This document shows positions 1-64,000 of a DNA stretch of 64,000 nucleotides, piece by piece. A program made the position numbers and the translations under genes. Location: assembly GCF_001905545.1 (NCBI RefSeq), contig NZ_LIPD01000002.1, positions 682,001-746,000 of the forward strand, in the 5' to 3' direction. The stretch comes from Streptomyces sp. CB02056. Lineage in GTDB: Bacteria; Actinomycetota; Actinomycetes; Streptomycetales; Streptomycetaceae. The notes beneath the pieces were generated by a model that saw only the letters and a program-made list of their open reading frames with translations, was not told the origin of the DNA and searched no databases. Every line of letters starts with the position of its first letter. Within the stretch, counting starts at the first letter, position 1.

Positions 1-501
1 GTGGACGCCCCGGTGGTGGTCGACCCGGTCGGGGTCTCCAAGCACGGGGACGCACTGCTGGTCGCCGAGGCCGTCGCCACCGTCCGCGAGAAGCTGCTGC
101 CGGTCGCCACCCTGGCCACCCCCAACCTGCACGAGGTGACCCAGCTCACCGGGCTGGCCGTCGAGGACGAGTCGCAGATGCTGGACGCCGCCAAGGCGCT
201 GGTCGACCTCGGGCCGCGCTGGGCGCTGGTCAAGGGCGGCCACCTGCCGGGCGAGGCCGCCGACCTGCTGTACGGCGGACCGGACGAGGTGCACTGGTTC
301 CGGGCGCCGCGCTACGACAACCGCCACACCCACGGCACCGGCTGCACGCTGGCCAGCGCGATCGCGGCCGGCCTGGCCAAGGGCGAGCCGCTGCCGCTGG
401 CGGTGGCCTCGGCCAAGGAGTACATCACCGGCGCGATCGCCGGGGGCTTCGCCCTGGGCGCCGGCATCGGCCCGGTCGACCACGCCTGGCGCTGGCGCTA
501 G
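1..501 (+). CDS. thiD: Hydroxymethylpyrimidine/phosphomethylpyrimidine kinase, 3' part only
   Basis: This is the C-terminal 166 residues of a ThiD-family kinase, which phosphorylates HMP and HMP-phosphate in thiamine pyrimidine synthesis in the cytoplasm. The gene begins upstream of the window; the family is about 260-270 residues, so roughly 100 N-terminal residues are missing, and the GTG at position 1 is not argued to be the start. Supporting motifs are VVVDPV (residues 5-10), TPNLHE (40-45) and the C-terminal ribokinase-fold signature [10 protein letters not shown] (111-120), which forms the anion hole and carries the catalytic region. Convergent rpmB follows, with hairpins in the gap. 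Family membership is secure; the complete reading frame cannot be judged here. Confidence 0.92.
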
Positions 502-539
502 CGGAGGCCCGGAACGTCCGGAACGTCCGGAAAACAGCG

Positions 540-570
540 GTGGGCGGACTCCTCAGAGGAGCCCGCCCAC
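540..570. terminator. Hairpin between convergent thiD and rpmB
   Basis: The left arm GTGGGCGGACTCCTC (540-554) pairs with GAGGAGCCCGCCCAC (556-570), with one mismatch and a minimal loop. It lies 38 bases after the thiD stop and is probably a U-tract-poor actinobacterial terminator for thiD. Just upstream, GGAACGTCC is repeated head to tail at about 511-528. Confidence 0.6.
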
Positions 571-610
571 CACGGTCACGTCCGGAAATCGGCGCAACCG
601 GCCACGGAAA

Positions 611-649
611 CAGTGGAGCCGGCCCATCCGAGGATGAACCGGCTCACTG
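611..649. terminator. Stem-loop downstream of rpmB
   Basis: CAGTGGAGCCGG (611-622) pairs with CCGGCTCACTG (639-649) with a one-base bulge, and the loop holds an inner CATCC/GGATG stem. Read on the minus strand it lies just after the rpmB stop. A further 16-base palindrome, GACCGGCATGCCGGTC (653-668), sits between it and rpmB. Together they look like the rpmB terminator. Confidence 0.6.
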
Positions 650-674
650 GAGGACCGGCATGCCGGTCTGCGCG

Positions 675-860
675 TCAGCGCGAGACCTTACCGGCCTTGA
701 TGCACGAGGTGCAGACGTTGAGCCGCTTCGGCGTCCGCCCAATCACAGCGCGCACCGTCTGAATGTTGGGGTTCCAACGACGGGGGGTACGGCGGTGAGA
801 GTGGGAGATGCTGTTGCCGAAGCCCGGCCCCTTGCCGCAGACGTCGCAGTTGGCAGCCAC
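675..860 (-). CDS. rpmB: 50S ribosomal protein L28 (zinc-binding form)
   Basis: The 61-residue product is ribosomal protein L28 of the large subunit. The start is GTG at 860 ([11 protein letters not shown]), chosen because GGAG lies 8 bases upstream and because L28 proteins begin close to the first CxxC; a GTG nine bases earlier would add three residues. Two CxxC pairs, CDVC near the N-terminus and CTSC near the C-terminus, mark the zinc-binding (C+) form. In streptomycetes C+ ribosomal proteins are known to have zinc-free paralogues under Zur control elsewhere; that is family knowledge and not visible here. The gene stands alone, convergent with thiD. Confidence 0.95.
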
Positions 861-915
861 AGGAGTCACTCCAAGACTTCAGATCAGATACTTTCGAAAA
901 CCCCACTCAGCCACC

Positions 916-944
916 AGAACACTCGCGTGAACCAGACCGGACAA
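916..944 (-). promoter_or_regulatory. Possible rpmB promoter
   Basis: On the minus strand TTGTCC (944-939) and TGTTCT (921-916) are separated by 17 bases, a sigma-70-like arrangement about 55 bases upstream of the rpmB start. The -10 is weak, so the call is tentative. Confidence 0.35.
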
Positions 945-1158
945 GGGGGTGAGCCTGGACGGTTCCAGGCAACCGGAAGAGCATACAACGCTTGCTTCCG
1001 TCCCACGAAACTACCATGACCGGCCGAGTGATCGCTCCTGCCCGCCGGACCGGACGGCCCTCCCCGCCCCCCGATAACCTGCCGGTATCACCCCTTGCCG
1101 CCGCCCGGCCCGCGTCACCGCCCCGGGCCGCCGCGGCGTCCCGTCCGGAGGAGACCTG

Positions 1159-2790
1159 GTGCTGCACACGCTCGACGCCCCGGCCGTGCGCACCTGGTGC
1201 CAGCTCGCCCTGCGCGCGCTCGGCCAGGCCCGCGAGGAGATCGACGCGCTCAACGTCTACCCCGTCCCGGACGGCGACACCGGCACCAACCTCTACCTGA
1301 CCGTCGAGTCCGCCGCCGCCGAGGTGGAGAGCCGCTTCGCCGACCCCGCCGCCGACCCGGCGCCCGGGCTGGCCGAGACGGTCCGGGCGATGGCCCGCGG
1401 CGCGCTGGTCGGCGCCCGGGGCAACTCCGGGGTGATCCTCGCCCAGTGGCTGCGCGGCACCGCCGAGACGCTCGCCGAGGGCGGCGGCGCCGAACAGCTG
1501 CGGGCCGCCCTGCAGCGGGCCGCCGACTCCGCCTACCAGGCCGTCGCGGAGCCCGTCGAGGGCACCCTGCTGACCGTCGCCCGGGTCGCCGCCCGGGAGG
1601 CCCACCGGGCCGGGGGCGGGCTCGCCCAGGTCGCCGACACCGCCTACCGGGCCGCCCGGGACGCGCTGCGGCACACCCCCGAGCAGCTCGCCGTCCTGGC
1701 CGAGAACGGGGTGGTGGACGCCGGCGGGCGCGGCCTGGTGGCCGTCCTCGGCGCGCTCGCCGACGCCGTCGCCGGGCAGCAGCCGATGGGGCCGGTCGCG
1801 CTGCGCGGGGACGTCCGGGCCGTGGAGAGCTGCGAGACGCACCTGCGGCCGCCCGGCCCCGGCCACCCCGCCTTCGAGGTCATCTACCTGCTGGACGCCC
1901 CCGACGAGGCGCTGCCCGCGCTGCGCGAGCGGCTCGGCGGGCTCGGCGACTCGCTGGTGATCGGCGGCGGCGACGGCCTGTGGAACGTGCACGTCCACGT
2001 GGACGACGCGGGCGCCGCCGTGGAGGCCGGGGTCGGCGCCGGGCGCCCGCACCAGATCCGGATCACCCACTTCGCCGAGGCCGCCGCCCGCTCCGGCACC
2101 GCCGCCGAGCGCGGCGAACGCGAGGAACGGGCCCGCGCGGTGCTCTCGGTGGTCTCCGGCGGGGGCCTGGCCGAGCTCTGCGAGCAGGCCGGCGCCGTCG
2201 TCCTGCACGCCGACCCGGACCGCCCGCCGGCCAGCGCCGAGCTCGCCGACGCGGTGCGCCGCTCGGCCGCCCGCGAGGTCGTCCTGCTGCTCAACGACCC
2301 CGAGCTGCGCGCCGCCGCCGGGGCCGCCGCCGACCAGCTGCGCGAGGAGGGGGTGCGGATCGCCGTCCTGCCCACCCGCTCGCCGGTGCAGGGGCTGGCC
2401 GCGCTCGCGGTGCACGAGGGCGGCCGCCGCTTCGACGAGGACGTGGTCGCCATGACCTCCGCCGCCGGCGCCACCCGCTACGCGGAGCTGGCCGTCGCCG
2501 AGGGGGAGTCCTGGACGATGGCGGGGGTCTGCCAGGCCGGGGACGTGCTCGGGCTGATCGACGGCGACGTCGCGGTGATCGGCGCCGGGCTGGCCGAGGT
2601 CGGCGAGAGCGTGCTGGACCGGATGCTCGGGGCCGGCGGCGAACTCGTCACCCTGGTCCTCGGCGGCGGCACCGACGAGGCGCTCGCCGACCGGCTGGTC
2701 GCCCACGTCCGGCACCGCCGGCCCGAGGTGGACGCGGTGGTCTTCCACGGCGGGCAGGAACCGGCACCGCTGCTCATCGGGGTGGAGTAG
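1159..2790 (+). CDS. DAK2/DhaL-domain kinase-like protein (FakA/YloV family)
   Basis: The 543-residue protein has an N-terminal DhaL (DAK phosphatase/kinase) domain with the ATP/Mg-binding motif DGDTGTN (38-44), then GARGNSG (85-91) and VDAGG (186-190). About 340 further residues match the FakA/YloV architecture. In Firmicutes FakA phosphorylates fatty acids bound to FakB; that function is inferred by family only, since no fakB (DegV) gene lies nearby. The GTG start at 1159 has GGAGGAG six bases upstream. The gene lies 56 bases ahead of recG in the same direction, an arrangement that is widespread in actinobacteria and suggests one transcript. The physiological substrate is unknown. Confidence 0.85.
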   Translation: MLHTLDAPAVRTWCQLALRALGQAREEIDALNVYPVPDGDTGTNLYLTVESAAAEVESRFADPAADPAPGLAETVRAMARGALVGARGNSGVILAQWLRGTAETLAEGGGAEQLRAALQRAADSAYQAVAEPVEGTLLTVARVAAREAHRAGGGLAQVADTAYRAARDALRHTPEQLAVLAENGVVDAGGRGLVAVLGALADAVAGQQPMGPVALRGDVRAVESCETHLRPPGPGHPAFEVIYLLDAPDEALPALRERLGGLGDSLVIGGGDGLWNVHVHVDDAGAAVEAGVGAGRPHQIRITHFAEAAARSGTAAERGEREERARAVLSVVSGGGLAELCEQAGAVVLHADPDRPPASAELADAVRRSAAREVVLLLNDPELRAAAGAAADQLREEGVRIAVLPTRSPVQGLAALAVHEGGRRFDEDVVAMTSAAGATRYAELAVAEGESWTMAGVCQAGDVLGLIDGDVAVIGAGLAEVGESVLDRMLGAGGELVTLVLGGGTDEALADRLVAHVRHRRPEVDAVVFHGGQEPAPLLIGVE

Positions 2791-2846
2791 GGGCGGGGGC
2801 CGCCCTTGGCCCGGTTTGTCGGCCCGGTGGTGTAAACAAGGCGCTG

Positions 2847-5066
2847 ATGGGCGCTCTCGATGAACCACTGACCAAGCTCGTCGGCGACCGCACCGCGAAG
2901 GTGCTCGCCGACAGCCTCAAGCTGCGCACGGTCGGGGACCTGCTGCACCACTACCCGCGCCGCTACGTCGAGCGCGGCCAGCTCACCAGCCTGGACGAGC
3001 TGGAGGTCGACGAGCACGTCACCGTGCTGGCCCGGATCGAGAAGGTCACCCTGATCCCGTTCCGCGGCCGCAAGGGCGACCGGCTGGAGGTGGTCGTCAC
3101 CGACGGCCGCAGCCGGCTCTCGCTGGTCTTCTTCAACCAGGGCTGGCGGCAGAAGGAGCTCAGGGCCGGCGCCCAGGGCCTGTTCGCGGGCAAGGTCGGG
3201 GTCTTCAACCGGACCCGCCAGCTGGTCTCGCCGGACTACCAGCTGCTCGACGAGGACGCCGGCTCCGACGCCGCGCGGCAGTTCGCCGGCCGGCTCATCC
3301 CGGTGTACGGCGCCAGCGCGCAGATGCCCAGCTGGAAGCTGTCGATCTGCGTCGAGACGGCACTCACCAAGCACCTCGGCGACGTCGGCGAACCGCTGCC
3401 CGCCGAACTGCGCGAGCGGCACGACCTGATCCCGCTGCCCGAGGCGCTGGAGCTGATCCACCGTCCGCGCGGCCACGCCGACCGCGAGCGCGCCCAGAGC
3501 CGGCTGCGCTGGGACGAGGCCTTCGTGCTCCAGGTCGCCCTCGCGCAGCGCCGGGCCGCCGACTCCGCCCTGCCCGCCAAGCCGCGCGCGGCCCGCGAGG
3601 GCGGCCTGCTGGACGCCTTCGACGCCCGGCTGCCGTTCACCCTCACCGAGGGGCAGCGGAAGGTCTCCGCCGAGATCGCCGCCGACCTCGCCACCGACCA
3701 CCCGATGCACCGCCTCCTCCAGGGCGAGGTCGGCTCCGGCAAGACCCTGGTCGCGCTGCGCGCCATGCTCGCCGTGGTGGACGCGGGCGGCCAGGCGGTG
3801 CTGCTGGCGCCCACCGAGGTGCTCGCCCAGCAGCACCACCGCTCGGTCGTCGAGATGATGGGGGACCTCGCCGAGGGCGGCATGCTCGGCGGCTCCGACC
3901 TCGGCACCCGGGTGGTGCTGCTGACCGGCTCGATGGGCGTCCCGGCCCGCCGCCAGGCGCTGCTCGACATGGCCTGCGGGGACGCCGGGATCGCCATCGG
4001 CACCCATGCGCTGATCGAGGACAAGGTGCAGTTCCAGGACCTCGGCCTGGTCGTGGTGGACGAGCAGCACCGCTTCGGTGTCGAGCAGCGGGACGCGCTG
4101 CGGGCCAAGGGCGAGCAGCCGCCGCACCTGCTGGTGATGACCGCCACCCCGATCCCGCGCACCGTCGCGATGACGGTCTTCGGGGACCTGGAGACCTCCG
4201 TCCTGGACCAGCTGCCGGCCGGCCGCTCGCCGATCTCCACCCACGTCGTCCCGGCGCTGGAGAAGCCCAACTTCCTCACCCGGGCCTGGGAGCGGGTCCG
4301 CGAGGAGGTCGCCAAGGGCCACCAGGCGTACGTGGTCTGCCCCCGGATCGGGGACGAGGAGCCGGCGGCCGACCCGAAGAGGAAGAAGCGCAAGGCCGCC
4401 GAGGACGGCTTCGAGGAGGTCGCCGACGCGGGCGCGGAGAGCGACGAACGGCGGCCGCCGCTCTCGGTGGTGGAGACGGCCGAGAAGCTGGCGAAGGGCC
4501 CGCTGAGCGGCCTGCGGGTGGAGATCCTGCACGGCCGGCTCGCGCCGGAGGCCAAGGACGAGGTGATGCGCCGCTTCACGGCCGGCGAGGTGGACGTGCT
4601 GGTCGCCACCACGGTGATCGAGGTCGGCGTCAACGTCCCCAACTCCACCGCGATGGTCATCATGGACGCCGACCGCTTCGGCGTCTCCCAGCTGCACCAG
4701 CTGCGCGGCCGGGTCGGCCGCGGCAGCGCGCCGGGCCTGTGCCTGCTGGTCAGCGAGATGCCCGCGGGCAGCGCCGCGCGGGCCCGGCTGGACGCGGTGG
4801 CGGGCACCCTGGACGGCTTCGAGCTGTCCCGGATCGACCTCGAACAGCGCCGCGAGGGCGACGTGCTGGGCCAGGCCCAGTCCGGGGTGAAGTCCTCGCT
4901 CAAGGTGCTCTCGGTGCTGGAGGACGAGGAGGTCATCCTCACCGCCCGCACCGAGGCCACCCGGCTGGTCGCCGAGGACCCGGACCTGGCCGCCCACCCG
5001 GAGCTGCGCACCGCGCTGGAGAGCCTGCTCGACGAGGACCGCGCGGCCTACATGGAGAAGGGCTGA
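2847..5066 (+). CDS. recG: ATP-dependent DNA helicase RecG
   Basis: The 739-residue product is RecG, the SF2 helicase that reverses stalled replication forks and migrates Holliday junctions. An N-terminal wedge/OB domain is followed by the helicase core: Walker A GEVGSGKT (about residue 293), Walker B DEQH (about 405) and motif VI QLRGRVGRG (about 616). The length matches the family. A lysine/acid-rich insertion beginning DPKRKKRK (about 509) sits between helicase motifs; such inserts are common in actinobacterial RecG. The ATG at 2847 gives the normal N-terminus; the Shine-Dalgarno is weak (AAGG). The gene is downstream of, and probably cotranscribed with, the DAK gene. Confidence 0.95.
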   Translation: MGALDEPLTKLVGDRTAKVLADSLKLRTVGDLLHHYPRRYVERGQLTSLDELEVDEHVTVLARIEKVTLIPFRGRKGDRLEVVVTDGRSRLSLVFFNQGWRQKELRAGAQGLFAGKVGVFNRTRQLVSPDYQLLDEDAGSDAARQFAGRLIPVYGASAQMPSWKLSICVETALTKHLGDVGEPLPAELRERHDLIPLPEALELIHRPRGHADRERAQSRLRWDEAFVLQVALAQRRAADSALPAKPRAAREGGLLDAFDARLPFTLTEGQRKVSAEIAADLATDHPMHRLLQGEVGSGKTLVALRAMLAVVDAGGQAVLLAPTEVLAQQHHRSVVEMMGDLAEGGMLGGSDLGTRVVLLTGSMGVPARRQALLDMACGDAGIAIGTHALIEDKVQFQDLGLVVVDEQHRFGVEQRDALRAKGEQPPHLLVMTATPIPRTVAMTVFGDLETSVLDQLPAGRSPISTHVVPALEKPNFLTRAWERVREEVAKGHQAYVVCPRIGDEEPAADPKRKKRKAAEDGFEEVADAGAESDERRPPLSVVETAEKLAKGPLSGLRVEILHGRLAPEAKDEVMRRFTAGEVDVLVATTVIEVGVNVPNSTAMVIMDADRFGVSQLHQLRGRVGRGSAPGLCLLVSEMPAGSAARARLDAVAGTLDGFELSRIDLEQRREGDVLGQAQSGVKSSLKVLSVLEDEEVILTARTEATRLVAEDPDLAAHPELRTALESLLDEDRAAYMEKG

Positions 5067-5135
5067 GCCGCCTCCGGACGGGCCGCGCGGCCCCGGAATT
5101 GTCAGACCCCCGGGAGAGAATGAAGGTGTTCAGGG

Positions 5136-5174
5136 CGCACCCCCAAGGTGCGTTCCTGGCACGACACTTGGGGG
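5136..5174 (+). promoter_or_regulatory. Mutually exclusive hairpins covering a ribosome-binding site
   Basis: Two competing pairings are visible just before the start at 5182. CGCACC (5136-5141) can pair with GGTGCG (5147-5152) to form a local hairpin. CCCCCAAG (5140-5147) can instead pair with CTTGGGGG (5167-5174), which hides the GGGGG Shine-Dalgarno seven bases before the ATG. The two cannot form together, so the leader could act as an on/off switch for translation. This is inferred from base pairing only. Confidence 0.45.
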
Positions 5175-5181
5175 TCAAGCC

Positions 5182-5715
5182 ATGGCATTCCGTCATCTCA
5201 ACGAGCTCCCGCTGGGCGACAAGGTCTTCCGGATCGAACTCGCCAGCGACGACGACCGCGAGGTCACCCTCACCCTGACCGGCTGGCGCGAGGGGGCGGC
5301 CGCCGCACCGCTCGCCTCGGGCAAGCTCCGCCTGCCGGTCGAGGACGTCGCCTCGCTGCGGATCGCGCTCAACCGCGCGCTGCGGGCGCTGGCGATCGTC
5401 GCCGACGTCTCCGAGCCCATCCCCGACCGCGACGTGCTGCGCGAGCTGTACCCCGGCCACGGCGCCCCCTGGGTGCCGCAGCACGAGGAGGAGCTGGTCC
5501 GGCGCTTCCACGACGGCGAGACCGTCGCCCGGATCGCCGCCCGCTTCGGCCGCACCCCCGACTCCGTCCGGACCAAGCTGCGCGAGCTCGGGCACGACCC
5601 GCGCCGCCCCGAGTTCTGCCCGCCCGACGGCTGCCTGTCCTGGTCCCGCTACGCCTCGCCGGCCCTGCTCGGCGCGAGCGTCCCGGCCCAGTCGGCGGGC
5701 TCCGAGGCGAGCTGA
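5182..5715 (+). CDS. Conserved hypothetical protein with an HTH/SANT-like segment
   Basis: I do not recognise a named family for this 177-residue protein. Residues 103-137 (beginning EELVRRFHDGETVARIAARF) form a helix-turn-helix-like segment resembling SANT/GcrA-type or sigma-region-4-like helices, so DNA or protein binding is plausible. The N-terminal ~75 residues look like a beta-strand domain, and CPPDGC (146-151) is a lone cysteine pair. The start ATG at 5182 has GGGGG seven bases upstream. It stands between recG and rsmD with its own leader (see the hairpin entry), so it is probably expressed independently. A regulatory role is inference only. Confidence 0.75.
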   Translation: MAFRHLNELPLGDKVFRIELASDDDREVTLTLTGWREGAAAAPLASGKLRLPVEDVASLRIALNRALRALAIVADVSEPIPDRDVLRELYPGHGAPWVPQHEEELVRRFHDGETVARIAARFGRTPDSVRTKLRELGHDPRRPEFCPPDGCLSWSRYASPALLGASVPAQSAGSEAS

Positions 5716-5860
5716 CCACCCGAGTGCGCGGCCGCGGCCCGGTGGGGGATTCCCCGCCGGGCCGCGGCCGTCCGGCGTGGGCGCGCGCCCGTCCGGCGTG
5801 AGCGCGGTGCGGTGATCGGGATAGCGTGGTCGGGCAGCGACGAAAGGACCTCCCACCACC

Positions 5861-6445
5861 ATGACCCGCGTGATCGCCGGGGCGGCCGGCGGCCGCCGGC
5901 TGGCCGTACCGCCCGGCCGGGGCACCCGCCCGACCTCCGACAAGGCCCGTGAGGCGATGTTCTCCACCCTGGAGGCGCTGCGCGGCACCCTGCACGGGGT
6001 CCGGATGCTGGACCTGTTCGGCGGATCCGGCGCGGTCGGGCTGGAGGCGCTGTCCCGCGGCGCCGAGCACGTCCTGCTGGTCGAGGCGGACGCCCAGGCG
6101 GCCCGGGTGATCCGGGAGAACGTCCGGACGATCGGCCTGCCGGGGGCCGAGGTGCGGGCCGCCAAGGCGGAGAAGGTGATCGTCGGCCCGCCCCCGCAGA
6201 GCCCGTACGACCTGGTCTTCCTCGACCCGCCGTACGCGGTCACCGACGAGGAGGTCCGCGAGATGCTGATCACACTCCTGGCCGGGGGCTGGCTCGCGGA
6301 GGACACGCTCGTCACCGTGGAGCGCAGCACCCGCGGCGGCGGGTTCGTCTGGCCCGAGGGTTTCGAGGAGCTGCGCTCCCGCCGTTACGGCGAGGGCACG
6401 CTCTGGTACGGTCGCGCCGCCGCCGCGGCCGGCGAGCAGGAGTAG
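5861..6445 (+). CDS. rsmD: 16S rRNA (guanine-966-N2)-methyltransferase RsmD
   Basis: This 194-residue class I SAM methyltransferase modifies G966 of 16S rRNA in the assembled 30S subunit. SAM-binding motif I is DLFGGSG (51-57) and the catalytic motif is DPPY (122-125), both typical of N-methylation of exocyclic amines. The N-terminal [13 protein letters not shown] is the conserved RsmD start. The ATG at 5861 follows GAAAGGA. It lies 49 bases ahead of coaD, a pairing conserved across actinobacteria, so the two are probably one operon. Confidence 0.94.
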
Positions 6446-6494
6446 CGGGCCGCGGCCCGCAGCAGCCGTCACCCCACGAGGGAGCACACACGCC

Positions 6495-6986
6495 ATGCGC
6501 CGAGCCGTCTGTCCCGGTTCGTTCGACCCGATCACCAACGGCCACCTCGACATCATCGAGCGGGCCTCGAAGCTGTACGACGTGGTGCATGTCGCGGTCC
6601 TGATCAACCGGAACAAGCAGGGCATGTTCACCGTCGAGGAGCGGATCGGCCTGATCGAGGAGGTCACCGCCGGCTTCGGGAACGTGGTGGTCGAGTCGCA
6701 CCACGGCCTGCTGGTGGACTACTGCCGGGAGCGCGGCATCCCCGCGATCATCAAGGGCCTGCGCGCGGTCAGCGACTTCGACTACGAGCTCCAGATGGCC
6801 CAGATGAACCACGGGCTGACCGGGGTGGAGACGCTGTTCGTGCCGACCTCGCCGACGTACAGCTTCCTCTCCTCGACGCTGGTCAAGGAGGTCGCCTCGT
6901 ACGGGGGCGACGTCTCGCACCTGCTGCCGGAGACGGTGCACGGCCGGCTGGTCGAGCGGATCGCGGAGCGCAAGGCGGCGCAGTAG
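6495..6986 (+). CDS. coaD: Phosphopantetheine adenylyltransferase
   Basis: The 163-residue enzyme makes dephospho-CoA from 4'-phosphopantetheine and ATP, the penultimate step of CoA synthesis. The nucleotidyltransferase signature [15 protein letters not shown] (7-21) contains the T/HxGH-type motif as TNGH, and the C-terminal FLSSTLVKE motif is present. Length is standard for the family. The ATG at 6495 follows AGGGAG. It is coupled to rsmD upstream. Confidence 0.96.
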
Positions 6987-7058
6987 TCCACTGCCTGTCG
7001 GTTCCTGCCGGTTCGTCACGTCATGTCCGTTTGCCCGGAGACCGGTTCGGCTCAGGCG

Positions 7059-7089
7059 TTGTGACCCCGCTGGGCAGTGGCCGTACAGT
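7059..7089 (+). promoter_or_regulatory. Possible promoter of the DivIVA-like gene
   Basis: TTGTGA (7059-7064) and TACAGT (7084-7089) are 19 bases apart, about 85 bases before the GTG start at 7174. The spacing is long for a sigma-70 promoter, so confidence is low. Confidence 0.3.
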
Positions 7090-7173
7090 CTGTATCCCTG
7101 CCCCGCGGTGAGGTTCACCGCATCGGGCCTGCCTCCGCCGGACCGTCGGCGGCACACGGAAAGACGAAGCCCC

Positions 7174-8394
7174 GTGGACGTGCAGAACAAGGTCGACGAG
7201 ATCGTGGCGGCGGTCGAGAACGCCCGCTCGATGCCGATGTCGGCCTCCTGCGTGGTGAACCGGGCCGAGCTGATCGGCCTGCTCAACGACCTCAGGTCGG
7301 CCCTGCCCGCCGAACTCGCCCAGGCCCAGTCGGTGATGGCCGACCACGAGCAGGTGGTGGCCGGCGCCCAGGCCGAGGCGGACCTGATCATCCAGGGCGC
7401 GCACGCCGAGCGCGGCTCGCTGATCTCGGACACCGAGGTGGTCCGCCAGGCCCAGGCGCAGGCCGACCGGATCCTCGCCGAGGCGCGTGCCGAGGTCGAC
7501 GCCAAGCTGGCCGAGGCCGACGACTACGTGGACAGCAAGCTCGCCAACTTCGAGGTCGTGCTCACCAAGACGCTCGGCGCCGTCGGCCGCGGCCGCACCA
7601 AGCTGCGCGGCGACTCCAGCGTCTTCGAGGCCGAGCCCGAGGGCGAGAGCGACGGCGAGGAGTTCCGCCCGCAGCGGATCAGCCCGAGCCCCGAGGTCGA
7701 CGAGTACGTCGATGTGAAGCTCGCCACCCTGGAGAACGTGCTCGGCGCCACCCTGGAGGCGGTCGGCAAGGGCCGGGACAAGCTGCTCGGCAAGCGGCCC
7801 ATCGACGAGCTGGGCGCCTACCTGGCCGCCGCCGACCAGGCCCAGGAGGCCAAGGAGCGCGCCGAGGCCGTGGCCGCAGGCTTCGCCCACGACCCCGACG
7901 GCGGGGACATCGCCTGGTACCGCGAGGACGTCCCGCAGCAGCAGACCTGGCCGGAGCAAACCCCGGCCGCGGCCGGCTGGCAGGCCCCCGGCACCGACCA
8001 GTACGCGGCGGCCCAGCAGCCCGGCGGGCAGTACGCCGAGGTGTACGGCGGCGGCTACGACCCGGCCGGCCAGGGGGACCCGTACAACACCCAGTGGGGC
8101 CAGCAGCAGGGCGGCTACCAGCAGCAGGGCTACCCGGACCAGCGGCAGGAGGGCTACGGCTATCCCCAGCAGCAGCCGGGCTACGCCGCGCAGCCGTACG
8201 ACGACTACGCCTACCCCCAGCAGCCCGCCCTCCCGCCGGCCGTGCCGCACCAGCAGCAGGGGCACGGGCAGGCCCAGGGCCACGGACAGGCGCAGGGCCA
8301 CGGACAGGCCCAGGGCCAGGGGCTGGACGAGACCAGCTTCTTCGACACCAGCATGATCGACATGACCAGGCTGCGGGAGCTCGGCGGCCGCTGA
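7174..8394 (+). CDS. DivIVA/ATP-synthase-B-like coiled-coil protein with Q/G/P-rich tail
   Basis: The 406-residue protein begins MDVQNKVDEIVAAVENARSM and is dominated to about residue 240 by alanine/glutamate-rich helices predicted to form coiled coils, like DivIVA-family polar-growth proteins and ATP synthase B-type stalks. From about residue 245 it is low-complexity (Q, Y, G, P), with three QGHGQA repeats near 362-380. It has no membrane segment. The start GTG at 7174, with GGAAAG upstream, restores the conserved N-terminus; an in-frame ATG-type start at 7108 would add 22 unlike residues. Homologues at this locus in streptomycetes are usually annotated as DivIVA-like or hypothetical. The cell-biological role is unknown; scaffolding is inference. 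Confidence 0.75.
   Translation: MDVQNKVDEIVAAVENARSMPMSASCVVNRAELIGLLNDLRSALPAELAQAQSVMADHEQVVAGAQAEADLIIQGAHAERGSLISDTEVVRQAQAQADRILAEARAEVDAKLAEADDYVDSKLANFEVVLTKTLGAVGRGRTKLRGDSSVFEAEPEGESDGEEFRPQRISPSPEVDEYVDVKLATLENVLGATLEAVGKGRDKLLGKRPIDELGAYLAAADQAQEAKERAEAVAAGFAHDPDGGDIAWYREDVPQQQTWPEQTPAAAGWQAPGTDQYAAAQQPGGQYAEVYGGGYDPAGQGDPYNTQWGQQQGGYQQQGYPDQRQEGYGYPQQQPGYAAQPYDDYAYPQQPALPPAVPHQQQGHGQAQGHGQAQGHGQAQGQGLDETSFFDTSMIDMTRLRELGGR
8258..8320 (+). repeat. 18-bp coding tandem repeat (QGHGQA units)
   Basis: Three near-identical 18-bp units around GGCCACGGACAGG encode QGHGQA repeats near the C-terminus of the DivIVA-like protein. Copy number could vary between strains by slippage. Confidence 0.7.
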
Positions 8395-8417
8395 ACCGGC
8401 CCCGCCGCGACGGTGCG

Positions 8418-8469
8418 GGAGTCTCCTGACGGGACCGAAGTTGGGCCTGACGGGAGACTCCGGTAGTCT
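8418..8469 (+). promoter_or_regulatory. Promoter of DUF177-rpmF-rnc with an overlapping inverted repeat
   Basis: TTGGGC (8441-8446) and TAGTCT (8464-8469) are 17 bases apart, a good sigma-HrdB-like promoter. The arms GGAGTCTCC (8418-8426) and GGAGACTCC (8453-8461) are exact reverse complements that flank and enter it, and CCTGACGGGA is directly repeated at 8425 and 8446. The inverted repeat could be an operator or the terminator of the upstream gene. Confidence 0.5.
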
Positions 8470-8568
8470 GACCACTCCGGCCTCTCCATGTCCGGCTGTT
8501 GGCTTGCCCGCGCAACGCCGACCGGACGGAGACGCAATCGAAGAACCCCCCATGGAAGTCAGGACACC

Positions 8569-9213
8569 GTGAACCGCCTCGACCACCGCGACCCCCTCGT
8601 GTTCGACACGCACGAGCTCGGTCGTCGCCCGGGCTCGATGCGCAAGGTGAGCCGGACCCTGGAGGCCCCCGAGGGCTTCGGGATCATCGACGTGATCGGC
8701 GTGCCGGAGAAGAGCCCGATCGAGCTGGACCTCCGCCTGGAGTCCGTGGTCGAGGGCGTGCTGGTCACCGGCACGGCCGAGGCGGGCGTCGAGGGCGAGT
8801 GCGTCCGCTGCCTGGAGCCCGTCGAGTTCGACATCGACGTGGACTTCCAGGAGCTGTACTACTACCCGGAGTCCGACGAGCGCCACCGCGCCCGGACCAC
8901 CGGGACCGAGGACCTCGACGAGGACTCGGAAGAAGAGACTTACCGTCTGGAGGGCGACTTCTTCGACCTCCGGCCGGTGCTGCGTGACGCGGTGGTGCTC
9001 GCACTGCCGCTGCAGCCGGTGTGCCAGGAAGACTGCCTGGGCCTGTGCTCCGAATGCGGAGCGCGCCTGAGCGACGACCCGGCGCACCACCACGATGCCG
9101 CCGACCCCCGGTGGGCGGCTCTGCAGGGACTCTCCGCCGCCCCCGGCGACGAGGGTGACGGATCTAAGAACAGCGACACCCGTGAGGGTCTCGCCGAGAA
9201 CCAGGAGAAGTAG
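8569..9213 (+). CDS. DUF177 family protein (YceD-like), precedes L32
   Basis: The 214-residue product is a DUF177/YceD-like protein, a family almost always encoded directly upstream of rpmF and implicated in rRNA metabolism in bacteria and plastids. Cysteine pairs C78/C81, C152/C156 and C160/C163 suggest metal binding, and the C-terminal CxxxC plus CSECG set is characteristic. The acidic central stretch (about 102-124) is unusually rich in D and E. The start GTG at 8569 ([13 protein letters not shown]) fits the family N-terminus. rpmF follows after 2 bases, so the genes are translationally coupled. Confidence 0.88.
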
Positions 9214-9215
9214 CC

Positions 9216-9389
9216 GTGGCTGTTCCGAAGCGGAAGATGTCGCGCAGCAACACGCGCCACCGTCGGTCCAACTGGAAGGCCGTTGTTCCGGCCCTCGTGG
9301 CGTGCGACCGCTGCCACGAGCCGAAGCTGGGCCACATCGCGTGCCCGAGCTGCGGCACGTACAACCGTCGCCAGGTCCTCTCGGTCTGA
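9216..9389 (+). CDS. rpmF: 50S ribosomal protein L32 (zinc-binding form)
   Basis: A 57-residue protein begins (M)[20 protein letters not shown], the invariant L32 N-terminus. CDRC and CPSC form the zinc ribbon, so this is the C+ form of L32, matching the C+ L28 at 675-860. The GTG start at 9216 lies 2 bases after the DUF177 stop and uses GGAGAAG, within the end of that gene, as ribosome-binding site. It is followed 20 bases later by rnc. Confidence 0.95.
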
Positions 9390-9409
9390 TCGGCGGGGTG
9401 TACGGATCG

Positions 9410-10201
9410 ATGTCGGACGGTAACTCCACCCGCAAGGCGACCATCGCCCCGAAGGGTTCCTCTTCGGGCGGCGGCAAGGCCGGCGGGCCGGCTTCGACCG
9501 AATACGACGTTCTGGAAGGGCGCCTCGGGTACACGCTCGAGCGCGCCCTTCTGGTACGTGCCCTGACCCACCGCTCGTACGCGTACGAGAACGGTGGGCT
9601 GCCCACCAACGAGCGCCTGGAGTTCCTCGGCGACTCGGTGCTGGGCCTCGTGGTGACCGATACCCTCTACCGCGTCCACCCGGACGTCCCGGAGGGCACG
9701 CTCGCCAAGCTGCGCGCCGCGGTGGTCAACTCCCGCGCGCTCGCGGATGTCGGCCGCGGCCTGGAGCTCGGCACGTTCATCCGCCTCGGCAAGGGCGAGG
9801 AGGGTACCGGCGGCCGCGACAAGTCGTCGATCCTCGCCGACACCGTCGAGGCCGTGATCGGCGCCATCTACCTGGACCAGGGACTGGACGCGGCCACCGA
9901 GTTCGTCCACCGGCTGTTCGACCCGCTGATCGAGGAGTCCTCTCAGCTCGGCGCCGGCCTGGACTGGAAGACCAGCCTCCAGGAGCTCACCGCCTCGGTG
10001 GGCATCGGAGTGCCGGAGTACGTGGTCATGGAGTCCGGTCCGGACCACGAGAAGACCTTCACCGCGGCGGCCCGGGTGGCCGGCGAGGACTTCGGCAGCG
10101 GCGTCGGCCGCTCGAAGAAGGAAGCCGAGCAGAAGGCCGCCGAGAGTGCCTGGCGCGCGATCAAGGAGAAGTACGCCGACCGGCTGCCCGCCGGCGCGTG
10201 A
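9410..10201 (+). CDS. rnc: Ribonuclease III (AbsB)
   Basis: The 263-residue enzyme cleaves double-stranded RNA in rRNA and mRNA maturation. The RNase III signature ERLEFLGDS (68-76) carries catalytic acidic residues; a second acidic cluster lies in [13 protein letters not shown], and a C-terminal dsRNA-binding domain spans about 188-258. The N-terminal ~30 residues are a disordered G/S/K tail. In S. coelicolor rnc is absB, a global regulator of antibiotic synthesis (established knowledge). The ATG at 9410 gives this N-terminus. The gene forms an operon with DUF177 and rpmF upstream and mutM downstream. Confidence 0.95.
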
Positions 10202-10255
10202 TCCCGCAGTAGCCTTCACTCCTGCTGATCCGTACCGAGCAGGAGGCGTGTTGCC

Positions 10256-11134
10256 GTGCCCGAACTTCCCGAGGTCGAGGTCGTCCGCCGTGGTCTGGCC
10301 ACCTGGGTGGCCGGACGGACGGTCGCCGACGTCCAGGTGCTGCACCCGCGCGCGGTGCGCCGCCAGCCGGCCGGCGCGGCGGACTTCACCGCCCGGCTGA
10401 CCGGCACCACCCTCGGCACCGCGCAGCGGCGCGGCAAGTACCTGTGGGTGCCGCTGGCCGGCACCGGGGCGGGGTTCTCGCTGATCGGCCACCTCGGGAT
10501 GAGCGGCCAACTCCTCGTCCAGGACCCGTCCGTACCCGACGAGACCCACCTGCGGGTCCGGCTGCGCTTCGCCGACGGCGGGCGCGAACTGCGCTTCGTC
10601 GACCAGCGGACCTTCGGCGGCCTGGCGGTCGAGGAGGCCGAGGACGGGGACCCGGAGGGCACCCCGGTCTCGATCGCGCACATCGCCCGCGACCCGCTCG
10701 ACGCGCGCTTCGACGACGCCGCCTTCGTGGCCGCGCTGCGCGCCAAGCGGACCACCGTCAAGCGCGCCCTGCTCGACCAGACCCTGATCAGCGGCGTCGG
10801 CAACATCTACGCCGACGAGGCGCTGTGGCGCTCCAGGCTGCACTACGACCGCCCGACCGCGACGCTCACCCGCCCGCAGGCCCTGCTGCTGCTGGCCAAC
10901 GCCCGGGACGTGATGAGCGCGGCGCTCGCCGTCGGCGGCACCAGCTTCGACAGCCTCTACGTCAACGTGAACGGCGAGAGCGGCTACTTCTCCCGGGACC
11001 TCGACGCCTACGGCCGCGAGCAGGAGCCCTGCCGCCGCTGCGGCACCCCGATCCGGCGGGCGGCCTGGATGAACCGCTCCAGCTACTTCTGCCCCCGCTG
11101 CCAGCGCGTGCCGCGCGCCCGCAGCGAGGGCTGA
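10256..11134 (+). CDS. mutM: Formamidopyrimidine-DNA glycosylase (MutM/Fpg)
   Basis: The 292-residue base-excision enzyme removes 8-oxoguanine and FaPy lesions. The N-terminal PELPEVE supplies the catalytic proline nucleophile and glutamate after Met removal. A conserved lysine-containing beta-turn and the helix-two-turn-helix are followed by a zinc finger from about residue 258 (CRRCG then FCPRCQ). The GTG start at 10256 has AGGAGG nine bases upstream. The rnc-mutM pairing is common in bacteria. The gene converges with the transporter gene that ends 6 bases away. Confidence 0.95.
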
Positions 11135-11140
11135 GGCGGG

Positions 11141-12061
11141 CTACTTCCGGGCGAGTTCGGGTTCGTCGGCGGCCGGTTCCCCGGGCGTGCCGTGGGTGTC
11201 CTGGCCGAAGTAGGCGACCCCGACCGCGGCGACCACCGCCAGCAGGAAGCCGATCACGCCGAGCCAGCCCAGACCGGCCTTGGAGGAGTCGCCGAGCCAG
11301 AGCACGCCGACCGCGCCGGGCAGCACGGTCTCGCCGACCACCAGCGCGGCGGTCGCGCCGTTCACCGAGCCGATCTGGAGCGCCACGGTGTGGATGTACA
11401 TGCCGCCGATGCCGCCGACCAGGACCGCGTACAGCGCCGGGTCGGAGAGCAGCTCGCCGAGCGCGAACGGCTCGATGCCGTTGAGGATGCGCACCCCGAC
11501 GCCCAGGGCGCCGAAGCCGAGGCCGGAGAGCAGACCGGCGACGATCGCGCCGTTGGCGCCCATCCGCCGCACCAGCAGGCTGCCGCCGACCAGCAGCACG
11601 GTGGTGACGATCAGCAGCCACCAGTGGAAGGCCATCGCGGTGTGGTGGCCGCCCTCCGGCCCGGCCGAGACGGCCAGCAGCACCAGCGCCGAGCAGAGCA
11701 CGGCGATCGAGGCCCACTCCAGCTGCTTGAGCCGGATGCCCAGCAGCTTGATGCTGAGCACCGCGGTGATCACCAGGTTGGCGCTGATGATGGTCTGGGA
11801 GAGGAACAGCGGCAGCAGCCGGGCGGCCAGCGCGCCGAGCCCGAAGCCGATCAGGTCGAGCACCGTGCCGAGGATGAACTCCCAGGTGACGGCGGCCTTC
11901 GCGGTCGAGGACAGGCTCGGGCCGCCGTGCTCGGTGGTCGAGCTGGTGGCGCCCTTGGCCGCCTCCTCCCGGGCGGAGCGGCGGGATCCGACAGCCTGGA
12001 GGACCGAGCCGGTGCCGTAGCAGGCGGATGCCGCCACGGCGGTGACGAGGCCGATGATCAC
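11141..12061 (-). CDS. DMT/EamA-like integral membrane transporter
   Basis: The 306-residue protein has about nine or ten hydrophobic helices, beginning IIGLVTAVAASACYGTGSVLQ, and resembles drug/metabolite transporter (EamA/NIPA-like) proteins in which ten helices form two repeats. A cytoplasmic loop of about 30 residues rich in S/T/E follows the first helix, and a short acidic tail ends the protein. The GTG at 12061 was chosen because GGAG lies upstream and the first helix then starts at once; a longer frame to 12277 would add a non-membrane, arginine-rich stretch. The substrate is unknown. It is a single gene with its own upstream region. Confidence 0.8.
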   Translation of the reverse strand: MIIGLVTAVAASACYGTGSVLQAVGSRRSAREEAAKGATSSTTEHGGPSLSSTAKAAVTWEFILGTVLDLIGFGLGALAARLLPLFLSQTIISANLVITAVLSIKLLGIRLKQLEWASIAVLCSALVLLAVSAGPEGGHHTAMAFHWWLLIVTTVLLVGGSLLVRRMGANGAIVAGLLSGLGFGALGVGVRILNGIEPFALGELLSDPALYAVLVGGIGGMYIHTVALQIGSVNGATAALVVGETVLPGAVGVLWLGDSSKAGLGWLGVIGFLLAVVAAVGVAYFGQDTHGTPGEPAADEPELARK

Positions 12062-12380
12062 CGAGAACTCCGATCGGGAGGTGGGTCGAGAACGGTCTGG
12101 GTAAAGAAAGGGCAATGGGACCGGTGGTCCGGGACCACTATGCCCGCCCGCACGGTACGGTCGGCACGCCCCCCGGAGTGCCCCGGAGCGGGGCCGGGCC
12201 TGCCGGGACGTACGTTCGGCGGCCTCCCGCGGTTCCCGCGCGGGCCCCGACTCAGGGGTGACCGGGGGAAACATCATCCCCGAGGAGGGGGCGGCCCCGG
12301 CGGTCGGCGGGGAGTCTTGTCAGTACCAGTATGCGAAGGGTATGGCGTGCTCAGGGGCCGGTCACGGTAGCGTCGGGGGC
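12062..12380. other. Divergent intergenic region (319 bases) with a palindrome and possible promoter
   Basis: The region separates the minus-strand transporter from the plus-strand secreted protein. It holds a near-perfect palindrome GTGGTCC-G-GGACCAC (12124-12138) and a candidate plus-strand promoter, TTGTCA (12317-12322) with TATGGC 18 bases on (12341-12346). No coding sequence is supported. Confidence 0.45.
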
Positions 12381-13733
12381 ATGAGAACCCTTGCACGACG
12401 TTCCCGGGGCGCCGGGCCGCTAGCCCTGGTGGCGGCGCTGCTCGGGCTGCTGCTCCTGCTGGCACCCGCGGCCTCGGCGGCCGGCGGCCTGAGCGACGCC
12501 ACCGCCGCCCTGAAGAAGGGCCAGGTCTACGTCGACCCGGCCATGACCAGCCGCTTCAGCCAGGCCCAGGCCGACGCCCTGACCAAGAAGATCGACAAGG
12601 CCGACAAGCCGATCTTCGTCGCGGTCGTCCCCGACTCGCCGGCCTTCGCCAAGGCGACGGTCTTCAAGGACCTCCGCACCACGGTCGGCGTCGACGGCGT
12701 CTACGCGGTCTGGCGCGGTGACCAGTTCACCGCCCGCGCCGACCGCGGCGCGCTCGCCGCCGGCGTCCCGGAGCGGATCTCCGGCGCGGCCTTCCGCTCC
12801 CACAACGGCGACATCGACGCCACCCTGAACGACTTCGTCGACCAGGCCGCCCCGCAGACCAAGGGCACCGGGGTCAACCACAGCACCTCGATCGCCTGGG
12901 TGGTCATCCCGGTGGTGCTGGTCGCGCTGGCCGGCGCCGGCGTCTTCCTCCTGTTCCGCCGCGCCAAGCAGCGCAAGGAGGCGCAGGCCCGGGCCGAGCT
13001 GGAGCAGCTGCGCCGGGTGGTGGACGAGGACATCACCGCCTTCGGCGTGGAGCTGGAGCGGCTCGACTTCAGCCCGGCCGCGGCCGACGCGGACGACGCC
13101 CAGCGCACCGACTACAGCCACGCCCTGGACTCGTACGAGAAGTCCAAGCGGCTGATGGACGAGGCGAAGAAGCCCGAGGACGTCAAGCAGGTCACCGAGG
13201 CGATCGAGGACGGCCGCTTCTCGCTGGCCACCCTGGCCGCCCGGCGGGAGAAGAAGCCGCTGCCCGAGCGCCGTCCCCCGTGCTTCATGGACCCGCGGCA
13301 CGGCCCGTCCGTCAAGGACGTGGACTGGACTCCGGCCGGCGGCGCCGCGCGCACCGTCCCGGTCTGCCAGGCCGACGCGGACCGGCTCGCGGCCGGCCTC
13401 GACCCGGCGATCCGCACGGTCGACACCGAGCACGGCCCGCAGCCGTACTGGAACGCCGGCCCGGCGTACGCGCCCTGGGCGGGCGGCTACTTCGGCGGCT
13501 TCGGTGGCGGCGGCCTGCTGCCGGGCCTGCTGGTCGGCACCATGCTCGGCTCGATGATGAGCTCCCCGGCCTACGCGGCCGCGCCGATGATGGACGGCGG
13601 CCACGGCTACCAGGACCAGCACGAGGGCGGTGACTTCACCGGCGGCGACTTCAACGGCGGCGACTTCGGCGGGTTCGGCGGCGGTGGCGACTTCGGTGGC
13701 GGCGGCGGCGACTTCGGCGGCGGGGACTGGTAA
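12381..13733 (+). CDS. Secreted/membrane protein with TPM-like domain and glycine-rich C-terminus
   Basis: The 450-residue protein has a signal peptide (1 to about 33, cleaved near ASAAG), an extracellular domain (about 36-165) that resembles TPM/YgcG-type folds, one transmembrane helix (171-192) followed by RRAKQRK, and a cytoplasmic helical region. The last ~60 residues are a glycine/aspartate/phenylalanine-rich tail with repeated GGDFGG. The tail after a TPM-like domain recalls YgcG-type proteins. The ATG at 12381 opens directly into the signal peptide. A strong hairpin terminator follows. The function is unknown; an envelope role is inference. Confidence 0.75.
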   Translation: MRTLARRSRGAGPLALVAALLGLLLLLAPAASAAGGLSDATAALKKGQVYVDPAMTSRFSQAQADALTKKIDKADKPIFVAVVPDSPAFAKATVFKDLRTTVGVDGVYAVWRGDQFTARADRGALAAGVPERISGAAFRSHNGDIDATLNDFVDQAAPQTKGTGVNHSTSIAWVVIPVVLVALAGAGVFLLFRRAKQRKEAQARAELEQLRRVVDEDITAFGVELERLDFSPAAADADDAQRTDYSHALDSYEKSKRLMDEAKKPEDVKQVTEAIEDGRFSLATLAARREKKPLPERRPPCFMDPRHGPSVKDVDWTPAGGAARTVPVCQADADRLAAGLDPAIRTVDTEHGPQPYWNAGPAYAPWAGGYFGGFGGGGLLPGLLVGTMLGSMMSSPAYAAAPMMDGGHGYQDQHEGGDFTGGDFNGGDFGGFGGGGDFGGGGGDFGGGDW

Positions 13734-13758
13734 CCCGCTCGACCGACCGCACGCTCCC

Positions 13759-13788
13759 GCGGCCCCGCCGGTTCTCCGGCGGGGCCGC
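13759..13788 (+). terminator. Terminator hairpin after the glycine-rich protein gene
   Basis: GCGGCCCCGCCGG (13759-13771) pairs perfectly with CCGGCGGGGCCGC (13776-13788) around a TTCT loop, 25 bases after the stop. Confidence 0.75.
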
Positions 13789-13870
13789 TCCCGTTCGCGC
13801 GGGGGCGTCGTCCGCGGAGGCGGGCCGGGGCCGAGCTGTGACCGGGAGCGCGGACGGCTAGGGTCGGGGC

Positions 13871-14170
13871 ATGCACGGTCGCGACGCCCACAGTGAGGAA
13901 CCGGTCCGGGTGACCGCCTGGGTCCGGGGGAAGGTCCAGCAGGTCGGGTTCCGCTGGTGGACCAGGGCACGGGCGCTGGAGATCGGACTGAGCGGCTACG
14001 CCAGCAACCTCGGCGACGGCCGGGTGCAGGTGGTGGCCGAGGGGCTCGCGGCCGACTGCGAGCAGCTGCTGGCCCGGCTGCGCGGCCCGGGGACCCCGGG
14101 GAACGTCAGCGGGGTCACCGAGATCTGGACGGCCGTCGGCCCTGGCTACGAGGGTTTCGAGATCCGCTGA
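13871..14170 (+). CDS. acyP: Acylphosphatase
   Basis: The 99-residue protein is an acylphosphatase, a small cytoplasmic enzyme hydrolysing carboxyl-phosphate bonds. The family signatures are present: [19 protein letters not shown], containing the catalytic arginine (VGFR), and [20 protein letters not shown] with the catalytic asparagine. The ATG at 13871 adds ten unstructured residues compared with minimal family members. acyP ahead of smc is a familiar actinobacterial order. Confidence 0.93.
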
Positions 14171-14594
14171 GCCGCGCCGGGCCGGGCCGCCGGCGGTGCT
14201 CCGCGCGGGCTCCCGGGAAAAGATCCGGAACCGGCGGTGTCACGAGGTTGCCATCCGGGCAGACTCGTGGTTGACTCCGCATCGAACGATGATCCACGAG
14301 CACGCGGTGGACCCGTCCCGAAGCCCCCCAGGCGTGATGACACCGCCGGGCAGGTGACAGGGGCGCGGTAGCGTGCGGTGATCGTGTTGACCCTTTCCGT
14401 CTTTGGTGAGACGCTGGAAGCCCGCGCACACGACCGCGTTCTCCCGGTAGGCGCATGCCCCCGTGAGCCCAGCTCACGGTGGTTGTGCCGCAGTGCCCAG
14501 CCAGCACTTCCGGTGACGCGCCGCGCGTGCGTCCCCCTTCCCCCTAGACCTGTACCGTTCCGGTTCGGTCACTCAGCGTGGAGGACCATTCATC
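14171..14594. other. Intergenic region upstream of the smc cluster, with two inverted repeats
   Basis: The 424 bases contain no supported gene. Two inverted repeats stand out: CTCGTGG/CCACGAG (14264-14270 and 14294-14300), enclosing a TTGACT, and a tight CCGTGAGC-CCA-GCTCACGG (14461-14479). Either could be an operator or a terminator. I found no convincing -35/-10 pair or tRNA. Confidence 0.5.
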
Positions 14595-14798
14595 ATGGCA
14601 AAGGCGCTTCTCGGGTACGTCGGCGGCCCCGACCCGCGAATGCTCTCCGAGATGCGACGGCTTCAGCAGCGCGTCCAGGACCTTGAAGCGGAGCTCCTTC
14701 GGATGCAGGCTGAGAACGACGCTCTCACCGCTGTCGCTGACGAGCACTCGCTGCTCAACAGCATCGATCTGGATCAGCGGGAGCCGGCTCTCACCTGA
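14595..14798 (+). CDS. Small conserved coiled-coil protein upstream of smc
   Basis: The 67-residue protein begins MAKALLGYVGGPDPRMLSEM, and residues about 16-47 (RRLQQRVQDLEAELLRMQAE) form an obvious leucine-rich amphipathic helix, likely a dimeric coiled coil. GGAGGA lies 12 bases upstream of the ATG, supporting translation. Codon use matches the genome. It sits 154 bases ahead of smc in the same orientation, but whether it works with SMC is unknown. I know of no assigned function; small proteins of this type are conserved among streptomycetes. Confidence 0.8.
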   Translation: MAKALLGYVGGPDPRMLSEMRRLQQRVQDLEAELLRMQAENDALTAVADEHSLLNSIDLDQREPALT

Positions 14799-14952
14799 GT
14801 CCCGCCCAGTCCTCGCAGATCGACGCCGTTGCGCACCGAGCCGCCCCGAAAGGGACGCAGCTTGCAAGGGACGCCCTGATGTGGCGTCCCTTCGTCGTGT
14901 CCGGCTCCGGATACAGTCGGTTCCCGTCTGAGCGATAGAGGGGACCGGCCGC

Positions 14953-17900
14953 GTGCACCTGAAGAGTCTGACGCTGCGCGGGTTCAAGTCCTTCGCCTCC
15001 AGCACCACCCTGCGCTTCGAGCCCGGCATCACCTGCGTCGTCGGCCCGAACGGCTCCGGCAAGTCGAACGTGGTCGACGCGCTGTCCTGGGTGATGGGCG
15101 AGCAGGGCGCCAAGTCGCTGCGCGGCGGCAAGATGGAGGACGTCATCTTCGCCGGGACCAGCGGGCGCGCCCCGCTCGGCCGGGCCGAGGTCAGCCTCAC
15201 CATCGACAACACCGACGGCGCCCTGCCGATCGACTACTCCGAGGTGACCATCACCCGGACCATGTTCCGCAACGGCGGCAGCGAGTACGCCCTCAACGGT
15301 GAGACCTGCCGCCTGCTGGACATCCAGGAGCTGCTCTCCGACTCCGGCATCGGCCGCGAGATGCACGTCATCGTCGGGCAGGGCCAGCTGGACTCCGTGC
15401 TGCACGCCGACCCGATGGGCCGGCGCGCCTTCATCGAGGAGGCGGCCGGCGTCCTCAAGCACCGCAAGCGCAAGGAGAAGGCGCTGCGGAAGCTGGACGC
15501 GATGCAGGCCAACCTCAACCGGGTCCAGGACCTGGTGGCCGAACTGCGCCGCCAGCTCGGACCGCTCGGCCGGCAGGCCCGGATCGCCCGCCGGGCCGCC
15601 GGCATCCAGGCCGACCTGCGCGACGCCCGGCTGCGGCTGCTCGCCGACGACCTGTGCGCGCTCCGCCGGGCCGTCGAGGCCGAGGTCGCGGACGAACTGG
15701 CGCTGCGGCTGCGCCGCACCACCGTCGAGCAGGAGCTGGCCCGGGCGGTGCAGCGCGAACGCGTCCTGGAGGCGCAGGTCGAGCAGCTCGGCCCCGGACT
15801 GGAGACCGCCCGGCAGACCTGGTACCGGCTCTCCGCGCTCGCCGAGCGCACCCGCGGCACCGTCGGGCTGGCCGAGGCCCGCGCCCGGCACGCCGCCGGG
15901 GGCCGGGGCGAGGAGCGGCGCGGGCGCGACCCGGAGGACACGGAACGGGAGGCCGCGCGGGTCCGCGAGGAGGAGGCCGCGCTGACCGAGGCGCTGGAGG
16001 AGGCGCGGTACGCGCTGGCCGAGGCGGTCGAGCGCAGGGACGGACTGGAGCGGGAGCTGGCCGCCGAGGAGCGCCGGCTGCGGGACGCCGCCCGGGCCAT
16101 CGCCGACCGCCGGGAGGGCCTGGCCAGGCTGCAGGGCCAGGCCGCCGCCGCCCGGTCCAGGGCCGCTGCCGCGCAGGCCGAGATCGGTCGGCTCGCCGAG
16201 GCCAGGGACGAGGCGCTGCTGCGCGCCGAGGCCGCCCGGGGCGAGCTGGACGAACTCCAGCGGCAGGTGGACGGCCTGGCCGGGGAGGACGAGCAGGCCG
16301 AGGCCCGGTACCGGCGGGCGCGCGAGCACCTCGCCGCGGTGGAAGGGGAGCTGGCCGCGGCCCGGGAGGCGTCCGCCGCCGCCGAGCGCGAGCGGGCCGG
16401 GCTGACCGCACGGCACGAGGCGCTCTCCCTCGGCCTGCGCCGCAAGGACGGCACCGGCGCGCTGCTGGACGCGGGGGAGCGGCTGGGCGGGCTGCTCGGC
16501 CCGGCGGCCGCGCTGCTGCGGATCGAGCCGGGGTACGAGGTGCCGCTCGCGGCGGCGCTCGGTGCGGCGGCCGACGCGGTGGCCGTCGACTCGCCGTCCA
16601 CCGCCGCCGGGGCCCTGCGGCTGCTGCGGGCCGAGGACGCCGGCCGGGCCGCGCTGCTGATCGCCGGTACCGCCGGCTCCGCCGAGGCGGCCGGGTCGGC
16701 GGGGGAGCTGCCGGACGGGGCCCGCTGGGCGGCCGAACTGGTCGACGGCCCGGCCGAGTTGCTCGGCGCGGTCCGGCGGCTGCTGGCCGGGGTGGCGGTG
16801 GTTGCGGACCTCGACCGGGCGCTGCGGCTGGTCGCCGGGCACCCCGCGCTGTGCGCCGTCACCGCCGACGGGGACCGGCTCGGCGCCGGCTTCGCCCAGG
16901 GCGGCTCCGGCGGCGCGCCGAGCCTGCTGGAGACCCAGGCCGCGGTGGACGAGGCGGCCCGGGCGATCGGCGAACTCACCGTCCGCTGCGCCGAGTCGGC
17001 CGAGCGGCTGGCCCGACTCGCCGAGCAGCGAAGGGAGTCGGCCGCCGAGGTGGAGCAACTCGCCGAGCGGAGGCGGCAGGAGGAGAAGGAGCGGGCCCAG
17101 GTCGCCGGGGCGCTCGGCCGGCTCGGCGGGCAGGCCCGCGCCGCCGCGGGCGAGGCCGGTCGGCTGTCGGACGCCGCCGCGCGCGCCGAGCAGGGGCTGG
17201 CCGAACTGCTCGACGGCGCCGAGGAGCTGGCGCGGCGCCTGGCCGCCGCCGAGGAGTCGGCCCAGGCCGGGGAGGACGAGCCGGACGCCGCCGAACAGCA
17301 GCGGCTGGCCGGGGCCGCGAGCGACGCCCGGCAGGCCGAGCTGGAGGCCCGGCTCGCGGTGCGCACCCACGAGGAGCGGGTCCGCGCCCTGGCCGGCCGG
17401 GCCGACCAGCTGGACCGGGCCGCCCGCGCCGAGCGCGAGGCGCGCGCCCGGGCCGCCGAGCGCCGCCAGCGCGCCGAGCACGACGCCTCGGTGGCGAACG
17501 CCGTCGCGGCGGGCGCCCGGCAGCTGCTGGCCTGCCTGGAGGTGTCGCTGGCCCGCGCGGACGCCGGGCGGGCGGCCGTCGAACAGGCGCGGGCCGAGCG
17601 CGAGCACGAGCTGCGCGAGCACCGGGAGCACGGCCGCGGGCTCAAGGAGGAGCTGGACAAGCTGGTCGACGCCGGGCACCGGGACGAGGTGCTGCGGGCC
17701 GAGAAGCGGCTGCGGATCGAGCAGCTGGAGGCCCGCGCGCTGGAGGAGTTCGGCATCGACGGCGGCGAGCTGCTCGCCTCGTACGGGCCGGACCAGCCCG
17801 TCCCGCCGTCCGCGCCCGAGGAGGGGGCGGAACCGGGCGAGCCGTACCCGTACGTCCGGGCCGAGCAGGAGAAGCGGCTGCGGGCGGCCGAGAAGGCGTA

Positions 17901-18549
17901 CCAGCAGCTCGGCAAGGTCAACCCGCTGGCGCTGGAGGAGTTCGCCGCGCTGGAGGAGCGCCACCGGTTCCTCGGCGAGCAGCTGGACGACCTCAAGCGC
18001 AGCCGGCGCGACCTGCTGGACATCGTCCGGGAGGTGGACCAGCGGGTCGAGCAGCTGTTCACCTCGGCGTACCACGACACCGCCGCCCAGTTCGAGGGCG
18101 TCTTCGCCCGGCTCTTCCCGGGCGGGGAGGGCCGGCTGGTGCTGACCGACCCGGAGAACATGCTCGCCACCGGGGTCGAGGTCGAGGCCCGGCCGCCGGG
18201 CAAGAAGGTCAAGCGGCTGTCGCTGCTGTCCGGTGGCGAGCGCTCGCTGACCGCGGTGGCGCTGCTGGTCGCGATCTTCAAGGCCCGGCCCAGCCCGTTC
18301 TACGTGATGGACGAGGTGGAGGCGGCGCTGGACGAGACCAACCTGCGCCGGCTGATCGGGATCATGGAGGAGCTGCGGGAGAGCTCCCAGCTGATCGTGA
18401 TCACCCACCAGAAGCTCACCATGGAGTCGGCCGACGCCCTCTACGGCGTGACCATGAAGGGCGACGGCATCTCGCAGGTGATCAGCCAGCGGCTGCGCGA
18501 AGAGCACCGGGAGCGCCGGCCGCGGGCCGTACGCACCGCATCGGTGTAG
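14953..18549 (+). CDS. smc: Chromosome segregation protein SMC
   Basis: The 1198-residue condensin ATPase organises and segregates the chromosome. Its head is split: Walker A GPNGSGKSN (31-39) at the N-terminus, and the signature LSGGERSLTAVALL (about 1090) with Walker B FYVMDEVEAALDE (about 1116) at the C-terminus. Long antiparallel coiled coils flank a globular hinge at about 497-670. Length is standard. The GTG start at 14953 encodes (M)HLKSLTLRGFKSF, the conserved SMC N-terminus. In streptomycetes SMC acts with ScpAB during sporulation septation. ftsY follows 47 bases on. Confidence 0.97.
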   Translation: MHLKSLTLRGFKSFASSTTLRFEPGITCVVGPNGSGKSNVVDALSWVMGEQGAKSLRGGKMEDVIFAGTSGRAPLGRAEVSLTIDNTDGALPIDYSEVTITRTMFRNGGSEYALNGETCRLLDIQELLSDSGIGREMHVIVGQGQLDSVLHADPMGRRAFIEEAAGVLKHRKRKEKALRKLDAMQANLNRVQDLVAELRRQLGPLGRQARIARRAAGIQADLRDARLRLLADDLCALRRAVEAEVADELALRLRRTTVEQELARAVQRERVLEAQVEQLGPGLETARQTWYRLSALAERTRGTVGLAEARARHAAGGRGEERRGRDPEDTEREAARVREEEAALTEALEEARYALAEAVERRDGLERELAAEERRLRDAARAIADRREGLARLQGQAAAARSRAAAAQAEIGRLAEARDEALLRAEAARGELDELQRQVDGLAGEDEQAEARYRRAREHLAAVEGELAAAREASAAAERERAGLTARHEALSLGLRRKDGTGALLDAGERLGGLLGPAAALLRIEPGYEVPLAAALGAAADAVAVDSPSTAAGALRLLRAEDAGRAALLIAGTAGSAEAAGSAGELPDGARWAAELVDGPAELLGAVRRLLAGVAVVADLDRALRLVAGHPALCAVTADGDRLGAGFAQGGSGGAPSLLETQAAVDEAARAIGELTVRCAESAERLARLAEQRRESAAEVEQLAERRRQEEKERAQVAGALGRLGGQARAAAGEAGRLSDAAARAEQGLAELLDGAEELARRLAAAEESAQAGEDEPDAAEQQRLAGAASDARQAELEARLAVRTHEERVRALAGRADQLDRAARAEREARARAAERRQRAEHDASVANAVAAGARQLLACLEVSLARADAGRAAVEQARAEREHELREHREHGRGLKEELDKLVDAGHRDEVLRAEKRLRIEQLEARALEEFGIDGGELLASYGPDQPVPPSAPEEGAEPGEPYPYVRAEQEKRLRAAEKAYQQLGKVNPLALEEFAALEERHRFLGEQLDDLKRSRRDLLDIVREVDQRVEQLFTSAYHDTAAQFEGVFARLFPGGEGRLVLTDPENMLATGVEVEARPPGKKVKRLSLLSGGERSLTAVALLVAIFKARPSPFYVMDEVEAALDETNLRRLIGIMEELRESSQLIVITHQKLTMESADALYGVTMKGDGISQVISQRLREEHRERRPRAVRTASV

Positions 18550-18596
18550 GGCGGCTGCGGTCCATCCGGGCTCCGGTCGCGGATACTGGAGCGGAT

Positions 18597-19823
18597 ATGG
18601 AATACGTGATCCTTGCCGTAGTCATCGCCGTGGTCGCCATCGGCGCGATCGCCGGCCTCGTCGTTTCCGGCAGACGACGCCAGCAGCTGCCCCCGAAGTC
18701 GCAGGCGCCGGTCATCACGGCGCCGAAGCCCACCCCGCAGGAGCCCCAGGTCGGCGAGGAGGCCGCGCCGCCGACCGAGGCGCCCCGCCGCACCGTCGAG
18801 GAGGTGCAACTCCCGGAGGCCGAGGCGCCCGCCGAGGCCGAGGCCACCGAGGTCGAGGTCGTCGAGGCCGCTGAGGCGGCCCCGGCCATCGAGGTGCCCG
18901 AGCCCACCGCCGGCCGGCTGGTCCGGCTGCGCTCGCGGCTCTCCCGCTCGCAGAACTCGCTCGGCAAGGGCCTGCTCTCGCTGCTCTCCCGCGAGCACCT
19001 GGACGAGGACACCTGGGAGGAGATCGAGGAGACGCTGCTCACCGCGGACGTCGGCGTCGCCCCCACCCAGGAGCTGGTCGAGCGGCTGCGCACCCGGGTG
19101 AAGGTGCTCGGCACCCGCACCCCCGACGAGCTGCGCGCGCTGCTGCGCGAGGAGCTGGTCGAGCTGGTCGGCAAGGACTCCGACCGTGCCGTGCGCTCCA
19201 CCAAGCACGAGGAGGGCCCGGCGGTGGTCCTGGTGGTCGGCGTCAACGGCGTCGGCAAGACCACCACGACCGGCAAGCTGGCCCGCGTCCTGGTCGCCGA
19301 CGGCCGTACGGTGGTGCTCGGCGCCGCCGACACCTTCCGCGCCGCCGCCGCCGACCAGCTCCAGACCTGGGGCGAGCGGGTGGGCGCGCGCACCGTGCGC
19401 GGCCCGGAGGGCGGGGACCCGGCCTCGATCGCCTTCGACGCGGTCAAGGAGGGCATCGCCGAGGGCGCGGACACCGTGCTGATCGACACCGCCGGCCGCC
19501 TGCACACCAAGACCGGCCTGATGGACGAGCTGGGCAAGGTCAAGCGGGTCGTCGAGAAGCACGGCCCGGTGGACGAGGTGCTGCTGGTGCTGGACGCCAC
19601 CACCGGCCAGAACGGCCTGATCCAGGCCCGGGTGTTCGCCGAGGTGGTCGACATCACCGGCATCGTGCTGACCAAGCTGGACGGCACCGCCAAGGGCGGC
19701 ATCGTGGTCGCGGTCCAGCGCGAGCTGGGCGTGCCGGTCAAGCTGATCGGCCTGGGCGAGGGCGCGGACGACCTGGCCCCGTTCGAGCCGGGGGCGTTCG
19801 TGGACGCGCTGATCGGCGACTGA
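18597..19823 (+). CDS. ftsY: Signal recognition particle receptor FtsY
   Basis: The 408-residue SRP receptor GTPase docks Ffh-ribosome complexes at the Sec translocon. Unusually for bacteria in general, but normal for actinobacteria, it starts with a transmembrane helix (about 2-24, EYVILAVVIAVVAIGAIAG), followed by a basic patch and an acidic P/E/A-rich linker (about 45-100). The NG domain has G1 GVNGVGKTTT (about 216), DTAGR (about 297) and TKLDG. The smc-ftsY order is conserved. The partner ffh lies 8 kb downstream in the same window. A strong terminator closes the unit. Confidence 0.96.
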   Translation: MEYVILAVVIAVVAIGAIAGLVVSGRRRQQLPPKSQAPVITAPKPTPQEPQVGEEAAPPTEAPRRTVEEVQLPEAEAPAEAEATEVEVVEAAEAAPAIEVPEPTAGRLVRLRSRLSRSQNSLGKGLLSLLSREHLDEDTWEEIEETLLTADVGVAPTQELVERLRTRVKVLGTRTPDELRALLREELVELVGKDSDRAVRSTKHEEGPAVVLVVGVNGVGKTTTTGKLARVLVADGRTVVLGAADTFRAAAADQLQTWGERVGARTVRGPEGGDPASIAFDAVKEGIAEGADTVLIDTAGRLHTKTGLMDELGKVKRVVEKHGPVDEVLLVLDATTGQNGLIQARVFAEVVDITGIVLTKLDGTAKGGIVVAVQRELGVPVKLIGLGEGADDLAPFEPGAFVDALIGD

Positions 19824-19858
19824 CAGCCTCCGCGAAGCGTTCGATCAGGGAAGCGCAC

Positions 19859-19892
19859 GAAGGGCCCGCCCCCTCCAGGGGGCGGGCCCTTC
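19859..19892. terminator. Bidirectional terminator between ftsY and the convergent gene
   Basis: A perfect 16-bp stem starting GAAGGGCCCGCCCCCT (19859-19874) with a two-base spacer ends at 19892. It is symmetrical enough to stop transcription from both sides. Confidence 0.85.
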
Positions 19893-19912
19893 CGCGTGCC
19901 GGGGCGGGGCGG

Positions 19913-20602
19913 TCAGGAGGCCATCCAGGCCGGCTCGGCGGTGCGCTCGCGGCCGCGGTGGCAGGCGTAGGCGAGGGTGCCGAGCAGCAGCCGGGCCTCC
20001 GGCGGGCAGCCCGCGTTGTCGCGGGTGGGGCGGCGCAGCCAGCGGACCGGGCCGAGGCCGCCGAGGACGGTGGGCGGGGCGGCGACGTGGCCGCCCTCGC
20101 CGTGGCAGACCAGGTCGAGCGCGGCGTCGTCCCAGCCCATCCGGTACAGCAGGTCGGGCAGGCGCCGGGCGGTGCCGGCGGCGACCAGGAACTGGAGCCG
20201 GCCGGTGGGGGGCGCGAGCACCGGGCCCACCTGGGTGCCCATCCGCTCCAGCCGGACCAGGGCCTGGAGGCCGGCCTGCTCGGGGACGTCCAGGACGTCG
20301 AAGGCGCGGCCGGTGGGGAACAGCACCGCGCCCTCGGTGCGGGCGGCGCGGGCCCGGCCGCCGCCCCGCACGGGGTGCAGGCCGGGCGCGGCGCAGCGGG
20401 GGGAGCCGCAGGGACAGCGGGGCGGGGCGGTGGCGCCGGCGACCGGGGTGCCGGTCTCCGGATCGCCGGTGACGACCGCCCAGCCCCAGCGGCCGGTGTA
20501 CTCCGCGGCGGCCTGGGACGCGGTGACCTTGGTGCGGCGGCGCGCGCCCAGCGGTGCCAGCCGCAGGTGCCCCAGTCGAAGTTCGCCGAACAGGTTGTCC
20601 AT
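19913..20602 (-). CDS. Primase-polymerase (PrimPol)-like domain protein
   Basis: The 229-residue protein resembles the N-terminal half of bifunctional DNA primase/polymerase proteins found in plasmids, phages and actinobacterial chromosomes. The WGWAVVTGDPETG segment (about 39-51) and the CPCGSPRCAAPGLHPV segment (about 63-78) match the start of that family, which typically reads from 'G..PV' to 'HPV'. No helicase domain follows, so it is a stand-alone short form, and I cannot confirm intact catalytic acidic residues. The start ATG at 20602 has GGGGGAGG upstream. It lies between ftsY and nsdA, a position where streptomycetes carry a similar gene. Function in vivo is unknown. Confidence 0.65.
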   Translation of the reverse strand: MDNLFGELRLGHLRLAPLGARRRTKVTASQAAAEYTGRWGWAVVTGDPETGTPVAGATAPPRCPCGSPRCAAPGLHPVRGGGRARAARTEGAVLFPTGRAFDVLDVPEQAGLQALVRLERMGTQVGPVLAPPTGRLQFLVAAGTARRLPDLLYRMGWDDAALDLVCHGEGGHVAAPPTVLGGLGPVRWLRRPTRDNAGCPPEARLLLGTLAYACHRGRERTAEPAWMAS

Positions 20603-21216
20603 GCCTCCCCCAACAGGTTCTTGTTGCCGATGGTTACGGGACGGTGACTGTGTGTCGATTGTCAGCCGTGTGGTGCGTAGTGCGGTGGCGGCGCGCAGCG
20701 CGTGGTGTGCGCCTGTTCCGGCGGTGCGCCTCGGGCGCCGCCTTGTGGGGGCGGCGCCGATGCCGGATCGTCGTGTTCGTGGGGCTGTCGCCGTCCCGAG
20801 TGGACGGTGAACTCGCCTGTGGCTGCGGTGGGTTGCGGGTTCCGCCGGGTCCTCCGGGATGGGCCGGGGGACTTGGCGGCCCGCATATGCCGGGCCGTCG
20901 GGACTCCCTAAGTGAAGCGTGTGCCCCCGGGCTTCGGTTCACTCCTGGGGGTGGCGAAAGGTGGCGTTTCGCCAGGGGCGCTCCCACGGGCCCCTCACGG
21001 GGCATTACGTTCAGCGTGCGGATGTCGTCGAGGAGTCTGTCCCGGGCCGTCGGGCAACGGGAGTTGGGAATCTGACGGATCGTCCGCAACGATGGCACAC
21101 CAGTGCGAGGGCGCTGCGGTACGGCGGCGCCGCGGCACCTCAGGCACGGCACGTCTGGCAAGAGCCCGCAACCGTCGGGCGGTCACGATCGGGGGCCCCG
21201 GTAGGGGCCGGGCGGG
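20603..21216. other. 614-base structured region upstream of nsdA
   Basis: No protein-coding gene is supported here. It contains the inverted pair AGTGAA/TTCACT (20911-20916 and 20938-20943), a perfect hairpin GGCGAAA-ggtggcg-TTTCGCC (20953-20973) and a GCCCC/GGGGC hairpin near 20990. A weak promoter candidate is TTGGGA (21064-21069) with AACGAT 18 bases on (21088-21093). The region must carry the nsdA promoter and a long, folded leader or an unrecognised RNA. Confidence 0.4.
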
Positions 21217-22686
21217 ATGGGGACGTTACCCATGGCAGAGAAGCAACCGAATGAGAAGCTGACCACGTGGTTCGCCCGCAGTGGCTGGTCCAAGGGCGAG
21301 TTGGCCCGCCAGGTCAACCGCAAGGCCCGGCAGATCGGCGCCCACCACGTGTCCACCGACACCTCCCGGGTGCGCCGCTGGCTCGACGGCGAGCAGCCCC
21401 GCGAGCCGATCCCCAAGATCATGTCGGAACTCTTCTCCGAGCGGTTCGGCTCGGTGGTCTCCATCGAGGACCTCGGCCTGCGCGCCGCGATCCCGGTCTC
21501 CACCGTGGGCGGCGGCGTCGACCTGCCGTGGAGCGGTCAGCAGACCGTCCAGCTGATCAGCGACTACTCCCGCAGCGACCTCATGCTCAACCGCCGGGGC
21601 TTCCTCGGCACCTCACTCGCGCTGACCGCGGGCGCCGCGCTGATCGAGCCGATGCAGCGCTGGCTCGCCCCCGGCCCGAGCGGCGTCCCCACCCCGATCC
21701 TCACCGCGGCCAACGGCGGCGAGGCCTTCACCGGCCGGCTCTCCGAGCCCGAGCTCGAACTGCTGGAGCAGACCACGGTCGTGTTCCGGCAGTGGGACGC
21801 CCAGAACGGCGGCGGGCTGCGCCGCAAGGCCGTCGTCGGCCAGCTGCACGAGGTCACCGACCTGCTCCAGGAGACGTACAGCGAGGACACCACCAAGCGG
21901 CTGTTCCGGCTCACCGCCGAACTCGCCCACCTGGCCGGGTGGATGTCGTACGACGTCGGGATGCACCCGAGCGCGCAGAAGTACTACGTGCTCGCCCTGC
22001 ACGCGGCCAAGGAGGCCGGCGACCGCCCGTTCGGCGCGCTGATCCTCACCGACATGAGCCGCCAGATGATCCACCTCAACCGGGGCGAGGACGCCCTGGA
22101 ACTCATCCACCTGGCCCAGTACGGCAGCCGCGACGCCGCCACCCCGCGCCAGCAGTCCCTGCTGTACGCGATGGAGGCGCGCGCCTACGCCACCATCGGC
22201 GAGGTCAACCGCTGCGCCCGGGCGATCCGGCTGGCCGAGGACACCTTCACCGACATCCGGGACGGGGACCAGGACCCGGACTGGCTGAAGTTCTTCTCGC
22301 CCGCCGAGCTGAACGCCGAGAACGCCCACTCCTTCCGCGACCTCGCGTACCACTCGGACAACGCCGAGCTGTACGCCTCGCTCTCCGCGCCGGTGATGGA
22401 GACCGCGGTCGACCTGTTCCGCCAGGACGCCGACCACGTGCGCTCGTACGCCTTCAACCTGATCGGCATGGCCAGCGTCCACCTGCTGCAGAAGGAGGCC
22501 GAGCAGGCGGTGGTGATGGCCGAGCAGGCGGTGGACATCGCCACCAAGGTGCGCTCGGAGCGGCTGAACTCCCGGGTCCGCAAGACCACGGAGGCCGCGT
22601 CGGCCCGGTTCAAGGGCGTGGACGCGGTGAGCCGGCTCAAGGAGCGGGTGGTCCAGGACATCCCGGAGTTCGTCTCGGTGGTCTGA
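21217..22686 (+). CDS. nsdA: NsdA, negative regulator of sporulation and antibiotic production
   Basis: The 489-residue protein matches the streptomycete NsdA family, in which S. coelicolor NsdA (SCO5582) represses aerial development and antibiotic production (established knowledge). Residues about 20-66 resemble a helix-turn-helix around WSKGELARQVNRKAR, followed by the invariant STDTSRVRRWLDGE. RRGFLGTSLALTAGAALIEP (about 128-147) is a hydrophobic, Tat-signal-like stretch conserved in the family but internal. Helical TPR-like repeats fill about 190-470. An alternative start at 21232 has GGGGA eight bases upstream; the longer start is closer in length to the family. Transcription is monocistronic, ending at a hairpin. 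Confidence 0.9.
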   Translation: MGTLPMAEKQPNEKLTTWFARSGWSKGELARQVNRKARQIGAHHVSTDTSRVRRWLDGEQPREPIPKIMSELFSERFGSVVSIEDLGLRAAIPVSTVGGGVDLPWSGQQTVQLISDYSRSDLMLNRRGFLGTSLALTAGAALIEPMQRWLAPGPSGVPTPILTAANGGEAFTGRLSEPELELLEQTTVVFRQWDAQNGGGLRRKAVVGQLHEVTDLLQETYSEDTTKRLFRLTAELAHLAGWMSYDVGMHPSAQKYYVLALHAAKEAGDRPFGALILTDMSRQMIHLNRGEDALELIHLAQYGSRDAATPRQQSLLYAMEARAYATIGEVNRCARAIRLAEDTFTDIRDGDQDPDWLKFFSPAELNAENAHSFRDLAYHSDNAELYASLSAPVMETAVDLFRQDADHVRSYAFNLIGMASVHLLQKEAEQAVVMAEQAVDIATKVRSERLNSRVRKTTEAASARFKGVDAVSRLKERVVQDIPEFVSVV

Positions 22687-22721
22687 CCGGGGGCCCGCCA
22701 GGGCCGTCCGAAGGAAAAGCT

Positions 22722-22759
22722 CCACCGACCGTGGCGGCCGCCGCCGTCACGGTCGGTGG
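22722..22759 (+). terminator. nsdA terminator hairpin
   Basis: CCACCGACCGTG (22722-22733) pairs perfectly with CACGGTCGGTGG (22748-22759), 36 bases after the nsdA stop. Confidence 0.8.
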
Positions 22760-22823
22760 CATGTCCGGCAGCCGACGGCCCGGCCCGGCCGGGCCGCGGC
22801 GGCCGCGGTTCACGCAGCCGTAA

Positions 22824-24737
<1,914 letters not shown>

Positions 24738-24812
24738 CCCGGCGGCCGGTCGCCCCGCGCCGGACGGCGGGCCCGTTCACCCGGGAGGGTGCGGGTCCGC
24801 CCGGCGCCGTAT

Positions 24813-24854
24813 CGGCGTTTCCGTTCCGGCGTTTCCGTTCCGGCGTTTCCGTAC
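24813..24854 (+). repeat. 14-bp tandem repeat, three copies, between glnK and glnD
   Basis: CGGCGTTTCCGTTC is repeated at 24813, 24827 and (last two bases changed) 24841. It is T-rich compared with the surrounding sequence and lies upstream of glnD. Confidence 0.85.
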
Positions 24855-24890
24855 TGGCCTTCCCGGACCGGCCGAACGGTCGACCCGCGG

Positions 24891-24922
24891 GCAGGACGGT
24901 TCACCAGCAGGACGGTTCACCC
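24891..24922 (+). repeat. 16-bp direct repeat upstream of glnD
   Basis: GCAGGACGGTTCACC is present twice with 16-bp spacing (24891 and 24907), ending 26 bases before the glnD start. Each copy contains the Shine-Dalgarno-like AGGA. Confidence 0.75.
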
Positions 24923-24947
24923 AGCACGACGGACGGGACCCACGCGC

Positions 24948-27401
24948 ATGACCACCGAGACCAGCCCCTCCGACCCCGTCGACCCCTCCGACCCCGTCGG
25001 CTGTGCCGCCGCCGCCCGGGCCGCGCTGCTCGCCGCCCCCGGCCCGGGCGGCCGCCCCCGCCGCCGGGCGCTCGCCCGGCTCACCGACGACTGGCTGGCC
25101 GGGCTGCTCGCGGCCGCCGGCGCCCCGCCCGGCGTCGCGCTGGTCGCGGTCGGCGGCTACGGGCGGGGCGAGCTGTCCCCGCGCAGCGACCTGGACGTCC
25201 TGCTGCTGCACGACGGTCCGGTCGCCGGGGAGCTGCCCGAGCGGATCTGGTACCCGGTCTGGGACTCGGGCGCCAGGCTCGACCACGCGGTGCGCACCGT
25301 CGCGGAGGCCCGCGCGGTCGCCGCCGCCGACCTCAAGGCCCAGCTCGGCCTGCTGGACGCCCGGCACCTCGCCGGGGACCGGGCGCTCACCGACGCGCTG
25401 CGCGCCGCGGTGCTCACCGACTGGCGCGCGAGCGCCCCCGCGCGCCTGCCCGAGCTGCGCGAGCTGGGCCGCGAGCGGGCCGAACGGCAGGGTGAGCTGT
25501 CCTTCCTGCTGGAGCCCGACCTCAAGGAGGCCCGCGGCGGCCTGCGCGACGTCGTGGCGCTGGACGCGATCGCCGCCAGCTGGCTGGCCGACGCGCCCCG
25601 GGACGGCCTGGACGACGCCGCGCGGTGGCTGGCCGACGTGCGGGACGCCCTGCACCTGGTCACCGGCCGGGCCACCGACCGGCTCGGCCTCCAGGACCAG
25701 GACCAGGTCGCCGAGCGGCTCGGGGTGCTGGACGCCGACACCCTGCTGCGCCGGGTCTACGAGGCCGCCCGCACCGTCGCGTACGCGGGCGACGTCACCT
25801 GGCGGGCGGTGGACCGGGTGCTCGCGGCCCGCGGCGGCCGCGGCCGGCGGGTGCGCCGGCTGGGCATCCCGTTCGCCGGCACCGGACGCGGCTCCGGCGC
25901 GGTGGCCCGGGGCGCGGTCGAGCGGCGGCCGCTCGCCGAGGGCGTGGTCGAGCAGGACGGCGAGGCCGTGCTCGCCCAGGGCGCCCGCCCGGCCGCCGAC
26001 CCGGTGCTGCCGCTGCGCGCCGCGGCCGCCGCCGCGCAGAACGGGCTGACCGTCTCGTACGCCACGGTGCGTCGGCTGGCCGCCGAGTGCCGCCCGCTGC
26101 CGGTGCCCTGGCCGGACGAGGCGCGCGAGCAGCTGGTCACCCTGCTGGGCGCGGGGGAGTCGGCCGTCCCGGTGTGGGAGGCGCTGGAGGCGGAGGGGCT
26201 GGTCCGCCGGCTGATCCCGGACTGGGAGCGGGTGCGCTGCCGTCCGCAGCGCAACGCGGTGCACCGCTGGACGGTGGACCGGCACCTGGTGGAGACGGCG
26301 GTGCGGGCCGCCGCGATGACCCGCCGGGTGGCCCGCCCGGACCTGCTGCTGGTCGCCGCGCTGCTGCACGACATCGGCAAGGGCTGGCCGGGGGACCACA
26401 GCGAGGCCGGCGAGGTGATCGTCCGCGACCTCGGCGCCCGGATGGGCTTCGGCCCCGAGGACACCGAGACCCTGGCGGTGCTGGTCCGCCACCACCTGAT
26501 GCTGGTGGACACCGCGACCCGGCGCGATCCGGACGACCCGGCCACCGTCGAGGCGGTCACCAAGGTGGTCGCCACCCTGCCCGAGCTGGAGCTGCTGCAC
26601 GCGCTCACCGAGGCGGACGCGTTGGCCACCGGCCCGGCCGCGTGGAGCGGCTGGCGGGCCTCGCTGGTGGAGGGCCTGGTGGCCCGGGCGGCCGACCGGC
26701 TGGCCGGGGCGGGCACCCCGCGGGCGGAGAGCGCGCCGACCGCAGAGCAGGAGCGGCTCGCGGTCGAGGCCGCCCGGACCGGGCAGCCGGCGCTGTCGCT
26801 GCGGGCCCGCTCCGAGGGGGCGGAGCCGGGCGCCGAGCCGATGGGCGTCGAGCTGAACCTGGCCGTCCCGGACCGGCCCGGGCTGCTCGGCACCGCCGCC
26901 GGGGTGCTCGCGCTGCACCGGCTGGCCGTCCGCTCGGCCGGGCTGCGCGAGCTGGACCCGGTGGGCGCCGGGCCGGTGCTGCTGCTGTCCTGGCGGGTGG
27001 CGGCCGAGTACGGCGAGCTGCCGGAGGCGGCCCGGCTGCGGGCCGACCTGCGCCGGGCGCTGGACGGCTCGCTGGACGTCACCCGCCGCCTCGCCGAGCG
27101 GGACGCCGCGGCCCCGCGCCGTCGGGGCATCCCCACCCCGCCGCCGCTGGTCGCGGTGGCGCCCGCGGTGGCCTCGGCGACCGCGACCGTGCTGGAGGTC
27201 CGCGCGCACGACGCCCCCGGGCTGCTGCACCGGATCGGCCGGGCGCTGGACGGGACGGGTGTACGGGTGCGCACCGCGCACGTCTCCACGCTGGGCGCGG
27301 AGGCCGTCGACTCGTTCTACCTGACCGACGGGGCGGGCCGTCCGCTGACCGCCCGGCGGGCCGGCGAGGTGGCGGCGGCGGTCCGGGCCGCACTGGGCTG
27401 A
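24948..27401 (+). CDS. glnD: PII nucleotidyltransferase GlnD (adenylyltransferase/adenylyl-removing)
   Basis: The 817-residue bifunctional sensor modifies and demodifies GlnK. Domains in order are a nucleotidyltransferase domain with GGYGRGELSPRSDLD (69-83), where SDLD is the metal site; a helical linker; an HD hydrolase domain with LLHDIGKG (about 473-480); and two C-terminal ACT domains (about 634 and 748 onward) that sense glutamine in family members. In S. coelicolor the enzyme adenylylates GlnK Tyr51. The ATG at 24948 gives a proline/aspartate-rich N-terminus with a poor ribosome-binding site; an in-frame start at 24789 would run through the tandem repeats and is not preferred. The gene is separated from glnK by 210 bases containing two repeat arrays. 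Confidence 0.93.
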   Translation: MTTETSPSDPVDPSDPVGCAAAARAALLAAPGPGGRPRRRALARLTDDWLAGLLAAAGAPPGVALVAVGGYGRGELSPRSDLDVLLLHDGPVAGELPERIWYPVWDSGARLDHAVRTVAEARAVAAADLKAQLGLLDARHLAGDRALTDALRAAVLTDWRASAPARLPELRELGRERAERQGELSFLLEPDLKEARGGLRDVVALDAIAASWLADAPRDGLDDAARWLADVRDALHLVTGRATDRLGLQDQDQVAERLGVLDADTLLRRVYEAARTVAYAGDVTWRAVDRVLAARGGRGRRVRRLGIPFAGTGRGSGAVARGAVERRPLAEGVVEQDGEAVLAQGARPAADPVLPLRAAAAAAQNGLTVSYATVRRLAAECRPLPVPWPDEAREQLVTLLGAGESAVPVWEALEAEGLVRRLIPDWERVRCRPQRNAVHRWTVDRHLVETAVRAAAMTRRVARPDLLLVAALLHDIGKGWPGDHSEAGEVIVRDLGARMGFGPEDTETLAVLVRHHLMLVDTATRRDPDDPATVEAVTKVVATLPELELLHALTEADALATGPAAWSGWRASLVEGLVARAADRLAGAGTPRAESAPTAEQERLAVEAARTGQPALSLRARSEGAEPGAEPMGVELNLAVPDRPGLLGTAAGVLALHRLAVRSAGLRELDPVGAGPVLLLSWRVAAEYGELPEAARLRADLRRALDGSLDVTRRLAERDAAAPRRRGIPTPPPLVAVAPAVASATATVLEVRAHDAPGLLHRIGRALDGTGVRVRTAHVSTLGAEAVDSFYLTDGAGRPLTARRAGEVAAAVRAALG

Positions 27402-27450
27402 CGCGCCCCGGAGGGCTCCGGCGGCGGGGGCCGTCGGGCCTCGGCGGCGA

Positions 27451-27507
27451 GGGTGGAGGAGCTCCCGGAACGGGGGTGGAGGAGCTTCGGGAGCAGGGGT
27501 GGAGACC
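27451..27507 (+). repeat. 23-bp tandem repeat upstream of ffh
   Basis: Two and a half copies begin with GGGTGGAGGAGCT at 27451, 27474 and 27497. Each copy contains a Shine-Dalgarno-like GGAGG but no start codon at proper distance. Confidence 0.75.
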
Positions 27508-27581
27508 GTACCCGGGGCGGCCGGATACCCTGGGGGGCGACGACCGTACCGATTCCGATGCCGCAGAGGACCCGCGACGAC

Positions 27582-29147
27582 GTGTTCGACACCCTTTCCG
27601 ATCGCCTCGCAGCGACGTTCAAGAACCTCCGGGGCAAGGGCCGCCTGAGCGAGGCGGACATCGACGCCACCGCCCGCGAGATCCGCATCGCGCTGCTGGA
27701 GGCGGACGTCGCGCTGCCGGTCGTCCGGGCCTTCATCAAGCAGGTCAAGGAGCGGGCGCTCGGCGTCGAGGTCTCCGGTGCGCTGAACCCGGCGCAGCAG
27801 ATCATCAAGATCGTCAACGAGGAGCTCATCTCCATCCTCGGTGGCGAGACCCGACGGGTGCGGTTCGCCAAGAGCGGCCCGACGGTGATCATGCTGGCCG
27901 GTCTCCAGGGTGCCGGTAAGACCACCCTGGCGGGCAAGCTCGGCCACTGGCTGAAGAAGCAGAAGCACACCCCGCTGCTGGTCGCCTGCGACCTCCAGCG
28001 CCCCAACGCGGTCAACCAGCTCCAGGTGGTCGCCGAGCGCGCCGGCGTGGCCTTCTACGGCCCGCAGCCCGGCAACGGCGTCGGCGACCCGGTGCAGGTG
28101 GCCAAGGACTCGATCGAGTACGCCAAGCAGAAGCAGTACGACGTCGTCGTCGTCGACACCGCAGGCCGCCTGGGCATCGACGCCGAGCTGATGCAGCAGG
28201 CCGCCGACATCCGCGCCGCGGTGAACCCGGACGAGGTCCTGTTCGTCGTCGACGCGATGATCGGCCAGGACGCGGTCACCACCGCGCAGGCCTTCCTCGA
28301 CGGCGTCGACTTCACCGGCGTGGTGCTCTCCAAGCTCGACGGCGACGCCCGCGGCGGTGCCGCCCTGTCGGTCGCGCACGTCACCGGCCGGCAGATCATG
28401 TTCGCCTCCAACGGCGAGAAGGTCGACGACTTCGACGCCTTCCACCCGGACCGGATGGCCTCGCGCATCCTCGGCATGGGTGACGTCCTCTCGCTGATCG
28501 AGAAGGCCGAGCAGACCTTCTCGCAGGAGGAGGCGGAGAAGATCGCCGCCAAGCTGCGCGGCGGTCCGAAGCAGTTCACCCTGGACGACTTCCTGTCCCA
28601 GCTGGAGCAGGTCCAGAAGATGGGCTCGATCTCCAAGCTGCTCGGCATGCTGCCCGGCATGGGCCAGATCCGGGACCAGATCAACAACATCGACGACAAG
28701 GACGTCAACCGGGTCGGCGCGATCATCAAGTCGATGACCCCGACCGAGCGGGCCGAGCCGGAGCTGATCAACGGCTCCCGCCGGGCCCGCATCGCCAAGG
28801 GCTCCGGTGTCCAGGTCGGCGAGGTGAAGAACCTGGTCGAGCGGTTCTTCGAGGCCCGCAAGATGATGTCCGCGATGGCCTCCGGCAAGGGCATGCCCGG
28901 CATGCCGGGGATCCCGGGCATGGGCGGCGGCGCCAAGAAGTCCGGCAAGAAGGCCCCGCAGGCCAAGGGCAAGCGCAAGAGCGGCAACCCGCTGAAGCGC
29001 GCCCAGGAGGAGGCCGCGGCCGCCGAGCGCCGCGCGCTCGGCCCGGGCGCCGGCCAGGGCCCGGCGGACGGCGGCGCGTTCGGCCTCGGCGCGGGCAAGG
29101 GCCCGGCCGACTTCGAGCTGCCCAAGGAGTTCAAGGACCTGCTGTAG
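27582..29147 (+). CDS. ffh: Signal recognition particle protein Ffh
   Basis: The 521-residue SRP GTPase binds signal sequences and 4.5S RNA and pairs with FtsY. The NG domain has Walker A GLQGAGKTT (about 107), DTAGR and SKLDGDARGG. The methionine-rich M domain follows (about 305-445), including MLPGMG and the SRP-RNA-binding SRRARIAKGSG. A long G/K/A-rich tail (about 446-521) is typical of actinobacteria. The GTG start at 27582 gives the conserved VFDTLSDRL N-terminus, with AGAGGA 11 bases upstream; an ATG 24 bases earlier (27558, MPQRTRDD) is possible but does not match the family start. Confidence 0.95.
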   Translation: MFDTLSDRLAATFKNLRGKGRLSEADIDATAREIRIALLEADVALPVVRAFIKQVKERALGVEVSGALNPAQQIIKIVNEELISILGGETRRVRFAKSGPTVIMLAGLQGAGKTTLAGKLGHWLKKQKHTPLLVACDLQRPNAVNQLQVVAERAGVAFYGPQPGNGVGDPVQVAKDSIEYAKQKQYDVVVVDTAGRLGIDAELMQQAADIRAAVNPDEVLFVVDAMIGQDAVTTAQAFLDGVDFTGVVLSKLDGDARGGAALSVAHVTGRQIMFASNGEKVDDFDAFHPDRMASRILGMGDVLSLIEKAEQTFSQEEAEKIAAKLRGGPKQFTLDDFLSQLEQVQKMGSISKLLGMLPGMGQIRDQINNIDDKDVNRVGAIIKSMTPTERAEPELINGSRRARIAKGSGVQVGEVKNLVERFFEARKMMSAMASGKGMPGMPGIPGMGGGAKKSGKKAPQAKGKRKSGNPLKRAQEEAAAAERRALGPGAGQGPADGGAFGLGAGKGPADFELPKEFKDLL

Positions 29148-29224
29148 TCCTCCGACCGGCTCCCGTCGGCCCGTCGTCCGGTGTTTCCGGGCGGCGGGCC
29201 GATCGCGTGTCCGATGATGGGGGC

Positions 29225-29749
29225 ATGCGAGTGATGATCAGGGCCCCGAGGGCCGAGGACACGGCCGGGTACGCCGAAGCGGTCCGGCGGTCCGCCGAAC
29301 ACATCGGACGGTGGAACCCGGTCGAGCCGGACGGGCTGCCCGACCTGCTGAAGCGCCAGGGGTCCGGGCTGCGCACCTTCCTGATCGTCGACCGGGAGAC
29401 CGGCGGACTGGTCGGCAAGGTGAACGTCGCCAACATCGTGATGGGCCGGTTCTGCAACGCCTCGCTGGGCTACGACTCGTACGTCCCGTTCAACGGCACC
29501 GGGCGGATGACCGAGGGCATGCGGCTGGTCGTGGACCGCTGCTTCGCCCCGCAGACCGCCGACGGGCTCGGGCTGCACCGGCTGGAGATCAACGTGCAGC
29601 CGGAGAACGAGCGCTCGATCGCGATGGCCAAGCGGCTGGGCTTCCGGCACGAGGGCTTCACCCCGCGGATGCTGTTCCTCCAGGGGGACTGGCGCGACCA
29701 CGAGCGGTTCGCGCTGACCGCCGAGGAGTGGCCGGGCGCGACGGCATAG
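29225..29749 (+). CDS. GNAT-family N-acetyltransferase (RimJ/RimL-like)
   Basis: The 174-residue protein has the GNAT fold: IRAPRAEDTAGYAEAVRRS at the start, a central strand-rich core (SLGYDSYVPFNGTGRMTEGM, the acetyl-CoA loop) and the RimJ/L signature LHRLEINVQPENERSIAMAKRLGF. RimJ/RimL enzymes acetylate ribosomal protein N-termini; the real substrate cannot be told. The ATG at 29225 lies close behind GGGGGC; an ATG at 29207 is an alternative. It lies 77 bases after ffh in the same direction. Confidence 0.85.
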   Translation: MRVMIRAPRAEDTAGYAEAVRRSAEHIGRWNPVEPDGLPDLLKRQGSGLRTFLIVDRETGGLVGKVNVANIVMGRFCNASLGYDSYVPFNGTGRMTEGMRLVVDRCFAPQTADGLGLHRLEINVQPENERSIAMAKRLGFRHEGFTPRMLFLQGDWRDHERFALTAEEWPGATA

Positions 29750-29841
29750 TCGCTGGTGGGAGGGGTCGGCGCGGCCGTCCGGCGGTCCGGGCGCGGCGTT
29801 GCGATTGGCCCGCCCGAGCACCTGTCCGTATTGTCCGATGG

Positions 29842-31851
29842 GTGACCGAACCCGTGCCGCCACGTCAGACCCCCGACCAGCCCTGGCGTTCGGAGGGCGC
29901 CCCGCCCCCGCCGCCGCCCAAGCGCCGGATGCCCGGCGGCTGGGTGGGCCTCGCCCTCACCGCCCTCGTGGTGTTCCTGATCTCGGACCTGCTGCTGTCC
30001 TTCTTCGGCCCCGCCGGTGCCACCACGATCTCGTACACCGAGTTCAACAACCAGCTGAACAAGGGCAACATCACCAAGATCTACGCCAAGGGCGACGCGA
30101 TCGAGGGCACCCTCAAGAGCGCCCAGCCCAAGCCGGACGGCGGCAAGGGCGACTACACCGAGTTCGACACCCAGCGGCCCTCCTTCGCGGGCGACAACCT
30201 CTGGACCACCCTGCAGCAGCAGGGCGTCGAGGTCACCGCCACCTCGCCGGTCCAGCAGCGCAGCTTCCTCACCAACCTGCTGATCTCGCTCGCCCCGATG
30301 CTGCTGCTGATCTTCATCTGGGTGCTGCTCGCCCGCCGGATGGCCGGCGGGCTCGGCGGCGGACCGCTCGGCCGCAAGGCCCCGCCGAAGCCGGTCACCG
30401 CCGAGGAGGGCAAGCGCACCACCTTCGCCGACGTGGCCGGCATCGACGAGGTCGAGGCCGAACTCACCGAGGTCGTCGACTACTTGAAGAACCCCGAGCG
30501 GTACCGCAGGCTCGGCGCCAAGATGCCGCGCGGCGTGCTGCTGAGCGGCCCGCCCGGAACCGGCAAGACCCTGCTGGCCCGGGCCGTGGCCGGCGAGGCG
30601 AACGTGCCGTTCTTCTCCGCCTCCGCCTCCGAGTTCATCGAGATGATCGTCGGCGTCGGCGCCAGCCGGGTCCGCGAGCTGTTCGCCGAGGCCCGCAAGG
30701 TCGCCCCGGCGATCATCTTCATCGACGAGATCGACACCATCGGCCGCCAGCGCGGAGCCGGCGGCGGCATGGGCGGGCACGACGAGCGCGAGCAGACCCT
30801 CAACCAGATCCTCACCGAGATGGACGGCTTCAGCGGCTCCGAGGGCGTCATCGTGATCGCCGCGACCAACCGGGCGGACGTGCTCGACCCGGCCCTGCTG
30901 CGCCCCGGCCGCTTCGACCGGCGGATCACCGTCAGCCCGCCCGACCGGGAGGGCCGTGCGGCGATCCTGCGCATCCACAGCCGCAGCGTCCCGCTGGCGG
31001 GCGACACCGACCTCAACCAGCTGGCCAAGGTCACGCCGGGGATGACCGGCGCCGAACTCGCCAACCTGGTCAACGAGGCCGCGCTGCTGGCCGTCAAGCG
31101 CAAGCAGGACGCAGTCAACGAGCGGGACCTCTCGGACGCGCTGGAGAAGGTCCAGCTCGGCGCGGTGCGGCCGCTGGTGATGCCGCAGGAGGAGCGCGAG
31201 CGCACGGCGTACCACGAGAGCGGGCACGCGCTGCTGGGCATGCTCCAGCCCGGCGCGGACCCGGTCCGCAAGATCACCATCGTGCCGCGCGGCCGGGCGC
31301 TCGGCGTCACCCTCTCCACCCCGGAGAACGACCGCTACTCGTACACCGAGCCGTACCTGCGCGGCCGGATCATCGGCGCGCTCGGCGGCATGGCGGCCGA
31401 GCAGGTGGTCTACGGGGTGATCACCACCGGTGCGGAGAGCGACCTGGAGCAGGTCACCAGCATCGCCCGCGGGATGGCCGGACGCTGGGGGATGAGCGAG
31501 CGGGTCGGCCGGCTCACCGCGGTGCCCTCCGACCCGCAGGGCGCGTACGGGCTCTCCGCCGCGCCGACCACCCTGGACGCGGTGGACGAGGAGGCGCGGC
31601 GGATCGTCTCCGAGTGCTATGACGACGCGGTGCGGATCCTGACCGAGCAGCGGCACCGGCTGGACGCGCTGGCCGCGGCGCTGCTGGAGGCGGAGACGCT
31701 GGACGAGGCGGCGGCGTACCGGGCGGCGGGGGTGCCGCGGGAGGGCTCCGAGGGGGCCGAGGGTTCCGACGGGCCTGCCGGCGGGTCCGGCGGGCCTGGT
31801 GGGTCCGACGGCGCTGACGGGGCCGACGGGAAGTCGATCGACCGGGCGTGA
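29842..31851 (+). CDS. ftsH: FtsH-family ATP-dependent zinc metalloprotease
   Basis: The 669-residue membrane protease has a proline-rich cytoplasmic N-terminus, a first helix (about 33-55), an extracellular domain of about 95 residues, a second helix (about 148-168), the AAA module and the M41 protease domain. Walker A is GPPGTGKT (236-243) and Walker B IIFIDEID (about 292). The zinc site is HESGH (458-462) with the third ligand in AESDLEQ (D534). The C-terminal ~45 residues are glycine/serine/aspartate repeats. The GTG at 29842 has almost no Shine-Dalgarno. Streptomycetes typically carry another ftsH near folE and hpt; this is likely the second paralogue, as those neighbours are absent. Confidence 0.92.
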
Positions 31852-31860
31852 AGCCGGGGG

Positions 31861-31900
31861 CCGGGGGCGCTCGCCATGGTGGTGGGCGCCCCCGGTTTTT
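31861..31900. terminator. Rho-independent terminator after ftsH
   Basis: CCGGGGGCGC (31861-31870) pairs with GCGCCCCCGG (31886-31895), followed by TTTTT (31896-31900). It is one of few hairpins here with a true U-tract. Confidence 0.85.
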
Positions 31901-31938
31901 CGTCCCCCTTGCGGACTCCTCGCCCCTCCTCGTCCCGC

Positions 31939-32772
31939 CTAGCGCGACCGTTCGGCGACCAGGTAGCGGAACAGGTTCTCCATCCGTACCGAGCCGTCCG
32001 CGCGCAGGTACGGCTGGAGCACCTCCTCCAGCTCCTTGGCCACCAGCGAGGCCCCGGAGAACTCCTCGGCCGGCTCGAACAGGCCAGTGGAGAGCAGCCC
32101 GCGCACCGCGCTGTCGAGGTCGGCGTAGGCGAACGGGCAGCTCACCCGGCCGCTGCCGGCCGGACGCAGGCCGGCCGGGGCCAGCAGGTCCTCCAGCGCG
32201 CCGGGCGCGCTCAGCTCGAACGGGTCGCGCGCGGTGGTCCGGCCCGCCATCCGCCGGGCCACGTCCAGCACCGGGGCGCTCTCGCAGCGCTCCGGCGGGC
32301 CCCAGGCGGCCAGCACCACGTGCCCGCCCGGGAGGGTGAGCCGGGCGGCCTCGGCGACCACCGGCCCGGCGTCGGCGGCCCCGGGCAGCTGCTCGAAAAC
32401 CGTCACCAGCGAATGGGCCGAGCGGGCGACGGCCGCCGACGTCCGGGGCCCCGCGCACACCCGCAGCCGGCGGTCGTGGGCCAGCTCGCGCAGCTCGTCC
32501 CGCGGCTCCTGCCCGGAGACCTGGGCGCCCCGGCCGGCCGCGAGCAGCAGGGCCAGCCCGGAGCGGCAGCCCAGGCCCAGCACGCTGCTCGCCGGGCCGA
32601 CCTCCAGCCGGTCGTAGACCGCCTCGTAGAGCGGCACCAGCATGCGTTCCTGGATCTCCGCCCAGTCGCGCGCCCGCGCGGGGCGGGCCGCCCCGGTCCG
32701 CGGGTGGTGCGGGCGTGCGCCCGTCGGTCGTGCGGTCGTGCCGGTCGTGCCGGTCGTGCGAGCTGAAGCCAT
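31939..32772 (-). CDS. Class I SAM-dependent methyltransferase
   Basis: The 277-residue protein has a SAM-binding motif I, SSVLGLGCRSGLALLLAAG (about 59-77), slightly divergent from the usual DxGxGxG, then LTLPGGHVVLAAWG typical of motif post-III in small-molecule methyltransferases. Threonine/proline/arginine-rich low complexity fills the first ~35 residues. The start ATG at 32772 has GGGAGG upstream. It is divergent from proS across a 189-base region. The substrate is unknown. Confidence 0.8.
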   Translation of the reverse strand: MASARTTGTTGTTARPTGARPHHPRTGAARPARARDWAEIQERMLVPLYEAVYDRLEVGPASSVLGLGCRSGLALLLAAGRGAQVSGQEPRDELRELAHDRRLRVCAGPRTSAAVARSAHSLVTVFEQLPGAADAGPVVAEAARLTLPGGHVVLAAWGPPERCESAPVLDVARRMAGRTTARDPFELSAPGALEDLLAPAGLRPAGSGRVSCPFAYADLDSAVRGLLSTGLFEPAEEFSGASLVAKELEEVLQPYLRADGSVRMENLFRYLVAERSR

Positions 32773-32961
32773 GGCGGCCTCCCATCCGGTCCTTCGGTGC
32801 GCTGCTACGGCTCCCCCAAAGTCCCGCCCCACACCAGCGAACAGCGGGTCGGGCCCGGCGTCCAGAGGGGTGCAGGGTGGTGCGCGCGTGTCGCGGTGGT
32901 GCGCCCCCGCCCGGTGATACCGATTCGAAACCGGGGCCCCGGGCCCCGTACCATTCGCCCC

Positions 32962-34374
32962 ATGGCTAAGGCACCCGTTCTCACCCCTCAGGCGGAAGAC
33001 TTCCCGCGCTGGTACCAGGACCTCATCAACAAGGCCGAGCTGGCCGACAACGGTCCGGTGCGCGGCACCATGGTCATCCGACCGTACGGCTACGGCCTGT
33101 GGGAGCGGATGCAGCAGGAGATGGACGCGCGGATCAAGAAGGCCGGCGCGCAGAACGCCTACTTCCCGATGTTCATCCCGCAGTCCTACCTGACCAAGGA
33201 GGCCGAGCACGTCGAGGGCTTCGCCCCCGAGCTCGCGGTGGTCACCCACGGCGGCGGCAAGCAGCTGGAGGAGCCGGTCGTCGTCCGGCCGACCTCCGAG
33301 ACGATCATCAACGAGTACTTCTCGAAGTGGGTGCAGAGCCACCGCGACCTGCCCCTGCTGATCAACCAGTGGGCCAACGTGGTCCGTTGGGAGCTCCGCC
33401 CGCGCGTCTTCCTGCGCACCACCGAGTTCCTCTGGCAGGAGGGCCACACCGCCCACGCCACCTACGAGGACGCCCGCGAGTACGCCTCGATGATCCACAC
33501 CCAGGTCTACGGCGACTTCATGACGAACGTGCTCGGCATCGACGTCGTGCTCGGCCGCAAGACCGCCAAGGAGCGCTTCGCCGGCGCCATCAACACCCTC
33601 ACCCTCGAGGGCATGATGGGCGACGGCAAGGCGCTGCAGATGGGCACCAGCCACGAGCTGGGCCAGAACTTCGCCAAGGCGTTCAACACCACGTACCAGT
33701 TGCAGGGCGCCGAGCGCGAGTACGTCTGGCAGACCTCCTGGGGCGTCTCGACCCGCATGGTCGGCGGCCTGATCATGTCCCACGGCGACGACAACGGCCT
33801 GCGGGTGCCCCCGCGCCTGGCCGCCGTCCAGGCCGTCGTGCTCGCGATCAAGGGCGACGACGCGGTCATCGCCAAGGTCCGCGAGATCGGCGCCCAGCTG
33901 GAGGCCGTCGGCATCCGGGTCGTGGTCGACGACCGCACCGACACCCCGTTCGGCCGCCGGGCCGTCGACTGGGAGCTCAAGGGCGTTCCGCTGCGCATCG
34001 AGGTCGGCCCGCGCGACCTGGAGAACGGCACCGCGATGCTGGCCCGCCGCATCCCGGGCGGCAAGGAGCCGGTCTCCATCGACGCCCTGGCCGCGCTGCT
34101 CCCGGGCGTGCTGGAGGAGGACCAGGCGCTGCTGCTGCGCCAGTCCCGCGAGCGCCGCGAGTCCCGCACGGTCGACGTCAAGACCATCGACGAGGCCATC
34201 GAGGCCGCCGCGACTGGCTGGGGCCGGATCTCCTGGGCCGACCTCGGCGCGGAGGGCGAGGCCAAGCTGGCCGAGCAGGGCGTCACGGTCCGCTGCATCG
34301 TCGCGGCCGACGGCTCGGTGCCGCTGGCGGACGACCAGGAAGGCAATGTCGCGCTCGTCGCCCGGGCGTACTGA
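32962..34374 (+). CDS. proS: Prolyl-tRNA synthetase, archaeal/eukaryotic (type 3) form
   Basis: The 470-residue class II synthetase charges tRNA-Pro. It lacks the INS editing insertion of the ~565-residue bacterial form and instead shows archaeal/eukaryotic motifs: motif 1 region RPYGYGLWERMQQEMD, motif 2 with LRTTEFLWQEGHTAHAT, and motif 3 MSHGDDNGLRVPPR. It ends in tyrosine (VARAY), as expected for this type, although the zinc-binding cysteines of the C-terminal domain are not seen. The ATG at 32962 lacks a Shine-Dalgarno and follows a GGGGCCCCGGGCCCC palindrome. Streptomycetes usually have a bacterial-type proS elsewhere, so this may be a second copy. Confidence 0.9.
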   Translation: MAKAPVLTPQAEDFPRWYQDLINKAELADNGPVRGTMVIRPYGYGLWERMQQEMDARIKKAGAQNAYFPMFIPQSYLTKEAEHVEGFAPELAVVTHGGGKQLEEPVVVRPTSETIINEYFSKWVQSHRDLPLLINQWANVVRWELRPRVFLRTTEFLWQEGHTAHATYEDAREYASMIHTQVYGDFMTNVLGIDVVLGRKTAKERFAGAINTLTLEGMMGDGKALQMGTSHELGQNFAKAFNTTYQLQGAEREYVWQTSWGVSTRMVGGLIMSHGDDNGLRVPPRLAAVQAVVLAIKGDDAVIAKVREIGAQLEAVGIRVVVDDRTDTPFGRRAVDWELKGVPLRIEVGPRDLENGTAMLARRIPGGKEPVSIDALAALLPGVLEEDQALLLRQSRERRESRTVDVKTIDEAIEAAATGWGRISWADLGAEGEAKLAEQGVTVRCIVAADGSVPLADDQEGNVALVARAY

Positions 34375-34818
34375 CATCCGTTCGGTGTTCGGTGGATGTC
34401 CGGTGGATGTCCGCCGGGCGCCGGTCGCCCACGGGTAATGACCGGCACCGGCGACATTTGCCCGGAATGCGGATGGGTAAGAATCCGGTAACTGTTCCGG
34501 TGCGTCCCCGCGGGGGACATCCCTACTGGCCGGTCAACTCCCGGTATTAACCGAATAGCGGTACGGTGTACGGCCCGTGGCCCTGTCAATCCGGCAGGCC
34601 CACGGGCCGTACGTCCTGGGTGGCGACAGCCCGCCCCCCGGACGGAATTCATCAGGCCCGCCGACGTTGCGACGGGCCCAAACCGGCAGGGGGTTGGTCT
34701 TGCGTCAGATCCGGAACGCGCAATTCGCGCGCGGCCTCGCATTCCTGGGAGTTCCCTGTGAATTCCCCGGGAACGAGAACATGCGGAACATCGGCTCGCA
34801 CTCCATCGTTGGTCTAGC
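34375..34818. other. 444-base intergenic region with a long inverted repeat
   Basis: No gene is convincingly supported. It contains GTCCCC-gcg-GGGGAC (34504-34518) and a 17-bp inverted repeat with one mismatch, TACGGCCCGTGGCCCTG (34569-34585) against 34595-34611, a likely proS terminator. The stretch 34640-34818 is visibly less GC-rich than the surroundings. A short reading frame ending at 34822 overlaps the next start by four bases but has no recognisable features. Confidence 0.45.
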
Positions 34819-35397
34819 GTGAGCACGACACAGCCCCTCGTTCTCGCGGCCGAACTGGCCGCCGCCTGGAGTGACATCCAGGCCTACCACCAGGACCTTC
34901 CCGATCTGGCCTCGCCCGAGGCCCTGATCGGCGAGTCCTCCTCGGCCTGCGGGACGCGGCTCGGTTTCGAGCGCCTCCTCCACGAGGCCGCCCACGGTCT
35001 GGCCGCGGCCCGGGACATCCGGGACACCTCGCGCGCCGGCCGCTACCACAACCGGCGCTTCCTGATGCTCGCTTCCGAGCTGGGCCTGGCGCACCCGGTC
35101 GAGCCGCACGCGAGCAGCGGCTTCTCCCAGGTGACCATGCTCAAGGAGACCCAGGAGCGGTACGCCGAGACCATCGAACGCCTGGACCGTGCCCTCGGGG
35201 CGCACCAGGAGGCGGTGGCCGGCGACGGCGCGACGCGCGCCTTCCGCGGTCCGGCGGCCCGGCACGGCTCCTCCGGGGGCGGCGTGCGGGTCAAGGCGGT
35301 CTGCGGGTGCGGGCGCAACGTCCGGGTCGTTCCCTCGGTGCTCGCGCAGGCGTCCATCGTCTGCGGCGCGTGCCAGCAGCCGTTCAAGATCGCTTAA
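34819..35397 (+). CDS. SprT-like putative zinc protein with C-terminal zinc ribbon
   Basis: The 192-residue protein has HEAAH (55-59) followed by GRYHNRRFLMLASELGL, where H77 sits where SprT-type metallopeptidases place their third ligand before an F..L..ELGL helix. A C-terminal ribbon has C162/C164 and C182/C185, as in SprT-family proteins. From memory, similar proteins occur mostly on actinobacterial plasmids, integrative elements and phages; this is recollection, not a search. The GTG at 34819 has no Shine-Dalgarno. It stands alone between proS and rpsP, and its activity is unproven. Confidence 0.6.
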   Translation: MSTTQPLVLAAELAAAWSDIQAYHQDLPDLASPEALIGESSSACGTRLGFERLLHEAAHGLAAARDIRDTSRAGRYHNRRFLMLASELGLAHPVEPHASSGFSQVTMLKETQERYAETIERLDRALGAHQEAVAGDGATRAFRGPAARHGSSGGGVRVKAVCGCGRNVRVVPSVLAQASIVCGACQQPFKIA

Positions 35398-35570
35398 GTC
35401 GCTCACGCCGCTCACGTCGCTTGAGCGGTCGACGTCCCGACGGGCTGCTGTGCGGGCAGCGGTCCGGCCGGATGGGCGGCGCGGAGCGGAGTGGAGCGGT
35501 ACGGGCGGTGCACGCGGGGCCGGCGGTACCGGCAGCGGCGGCAGCGCCGAGTGAGCGGTGACAGGCGGTA

Positions 35571-35640
35571 GCAGTACCAGGCAGTACAGGCGGTACAGGC
35601 CGTACGAGCAGTACGAGCAGTACGGAACGAGCGGTACAGC
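35571..35640 (+). repeat. 9-bp tandem array centred on GTAC
   Basis: GTAC occurs at 35574, 35584, 35593, 35602, 35611, 35620 and 35634, that is every nine bases over its core, with a loose consensus gcaGTACga. The array is non-coding. Confidence 0.75.
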
Positions 35641-35666
35641 AGGACAGCGGTGATGTCTTCGGGTTG

Positions 35667-35713
35667 GACCGGGAGCGGGGGCTCCCGGTCGAGCCCTGAC
35701 CGGGAGCCCGGTC
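35667..35713 (+). promoter_or_regulatory. Three-way alternative hairpin upstream of rpsP
   Basis: Segment A GACCGGGAGC (35667-35676), segment B GCTCCCGGTC (35681-35690) and segment C GACCGGGAGC (35698-35707) are present in order. B can pair with A (4-base loop) or with C (7-base loop), and C can also fold with the CCCGGTC that follows it (to 35713). The exclusive pairings resemble an attenuator. Whether it lies within the rpsP transcript is not shown. Confidence 0.5.
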
Positions 35714-35882
35714 CCGCGTACAGGCGGTTCTCGCCGATGTGGCAGAATGGACAGCTGAGTACTCGGCAGCCGAGCAGGACCCCTCTCTCCTACGGCTGGC
35801 GTGTCCCTTGAACGGTCCGCCCCGCAACCCCACGCGACGGCGAGCCCGCTCACCCACGTCAACACCAGGAGAATCCACTCCC

Positions 35883-36311
35883 GTGGCAGTCAAGATCAAG
35901 CTGAAGCGTCTCGGCAAGATTCGCTCCCCGCACTACCGCATCGTCGTCGCCGACGCCCGCACCAAGCGTGACGGTCGCGCGATCGAGGAGATCGGCATCT
36001 ACCAGCCGACCTACAACCCCTCGAAGATCGAGGTCGACAGCGACCGCGCCCAGTACTGGCTGTCCGTCGGCGCCCAGCCGACCGAGCCGGTGCTCGCCAT
36101 CCTGAAGCTGACCGGCGACTGGCAGAAGTTCAAGGGCCTGCCGGCTCCGGCTCCGCTGCTCGTTGCCGAGCCGAAGGTCGAGGACTTCTCGCACCTGTTC
36201 GCGAAGGCCGTCGCCGGCTTCGAGGACGCCACCACCGGTGTCGCCATCACCCCGAAGGCCAAGAAGTCGGACAAGGCCGAGGCCGAGTCCGACGCCGCCG
36301 CCGAGGCCTGA
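35883..36311 (+). CDS. rpsP: 30S ribosomal protein S16
   Basis: The 142-residue protein starts (M)[20 protein letters not shown], the invariant S16 N-terminus, and carries the usual actinobacterial acidic, alanine/lysine-rich C-terminal extension (about 115-142). The GTG at 35883 has AGGAGA upstream. It heads the conserved rpsP-khpA-rimM-trmD-rplS cluster. Confidence 0.97.
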
Positions 36312-36313
36312 TC

Positions 36314-36553
36314 GTGATCGAGGACGCCCTCGACCACCTGGTGAAGGGCATCGTCGAGCACCCCGACGAGGTGCAGGTGCGCTCGCGCAACCTGCGTCGG
36401 GGGAACACCATCGAGGTGCGAGTGCACCCCGATGACCTCGGCAAGGTGATCGGCCGGGGCGGCCGTACGGCGCGCGCTCTGCGCACCGTGGTCGGCGCCC
36501 TCGGCGGTCGCAACGTCCGGGTCGACCTGGTCGACGTGGACAACATTCGCTGA
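36314..36553 (+). CDS. khpA: KH-domain RNA-binding protein KhpA
   Basis: The 79-residue protein is a single KH domain with the RNA-contact loop GRGG (47-50) in [14 protein letters not shown]. KhpA-type proteins bind RNA broadly, often with KhpB/Jag. The GTG start at 36314 lies 2 bases after the rpsP stop, so translation is coupled. A strong terminator-like hairpin follows. Confidence 0.93.
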
Positions 36554-36585
36554 CGCCGCTGCTCGTTCAGCCGTCAGGGCTTGTG

Positions 36586-36620
36586 AGGCCGACCGGGACG
36601 CATGTCGTCCCGGTCGGCCT
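36586..36620 (+). terminator. Strong hairpin between khpA and rimM
   Basis: A perfect 15-bp stem (36586-36600 with 36606-36620, beginning AGGCCGACCGGGACG) around CATGT is followed by TTTCGCATTT. It should end or attenuate transcription inside the cluster, so rimM-trmD may also need an own promoter. Confidence 0.85.
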
Positions 36621-36725
36621 TTCGCATTTCCATCAGCATTTCCGTCGCTTCATGGCTTAGCAGTCCGTCGCTTCGCAGCCCGTCGCTTTTCGTTGCGGCT
36701 CAGGAACTCCAGGAGAACGATCACC

Positions 36726-37298
36726 GTGCAGCTCGTCGTCGGCAAGATCGGCCGTGCCCACGGCATCAGGGGGGACGTCAGTGTCGAGGTCCGCACCGAC
36801 GAGCCGGAACTCCGGCTCGGCCCCGGTGCCGTCCTGCTCACCGACCCCGCGTCGACCGGACCGCTGACCGTCGAGTCCGGCCGGGTGCACAGCGGCCGGC
36901 TGCTGCTGCGCTTCGCCGGCGTCAAGGACCGCAACGCGGCCGAGGCCCTCCGTGGGACCGTGCTCATCTCCGAGGTCGACCCGGAGGAGAGCCCCGAGGA
37001 CCCGGAGGAGTACTACGACCACCAGCTGATCGGCCTGGACGTGGTGCTGCTGGACGGCACCCCGGTCGGCGAGCTGACCGAGATCGTCCACCTGCCCTAC
37101 CAGGACCTGCTCACGGTCAAGAAGGCCGACGGGACGGAGGTGCTGGTGCCCTTCGTCAGCCAGATCGTGCCGACCATCGACCTGGAGAACCAGCGCGCCG
37201 TGATCACCCCGCCGCCCGGGCTGATCGACATGGAGCAGGCCGAGGTCGCGGGGACCTCCTCGGCCGAGCGCGGCGAGGACTCGGAGGAGTCGGAGTGA
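36726..37298 (+). CDS. rimM: 16S rRNA processing protein RimM
   Basis: The 190-residue factor assists maturation of the 30S head and binds S19. The N-terminal domain begins (M)[17 protein letters not shown], and the PRC-barrel domain contains [12 protein letters not shown] and [10 protein letters not shown]. The C-terminal ~25 residues are acidic. The GTG at 36726 has AGGAGA upstream and matches the family N-terminus. trmD follows directly. Confidence 0.95.
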
Positions 37299-37384
37299 CC
37301 GTCGAGGAGCGCGCCGGGGCGGGTGTCGAGGTCGGCGCCGATGCGGCGCCCGGCGGTGCGGTGTCCGGCGGGGTGCAGAGCGGC

Positions 37385-38203
37385 ATGCGGATCGACGTCG
37401 TCACGATCTTCCCGGAGTACCTGGAGCCGCTGGACGTCTCGCTGGTCGGCAAGGCCCGCGCCCGCGGGCAGCTGGACGTGCACGTCCACGACCTGCGCGG
37501 ATGGACCCACGACGTGCACCGCACGGTCGACGACAGCCCGTACGGCGGCGGCCCCGGCATGGTGATGAAGCCCGAGCCGTGGGGCGAGGCGCTGGACGCG
37601 GTGGTCGCCGGCGGCCCCGAGGGCCAGGTGCCCACCCTGGTCGTGCCGACCCCGAGCGGGCGCCCGTTCACCCAGGAGCTCGCCCAGGAACTGGCCGGGC
37701 GCCCCTGGCTGGCCTTCACCCCCGCCCGGTACGAGGGCATCGACCGCCGGGTGATCGAGGAAGCCGCCACCCGGATGCCGGTGGTCGAGGCCTCGATCGG
37801 CGACTACGTGCTGGCCGGCGGCGAGGTCGCCGTGCTGGTGATGGTCGAGGCGATCGCCCGACTGCTGCCTGGAGTGCTCGGCAATGCCGAGTCCCACCGC
37901 GACGACTCCTTCGCGCCGGGCGCGATGGCCGACCTGCTGGAGGGCCCGGTCTACACCAAGCCCGCCGAGTGGCGCGGCCGTACGGTGCCGGACGTGCTGC
38001 TCAGCGGCAACCACGGCAAGATCGCCCGCTGGCGCCGCGAGCAGGCCTTCGCCCGGACCCTGGCGAACCGGCCCGACCTGGTCGAGCGCTGGCAGTACGG
38101 CGCCTTCGACAAGAAGGAGCGCGAGGCGCTGAGCATCCTCGGCCTGGCCTGGGACGAGCGGCTCGGCCGATTTCGGTCCACGGCCGTTGATGTGGAAGAA
38201 TAG
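37385..38203 (+). CDS. trmD: tRNA (guanine-37-N1)-methyltransferase TrmD
   Basis: The 272-residue SPOUT-class enzyme makes m1G37 in tRNAs, preventing frameshifts. The start [12 protein letters not shown] is the canonical one. The trefoil-knot SAM site contains [11 protein letters not shown] and [13 protein letters not shown], and the catalytic region is ESHRDDSF. An in-frame GTG at 37295 overlaps the rimM stop (GTGA) and would add 30 alanine/glycine-rich residues; translation could start there through coupling. The ATG at 37385 has only a weak ribosome-binding site, so both starts remain open. Confidence 0.93.
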
Positions 38204-38357
38204 GCGGCTGCTGTCTGTCGCTGGTTCCCTCCTGTAGGGGACACGTGGACCGGCGCCCTCGCCACGGGGGGATCGCCGTCAGCCGATGCGGCCCGCAGCG
38301 AACCCCATTGTGACGATTTTCCGTGGGCGGCCCGTGGCGCCTGCGATGGAGAGCAAC

Positions 38358-38708
38358 ATGAGCAACAAGCTCGCTGCTGTCGACGCGGCCTCGCTGCGTA
38401 GCGACATCCCGGCCTTCCGCGCCGGTGACACCCTGAAGGTTCACGTCCGGGTCATCGAGGGCAACCGCTCCCGTGTCCAGGTCTTCCAGGGCGTCGTCAT
38501 CCGCCGCCACGGCGCCGGCATCGGTGAGACCTTCACCGTTCGCAAGGTCAGCTTCAACGTCGGCGTGGAGCGCACCTTCCCGGTGCACACCCCGGTCGTC
38601 GAGAAGATCGAGGTCGTGACCCGCGGTGCGGTTCGCCGCGCCAAGCTGTACTACCTGCGTGACCTCCGCGGCAAGGCCGCGAAGATCAAGGAGAAGCGCG
38701 ACCGCTGA
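38358..38708 (+). CDS. rplS: 50S ribosomal protein L19
   Basis: The 116-residue protein matches L19 exactly in length, with [20 protein letters not shown] and the C-terminal [26 protein letters not shown] lies five bases before the ATG at 38358; an ATG four codons earlier is possible. It is 154 bases after trmD and may have its own promoter in the gap. Confidence 0.97.
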
Positions 38709-38786
38709 TCCACCGGCCCCCGGCCTCGCCGGGGGATCGGAACGCTCTGAGGGGGCCGAGTGGCCGCAAGGTAAGCTCACCCCCCG

Positions 38787-39758
38787 ATGAGCACGCACGA
38801 ACCACCCGCGGACCGCGACGGCAGTCCCGCACCCACCGGTGCGGACTCGCTGTCGCGGTCCGCGGTCGTTTCCGCGGTTGTTTCCGGGCGCGCCGCCGAA
38901 GGCGCCGCGACGGGCGGCGTCGTCGGCGCGGAGCGCGCCGACGGGCCGGAGGCGGCCGAGGGGCCGGAGCACGCTGAGGTACTGGAGCAGGCCGAGGGCC
39001 CGGAGCGGACCGGCGGCTCCGGCGGCGACGGCTCGAGCCAGTCGGACGGGTCGGACGAGTCGGAGCAGGACGAGGAGCCCGGGCGCTCGCGTTCGCGGGA
39101 CCTGCTGCTGTTGGTCGGGATCTGCCTGACGGCCCTGCTGCTGGCGAACGCCTTCGTCGCGCGTCCCTTCTCGGTGCCCTCCGGGTCGATGGAGGAGACC
39201 CTGCGCCCCGGCGACCGGCTGGTCGCGTACCAGCTCGCCTACGCCTTCGGCGGCCATCCCCAGCGGGGCGACGTCGTGGTCTTCGACGGGAGGGGCTCCT
39301 TCCTCCGCGAGTCGGCGAAGCCGCCCGGTTTCTGGGACGGCCTGCGCTCGTTCGCCCAGGACCTCGGGCTGGCCCCGGCCGGGGACACCGTCTACGTCAA
39401 GCGCGTGATCGGCGTCGGCGGGGACCGGGTGACCAGCACCGGGCCGGGCGCGCCGATCACCGTCAACGGCGTGCCGATCGACGAGACCTCCTACCTGTCC
39501 CCAGGCGACGACCCGTCGAGCGTGGCCTTCGACATCGTCGTGCCGGCCGGCAAGCTGTGGGTGATGGGCGACCACCGCAGCGCCTCCCGGGACTCCCGCG
39601 ACCACCTCGGCGATCCCGGTGGCGGCTTCGTGCCCGAGAAGAAGGTGATCGGCCGGGCGGACTGGGTGGTCTACCCGTTCTCGCGCTGGACCAGCCTGGA
39701 CCGGCCCGCGGCCTTCGCCGCGACTGCGGGGACAGGCGGTCATGGGGACCAGGGGTAG
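38787..39758 (+). CDS. sipW: Type I signal peptidase (SipW-like)
   Basis: The 323-residue membrane serine protease cleaves Sec/Tat signal peptides. A long acidic, disordered cytoplasmic N-terminus (1 to about 104) precedes one membrane helix (about 105-126). The catalytic serine is S134 in SVPSGSME and the general-base lysine K205 in TVYVKRVIGVGG; GDHRSASRDSR is box E. First of four consecutive signal peptidase genes, as in the sipWXYZ cluster of S. coelicolor and S. lividans; sipW is assigned by position. The stop overlaps the next start by 17 bases. Confidence 0.9.
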   Translation: MSTHEPPADRDGSPAPTGADSLSRSAVVSAVVSGRAAEGAATGGVVGAERADGPEAAEGPEHAEVLEQAEGPERTGGSGGDGSSQSDGSDESEQDEEPGRSRSRDLLLLVGICLTALLLANAFVARPFSVPSGSMEETLRPGDRLVAYQLAYAFGGHPQRGDVVVFDGRGSFLRESAKPPGFWDGLRSFAQDLGLAPAGDTVYVKRVIGVGGDRVTSTGPGAPITVNGVPIDETSYLSPGDDPSSVAFDIVVPAGKLWVMGDHRSASRDSRDHLGDPGGGFVPEKKVIGRADWVVYPFSRWTSLDRPAAFAATAGTGGHGDQG

Positions 39759-40755
39759 GGGGCGGCTCGACGACCGCCCGGCTGCCGGAGGCCCGACTGG
39801 CCCGACTGCGGGGGGACCGGCCGCAGGGGGTCCGGCTACGGCCGGTCCGGTGCGCGGTGGACCGGGGGAGGAAGGCGCGGCAGGCCGTGGACCGGCAGGG
39901 GCCCCGTCGGCGCGCGGCCGGGCCGAGCGCCGTCGCAGTGCCCGCAAGGCCGCCCGTCGGCGCAAGCGCTCGCTGGTCCGCGAAGTGCCCATGATCGTCC
40001 TGGTGGCCCTGCTGGTGGCGCTGGTGATGAAGACCTTCCTGGTCCAGGTGTTCGTGATCCCCTCGGGTTCGATGGAGCAGACCATCCTGATCGGGGACCG
40101 GGTACTGGTGGACAAGCTGACCCCCTGGTTCGGCAGTGAGCCGCAGCGCGGCGACATCGTGGTGTTCAAGGACCCGGGCGGCTGGCTGGAGCGCGACCGC
40201 AAGCCGTCCGAGGACGGCCCGGTGCTGGGCGCGGCCAAGCAGGTGCTGACCTTCGTCGGACTGCTGCCTTCCGACAACGAGCAGGACCTGATCAAGCGGG
40301 TGATCGGCGTCGGCGGGGACACCGTCGAGTGCTGCGACGCGCAGGGGCGCCTCAGCGTCAACGGCCACCCGGTGGAGGAGTCCTACCTCGCGCCCGGCAA
40401 CCCGCCGTCCCGGCAGGCCTTCAGGATCCAGGTGCCGCAGGGGCGGCTGTGGGTCATGGGTGACCACCGGGACGTCTCCGCCGACTCCCGTTTCCATATG
40501 GGCAATCCGGGACAGGGGACGATCCCGCTGAGCGGCGTGGTCGGTCGCGCGTTCGTGACCGCCTGGCCGCTGGACCGCTTCCATCAACTCGATGCGCCCG
40601 GTTCACTCTCCTCTCTCGCCCGGATGCCGCAGGCCGGCGGAACTGCCGCGGGATCGGTGGGCGTTGGGCCGGTTCCTGCGGAACCGCCGCTCGTTATGGG
40701 GGTGTTGGGCATCCTTCCGCTCGTCGTTCGCCGGTCGGGGCGGCCTCCGGAGTGA
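39742..40755 (+). CDS. sipX: Type I signal peptidase (SipX-like)
   Basis: The 337-residue paralogue has a glycine/proline/arginine-rich N-terminus (1 to about 82, with a strongly basic RRKRS before the membrane), an N-terminal helix (about 84-100), S110 in VIPSGSME and K185 in DLIKRVIGVGG. Unlike SipW it has a hydrophobic segment near its C-terminus (about 313-330, VMGVLGILPLVV), giving a second membrane span as described for Streptomyces Sip proteins. It overlaps sipW by 17 bases, which implies cotranscription. Confidence 0.9.
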   Translation: MGTRGRGRLDDRPAAGGPTGPTAGGPAAGGPATAGPVRGGPGEEGAAGRGPAGAPSARGRAERRRSARKAARRRKRSLVREVPMIVLVALLVALVMKTFLVQVFVIPSGSMEQTILIGDRVLVDKLTPWFGSEPQRGDIVVFKDPGGWLERDRKPSEDGPVLGAAKQVLTFVGLLPSDNEQDLIKRVIGVGGDTVECCDAQGRLSVNGHPVEESYLAPGNPPSRQAFRIQVPQGRLWVMGDHRDVSADSRFHMGNPGQGTIPLSGVVGRAFVTAWPLDRFHQLDAPGSLSSLARMPQAGGTAAGSVGVGPVPAEPPLVMGVLGILPLVVRRSGRPPE

Positions 40756-40997
40756 GCCGCACCGGCCGCCGGCCGGACGGGCCTCGCGTGTGGGACCGCG
40801 AGCCGGATGCCTTGGAGTGATAGAGAAGTGCAGGTGCGGCCGGGAGTGGTCCCGGTCGCGGGCCGAGGCTGTGCTGGTGTCAGGGGAGTCCGCGGTGGGC
40901 AGCCCTGAGGCGTTCATGGTCGTGGTGAGCGTGGTGCCCGCTGTGCGGCACTCTGAGCGCGGGCGCGCGGGCGTCCGCACAGCAGGGAGGAGACGTT

Positions 40998-42005
40998 GTG
41001 GGGGATTTGGTGATCGGCGCCCGATCAGGCGCCGGAGAGCCCGAGGGCCCAGGCCGTCGGGCGGACCGGTCCACCGAGTCCGCGGCCTCCTCGGCCTCGG
41101 TCGAGGACGCGGCGGCGCAGACCGCCGACGGGCAGGGCGGTGCCGGATCGGAGGACGCCCCGGGCTCCCAGCACGCGGAGGCCGAGCCCGCGGACGGCTC
41201 GGAGTCGGAGGCTCCGTCCAAGCCGCGCAAGCAGCGCTCGTTCTGGAAGGAACTGCCGATCCTGGTCGGCATCGCGCTCATCCTCGCGCTGGTGATCAAG
41301 ACGTTCTTCGTCCAGGCGTTCTCCATTCCGTCGGAATCGATGCAGAACACGCTGCAGGTCGGCGACCGCGTCCTGGTCGACAAGCTGACCCCGTGGTTCG
41401 GGGCCGAACCCGAGCGCGGTGAGGTCGTGGTGTTCCACGACCCGGGCGGCTGGCTGAGCGACGAGCCGACCCAGCAGAGCAGCAACTCCTTCCTCCGCGG
41501 TGTGCAGGACGTGCTCAGCTTCGTCGGCCTGATGCCCTCCGCCAACGAGAAGGACCTGATCAAGCGGGTCATCGCGGTCGGCGGGGACACCGTCGAGTGC
41601 GAGGGCGAGGGGCCGGTCAAGGTCAACGGCGTCGCGCTCAACGAGCCGTACGTCTACCAGGGCAACACCCCGTGCGGCGACCACCCGTTCGGCCCGGTCA
41701 AGGTGCCCAAGGACCGGATCTGGGTCATGGGCGACCACCGCGCCAACTCGCTGGACTCCCGCTTCCACATGGACCAGCCGGGCGGCGGCACCGTCCCGGT
41801 GGACAACGTGATCGGGCGTGCCTTCGTGGTGGCCTGGCCGGTCGGCCACTGGTCGACGCTGCCGGTGCCGGACACCTTCGACCAGAAGGGCCTGGCGGCG
41901 GCCGCGCCGATGGCGCCCCCCGTGGCCGGTGCGGTGGGGGCCGTCGCCCTGCTCCCGCTGGTGCGGCGGGTGCGTGGCCGGGCGGAGAGCCGCAAGGAGT
42001 CCTGA
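40998..42005 (+). CDS. sipY: Type I signal peptidase (SipY-like)
   Basis: The 335-residue paralogue has an acidic N-terminus (1 to about 75), a helix (about 85-108), S114 in SIPSESMQ and K189 in DLIKRVIAVGGD. A C-terminal helix (about 305-322) is followed by RRVRGRAESRK. The GTG at 40998 follows GGGAGGAGA, a strong ribosome-binding site. A 242-base gap separates it from sipX, so it may be transcribed separately. In S. lividans SipY is the major signal peptidase (literature knowledge). Confidence 0.9.
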   Translation: MGDLVIGARSGAGEPEGPGRRADRSTESAASSASVEDAAAQTADGQGGAGSEDAPGSQHAEAEPADGSESEAPSKPRKQRSFWKELPILVGIALILALVIKTFFVQAFSIPSESMQNTLQVGDRVLVDKLTPWFGAEPERGEVVVFHDPGGWLSDEPTQQSSNSFLRGVQDVLSFVGLMPSANEKDLIKRVIAVGGDTVECEGEGPVKVNGVALNEPYVYQGNTPCGDHPFGPVKVPKDRIWVMGDHRANSLDSRFHMDQPGGGTVPVDNVIGRAFVVAWPVGHWSTLPVPDTFDQKGLAAAAPMAPPVAGAVGAVALLPLVRRVRGRAESRKES

Positions 42006-42165
42006 GCTCCACCGGATCGTGTTCCGCCGGGTTGCCCCCGGCTCTTGCGCGGGCCGTGGTACCGACGAGTAATCTGCTCGGACGTGCCACGGCCCGCCGG
42101 CGTTTCCGCCCGTGCCTCCGGCGTGCCAGTGGTGTTCTCCGGTCGGCCAGAGGTGGACGGTGTCG

Positions 42166-42918
42166 ATGAGCAGTGTCGTGGAGCAGACGGCCGACCACCC
42201 GACCGCGCCCGCCCGTGCGGGCCGTCGGCCCGCCGCGGTGCTGCAGGGCGTCGCCCTGGCACTCGGGCTGGTGCTGATGGTCGGCGGCTTCGCGCTGATC
42301 GCGATCGACTACCGGCCGTACAAGATCCCCACCGCCTCGATGCACCCGACGCTGCGCGTCGGGGACACTGTGCTCGCCCGCAAGGTCGGCGGCGGCGACA
42401 TCGGGCGGGGCGACGTGGTGGTCTTCCGGGACCAGGCCTGGGGCGGCGAGCTCATGGTCAAGCGGGTGGTCGCGGTCGGCGGGGACACCGTCGCCACCAG
42501 CGGGGCCGATCACCGGCTGACGGTCGACGGGCAGCCGGTGGACGAGCCCTACCTCGCGACGCAGGGCGGCCAGGGCCAGCCGTTCAGCGTGACGGTGCCG
42601 CAGGGCCGGCTGTTCCTGCTCGGCGACAACCGGGTGGGCTCGCTGGACTCCCGCACCCACCTGGAGGTGGACGGCGGGACCGTCCCGGCCGAGGCCGTCG
42701 AGGCGAGGGTCGAGGCCACCGTGCTGCCCTTCGGCCGGACGGGCCTGCTCGACCGGGTCACGGACTTCGACGGCTTCGCGGGCCCGAAGGCCTCGCAGCC
42801 GGGGCCGCTGGAGCCCTCCGCCTACGCCGCCGTCGCGGGCGCGGCGCTGATCCTCGTGACCTCCGCGGTGGGCGGGGTGGCGGGTCTGGGCCGCCGGCTC
42901 CGGGGGCGCAGCTCCTGA
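42166..42918 (+). CDS. sipZ: Type I signal peptidase (SipZ-like)
   Basis: The 250-residue form is the shortest of the four. It has a short N-terminus, a membrane helix (about 25-48), S58 in KIPTASMH (threonine replaces the usual serine two residues before it), K99 in ELMVKRVVAVGGD and a C-terminal helix (about 222-240). The ATG at 42166 is preceded by AGGTGGA. A hairpin immediately after the stop suggests the end of the signal peptidase unit. Confidence 0.9.
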   Translation: MSSVVEQTADHPTAPARAGRRPAAVLQGVALALGLVLMVGGFALIAIDYRPYKIPTASMHPTLRVGDTVLARKVGGGDIGRGDVVVFRDQAWGGELMVKRVVAVGGDTVATSGADHRLTVDGQPVDEPYLATQGGQGQPFSVTVPQGRLFLLGDNRVGSLDSRTHLEVDGGTVPAEAVEARVEATVLPFGRTGLLDRVTDFDGFAGPKASQPGPLEPSAYAAVAGAALILVTSAVGGVAGLGRRLRGRSS

Positions 42919-42936
42919 GCGGGGCCGTCGCCCCGC
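42919..42936 (+). terminator. Hairpin after sipZ
   Basis: GCGGGGC (42919-42925) pairs with GCCCCGC (42930-42936) around CGTC, directly after the stop codon. Confidence 0.55.
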
Positions 42937-43030
42937 GGGCCGCTCTGCCGAACATCGCCCCGGACGACCGCGCCGGGTGGCAGGATCGGTAGCGCCACCG
43001 ATGCGAACGGAAGGAGCGTGGAGCGCCGCC

Positions 43031-43504
43031 ATGACAGCACGGCGCCGCAGAGCGGCGCGGATCCTGCTGCTGGACGGGCTGGACCGCATCCTCCTCTTCC
43101 TGGGGGCCGACCCGGCCACTCCGGGGGAGACGTGGTGGTTCACGCCCGGGGGAGGCTTGGAGGCGGGGGAGGACGTGCGGGAGGCCGCCGAGCGGGAGCT
43201 CGCCGAGGAGACCGGCCTGCGGGGTGTGGACCTGGGGCCCTTGGTGGCGTACGGCACGGTGTCGTTCTCCTTTCAGGGACAGCGCTACGAGCAGGAGCAG
43301 TGGTTCCACCTGGCCCGGACCACGGAGACGGTGCTGGACCACTCGGGCATGGGCGCCGACGAGCACGCCCAGTTGCTCGCGGCGCGTTGGTGGACGGTCG
43401 AGGAACTGAGGGGGACCGCCGAGACGGTCTATCCGGTCGGTCTGGCGGACTTCCTGGAGCGGCTGCTGGTCGAGGGCCCGCCGGTGGACCCGGTACGGCT
43501 CTGA
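43031..43504 (+). CDS. Nudix hydrolase
   Basis: The 157-residue protein has a complete Nudix box, GGGLEAGEDVREAAERELAE followed by ETGL (about 40-63), which binds metal and hydrolyses a nucleoside-diphosphate-linked substrate; the substrate is unknown. The ATG at 43031 was preferred to in-frame starts at 42977 and 43001 because it begins just before the first beta strand (RRAARILLLDG) and GGAG lies close upstream. It is 112 bases after sipZ. Confidence 0.88.
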   Translation: MTARRRRAARILLLDGLDRILLFLGADPATPGETWWFTPGGGLEAGEDVREAAERELAEETGLRGVDLGPLVAYGTVSFSFQGQRYEQEQWFHLARTTETVLDHSGMGADEHAQLLAARWWTVEELRGTAETVYPVGLADFLERLLVEGPPVDPVRL

Positions 43505-43518
43505 CCGTGGGTGCGGTG

Positions 43519-43535
43519 GTCCACAATGGGTGGAC
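43519..43535 (+). promoter_or_regulatory. Small palindrome between the Nudix and DUF2469 genes
   Basis: GTCCAC (43519-43524) and GTGGAC (43530-43535) flank AATGG. It could be an operator or a short hairpin; no function is known. Confidence 0.35.
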
Positions 43536-43559
43536 GTGACAAGTTGAGGGGACGCCTGG

Positions 43560-43886
43560 ATGAGTGCCGAAGATCTCGAGAAGTACGAGACCGAGATGGA
43601 GCTCAAGCTCTACCGGGAGTACCGGGACGTCGTCGGCCTGTTCAAGTACGTGATCGAGACCGAACGACGGTTCTACCTCACCAACGACTACGAGCTGCAG
43701 GTGCACTCGGTCCAGGGCGAGGTGTTCTTCGAGGTGTCGATGGCGGATGCGTGGGTCTGGGACATGTACCGGCCGGCCCGGTTCGTCCGCAAGGTCCGGG
43801 TGCTGACCTTCAAGGACGTGAACATCGAGGAACTCGCGAAGAGCGATCTGGAGCTGCCCTCGGACGAGTCCGGCTTCGGGAACTGA
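43560..43886 (+). CDS. DUF2469 family protein
   Basis: The 108-residue acidic protein begins MSAEDLEKYETEMELKLYRE and continues YRDVVGLFKYVIETERRFYL, characteristic of DUF2469, a small conserved actinobacterial family without known function that usually sits near rnhB/lepB and yraN. GAGGGGA lies eight bases before the ATG. Confidence 0.92.
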   Translation: MSAEDLEKYETEMELKLYREYRDVVGLFKYVIETERRFYLTNDYELQVHSVQGEVFFEVSMADAWVWDMYRPARFVRKVRVLTFKDVNIEELAKSDLELPSDESGFGN

Positions 43887-43963
43887 CGTTGGACGACTCC
43901 GTCCCGCGTTGTCCAGCCGAATTTCGCGGGAACAGGGCTTCTCACCCCTGCGGGTGACAGGAG

Positions 43964-43989
43964 TTGTCCACAGGTCCGAGTTATCCACA
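43964..43989 (+). promoter_or_regulatory. Two tandem DnaA boxes upstream of yraN-comM-dprA
   Basis: TTGTCCACA (43964-43972, the Streptomyces DnaA-box consensus) and TTATCCACA (43981-43989, the E. coli consensus) lie 17 bases apart in the same orientation, followed by the palindrome CGGGAATTCCCG (43995-44006). They are 66 bases from the yraN start. DnaA-dependent regulation is inferred. Confidence 0.6.
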
Positions 43990-44054
43990 GGGAACGGGAA
44001 TTCCCGGGCCTCGCCGTGCGCGTTGGGGCAGCCTCCTCGGCGGAGGTGGTCACC

Positions 44055-44558
44055 ATGCAGCACACCGTCGTGCAGGACCAGGCCGTACCGGACACGGCCG
44101 CAGCCGGGAAGGCCCCGCGGGCGATCCCGGACCGCAGCACCAGGAACGGGCTCGGCCGGTACGGGGAGCGGGTCGCCGCCCGCCGCCTCGCGGAGGCCGG
44201 GCTCCGCATCCTGGACCTCAACTGGCGCTGCGCCGAGGGCGAGCTGGACATCGTCGCCCTCGACGGCGACACCGTGGCGGTCTGCGAGGTGAAGACCCGC
44301 TCCGAGCGGGGTTTCCAGCAGCCGACCGAGGCCATCGACCGGGCCAAGGCCGCCCGGCTGCAACGCCTGGCCGAGCGCTGGATGGCCGAGCGCTGGCCCG
44401 ATCACTTCGCCCGGCTGGCCGGCCCCGGCTACGACCCGGGGCCCACCGATCCACAGTGGCCTCCCGCCCCACCGGGCGGGGTGCGGATCGACCTGGTCGC
44501 GGTGGTCAACCGGGCGCGGGGTGCGGCCCTGGTCGACCACCTGCGGGGGGTGGTCTGA
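44055..44558 (+). CDS. yraN: YraN family (UPF0102) endonuclease-like protein
   Basis: The 167-residue protein has the restriction-endonuclease-like fold of UPF0102: [16 protein letters not shown], then GELDIV (62-67) and EVKTRS (78-83), which supply the acidic/lysine metal-binding triad. A disordered N-terminus (1 to about 32) is present. GGAGG lies eight bases before the ATG at 44055; a GTG-type start at 44016 is less likely. It is followed after one base by comM, so the genes form an operon. The biological role is not established. Confidence 0.9.
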
Positions 44559-44559
44559 G

Positions 44560-46275
44560 ATGGCCTTCGCCCGTACCTGTTCCGTCGCGCTCGTCGGCGT
44601 CGACGGAGTGATCGTCGAGGTCCAGGCCGATCTGGAGCCCGGGGTGGCCGCGTTCACCCTGGTCGGCCTGCCCGACAAGGCGCTCACCGAGGCCCGCGAC
44701 CGGGTCCGTGCCGCGGTCGTGAACAGCGGTGAGGCCTGGCCGCAGCGGAAGCTGACGGTCGGTCTCAGCCCCGCCTCGGTGCCCAAGAGCGGCAGCGGCT
44801 TCGACCTCGCGGTGGCCTGCGCCGTGCTGGCCGCCGCCGAACGGCTCGACCCCTCCGCCATCGCCGACCTGCTGATCATCGGCGAGCTGGGGCTGGACGG
44901 CCGGGTGCGGCCGGTCAGAGGGGTGCTGCCGTCGGTGCTGGCCGCCGCCGACGCCGGGTACCAGCGGGTCGTGGTCGCCGAGCAGACCGCACCCGAGGCC
45001 TCGCTCGTCCCCGGGGTGACGGTGATCGGCGTCCGCAGCCTGCGCCAGCTCGTCGCCATCCTGACCGGCGCGGCGGCACCGGAGGAGCCGCCCGATCCGA
45101 TCGGGGGCAGGCCCGATCCGCTGATGGCCGGCCTGATGCTGCCCAGCGCCGGCGTGCGGGGCCTGCCCGACGACAGGGCGGCCCGGCTGGACATGGCCGA
45201 CGTGGCCGGCCAGTACGAGGCCCGACGGGCGCTGGAGATCGCCGCGGCCGGAGGGCACCACCTCTACCTGAAGGGCCCGCCGGGCGCGGGCAAGACGATG
45301 CTGGCGGAGCGGTTGCCCGCGCTGCTCCCGCCGCTGACCCAGAAGGAGGCGCTGGAGGTCACCGCCGTCCACTCGGTGGCGGGGCTGCTCCCGGCCGGGC
45401 GCCCACTGATCGACACCGCGCCCTACTGTGCCCCACACCACTCCACGACGATGCCGGCCATCGTCGGCGGCGGCAGTGGTATGCCGAGACCGGGAGCGGT
45501 CTCGCTGGCCCACCGGGGCGTGCTCTTCCTGGACGAGGCACCGGAGTTCCCGGTCCGGGTGCTCGACGCGCTGCGCCAGCCGCTGGAGTCGGGCGAGGTG
45601 GTGATCGCCCGCTCGGCCGGATCACTGCGGCTCCCGGCCCGCTTCCTGCTCTGCCTGGCGGCCAACCCCTGTCCGTGCGGCCGGTATTCGCGGCGGGGCG
45701 AGGGCTGTGAGTGCACCCCCGCCATGGTCAGCCGCTACCAGGGGCGGCTCTCCGGGCCGCTGCTGGACCGGGTCGACCTCCAGGTCCAGGTGGCCCCGGT
45801 GACCAGGGTCGAGCTCATGGAACGGGACACCACGGCGGAGACCACCGAGACCGTCGCGGCCCGGGTGCTGGCCGCGCGGGAGCGGGCGGCGGCCCGGCTG
45901 GCGAACACCCCGTGGCGGACCAACGCGGAGGTCCCGGGCCACGAGCTGCGCACCCGCTGGCAGCTCACGGCCGGCGCACTCAACGACGCCGCACGGCAGT
46001 TGGAGCGGGGGCTGCTGACCGCCCGGGGCCTGGACCGGGTGCTCCGGGTCGCCTGGACGGTGGCCGACCTCGCCGGCCGCGACCGGCCGGACCAACGGGA
46101 CGTGCGCACCGCCCTGGTCCTGCGCACCGGGGTGGAGCACGGACTGCCGCTGACCGAGCGGGTCTTCGGGCGGCTCGGTGGGATCCCGGCCCAGCGCGCC
46201 AGCCCGGACGGCGACTTGTCCGGGGAGCCCGAGGCGCCTGACGAGCGTTCGCGAAACCAGAAGGGTGAGGCATGA
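44560..46275 (+). CDS. comM: YifB/ComM-family Mg-chelatase-like AAA ATPase
   Basis: The 571-residue protein has an N-terminal Lon-protease-like fold (VGLPDKALTEARDRV, about 32-46), the AAA core with Walker A GPPGAGKT (239-246) and VLFLDEAPEF, and a cysteine cluster NPCPCGRYSRRGEGC (about 369-383). ComM is the helicase that drives branch migration during natural transformation in Vibrio/Haemophilus; the role in streptomycetes is not settled. The ATG at 44560 follows GGGGGG. The stop overlaps the dprA start (ATGA). Confidence 0.92.
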   Translation: MAFARTCSVALVGVDGVIVEVQADLEPGVAAFTLVGLPDKALTEARDRVRAAVVNSGEAWPQRKLTVGLSPASVPKSGSGFDLAVACAVLAAAERLDPSAIADLLIIGELGLDGRVRPVRGVLPSVLAAADAGYQRVVVAEQTAPEASLVPGVTVIGVRSLRQLVAILTGAAAPEEPPDPIGGRPDPLMAGLMLPSAGVRGLPDDRAARLDMADVAGQYEARRALEIAAAGGHHLYLKGPPGAGKTMLAERLPALLPPLTQKEALEVTAVHSVAGLLPAGRPLIDTAPYCAPHHSTTMPAIVGGGSGMPRPGAVSLAHRGVLFLDEAPEFPVRVLDALRQPLESGEVVIARSAGSLRLPARFLLCLAANPCPCGRYSRRGEGCECTPAMVSRYQGRLSGPLLDRVDLQVQVAPVTRVELMERDTTAETTETVAARVLAARERAAARLANTPWRTNAEVPGHELRTRWQLTAGALNDAARQLERGLLTARGLDRVLRVAWTVADLAGRDRPDQRDVRTALVLRTGVEHGLPLTERVFGRLGGIPAQRASPDGDLSGEPEAPDERSRNQKGEA

Positions 46276-47468
46276 ACCAGTTGCTGAGGCAACCTCGAAT
46301 TCCCGGTGGTTCCGATGCCGGGCCCGGCCCCGGGGCCACCACCGAGACCGAGCCGGAACGCCTCGCCCGGGTGCTGCTCGGCCGACTCAGCGAGCCGGGG
46401 GACGCGGTGGTCGGTCGATGGCTCGCTCAACTTCCCGCCGTCGACGTGGTGAAGGCGATCCGGGACGGGACGGTGCCAGACCACCCGGGACTGGACGCCA
46501 CCCGACTGTCCGGGTACCAGGCGCGGCTTCCGGGGCTGGACCCGCGGATGGACCTGAAACGGGTACGGGACGTCGGTGGGCGGTTCATCATTCCGGGGGA
46601 TACGGAATGGCCCAGCCAACTCGACGACCTGGGTGACGGACGCCCGATCGGGCTCTGGGTGACGGGCACCGGCTCGCTGCGGCTGCTCGCGCTCCGCTCG
46701 GTCGCGATGGTGGGCTCCCGCGCCTGTACGGCCTACGGCGCCCACGTCGCGGGGGAGCTGTCCGCCCAACTGGCCGAACGCGGCTGGGTGGTCGTCTCCG
46801 GAGCCGCCTACGGGATCGACGCGGCCGCGCACCGCGGGGCGCTCGCGGTCGGTGGGACGACCGCCGCCGTACTCGCCTGCGGCGTCGACGTGGCCTATCC
46901 CAAGGGCAACGCCGAACTGATCCGGCGGATCGGCGTCCAGGGCCTGCTGGTCAGCGAACTCCCGCCCGGGGATCACCCGAACCGCTTCCGCTTCGTCCTC
47001 CGCAACCGGGTCATCGCGGCGCTCACCCGGGGGACGGTGGTGGTCGAGGCGGCGGTGCGCAGCGGAGCCCTGAGCACGGCCCGACGGGCGCGGGACCTCA
47101 ACCGCCACACCATGGGCGTCGCGGGCCCGGTGACCTCGGAGCTCTCCGCCGGGGTGCACGCCCTGATCCGCAGCGGCGGTGCCACCCTGGTCACCGACGC
47201 GGCCGAGATCACCGAGCTGATCGGGGCGATCGGGGAGGACCTCGCGCCGCAGCGCAGCGGCCCGGTGCTCCCGCGCGACCTGCTGGAGCCGGCGGTGGCC
47301 CGGGTGCTGGAGGCCGTACCGGCGACGGCGGAGGGCGCGCCGGTCGAGCGGCTGGCCCGGCAGTCCGGCCTCCCGCCGGACGAAGTCCTGCAACGGCTCT
47401 ACGAGCTGGGGTCGCTCGGCTACGTGGAGCGGCACGGCGCGCACTGGCGCGTGGTGCGGAGGAGGTGA
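46272..47468 (+). CDS. dprA: DNA processing protein DprA
   Basis: The 398-residue protein loads RecA on single-stranded DNA. The Rossmann core starts MVGSRACTAYGAHVAGELS (about 146) and continues VSGAAYGIDAAAHRGAL and RNRVIAALTRGTVVVEA. A C-terminal winged-helix domain (about 335-398) is present. It overlaps comM by four bases. The yraN-comM-dprA order is conserved in actinobacteria even though most are not known to be competent. Confidence 0.94.
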   Translation: MNQLLRQPRIPGGSDAGPGPGATTETEPERLARVLLGRLSEPGDAVVGRWLAQLPAVDVVKAIRDGTVPDHPGLDATRLSGYQARLPGLDPRMDLKRVRDVGGRFIIPGDTEWPSQLDDLGDGRPIGLWVTGTGSLRLLALRSVAMVGSRACTAYGAHVAGELSAQLAERGWVVVSGAAYGIDAAAHRGALAVGGTTAAVLACGVDVAYPKGNAELIRRIGVQGLLVSELPPGDHPNRFRFVLRNRVIAALTRGTVVVEAAVRSGALSTARRARDLNRHTMGVAGPVTSELSAGVHALIRSGGATLVTDAAEITELIGAIGEDLAPQRSGPVLPRDLLEPAVARVLEAVPATAEGAPVERLARQSGLPPDEVLQRLYELGSLGYVERHGAHWRVVRRR

Positions 47469-47617
47469 GCACTGGAACCGGGAACACGTTTGGGTAGAGG
47501 GAACGCACGTTGGATCCGCCCGGCTGACCTGCCGATCCGGTTCTGCTGTCCGTCGCCCGGATCCGGTGTGCGAACGCCACCGGATCGGGGGACGACCGAG
47601 TGGCGGTAGCGCTTTGC

Positions 47618-47639
47618 AGTGAGTTGGTCACGCTACGCT
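47618..47639 (+). promoter_or_regulatory. whiG promoter region with a BldD-type operator
   Basis: AGTGA-gttgg-TCAC (47618-47631) matches the BldD operator pattern AGTGA-nm-TCAC. It overlaps the spacer of a promoter whose -10 is TACGCT (47634-47639), about 54 bases before the whiG start. BldD is known to repress whiG directly in S. coelicolor and S. venezuelae. Confidence 0.65.
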
Positions 47640-47692
47640 CCACATGCCTTCCCTATCAGCACATGACTCGGCAGAACGGCGCAGACCAACGC

Positions 47693-48862
47693 ATGCCCAC
47701 ACACATTCCCGGACACAGAGTGACCGGTGGCGCTCGGTCCTCGGGAGGGCCGCGGACCGAGCGGCGCCCCGCGTCCGACTACCCGTCCAAGTCGGCGGGG
47801 ACGATGGGAGGCCTGTCCCGCCAGGGCGGGCGGCCGACGGTGGTGCCCCAGCCTACGGATGCGGCCCGGGGTGCCGAGCCGGCCCCGGGCGCCGGCGCGG
47901 CCGACCTCGACGGCGCGCCTGTCGGGGCGCCCGCCGGTGTGCCCCCCGGCGCGGTCGCGGCCGGCGCGCCCCGGCCGCCCGGCAGTGCGCCGGCCCGGGG
48001 CGCCACCTCTCCGGCGCTCGCCTCGCCGGTGTCCCCGCTCCGCCGGGAGAAGGCGGCGGACGGCGGCCAGGGGCAGGATGTCCGGGAGGTCGCGGCCCAG
48101 GGGCGCACCGCCCTCGAAGAGCTCTGGCGCTCCTACAAGGAGACCGGGGACCAGCGGCTGCGGGAGCAGCTGATCCTCCACTACTCACCGCTCGTCAAGT
48201 ACGTGGCGGGGCGGGTCGGGGTCGGCCTGCCCTCCAACGTCGAACAGGCGGACTTCGTCTCCTCGGGGGTCTTCGGACTGATCGACGCGATCGAGAAGTT
48301 CGACATCGACCGCGCCATCAAGTTCGAGACCTACGCGATCAGCCGTATCCGGGGCGCGATCATCGACGAGCTGCGCGCCCTGGACTGGATCCCGCGCTCG
48401 GTGCGGCAGAAGGCGAAGGCGGTCGAGCGGACGTACGCGACGCTGGAGGCCCGGCTGCGCCGGACGCCGCACGAGCCCGAGGTCGCGGCCGAGATGGGCA
48501 TCGCGATCGAGGACCTGCACGCCATCTTCAGCCAGCTGTCGCTCGCCAACGTGGTCGCGCTGGACGAACTGCTCCACCCGGTGGGGGAGGGCGGCGACCG
48601 GCTGAGCCTGATGGACACCCTGGTCGACCACGGTGCGGACAACCCGGTCGAGGTGGCCGAGGACCGCGAGCTGCGCAGACTGCTGGCCCAGGCGGTCAAC
48701 ACCCTCCCCGAGCGGGAGAAGACGGTGGTGACGCTCTACTACTACGAGGGCCTCACCCTCGCCGAGATCGGGCAGGTGCTGGGGGTGACGGAGAGTCGGG
48801 TGAGTCAGATCCACACCAAGTCCGTCCTCCAGCTGCGCGCCAAGCTGTCGGACATCCGGTAG
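47693..48862 (+). CDS. whiG: RNA polymerase sigma factor WhiG (FliA-type), with extended N-terminus
   Basis: The 389-residue protein contains a complete FliA/WhiG-class sigma factor from about residue 140: region 2 ([38 protein letters not shown]), region 3 ([15 protein letters not shown]) and region 4 ([32 protein letters not shown]). WhiG commits aerial hyphae to sporulation. S. coelicolor WhiG is about 280 residues, so this protein has roughly 100 extra alanine/proline/glycine-rich residues N-terminally. The ATG at 47693 ([13 protein letters not shown]) resembles the known WhiG N-terminus (MPQHTSG); a start at 47663 is possible. It is monocistronic. Confidence 0.92.
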
Positions 48863-49025
48863 GGCGCCGACGACAAGGGCGCCGGCAGCCGGGGACCGAC
48901 AGCAAGGGCGCCGGCAGCGAAGGTGCCGGCCGGAGGGGTGTCTGCCGTCGGTCGTCAGAAGCCGGTCGCCGGGCCCGGGCCCCGTTCCGATGCGCGGCGC
49001 CGTACCGGCCGGAGGTAGGGCTCCG

Positions 49026-49031
49026 TACAGT
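49026..49031 (+). promoter_or_regulatory. -10 element of a likely leaderless TetR gene
   Basis: TACAGT ends six bases before the GTG start at 49038, the spacing expected when transcription begins at the start codon. No Shine-Dalgarno is present. Confidence 0.5.
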
Positions 49032-49037
49032 GGGACC

Positions 49038-49646
49038 GTGCCGAAGATCCGAGCGGCCACGGTGGCCGAGCATCGCCAGCTCCAGCGGGCAGCCCTCCTC
49101 GATGCTGCCCGCATCCTGCTGACCGAGGGTGGCATGGAGGCCCTGACCTTCCCCGCGCTCGCGGCGCGCGCCGGGCTGGCGCGCTCCTCGGTCTACGAGT
49201 ACTTCCGCTCCCGCGCCGCCGTGGTCGAGGCGCTCTGTGAGGTGGACCTCCCGCTCTGGGCGGCCGAGATCGAGGCCGGGATGGCGAGCTGCGACACCGC
49301 GGTCGAGCGGATCGAGGCCTACGTCCGGGGCCAGCTGGCACTGGCCGCCGACCCCCGGCACCGCGCGGTGGTGGCGATCTCGGCGCTGGAGCTCGACGAG
49401 GCCGCGCGTGAGCGGATCAGGGCGGCGCACGGCAGGCTGGCCGGTCTGGTCGGCCGGACGCTGGAGGAACTCGGCCACGAGCAGCCCCGGCTCGCCGCGG
49501 CCCTGGTCCAGGGCGTCGTAGAGGCGGCGACCCGCAGGGCCGAGCAGGCCGCGACCGGGGGCCGCGCCGGCTGTGCGACCGAGAGCCCCGAGGAGATCGC
49601 CGACGCCGCCGTCGCGATGGTGCTGCGCGGGCTCGTCCGTCCCTGA
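49038..49646 (+). CDS. TetR-family transcriptional regulator
   Basis: The 202-residue repressor-type protein has an N-terminal HTH (about 14-60), with AALLDAARILLTEGG and ARAGLARSSVYEYFRSRAAV matching the TetR family signature, and an all-helical ligand domain. The start GTG at 49038 appears leaderless. It is convergent with the M23-like gene, so its target cannot be inferred from a divergent partner; self-regulation is possible. The whiG-tetR-M23-rpsB order is familiar from streptomycete genomes. Confidence 0.88.
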   Translation: MPKIRAATVAEHRQLQRAALLDAARILLTEGGMEALTFPALAARAGLARSSVYEYFRSRAAVVEALCEVDLPLWAAEIEAGMASCDTAVERIEAYVRGQLALAADPRHRAVVAISALELDEAARERIRAAHGRLAGLVGRTLEELGHEQPRLAAALVQGVVEAATRRAEQAATGGRAGCATESPEEIADAAVAMVLRGLVRP

Positions 49647-49715
49647 GCCCGGCTCCGGGCCTGCCCTCGGCCCCGGCCCTGGCTCTAACCCGCACCCCAC
49701 CCCCGGCCCGGCGCC

Positions 49716-50420
49716 CTACCCGTCCCCGCCGTCCAGCGGCAGCAGCCGGGCCGTGCCCGCGCCGAAGAGGGCCAGCGGGTCGAGGTAGCGGTTTCCGCGC
49801 AGCAGCCCCCAGTGCAGGCAGTCGCGCCCGGCGCAGTGCCGCCCGTCCGGAGCGAGCAGTCCGATCGCCTGTCCGGCGGCCACCGGGGTGCCGACCGGGA
49901 CGGTGCCGGTGACGGGCAGATAGGTGGTCCGGAGCGGGGGAGAGCCCGAGCCCGGGTGGGAGACGGTCACCACCGGCCGTCCCGCCACCGGCCCGGAGAA
50001 CGTGACCACTCCGGGAGCTGCCGCCCGGACCTCCGCCCCGGGTGCGGCGGCGAGGTCCACCCCCCGGTGCCCGGCGGCCCAGACCTTCGGCGGCGGCTCG
50101 AACCGGCCCAGCACCCCGTCCAGGCCACCCACCGGCCAGGCCCGCGCACCACCCCGCCCGGCCTCGCCGCCCGGGCCCGGGACGCCGACCGCACCGACCG
50201 CACCGACGGCGCCGAAGCCTCCCCAAGCCCGTGAGGCTCCTGAGACGCCCGAGGCATAGGAAGCCCCCGGCGCCGCGAGCACGACCACGAGCACCACCGC
50301 CACCCACAGCGACAGCACCCCGTGAGCCCGCCGACCGGCCCGACCCACCTGGCCCACCTGGCCCACCTGGCCCACCCCGATCACCCCGATCACCCCACCG
50401 AACCACCCGCGACCAGTCAT
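49716..50420 (-). CDS. Secreted M23 (LytM/lysostaphin-type) peptidase-like protein
   Basis: The 234-residue protein has a signal peptide or anchor (about 34-58, [21 protein letters not shown]) and a LytM domain with [20 protein letters not shown]. HxxxD (HRGVD) is intact, but the catalytic HxH appears as CLH (in CLHWGLLRG), so the first histidine is replaced by cysteine; hydrolase activity is doubtful. The start at 50420 (ATG) is the closest reasonable one; longer arginine/glycine-rich frames upstream look artefactual. GQVGQVGQV repeats occur near the N-terminus, from a 9-bp tandem repeat at about 50343-50371. A cell-wall role is inferred. Confidence 0.75.
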
Positions 50421-51085
50421 GCCCGCAGGCTCGCCCCCGCGCCGCCCCCGCACCACCCACATCCGGATTCCTGTGGACAAACCGCCCCCACGCCCGAGCG
50501 CCATCCCCCGGGCGGGTGTACGGGCGCCGCCATCCGGTGTACAAACGGCATACCGGCGACGGACCCGGGGCAGGCGGTCGACCGACCCGCGTCCGCCCCC
50601 GCACCCGCCTCCGCGCCCACGCCGAGCTCCACCTCCGACTCCACCCCCGGCCGCCCCGCGCGACCCGCCCCGACCCCGCCGCCGCCCCACGGGAACGCTG
50701 CCGCAGCCCCACCGGAACCCGCCCACCCCGGCCGTTCCCCGGGCTCCTCCCAGGTCCTCGGCGGGCCCCCGGCCACGCGTGGAGTCGCCCGCCCCTCGGC
50801 GCTTCCCGTACACTTCACACGCGACCCGGTCCGCCGGGTCGACTTCGCACGCCCCGCCACCGGCGGCCGGACGCGGTTCGTCCGCAGCCCCGCCAGGTGC
50901 GAGTGCCGCTCGGTCCGCCGAGCCCGACCGGCCCCCGGGCCGGAAGGGTGGTAGCGGCTCGGCACGTTCGGGGCGTCAGGCGTGGCTGTCACCTGGCCGC
51001 CACGGACAAACCGAGACTGACCCGGCTGTGGGCTATCGCTGCGACGCAGTGCCGCTGCCGGGCCGTAACACCAAGGAGTACGGCA
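50421..51085. other. 665-base region upstream of rpsB
   Basis: No gene is supported although several overlapping frames are open. It carries a DnaA box (listed separately), a TACACT -10-like hexamer (50809-50814) without a good -35, and two hairpins, CTCGG-tccg-CCGAG (50909-50922) and CCGGCCC-cc-GGGCCGG (50928-50943). It should contain the rpsB promoter and leader. Confidence 0.45.
50472..50480 (-). promoter_or_regulatory. Single DnaA box upstream of the M23-like gene
   Basis: TGTGGACAA on the plus strand is the reverse complement of TTGTCCACA, an exact Streptomyces-type DnaA box. It is 52 bases upstream of the M23-like start and far from rpsB. Confidence 0.5.
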
Positions 51086-51964
51086 ATGGCCGTCGTCACG
51101 ATGCGGGAGCTGCTGGAGAGCGGCGTCCACTTCGGTCACCAGACCCGCCGCTGGAACCCGAAGATGAAGCGCTTCATCATCACCGAGCGCAACGGCATCT
51201 ACATCATCGACCTCCTGCAGTCGCTGAACTACATCGACCGCGCCTTCGAGTTCATCAAGGAGACCGTTGCCCACGGCGGCAGCGTCCTCTTCGTCGGCAC
51301 GAAGAAGCAGGCCCAGGAGGCCATCGCCGAGCAGGCCACCCGCGTGGGCATGCCCTACGTGAACCAGCGCTGGCTCGGCGGCATGCTGACCAACTTCTCG
51401 ACCGTCTACAAGCGCCTTCAGCGTCTGAAGGAGCTCGGCGAGCTGGACTTCTCGGACGTGGCCGGCTCCGGTCTCACCAAGAAGGAGCTCCTGGTCCTCC
51501 AGCGCGAGCACGACAAGCTGGAGAAGACCCTCGGCGGTATCCGCGACATGCAGCGCGTTCCCAGCGCCGTCTGGATCGTGGACACCAAGAAGGAGCACAT
51601 CGCGGTCGGCGAGGCCCGGAAGCTCAACATCCCGGTCGTCGCCATCCTCGACACCAACTGTGACCCGGACGAGGTCGACTACAAGATCCCGGGCAACGAC
51701 GACGCGATCCGCTCCGTCACCCTGCTGACCCGCGTGATCGCCGACGCCGTGGCCGAGGGCCTGAAGTCCCGCGCCGGTGTCGCCAAGGGCGACGCCAAGG
51801 CCGAGCCGGGCGCCGACCAGCCGCTGGCCGCCTGGGAGAAGGACCTCATCGAGGGCGAGAAGAAGGCCGAGGAGGCCCCCGCCGAGGCCGCCGCCGAGGC
51901 CCCCGCCGCCGAGGAGGCCGCTGTCGAGGCCCCCGCCACCGAGGCGCCGGCCGAGCAGGCCTGA
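51086..51964 (+). CDS. rpsB: 30S ribosomal protein S2
   Basis: The 292-residue protein has the S2 signatures [20 protein letters not shown] near the N-terminus and [26 protein letters not shown] in the second half. Its C-terminal ~50 residues are alanine/glutamate-rich, longer than in E. coli but usual for streptomycetes. AAGGAG lies upstream of the ATG. A strong attenuator-like hairpin separates it from tsf. Confidence 0.97.
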
Positions 51965-51976
51965 CGTACCAAGGGT

Positions 51977-52015
51977 GAGGGGCACCGGCCGGTACGAAGC
52001 CGGCAGGTGCCCCTC
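51977..52015 (+). terminator. Attenuator hairpin between rpsB and tsf
   Basis: GAGGGGCACC (51977-51986) pairs perfectly with GGTGCCCCTC (52006-52015), with an inner GCCGG-type pairing. Intercistronic attenuators here are common and set the S2/EF-Ts ratio. Confidence 0.75.
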
Positions 52016-52093
52016 TCTCCCGCGCCGGGACCGAACCAGCGGTCCCGGCGCATCCCCACGCAGACACGCGAGACGCGAGAAGAGATTCACACC

Positions 52094-52933
52094 ATGGCGA
52101 ACTTCACCGCCGCGGACGTCAAGAAGCTCCGTGAGCTCACCGGCGCCGGCATGATGGACTGCAAGAAGGCCCTGGACGAGGCCGAGGGCAACGTCGAGAA
52201 GGCCGTCGAGCTCCTGCGCATCAAGGGCCAGAAGGGCGTTGCCAAGCGCGAGGGCCGTGACGCCTCCAACGGCGCCGTCGCCGCGCTCATCGCCGAGGAC
52301 AAGAAGTCCGGCGTTCTGGTCGAGCTGAACTGCGAGACGGACTTCGTCGCCAAGGGTGACAACTTCGTCCAGGTCGCCGACGCCATCGCCGCCCACGTCG
52401 CGAAGACCGCCCCGGCCGACCTGGACGCCGCCCTGGCTTCCGAGATCGAGGCCGGCAAGACCGTCCAGCAGTTCGTCGACGAGGCCAACGCGACCCTGGG
52501 CGAGAAGATCGTCTTCCGTCGCTTCGCCCAGTTCGACGGTGACGGCTTCGTCGCGGTCTACCTCCACAAGACCAGCCCCGACCTGCCGCCGGCCGTCGGC
52601 GTCCTGGTCGAGCTGGACAAGGAGAACGCCGAGGTCGCCAAGGACGTCGCGCAGCACATCGCCGCCTTCGCGCCGAAGTACCTGTCCCGCGAGGAGATCC
52701 CGGCCGAGGAGCTCGAGAACGAGCGCCGCGTCGCCGAGGCCACCGCCCGCGAGGAGGGCAAGCCGGAGGCCGCCCTGTCGAAGATCGTCGAGGGTCGCGT
52801 CACGGGCTTCGTGAAGGAGAACTCCGTCCTGGAGCAGGCCTTCGCGAAGGACAACAAGAAGACCGTCGCCAAGGTCCTCGAGGAGAACGGCGTCGCCCTC
52901 AAGCGCTTCGCCCGCTTCCGCGTCGGCGCCTGA
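52094..52933 (+). CDS. tsf: Translation elongation factor Ts
   Basis: The 279-residue guanine-nucleotide exchange factor for EF-Tu has the N-terminal UBA-like domain with LRELTGAGMMDCKKALDEA and the core signature ELNCETDFVAKGD. The length matches streptomycete EF-Ts. It is second in the conserved rpsB-tsf-pyrH-frr-cdsA block. Confidence 0.97.
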   Translation: MANFTAADVKKLRELTGAGMMDCKKALDEAEGNVEKAVELLRIKGQKGVAKREGRDASNGAVAALIAEDKKSGVLVELNCETDFVAKGDNFVQVADAIAAHVAKTAPADLDAALASEIEAGKTVQQFVDEANATLGEKIVFRRFAQFDGDGFVAVYLHKTSPDLPPAVGVLVELDKENAEVAKDVAQHIAAFAPKYLSREEIPAEELENERRVAEATAREEGKPEAALSKIVEGRVTGFVKENSVLEQAFAKDNKKTVAKVLEENGVALKRFARFRVGA

Positions 52934-53069
52934 GCCACGTTCCACCTGGTCCCCGGCCCCCTTACGCTGGGAACCGCCCCCGCCCGCTGACCGGGGCGGG
53001 AGGAACGCCGAACGGGCTCACCCCGCGCCTACCGCCAACGGGCGGGCTCGCGTCGGCACCATGAACGAC

Positions 53070-53125
53070 GAGGAGGCCATTGCCGTGCAGGACACCGAAC
53101 CGGTTCCCGCGGCAGTGGCCTCCTC
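53070..53125 (+). terminator. Long stem-loop between tsf and pyrH
   Basis: GAGGAGGCCATTGCCG (53070-53085) pairs along 16 bases (one G-U) with 53110-53125; the loop contains the palindrome GAACCGGTTC (53097-53106). It is a likely attenuator/terminator ahead of pyrH. Confidence 0.65.
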
Positions 53126-53194
53126 GCGTGTACGCGCAGGCCGGGCATCCGCACACCCGCGTCTGTGACCAGTAGGTGCAAAAAGGAGAAGTCC

Positions 53195-53959
53195 ATGCAG
53201 GAGACGCAGGAGACCGCGCAGGACCCCAAGGCCGGCTCGCGCCGCCGGGTGCTGCTCAAGCTGTCCGGTGAAGCCTTCGCCGGTGGTGGCGGGCTCGGCG
53301 TCGACCCGGACGTCGTGCACGCGATCGCCCGGGAGATCGCCACCGTCGTCCGTGCCGGTACCGAGGTCGCGGTGGTCATCGGCGGCGGCAACTTCTTCCG
53401 GGGCGCCGAGCTCCAGGTCCGCGGCATGGACCGGGCCCGCTCCGACTACATGGGCATGCTCGGCACCGTCATGAACTGCCTGGCGCTGCAGGACTTCCTG
53501 GTCAAGGAGGGCATCGAGACCCGGGTCCAGACCGCCATCACCATGGGCCAGGTCGCCGAGCCGTACCTGCCGCTGCGGGCCGTCCGGCACCTGGAGAAGG
53601 GCCGTGTGGTGATCTTCGGCGCCGGTATGGGCATGCCGTACTTCTCCACCGACACCACGGCCGTCCAGCGCGCCCTGGAGATCCACGCCGACGTCCTGCT
53701 GATGGGCAAGAACGGCGTGGACGGCGTCTACGACTCCGACCCGCGGACCAACCCGGACGCGGTCAAGTTCGACGCGCTGGAGTACTCCGAGGTCATCGCG
53801 CGCGACCTCAAGGTCGCCGACCTCACCGCGATCACGCTGTGCAAGGACAACAACCTGCCGATGCTGGTCTTCGAGCTGCTGGCGGAGGGCAATATCGCGC
53901 GTGCGGTGAAGAGTGAGAAGATCGGCACACTCATCAGCCAGGATTCTGTCCGGGCCTGA
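53195..53959 (+). CDS. pyrH: UMP kinase
   Basis: The 254-residue hexameric enzyme makes UDP from UMP. The amino-acid-kinase fold signatures are [15 protein letters not shown] near the start, IGGGNFFRG, and [27 protein letters not shown] lies six bases before the ATG at 53195, preferred to an in-frame ATG-like start at 53165. Confidence 0.96.
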
Positions 53960-54057
53960 GCAGCAACCAGCCGTACGGGACGGCGGCGGCGCCGTGACCG
54001 GCCGCCGCGCCGACACCGGTCGGGACAACAGCAGATGAACCGGACAGGGAGACCACA

Positions 54058-54615
54058 GTGATCGAAGAGACCCTCCTCGAGGCCGAGGAGAAGATGGAGA
54101 AGGCCGTCAGCGTCGCCAAGGACGACCTCGCGGCCATCCGCACCGGCCGCGCGCACCCGGCGATGTTCGCCAAGATCGTCGCGGAGTACTACGGCGCCGT
54201 GACGCCGATCAACCAGCTGGCCTCCTTCTCGGTGCCGGAGCCGCGGATGGCGGTCGTCTCGCCGTTCGACAAGACCGCGCTGAAGGCCATCGAGCAGGCG
54301 ATCCGCGACTCCGACCTGGGCGTCAACCCGTCCAACGACGGCTCGATCATCCGCGTGGTGCTGCCCGAGCTGACCGAGGAGCGCCGCCGGGAGTTCATCA
54401 AGATCGCCCGCACCAAGGGCGAGGACGCCAAGGTCTCGATCCGCGCCGTGCGCCGCAAGGCCAAGGACGCGATCGACAAGCTGGTGAAGGACGGCGAGGT
54501 CGGCGAGGACGACGGCCGCCGCGGCGAGAAGGAGCTCGACGACACCACGGCCAAGTACGTGGCCCAGGTCGACGAGCTGCTGAAGCACAAGGAAGCCGAG
54601 CTGCTCGAGGTCTGA
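54058..54615 (+). CDS. frr: Ribosome recycling factor
   Basis: The 185-residue tRNA mimic splits post-termination ribosomes with EF-G. The family core is intact: [15 protein letters not shown], the hinge region, and [34 protein letters not shown] (long helix). The GTG at 54058 follows AGGGAGA. The last base of the stop is the first base of the cdsA start (TGATG), giving tight coupling. Confidence 0.97.
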
Positions 54616-56123
54616 TGAACGACGCCCCTGACGCCCCCGGCTACTGGGGCCCGTCCGACCAGCAGTTCCAGCCCTACCGCCCGGCGCCGCACCCGCAGGC
54701 CGCCCCTGTCCCGGCTCACCCGGCGCCGGGGTACGGCGCGCGGCCCGCGGCGCCGGCCCCGGGGCATCCCGGTCACCCGGGCGGCCACGCCGTGCCCCCG
54801 GGCACGCCGGGCGTCCCCCCGGGAGCGCCGGGCCTCCGTTCGGATCAGCCGCAGCAGCCTCCGGTGTACTGGGGCGGCGACGCGGAGGAGACTCAGGTCA
54901 TGCCTCCCGTACCGGCCGAGCCCGGCCCGCCGCCCGGCACGCCCGACCACGGTCGGTCGGCCGGCCGCGGTCGGCCCGCGGCCCACGGGCGGCCCGCCGG
55001 CGGCGGCCCGGCCGACCCCGCCGAGGGGCAGGCCCGGGGGGCCGGTCGGCTGAGCGGCCCGCTGTTCCGGGACGAACAGCCCGAGCCGGCGCCGCCGGGC
55101 GTCACGGAGACGGTCGTGCTGCGCGCGATATCCGACGACGCCGCCCCCGCCCCCGGTCACGGCACCCCGCCGCACCCGGGGGCACCGGTGCATCCCGCGC
55201 CGCCGGCGAACCACCTGGCGGCCGGGCAGCCCCGCTTCGTGCCGTCGTCCCTCCCAGGGCAGGAGACACCCGTGGCCGCCCAGCCCGCTCCGCAGCCGCA
55301 GCCGCGCAAGCAGCGCGGTGGCCGTAACCTCCAGGCCGCCATAGGCGTGGGCGTCGGCCTCGGTGCGGTGATCATCGCCTCGCTGTTCGTGGTGAAGGCG
55401 CTGTTCCTGGTCGTCGTGATGGCCGCGGTCGCGGTCGGCGTCTGGGAGCTGACCAGCCGGCTCGCCGAGCGCAAGCAGATCAAGGCGCCGCTGGTCCCGC
55501 TGGTCGTGGGCGGCATCGCGATGGTCGCCACCGGCTACTGGTCCGGCATCCAGTGGGCCGCCGCCTCGCTCGCGCTGACCGGGCTGGCGGTGATGGTCTG
55601 GCGGATGGCCGAGCCGCCGGAGGACTACCTGCGGGACATAACGGCAGGCGTGTTCACGGCCTTCTACGTGCCGTTCCTGGCCACCTTCGTGGCGATGATG
55701 CTGGCGGCCGACGACGGCCCCCAGCGGATCGTGCTCTTCCTGATCGTGACGATCTGCAGTGACACCGGCGCCTACGCGGTGGGCTACAAGTTCGGGAAGA
55801 CCAAGCTGGCGCCGACGATCAGCCCGGGCAAGACCCGCGAGGGCCTGGCCGGCGGCATCGGCCTGTCGATGCTGGCGGGCGCGCTGCTGATGGAGCTGAT
55901 CATCGACGGCGGCAGCTGGTGGCAGGGCCTGATCCTGGGCGGCTGCGCGGCGGTCACCGCGACCCTGGGCGACCTGGGCGAGTCGATGATCAAGCGCGAC
56001 CTCGGGATCAAGGACATGGGCACGCTGCTGCCCGGCCACGGCGGCATCATGGACCGGCTGGACTCGCTCCTGCCGACCGCCCCGGTGGTCTGGCTGCTGC
56101 TGGCGGCCTTCGTCGGCAGCTGA
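54615..56123 (+). CDS. cdsA: Phosphatidate cytidylyltransferase with long disordered N-terminus
   Basis: The 502-residue membrane enzyme makes CDP-diacylglycerol. The C-terminal half (about 237-502) has about eight membrane helices and the family signature ending [11 protein letters not shown], with the preceding IKRD and IKD residues (about 457-480). The first ~230 residues are proline/glycine/alanine-rich without hydrophobic segments, a cytoplasmic extension longer than the whole catalytic part of some homologues. The start overlaps the frr stop by one base. A strong terminator follows. Confidence 0.93.
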
Positions 56124-56148
56124 CCCGCCCGGGCGGGACGTACGAGGT

Positions 56149-56181
56149 GAGGGCCCCGGACGCCTGGCGTCCGGGGCCCTC
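56149..56181 (+). terminator. Terminator after cdsA
   Basis: GAGGGCCCCGGACGCC (56149-56164) pairs perfectly with 56166-56181, 25 bases after the cdsA stop and just before rlmN. Confidence 0.85.
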
Positions 56182-56206
56182 GCGCGTCTGCGACACTGGA
56201 ACAACC

Positions 56207-57307
56207 ATGCCTAAGCCCGGAGAACTCACCTTTGTCGCGCCGCGCGGCGCCAAGCCCCCGCGACACCTCGCCGACCTGAGCCCCGCCGAGCGCAAGGAGG
56301 CCGTCGCCGAGCTGGGCGAGCAGCCGTTCCGCGCCAAGCAGCTCTCCAACCACTACTTCGGCCGGATGTCGAACGACCCGGCGAGCTGGACGGACATCCC
56401 CGCCGCCAGCCGGGAGAAGCTCACCGGGAGCCTGCTGCCCGAGCTGATGTCGGTGGTCCGGCACGTCTCCTGCGACGACGACGCCACCCGCAAGACGCTC
56501 TGGAAGCTGTTCGACGGCACGCTCGTGGAATCCGTGCTGATGCGCTACCCGGACCGGGTCACCATGTGCATCAGCTCGCAGGCCGGCTGCGGCATGAACT
56601 GCCCGTTCTGCGCCACCGGCCAGGCCGGTCTGACCCGCAACCTGTCCACCGGCGAGATCGTCGAGCAGATCGCCTCCGGGATGCGCGCGCTCAAGGCGGG
56701 GGAGATCCCCGGCGGCGAGGCGCGGCTGTCCAACGTGGTCTTCATGGGCATGGGCGAGCCGCTGGCCAACTACAACCGGGTGCTGGCCGCGATCCGCCGG
56801 CTGACCGACCCGGCCCCGGACGGCTTCGGCCTGTCCCAGCGCGGCATCACGGTCTCCACCGTCGGCCTCGTTCCGGCGATGAACCGGTTCGCCGACGAGG
56901 GCCTCAGCTGCCGTCTGGCGCTGTCGCTGCACGCCCCGGACGACGAGCTGCGCGACGAGCTGGTCCCGGTGAACACCCGGTGGAAGGTCGCCGAGGTGCT
57001 GGACGCGGCCTGGAACTACGCGGAGAAGTCCGGCCGCCGGATCTCCATCGAGTACGCGCTGATCAAGGACATCAACGACCAGGCCTGGCGGGCCGACCTG
57101 CTCGGCCGGCTGATCAAGAACCACCGGGTGCACGTCAACCTGATCCCGCTGAACCCGACCCCGGGTTCCAAGTGGACGGCCTCCCGGCCTGAGGACGAGC
57201 GCGAGTTCGTCCGCCGCCTCCAGTCGCACGGCGTGCCGACGACCGTCCGCGACACCCGCGGCCAGGAGATCGACGGCGCCTGCGGCCAGCTCGCCGCGGC
57301 GGGCTAG
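56207..57307 (+). CDS. rlmN: Dual-specificity 23S rRNA/tRNA adenine-C2 methyltransferase RlmN
   Basis: The 366-residue radical-SAM enzyme methylates A2503 of 23S rRNA and A37 of some tRNAs. The [4Fe-4S] ligands are C128, C132 and C135 (CGMNCPFC), and the catalytic cysteines correspond to C121 and C359 (EIDGACGQL) by spacing relative to E. coli RlmN C118 and C355. GMGEPL and the [10 protein letters not shown] segment are present. The ATG at 56207 lacks a Shine-Dalgarno; GACACT (56192-56197) lies nine bases upstream, so the mRNA may be nearly leaderless. Confidence 0.95.
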
Positions 57308-57333
57308 GACGGGCGCCAGGCGCGTGGCGCGGG

Positions 57334-58485
57334 TCAGCGCAGGCCGGCGGCCGCCAGTGCGGCGGTCGCCCCGCCGGTCAGCAGCAGCGTGCTGCCCACC
57401 GCGAGGGTGCGCAGCGCGACCGCGCCGAACAGCAGCCGGGGCGAGGTGCCGAGGCGCAGCAGCGCGTCGGTGACCTCCCGGCGGTCGGTGCGGACCTCGG
57501 CGAGCCGGGTGACCACCGCGGCGGCCGCGCAGCCGAGCACCAGGCAGGCCTCGACCGCGGGCAGCGCGTCGGCGCTGTCGGGCGTGCCGATCCAGTAGCG
57601 GACGGTGGTGAGCACCAGCGCGACGGCGAGGGTGAGCACGGCCAGCGGTGCGCCGAGCCGGCGGGCCTGGGCGGTGAGCCCGCGCCCGGCCAGCAGCCGC
57701 AGCGGGGTGGGCCGTCCGACGGCGAGCAGCCGCCCGGCCCAGCCCAGCAGCGGGCCGGTGAGCAGGGCGAGGCCGAGCGCGCTGGCGGCCCAGCCGCCGA
57801 GGGCGGCGGTGCTGGTGCTGCCGAGCCCGGCGGGCAGGTGGATCGGGCGGCCGTCGGCGGCGGCGCCGGGGCGCAGGGCGATGAGTTCGAGCGCGGCGCC
57901 GATGACGCCCAGTCCGGTCGCCAGGGCGATCCGCCAGACACCGAAGCCGGTCGGGGCCTGGGTGCGGCCGCCGGGCAGGGTCTCGGTGACGGGCACCGCG
58001 CAGGCGGCGGCGGTGCCGGCGGTGAGCGGGACCAGGGCGAGCAGGGCGACCGGTGCGGCGGCCGGCAGCGGCACGCCCATGCCGAGGTCGGGGGCGAGCC
58101 CGGGCCCGGCGACGTCGTTGCGCAGCACCAGGAAGGCCAGCAGGGTCAGCACGCTGCCGAGGGTGGAGGCGAGCGCGACCTCGCCGGCGATCAGCGTCCG
58201 GATCCGGTGGGAGCCGGCCCCGGCGGCGGTGAGGCCGGCGATCCGCTCGGGCCGCCGGGCGGGCACCGCGCGGGCGGCGACGGCCGCGAACCAGGCGACG
58301 GCGGCGAGCGGGGGCAGGCACCAGAGCAGCCGGGCCAGCGGGCCGGCGCCGCCGGCCGGGTCGCTCATCGCCCGGCCGAGGGAGCGCAGCAGGAAGGCGG
58401 CGACCACGGCGGCGGCCAGCGCGGTGAGCAGCCAGCGGCCGAGGTCGGGCACCCGGTAGCCCCGGGCCAGACGGAGATAGAACAC
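57334..58485 (-). CDS. ABC transporter permease-like membrane protein
   Basis: The 383-residue protein has about eight to ten hydrophobic segments and the general layout of FtsX/MacB-like permeases (an RTLIAGEVALASTLGSVL segment and a C-terminal cluster of helices with LLRLGTSPRLLFGAVALR). The GTG start at 58485 begins (M)FYLRLARGYR. It lies 60 bases downstream of the ATP-binding protein gene on the same strand, so the two form a unit. No substrate-binding protein is nearby, and the substrate is unknown. Confidence 0.75.
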   Translation of the reverse strand: MFYLRLARGYRVPDLGRWLLTALAAAVVAAFLLRSLGRAMSDPAGGAGPLARLLWCLPPLAAVAWFAAVAARAVPARRPERIAGLTAAGAGSHRIRTLIAGEVALASTLGSVLTLLAFLVLRNDVAGPGLAPDLGMGVPLPAAAPVALLALVPLTAGTAAACAVPVTETLPGGRTQAPTGFGVWRIALATGLGVIGAALELIALRPGAAADGRPIHLPAGLGSTSTAALGGWAASALGLALLTGPLLGWAGRLLAVGRPTPLRLLAGRGLTAQARRLGAPLAVLTLAVALVLTTVRYWIGTPDSADALPAVEACLVLGCAAAAVVTRLAEVRTDRREVTDALLRLGTSPRLLFGAVALRTLAVGSTLLLTGGATAALAAAGLR

Positions 58486-58545
58486 GTCGACTCTTTCAGC
58501 GGCTCGGCGGCGTTCGGTGGCTCGGCGTTCGGTGGCCCGGTGCCG

Positions 58546-59301
58546 TCAGCGGCGGGTGGCCGTGACGGCGGGCGCCCCGTTGGCCCCGGGGGCGGTGGTG
58601 CCGCGGGGGACGGGGGCGACGGGGGCGGTGAGCCGTCCGTCGACGAGGGCGACGGCGCGGTCCGCGAACCGGACGAGTTCGGCGTCGTGGGTGGCCAGGA
58701 CGAGGGTGAGCTGGTGGGACCGGGCCGCGCTGGTCAGTATCCGCATGACCTGGTCGGCGGCCTCGCGGTGCAGCGGGGCGGTGGGGTCGTCGGCGAAGAC
58801 CACGGGCGGCAGCGGGGCCAGGGCGCGGGCGACGGCGACCCGCTGGCGCCGGCTCTGGACGAGCCGCTCGGGGCGCAGCCGGGCGCAGTCGCCGACGTCG
58901 AGGCGTTCCAGCCACTCGTCGGCGGCGGTGTAGGCGGCCTTGTTGCCGGCCCCGGCGAGCAGCAGCGGCAGGGCGACGTTCTCCCGGGCGGTCAGTTCGG
59001 GCACCAGGTGGGGCTCCGAGCCGACGAAGCCGAAGCGGTCGCGGCGTAGCCGTTCGCGGCCGGCTCGGGCGAGGGTGTGCACGGGGGCGCTGTTGAACCA
59101 GACCTCGCCCTCGTCGACCGGGAGCTGCGCGGAGAGGCAGCCGAGCAGGGTGCTCTTGCCGGAGCCGCGCGGGCCGGTGACGGCGAGCACCTCGCCCTCG
59201 CGGACGCCGATCGAGATGCCGCGCAGGGCGGGGGTGCCGTCATGGGACTTGACGATCCCTCGGGCCCACAGCACGTCGTTGTCAGGCGGTGCCGCTGACA
59301 T
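58546..59301 (-). CDS. ABC transporter ATP-binding protein with degenerate motifs
   Basis: The 251-residue subunit has an intact Walker A GPRGSGKS (43-50) and H-loop (LATHD, H205), but three other motifs are altered. The Q-loop reads FVGSEPHL without glutamine, the signature is VQSRRQR (about 148-154) instead of LSGGQ, and the Walker B glutamate is aspartate (FADDPT, 169-174). The rest follows MacB/LolD-type proteins. Reduced or absent ATP hydrolysis is likely. The ATG at 59301 heads the two-gene minus-strand unit. Confidence 0.85.
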   Translation of the reverse strand: MSAAPPDNDVLWARGIVKSHDGTPALRGISIGVREGEVLAVTGPRGSGKSTLLGCLSAQLPVDEGEVWFNSAPVHTLARAGRERLRRDRFGFVGSEPHLVPELTARENVALPLLLAGAGNKAAYTAADEWLERLDVGDCARLRPERLVQSRRQRVAVARALAPLPPVVFADDPTAPLHREAADQVMRILTSAARSHQLTLVLATHDAELVRFADRAVALVDGRLTAPVAPVPRGTTAPGANGAPAVTATRR

Positions 59302-59331
59302 GAGGATCCATCCTGGGTGGCCGCAGGGATA

Positions 59332-59343
59332 TGACAGTCGTCA
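59332..59343. promoter_or_regulatory. Small palindrome upstream of the ABC unit
   Basis: TGAC-AGTC-GTCA lies 31 bases upstream of the ATP-binding protein start, beside an A/T-rich ATTAGA. It looks like a possible operator; no regulator is evident. Confidence 0.3.
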
Positions 59344-59456
59344 GATTAGAACGAGGGGGCCGGGTCGCGGTTGCGGCGCACTGGTCCATCACGGGCAAAT
59401 CACCCGCATTCAGGCATGTTTGGTCGTACGACTGTGATGTTGAGCGGACCGGGGAC

Positions 59457-59497
59457 GCCGAAGGGCGGCCCCGCGGGGAGCGGGGCCGCCCTTCGGC
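59457..59497. terminator. Terminator downstream of the minus-strand aminotransferase
   Basis: GCCGAAGGGCGGCCCCG (59457-59473) pairs perfectly with 59481-59497 around a seven-base loop. It lies 28 bases after the aminotransferase stop when read on the minus strand. Confidence 0.8.
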
Positions 59498-59524
59498 GGA
59501 GGGTGGGGAAGAAGGCTCAGGGGA

Positions 59525-60919
59525 TCAGATCTTCGCCCACGCGTCGGTGAGGCTGGTCCGCAGGATCTGCTCGATCTCGTCGAAGGTCGACTGGTCGGAG
59601 ATCAGCGGCGGGGCCAGCTGGATGACCGGGTCGCCACGGTCGTCGGCGCGGCAGTACAGGCCGTTGTCGAAGAGGGCCTTCGACAGGAAGCCGTAGAGGA
59701 CGCGCTCGACCTCCTCGTCGTTGAACGACTCCTTGGTGACCTTGTCCTTCACGAGCTCGATGCCGTAGAAGTACCCGTTGCCGCGGACGTCGCCGACGAT
59801 CGGCAGGTCGCGCAGCTTGTCCAGGGTGCCCAGGAACGCCGACTCGTTGTCGAGCACGTGCTGGTTCAGGCCCTCGCGCTCGAAGATGTCGAGGTTGGCC
59901 AGCGCCACCGCGGAGGAGACCGGGTGGCCACCGAAGGTGTAGCCGTGCAGGAAGGTGTTGTCACCCTTGTAGAACGGCTCGGCGAGGCGGTCCGAGATGA
60001 TCGTGGCGCCGATCGGGGAGTAGCCCGAGGTCATGCCCTTGGCACAGGTGATCATGTCGGGCTGGTAGCCGAACTTGTCGGCGCCGAACATGGTGCCCAG
60101 GCGGCCGAAGGCGCAGATGACCTCGTCCGAGACCAGCAGCACGTCGTGGCGGTCGCAGATCTCGCGCAGGCGCTGGAAGTACCCGGGCGGCGGCGGGAAG
60201 CAGCCACCGGCGTTCTGCACCGGCTCGACGAAGACGGCGGCGACGGTCTCGGCGCCCTCGTTGAGGATGGCCACCTCGATCTCGTCGGCGCACCAGCGGC
60301 CGTAGGCCTCGGGGTCGACCGTGCCGTCGGGGCCCTCGAGGAAGGCCGGGGCGCGGTAGATGTTGGTGTTGGGCGCCTTGTGGGTGCCCGGGACCAGCGG
60401 CTCGAACGGGGCCTTCAGGCCCGGCAGACCGGTGATCGACAGGGCGCCCTGCGGGGTGCCGTGGTAGGCGACGGCGCGCGAGATGACCTTGTACTTGGTC
60501 GGCTTGCCGGTCAGCTTGAAGTACTGCTTGGCGAGCTTCCAGGCGGTCTCGACGGCCTCGCCGCCACCGGTGGAGAAGAAGACCTTGTTCAGGTCGCCCG
60601 GGGCGTAGTTGGCCAGGCGCTCGGCCAGCTCGACGGCCTTCGGGTGGGCGTAGCTCCACACCGGGAAGAAGGCGAGCTCCTTGGCCTGCTTGGCGGCGGC
60701 CTCGGCGAGCTCCTCACGGCCGTGGCCGGCCTGGACGACGAACAGGCCGGCGAGGCCGTCGAGGTACTTGCGTCCCTTGTCGTCCCAGACGTAGGTGCCC
60801 TCGCCCTTGACGATCGTCGGCACGGGGGAGTTCTCGTACGACGACATGCGGGTGAAGTGCATCCACAGGTGGTCGTAGGCGGTCTTGGAAAGGTCCTTCT
60901 GCGCCGGGTCGGCTGTCAT
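59525..60919 (-). CDS. Class III (omega) aminotransferase, aspartate aminotransferase family
   Basis: The 464-residue PLP enzyme belongs to the omega-amino-acid/polyamine aminotransferases. The PLP lysine is K294 in ITCAKGMTSGYSPIGA; SDEVICAFGRLG (264-275) contains the aspartate that contacts the pyridine nitrogen, and FFSTGGGEAVETAWK binds phosphate. Its ATG overlaps the stop of the upstream Lrp gene (ATGA), so the regulator and enzyme are co-translated. With the divergent aldehyde dehydrogenase it fits putrescine or another omega-amine to omega-amino-acid catabolism; the exact donor cannot be read from the sequence. Confidence 0.9.
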   Translation of the reverse strand: MTADPAQKDLSKTAYDHLWMHFTRMSSYENSPVPTIVKGEGTYVWDDKGRKYLDGLAGLFVVQAGHGREELAEAAAKQAKELAFFPVWSYAHPKAVELAERLANYAPGDLNKVFFSTGGGEAVETAWKLAKQYFKLTGKPTKYKVISRAVAYHGTPQGALSITGLPGLKAPFEPLVPGTHKAPNTNIYRAPAFLEGPDGTVDPEAYGRWCADEIEVAILNEGAETVAAVFVEPVQNAGGCFPPPPGYFQRLREICDRHDVLLVSDEVICAFGRLGTMFGADKFGYQPDMITCAKGMTSGYSPIGATIISDRLAEPFYKGDNTFLHGYTFGGHPVSSAVALANLDIFEREGLNQHVLDNESAFLGTLDKLRDLPIVGDVRGNGYFYGIELVKDKVTKESFNDEEVERVLYGFLSKALFDNGLYCRADDRGDPVIQLAPPLISDQSTFDEIEQILRTSLTDAWAKI

Positions 60920-61389
60920 CGGGTGCCCCAGGTGTAGGTCTGTTTCCGGAGCTTCAGGTAAACGAAGCTCTCGGTGCTCCGCACGCCGGGAAGCGCGCGG
61001 ATGCGCTTGTTGATCATTTCGAGCAGGTGCTCGTCGTCCTCGCAGACCAGTTCGGCCAGGAGGTCGAACGAGCCTGCGGTGCAGACGACGTAGTCGACCT
61101 CGTCGAGGGCGGCCAACGCGTCGGCGACGGGTTCGATGTCGCCCTCGACCCGGATGCCGACCATCGCCTGGCGGGTGAAGCCGACGGTGAGCGGGTCCGT
61201 GACGGCGACGATCTGCATCACGCCCTGGTCGAGCAGCTTCTGGACGCGCTGCCGCACGGCCGCCTCGGACAGGCCGACGGCCTTGCCGATGGCGGCGTAC
61301 GGGCGGCGCCCGTCCTCCTGGAGCTGCTCGATGATCGCCTTGGAGGCGGCGTCGAGGGGAACGCTGGCGTTCCGGTCGCGGTTGGCCAC
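60916..61389 (-). CDS. Lrp/AsnC-family transcriptional regulator
   Basis: The 157-residue regulator has an N-terminal winged HTH (about 17-60, DAASKAIIEQLQEDGRRPYAAIGK and LSEAAVRQRVQKL) and a C-terminal RAM ligand domain (about 75-150). It is the first gene of the minus-strand unit with the aminotransferase and probably senses an amino acid or amine. The GTG start at 61389 appears leaderless (promoter 61396-61424). It likely controls both itself and the divergent dehydrogenase across the 298-base region. Confidence 0.92.
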   Translation of the reverse strand: MANRDRNASVPLDAASKAIIEQLQEDGRRPYAAIGKAVGLSEAAVRQRVQKLLDQGVMQIVAVTDPLTVGFTRQAMVGIRVEGDIEPVADALAALDEVDYVVCTAGSFDLLAELVCEDDEHLLEMINKRIRALPGVRSTESFVYLKLRKQTYTWGTR

Positions 61390-61395
61390 GCGGCC

Positions 61396-61424
61396 ACTGT
61401 GCCTGATCGTTCGCGCGTTCGCAA
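61396..61424 (-). promoter_or_regulatory. Promoter of the lrp-aminotransferase unit (leaderless)
   Basis: On the minus strand TTGCGA (61424-61419) and CACAGT (61401-61396) are separated by exactly 17 bases, and the -10 ends six bases before the GTG start. The adjacent 61426-61490 is unusually A/T-rich, with TGGAAA and GATTTC each present twice, a plausible Lrp-binding stretch. Confidence 0.55.
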
Positions 61425-61687
61425 GCGTGGAAACTGCTGATTTCGTCGTGATCTTGGAAAACGTATGCGGATTTCATTGCTGGATCGCACTCCGCCTGTC
61501 GATACCAGCAGTCGTGCGGCTACCCTGGCACCGTACGCGCGCGCCCCCGAGGGCCGGTGCGCGTACCGCCACCAGTGGACCGCGCCGCTCCGGGTGCGGC
61601 CACTCGGGACCCTTCGTACGCCGGACCCGCCGACGTACCATGGCGCCGGAATCTGCAACGCCGCAGGCCCAGACCGAGGAGAGATCC

Positions 61688-63133
61688 GTGAGCGACCTTC
61701 GCACGCTGCGCAACTACATCAACGGTGAGTTCGTCGACGCGGTCGACGGCCGCACGCTCGACATCGTCGACCCGACCACCGGCGAGGTCTACGCGACGTC
61801 GCCGCTGTCCGGTGCCGCTGACGTGGACGCCGCCATGGCCTCGGCCGCCGCCGCGTTCCCGATCTGGCGCGACTCCACCCCGAGCACCCGGCAGAAGCTG
61901 CTGCTCAAGATCGCCGACGCGGTCGAGGCCCGCGCCGACGAGATCGTCGACACCGAGGTGCGCAACACCGGCAAGCCCCGCGCGCTGACCCTCTCCGAGG
62001 AGATCGGCCCGATGGTGGACCAGATCCGGTTCTTCGCCGGTGCGGCCCGCATGCTGGAGGGCAAGGCCGCCGGTGAGTACATGGACGGGATGACCTCGAT
62101 CATCCGCCGCGAGCCGGTCGGCGTCTGCGCCCAGGTCGCGCCGTGGAACTACCCGATGATGATGGCCGTCTGGAAGTTCGCCCCGGCCATCGCCGCGGGC
62201 AACGCCGTCGTGCTGAAGCCCTCCGACACCACCCCGGCCTCCACCGTGCTGCTGGCCGAGATCATCGGCGGCGTGCTCAAGGAGCTGGAGCTGCCGGCCG
62301 GCGTCTTCAACGTCATCTGCGGCGACCGCGAGACCGGCAAGCTGATGGTCGAGCACAAGACCCCGGCGATGGCCTCCATCACCGGCTCGGTGCGCGCCGG
62401 CATCTCGGTCGCCGAGTCCGCCTCCAAGGACGTCAAGCGCGTCCACCTGGAGCTGGGCGGCAAGGCCCCGGTCGTGGTCTTCGAGGACGCCGACATCGCC
62501 GAGGCCGTCGAGGGCATCTCGGTGGCGGGCTACTTCAACGCCGGCCAGGACTGTACGGCCGCCACCCGCGTGCTGGTCCACGAGTCGATCCACGACGCCT
62601 TCGTCGAGGCGCTGGCCAAGGCCGCGGCCGAGACCAAGACCGGCGGGGTGGACGACGAGGACGTGCTGTACGGCCCGCTGAACAACGCCAACCAGCTGAA
62701 GCAGGTCTCCGGCTTCATCGAGCGGCTGCCCGCCCACGCCAAGGTCGAGGCCGGTGGCCACCGGGTCGGCGACAAGGGGTACTTCTACGCCCCGACCGTC
62801 GTCTCCGGCCTGAACCAGGACGACGAGATCATCCAGAACGAGGTCTTCGGCCCGGTCATCACCGTGCAGAAGTTCACCGACGAGGACCAGGCCGTCGAGT
62901 ACGCCAACGGCGTCGAGTTCGCGCTGGCCTCCTCGGTGTGGACCAAGGACCACGCCCGCGCCATGCGGATGTCGCGCCGCCTGGACTTCGGCTGCGTCTG
63001 GATCAACACCCACATCCCGCTGGTCGCCGAGATGCCGCACGGCGGCTTCAAGAAGTCCGGCTACGGCAAGGACCTGTCGGCGTACGGCTTCGAGGACTAC
63101 ACCCGGGTGAAGCACGTCATGACCGCGATCTGA
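61688..63133 (+). CDS. Aldehyde dehydrogenase (gamma-aminobutyraldehyde/betaine-aldehyde type)
   Basis: The 481-residue NAD(P)-dependent enzyme oxidises an aminoaldehyde to an amino acid. Catalytic residues are C289 (FNAGQDCTAA), E255 (LELGGKAP) and N154 (PWNYP). The overall pattern is that of gamma-aminobutyraldehyde dehydrogenases of polyamine degradation. The GTG at 61688 follows GGAGAG; an ATG at 61640 would add 16 residues. The final codons MTAI-stop are duplicated downstream in a 40-bp tandem repeat. It is divergent from lrp. Confidence 0.9.
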   Translation: MSDLRTLRNYINGEFVDAVDGRTLDIVDPTTGEVYATSPLSGAADVDAAMASAAAAFPIWRDSTPSTRQKLLLKIADAVEARADEIVDTEVRNTGKPRALTLSEEIGPMVDQIRFFAGAARMLEGKAAGEYMDGMTSIIRREPVGVCAQVAPWNYPMMMAVWKFAPAIAAGNAVVLKPSDTTPASTVLLAEIIGGVLKELELPAGVFNVICGDRETGKLMVEHKTPAMASITGSVRAGISVAESASKDVKRVHLELGGKAPVVVFEDADIAEAVEGISVAGYFNAGQDCTAATRVLVHESIHDAFVEALAKAAAETKTGGVDDEDVLYGPLNNANQLKQVSGFIERLPAHAKVEAGGHRVGDKGYFYAPTVVSGLNQDDEIIQNEVFGPVITVQKFTDEDQAVEYANGVEFALASSVWTKDHARAMRMSRRLDFGCVWINTHIPLVAEMPHGGFKKSGYGKDLSAYGFEDYTRVKHVMTAI

Positions 63134-63223
63134 GCGGGTCGTGACCGTTGGACGAGGTATGACCGCGATCTGAGCGGGTCGTGACCGTCGGACGCCGTAT
63201 GACCGCGATCTGATTCAGGTCGT
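63119..63223 (+). repeat. 40-bp tandem repeat that includes the end of the dehydrogenase gene
   Basis: Copies start at 63119, 63159 and (partial, 25 bases) 63199, each opening with ATGACCGCGATCTGA. The first copy begins inside the dehydrogenase frame and supplies its last four codons and stop. Copies 1 and 2 differ at only a few positions, so the duplication is recent. Confidence 0.9.
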
Positions 63224-63239
63224 ATGAACCGACCATGGG

Positions 63240-63260
63240 CCCGGGTCTTCTCGACCCGGG
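63240..63260 (+). terminator. Hairpin after the dehydrogenase repeat
   Basis: CCCGGGTC (63240-63247) pairs with GACCCGGG (63253-63260) around TTCTC, about 100 bases after the stop and before the next aminotransferase gene. Confidence 0.6.
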
Positions 63261-63352
63261 TCCTGTGTCTTTGCACCCTGTCGACGGTTGGCGCGACCGG
63301 CTGACAGGATGGAACTGCCCTTCGGGGACGGGCCCGCCCTAGCCTTACCGAC

Positions 63353-64000
63353 ATGAGCATTCCCACCGCTGACTCAGCCGCCGGCCAGGCCGTCAAGGCC
63401 GTCGACCGCGCGCACGTCTTCCACTCGTGGTCCGCCCAGGCGCTGATCGACCCCCTCGCGGTGGCCGGCGCCGAGGGCTCGTACTTCTGGGACTACGACG
63501 GCAACCGCTACCTAGACTTCTCCTCGCAGCTGGTCAACACCAACATCGGCCACCAGCACCCGAAGGTGGTCGCCGCGATCCAGGAGCAGGCGGCGAAGCT
63601 CTGCACCATCGCCCCCGGCTTCGCGGTCGAGGCGCGCAGCGAGGCCGCCCGGCTGATCGCCGAGCGCACCCCCGGCGACCTGGACAAGATCTTCTTCACC
63701 AACGGCGGCGCCGAGGCCAACGAGAACGCCATCCGGCTGGCCCGGCTGCACACCGGCCGGCAGAAGGTGCTGTCCACCTACCGCTCGTACCACGGCGCCA
63801 CCGCCAACGCGATCGCCCTCACCGGCGACCCGCGGCGCTGGCCCAACGAGAGCGGCGTCTCCGGCGTGGTGCACTTCTGGGGGCCGTACGCCTACCGCTC
63901 CAACTTCCACGCCGAGAACGAGGCGCAGGAGTGCGAGCGCGCGCTGGAGCACCTGGAGCAGGTGATCGCGTTCGAGGGGCCCGGCACCGTCGCGGCGATC
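63353..64000 (+). CDS. Class III aminotransferase, 5' part only
   Basis: The first 216 residues of a second PLP-dependent class III aminotransferase run off the window end in frame. The N-terminal GSYFWDYDGNRYLDFSSQLVN and FFTNGGAEANENAIRLAR (phosphate-binding) are characteristic, and SYHGATANAIALTGDPRRW resembles the omega-amino acid:pyruvate and PatA/GabT-like enzymes. The PLP lysine lies beyond 64000. The ATG at 63353 has a weak upstream site. It probably belongs with the upstream dehydrogenase in amine/omega-amino-acid catabolism. Confidence 0.88.
   Translation, partial: MSIPTADSAAGQAVKAVDRAHVFHSWSAQALIDPLAVAGAEGSYFWDYDGNRYLDFSSQLVNTNIGHQHPKVVAAIQEQAAKLCTIAPGFAVEARSEAARLIAERTPGDLDKIFFTNGGAEANENAIRLARLHTGRQKVLSTYRSYHGATANAIALTGDPRRWPNESGVSGVVHFWGPYAYRSNFHAENEAQECERALEHLEQVIAFEGPGTVAAI

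Follow-up and report, generated by a model that had tools for sequence, protein, structure and literature searches.

A conserved tandem-box promoter element that probably marks a competence-type gene set in Streptomyces and other actinomycetes

Results

The window, by which we mean the whole 64-kb stretch of Streptomyces sp. CB02056 DNA that was analysed, carries a presumed operon for DNA processing. Its first gene is yraN (44055..44558, +; Pfam UPF0102, E 2.2e-22), followed by comM, encoding a YifB-type Mg-chelatase-like AAA ATPase (44560..46275, +; Pfam Mg_chelatase, E 5.7e-87; TIGR00368 above cut-off), and dprA (46272..47468, +; Pfam DNA_processg_A, E 8.8e-64; TIGR00732 above cut-off). An M23 peptidase gene, a possible further target of the element described below, lies at 49716..50420 on the minus strand (Pfam Peptidase_M23, E 3.1e-13). 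The ATG starts of yraN (44055) and of the M23 gene are our choice.

Two boxes precede yraN. Box 1, GTTGTCCACA (43963..43972, +), has counterparts 5' of yraN, comEA and ssd in relatives, and box 2, GTTATCCACAG (43980..43990, +), repeats it directly with a period of 17. Taken as a 10-mer, box 2 is GTTATCCACA (43980-43989), and both boxes are of the GTTRTCCACA type. The sequence-only reading had described two exact DnaA-box 9-mers in tandem, 17 bases apart, and was right on both counts: TTGTCCACA (43964-43972) and TTATCCACA (43981-43989), both on the plus strand, match TTRTCCACA, and their starts are 17 bp apart, which leaves 8 bp between the boxes. TTRTNCACA occurs three times in the 64-kb window, compared with 0.28 expected, and none of 100 shuffles reached three. 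Apart from the pair itself (two exact boxes within 26 bp), a scan restricted to exact TTRTNCACA, weaker boxes lying outside it, found none within 6 kb. The third match of the window is a single TTGTCCACA at 50472-50480 on the minus strand, about 50 bp 5' of the M23 gene. It is possibly a remnant of the same paired element, having no clear box 1. A full pair stands 5' of M23 genes in three relatives (L162, L169, L171).

Genome-wide (9.54 Mb), we found two copies of the extended pair GTTRTCCACAGG-N5-GTTRTCCACAGG and five of the looser pattern TTRTCCACA-N0..30-TTRTCCACA, the controls giving zero in both cases (for the extended pair, the pattern read backwards). The dnaA gene lies on a contig other than the window's contig (C12). 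Pattern search placed pairs 5' of comEA-comEC (C1:131432), 5' of a DUF6099 gene (C1:21692), between fmdB-like and mscL-like genes (C12:44616, -), between pheA- and serS-like genes (C23:849960, -; locus L157) and, with three mismatches, 5' of ssd at the head of a Tad-pilus locus (C23:391527, -); a pair spaced by 12 bp lies at C23:721659. Pfam confirmed the genome's own comEA (HHH_3, SLBB), ComEC (Competence, E 5.9e-39) and DUF6099 genes. The ssd label derives from a relative's protein that scores above the TIGR03815 cut-off and is 87% identical to the protein of this genome, and a TadA homologue 3' of ssd was recognised by tblastn (40.6% identity over 323 residues). The names fmdB, mscL, pheA, serS, recA and ImmA/IrrE were given by eye only.

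The gene before mscL (L003 4239-4514, -) encodes 92 amino acids here and 231 in L012, and is possibly shortened or mis-called. A profile scan of its product, in the window genome and in L012, gave no match to a SAF domain; its link to a SAF-positive protein of family f33, of which the first 120 residues were scanned, is one of synteny. In a review, SCO2567-2568 of S. coelicolor is termed the 'Competence operon' (PMC4255298).

Next, we examined conservation within Streptomycetaceae. TTRTCCACAGG-N2..9-TTRTCCACAGG is present in 71 of 150 sampled genomes and in 11 of 17 genera, its backwards control giving zero in each genome. For a gene-centred scan, 30 loci per gene were taken from 46 searched genomes, one comEA locus (L077) being dropped as it had no oriented hit. 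The element (at most 4 mismatches in 18) was found at 22 of 30 yraN, 22 of 29 comEA and 23 of 30 ssd loci and was not found at the remaining eight, seven and seven, respectively. Reverse-complement, reverse and complement controls yielded 0/267, and base shuffles 2/445.

Close relatives keep both boxes 5' of yraN, as the earlier reading had required of a genuine site. Among the best 32 of 80 named yraN loci (L407-L438; 20 titled Kitasatospora, 11 Streptomyces, 1 Saccharothrix), 30 have the pair with at most one mismatch, L419 and L420 being the exceptions, and in 28 the pair is perfect. The first three listed YraN matches come from Streptomyces sp. LS1784 (93%), Streptomyces sp. CBMA156 (93%) and Kitasatospora sp. 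SUK 42 (87%). A pair of period 18 (at most 3 mismatches) is present in 15 of the 21 Streptomyces-titled loci of L439-L464. In an alignment of 33 yraN promoters, box 1 is well conserved except for its third base, and the columns of box 2 show about 60-89% identity. Given the pattern controls and this conservation, which already refutes it, chance similarity has a vanishingly small probability.

Scanning 13 genomes with three mismatches allowed returned 48 sites of period 17 and 49 of period 18 (controls 0 and 1, respectively). We inspected 60 of these 97 sites (L129-L188) for the first downstream match, some of the query proteins having been drawn from the same loci. The match was yraN in 11 cases, comEA in 10, DUF6099 and serS in 8 each, ssd in 7, mscL in 4, M23 in 3, SSB and DUF4192 in 2 each, and none in 5. 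The DUF6099 gene (L489 1845-2570) is thus a recurrent member of the set. The eight sites before serS-like genes lack the palindrome described below; these eight may be something else, and they show that pairs do not stand before uptake genes alone. The pheA/serS-type interval holds two to three TCCACAG boxes, likewise without palindrome, in 8 loci. In L182 and L139 a pair lies between divergent genes for a recQ-like helicase and a DUF4192 protein (Pfam for L182). We also observed the string CAAGATCATC after the second box at yraN, comEA and ssd promoters of several genera (L120, L122, L128, L065, L085).

The set of targets changes the picture of a single controlled operon. Yra​N-comM-dprA stands as a target, but it belongs to a broader group of genes for DNA uptake: the element also precedes comEA-comEC, the Tad locus (with ssd first), the gene before mscL and DUF6099, and relatives add ssb, the M23 peptidase gene and DUF4192. 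One cis element is common to uptake and processing genes.

The pair has been said to adjoin a palindrome, and there is in fact one on each side. The 3' palindrome, to which the earlier reading referred, is the EcoRI-like CGGGAATTCCCG (43995-44006), whose column identity is only about 10-59% in the 33 aligned sequences; owing to this poor conservation we do not count it as part of the element, and it is probably irrelevant. The 5' one is well conserved. It is the 16-bp TCACCCCTGCGGGTGA (43942..43957), a candidate site for BldM (or BldM-WhiI) that fits TCACcCgnncGgGTGA, the BldM Group I consensus given in PMC4125116, having its TCAC and GTGA ends and inner C and G. A near-identical motif came out of a motif search in S. 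griseus (PMC8914203). Of 67 promoters with the element, 60 have TCACYC-N4-GRGTGA (at most 3 mismatches in 12) 5' of box 1, compared with 31 of 9960 control windows. Gaps of 2-6 bp between palindrome and box 1 were scanned, and those found were mostly 4-5 bp. Gap and period are coupled: among the 60, the combination (4, 18) occurs 32 times, (5, 17) 18 times and others 10 times, so in 50 of 60 box 2 lies at a constant 22 bp from the end of the palindrome. The element as a whole thus consists of a palindrome and two GTTNTCCACA direct repeats 17-18 bp apart, with near-fixed mutual distances. While the palindrome resembles BldM Group I sites in its fit to their consensus, it differs from them in having a tandem repeat beside it, mostly at 4-5 bp. 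The targets that PMC4125116 names in the parts consulted are developmental genes (whiB, ssgR, smeA-sffA, whiE), and the terms 'DNA uptake' and 'Flp' do not occur in its main text.

DnaA-box clusters that affect replication are known in S. coelicolor, and the boxes studied here are good DnaA boxes. They might accordingly titrate DnaA or tune replication and leave the adjacent genes unaffected, as was suggested for this site. We consider this highly improbable. Each site has only two boxes and not a dense cluster, their orientation and spacing are fixed, an upstream palindrome accompanies them, and the same few promoters carry them across genera.

To see how far the element extends, we turned to the class. 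Of 168 genomes searched, 156 gave a ComEA match, 143 of them lying outside Streptomycetaceae. From 76 of these 143, comEA upstream regions were sampled and 74 kept (L266 and L272 were too short). In the 74 loci, TCCACA occurs 94 times in forward orientation, compared with 13, 5 and 10 in the controls, and 58 loci have at least one forward copy, compared with 11 (reverse complement), 5 and 10. In 28 of the 74 loci and 14 of the 31 families, two copies pair within 45 bp (controls 0, 0, 0), the other 17 sampled families showing no TCCACA pair at comEA. The 32 spacings of these pairs fall into two ranges, 17-21 (6) and 26-34 (26, with a peak of 12 at 29), differing by about one helical turn. In L258 (family f17), four GTCGTCCACA repeats follow each other 5' of comEA in exact 31-bp steps.

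Across the class, GTCCACAG-N9..23-GTCCACAG gave 336 matches, compared with 44 for the backwards pattern. Such a pair is present in 103 of 168 genomes (control 27), and at least four sites in 34 (control 1). Spacing is nearly uniform within a family: 29-31 in 16 of 17 sites of f33, 20-21 in 14 of 17 of f11 and 27-30 in 10 of 11 of f9. The genes behind these pairs include, by Pfam, ssb, radC, SAF, tadA (T2SSE), M23 and DUF4192, besides yraN (blastx), a comF-like phosphoribosyltransferase gene (weak Pfam match) and recA (by eye). Two SSBs, ssd, comEA, AbiEi-type proteins and, in f9, tadA are also among them. Examples from individual genomes are yraN-comM in G199, SAF with a PD-(D/E)XK nuclease in G230 and recA-/radC-type genes in G163. 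No query protein matched at 32 of the 68 distinct class sites, and at the others many matches were to queries from those same loci; on the opposite side of the sites, 0 of 71 matched. AbiEi-like proteins lie behind a class pair in several families (L305, L308, L329, L337, L373); of the two scanned against AbiEi_4, L373 scores above the Pfam cut-off and L337 below it.

Which protein, then, reads the boxes? Both 9-mers are perfect DnaA boxes, and DnaA is a known transcription factor. If it were the factor, DnaA-ATP bound to the two boxes would switch uptake and processing genes by replication state, a reading that rivals others over the factor and leaves the regulon untouched. We compared the boxes with those of the oriC region, i.e. 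77 exact TTNTCCACA located 3' of dnaA in 30 genomes of the family, in which G precedes the 9-mer in 61% and follows it in 77%. Box 2 (n=72) has G before in 85%, the leading G being part of the selection, and G after in 97%. This shared G-TTNTCCACA-G context speaks for DnaA. The third-base profile of box 2 is also near that of the oriC-region boxes, but that of box 1 is not: in these sets of related rows, T is the third base in 28% of 72 box 1 copies and in 8% of 77 oriC-region boxes.

Comparison with families f33, f11 and f9 likewise leans against DnaA, only the flanks being informative there since GTCCACAG itself was a condition of selection. Their boxes have C as second base in 71-88% of cases, and in f11 and f9 box 2 carries AT after GTCCACAG in 64-88%. 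TTGTCCACA does occur in the dnaA regions of the f33 and f11 genomes examined and, for f9, in that of one genome out of two; in several genomes these same regions also hold TCGTCCACA. Such variants may thus be DnaA boxes, which weakens the second-base argument. With mixed NNNTCCACA boxes, TCG included, in dnaA regions outside the family, oriC-region boxes are no clean discriminator, although the comparison leans against DnaA. What persists of the proposal that DnaA boxes control yraN-comM-dprA is a conserved promoter element whose boxes resemble those of the family's oriC region, including the G after the 9-mer. DnaA itself, judged from these sequence comparisons, is a possible but rather doubtful reader. 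We think it most likely that the boxes are read by another factor, with a site that overlaps the DnaA box.

Discussion

The site described here is, quite probably, one instance of a composite promoter element that co-regulates a competence-type set of genes for DNA uptake and processing. On sequence grounds, the whole looks like a widespread competence-type regulon in actinomycetes. A transcription factor would bind both repeats on one helical face, 5' of the core promoter, and once bound would activate the genes of the set together. In Streptomycetaceae, BldM, perhaps with WhiI, may bind the palindrome, a step that would tie the set to aerial growth or sporulation. The products would form a Tad/ComEA/ComEC uptake machine assisted by DprA, ComM, SSB and a wall hydrolase. 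The boldest version, in which competence of streptomycetes and many other actinomycetes stems from one ancient tandem operator read by DnaA and gated by BldM in Streptomycetaceae, we regard as unlikely.

Competence regulons with shared promoter boxes are known from ComK, the cin-box and CRP-S/Sxy. Like them, the set described here has one cis element before comEA/comEC, dprA, comM and pilus genes and, in relatives, also before ssb, radC, comF-like and recA-like genes. It differs from them in box sequence, in the replacement of ComG/T4P by Tad, in having no known regulator and, in Streptomycetaceae, in the BldM-type palindrome. Streptomycetaceae oriC shares with it the 9-mer and the flanking G, whereas the boxes studied here stand at promoters as a directly repeated pair of fixed phase and, in other families, have often lost the TT.

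Competence of Micrococcus luteus, compared here through its published genes, involves an overlapping gene set: Tad pili, ComEA/EC, a SAF protein and an HTH_17 locus (PMC4322843, PMC8467076). The tad loci are required for its transformation (PMC4322843), and knockout of the SAF gene lowers transformability 10^4-fold (PMC8467076). The parts of these two papers that we consulted, unlike the present work, report no cis element or regulon.

M. luteus also suggests another factor, a BldC-type (HTH_17) protein. In its M-mutants, the comEA/EC promoter shows raised activity in rich medium. Of the 22 sequenced, all except one were hit in a 550-bp region that comprises an HTH_17 gene and, divergent from it, the SAF/CpaB gene; the remaining mutant was altered in a second, likewise annotated gene (PMC8467076). 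BldC, moreover, binds head-to-tail direct repeats (PMC5859096). The BldC repeat, as presented there, is AATTXXXX(C) with a 9-bp period, as opposed to TCCACAG at 17 or 29 bp here, and BldC as direct binder was set aside for this reason. Not every single mutation of the 550-bp region altered the promoter when put back (13-M89; PMC8467076), and beside the mscL locus no HTH_17 gene was recognised by eye in the window genome or in G230. Competence terms searched in PMC6428758 did not occur. An HTH_17 reader seems less likely still than DnaA; the HTH_17/SAF locus of M. luteus is a lead to the regulator and not a match to this motif.

We return to the composite element as a common switch. The literature covered does not establish that streptomycetes undergo natural transformation, and our search, with most subscription papers and all bioRxiv preprints outside its scope, returned no report of the element at com, dpr or tad genes. 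The conservation of the switch hints at an undescribed programme for the uptake of foreign DNA. M. luteus is the actinobacterial model of competence, and since a 2026 paper states that its regulon is unknown (PMC12849477), the element is of high interest and open to direct test. It supplies a bait for the regulator as well as a gene list, and predicts when to look, namely during BldM-active development in Streptomyces. The finding would matter for the exchange of genes between producers of antibiotics and may offer a route to new genetic tools.
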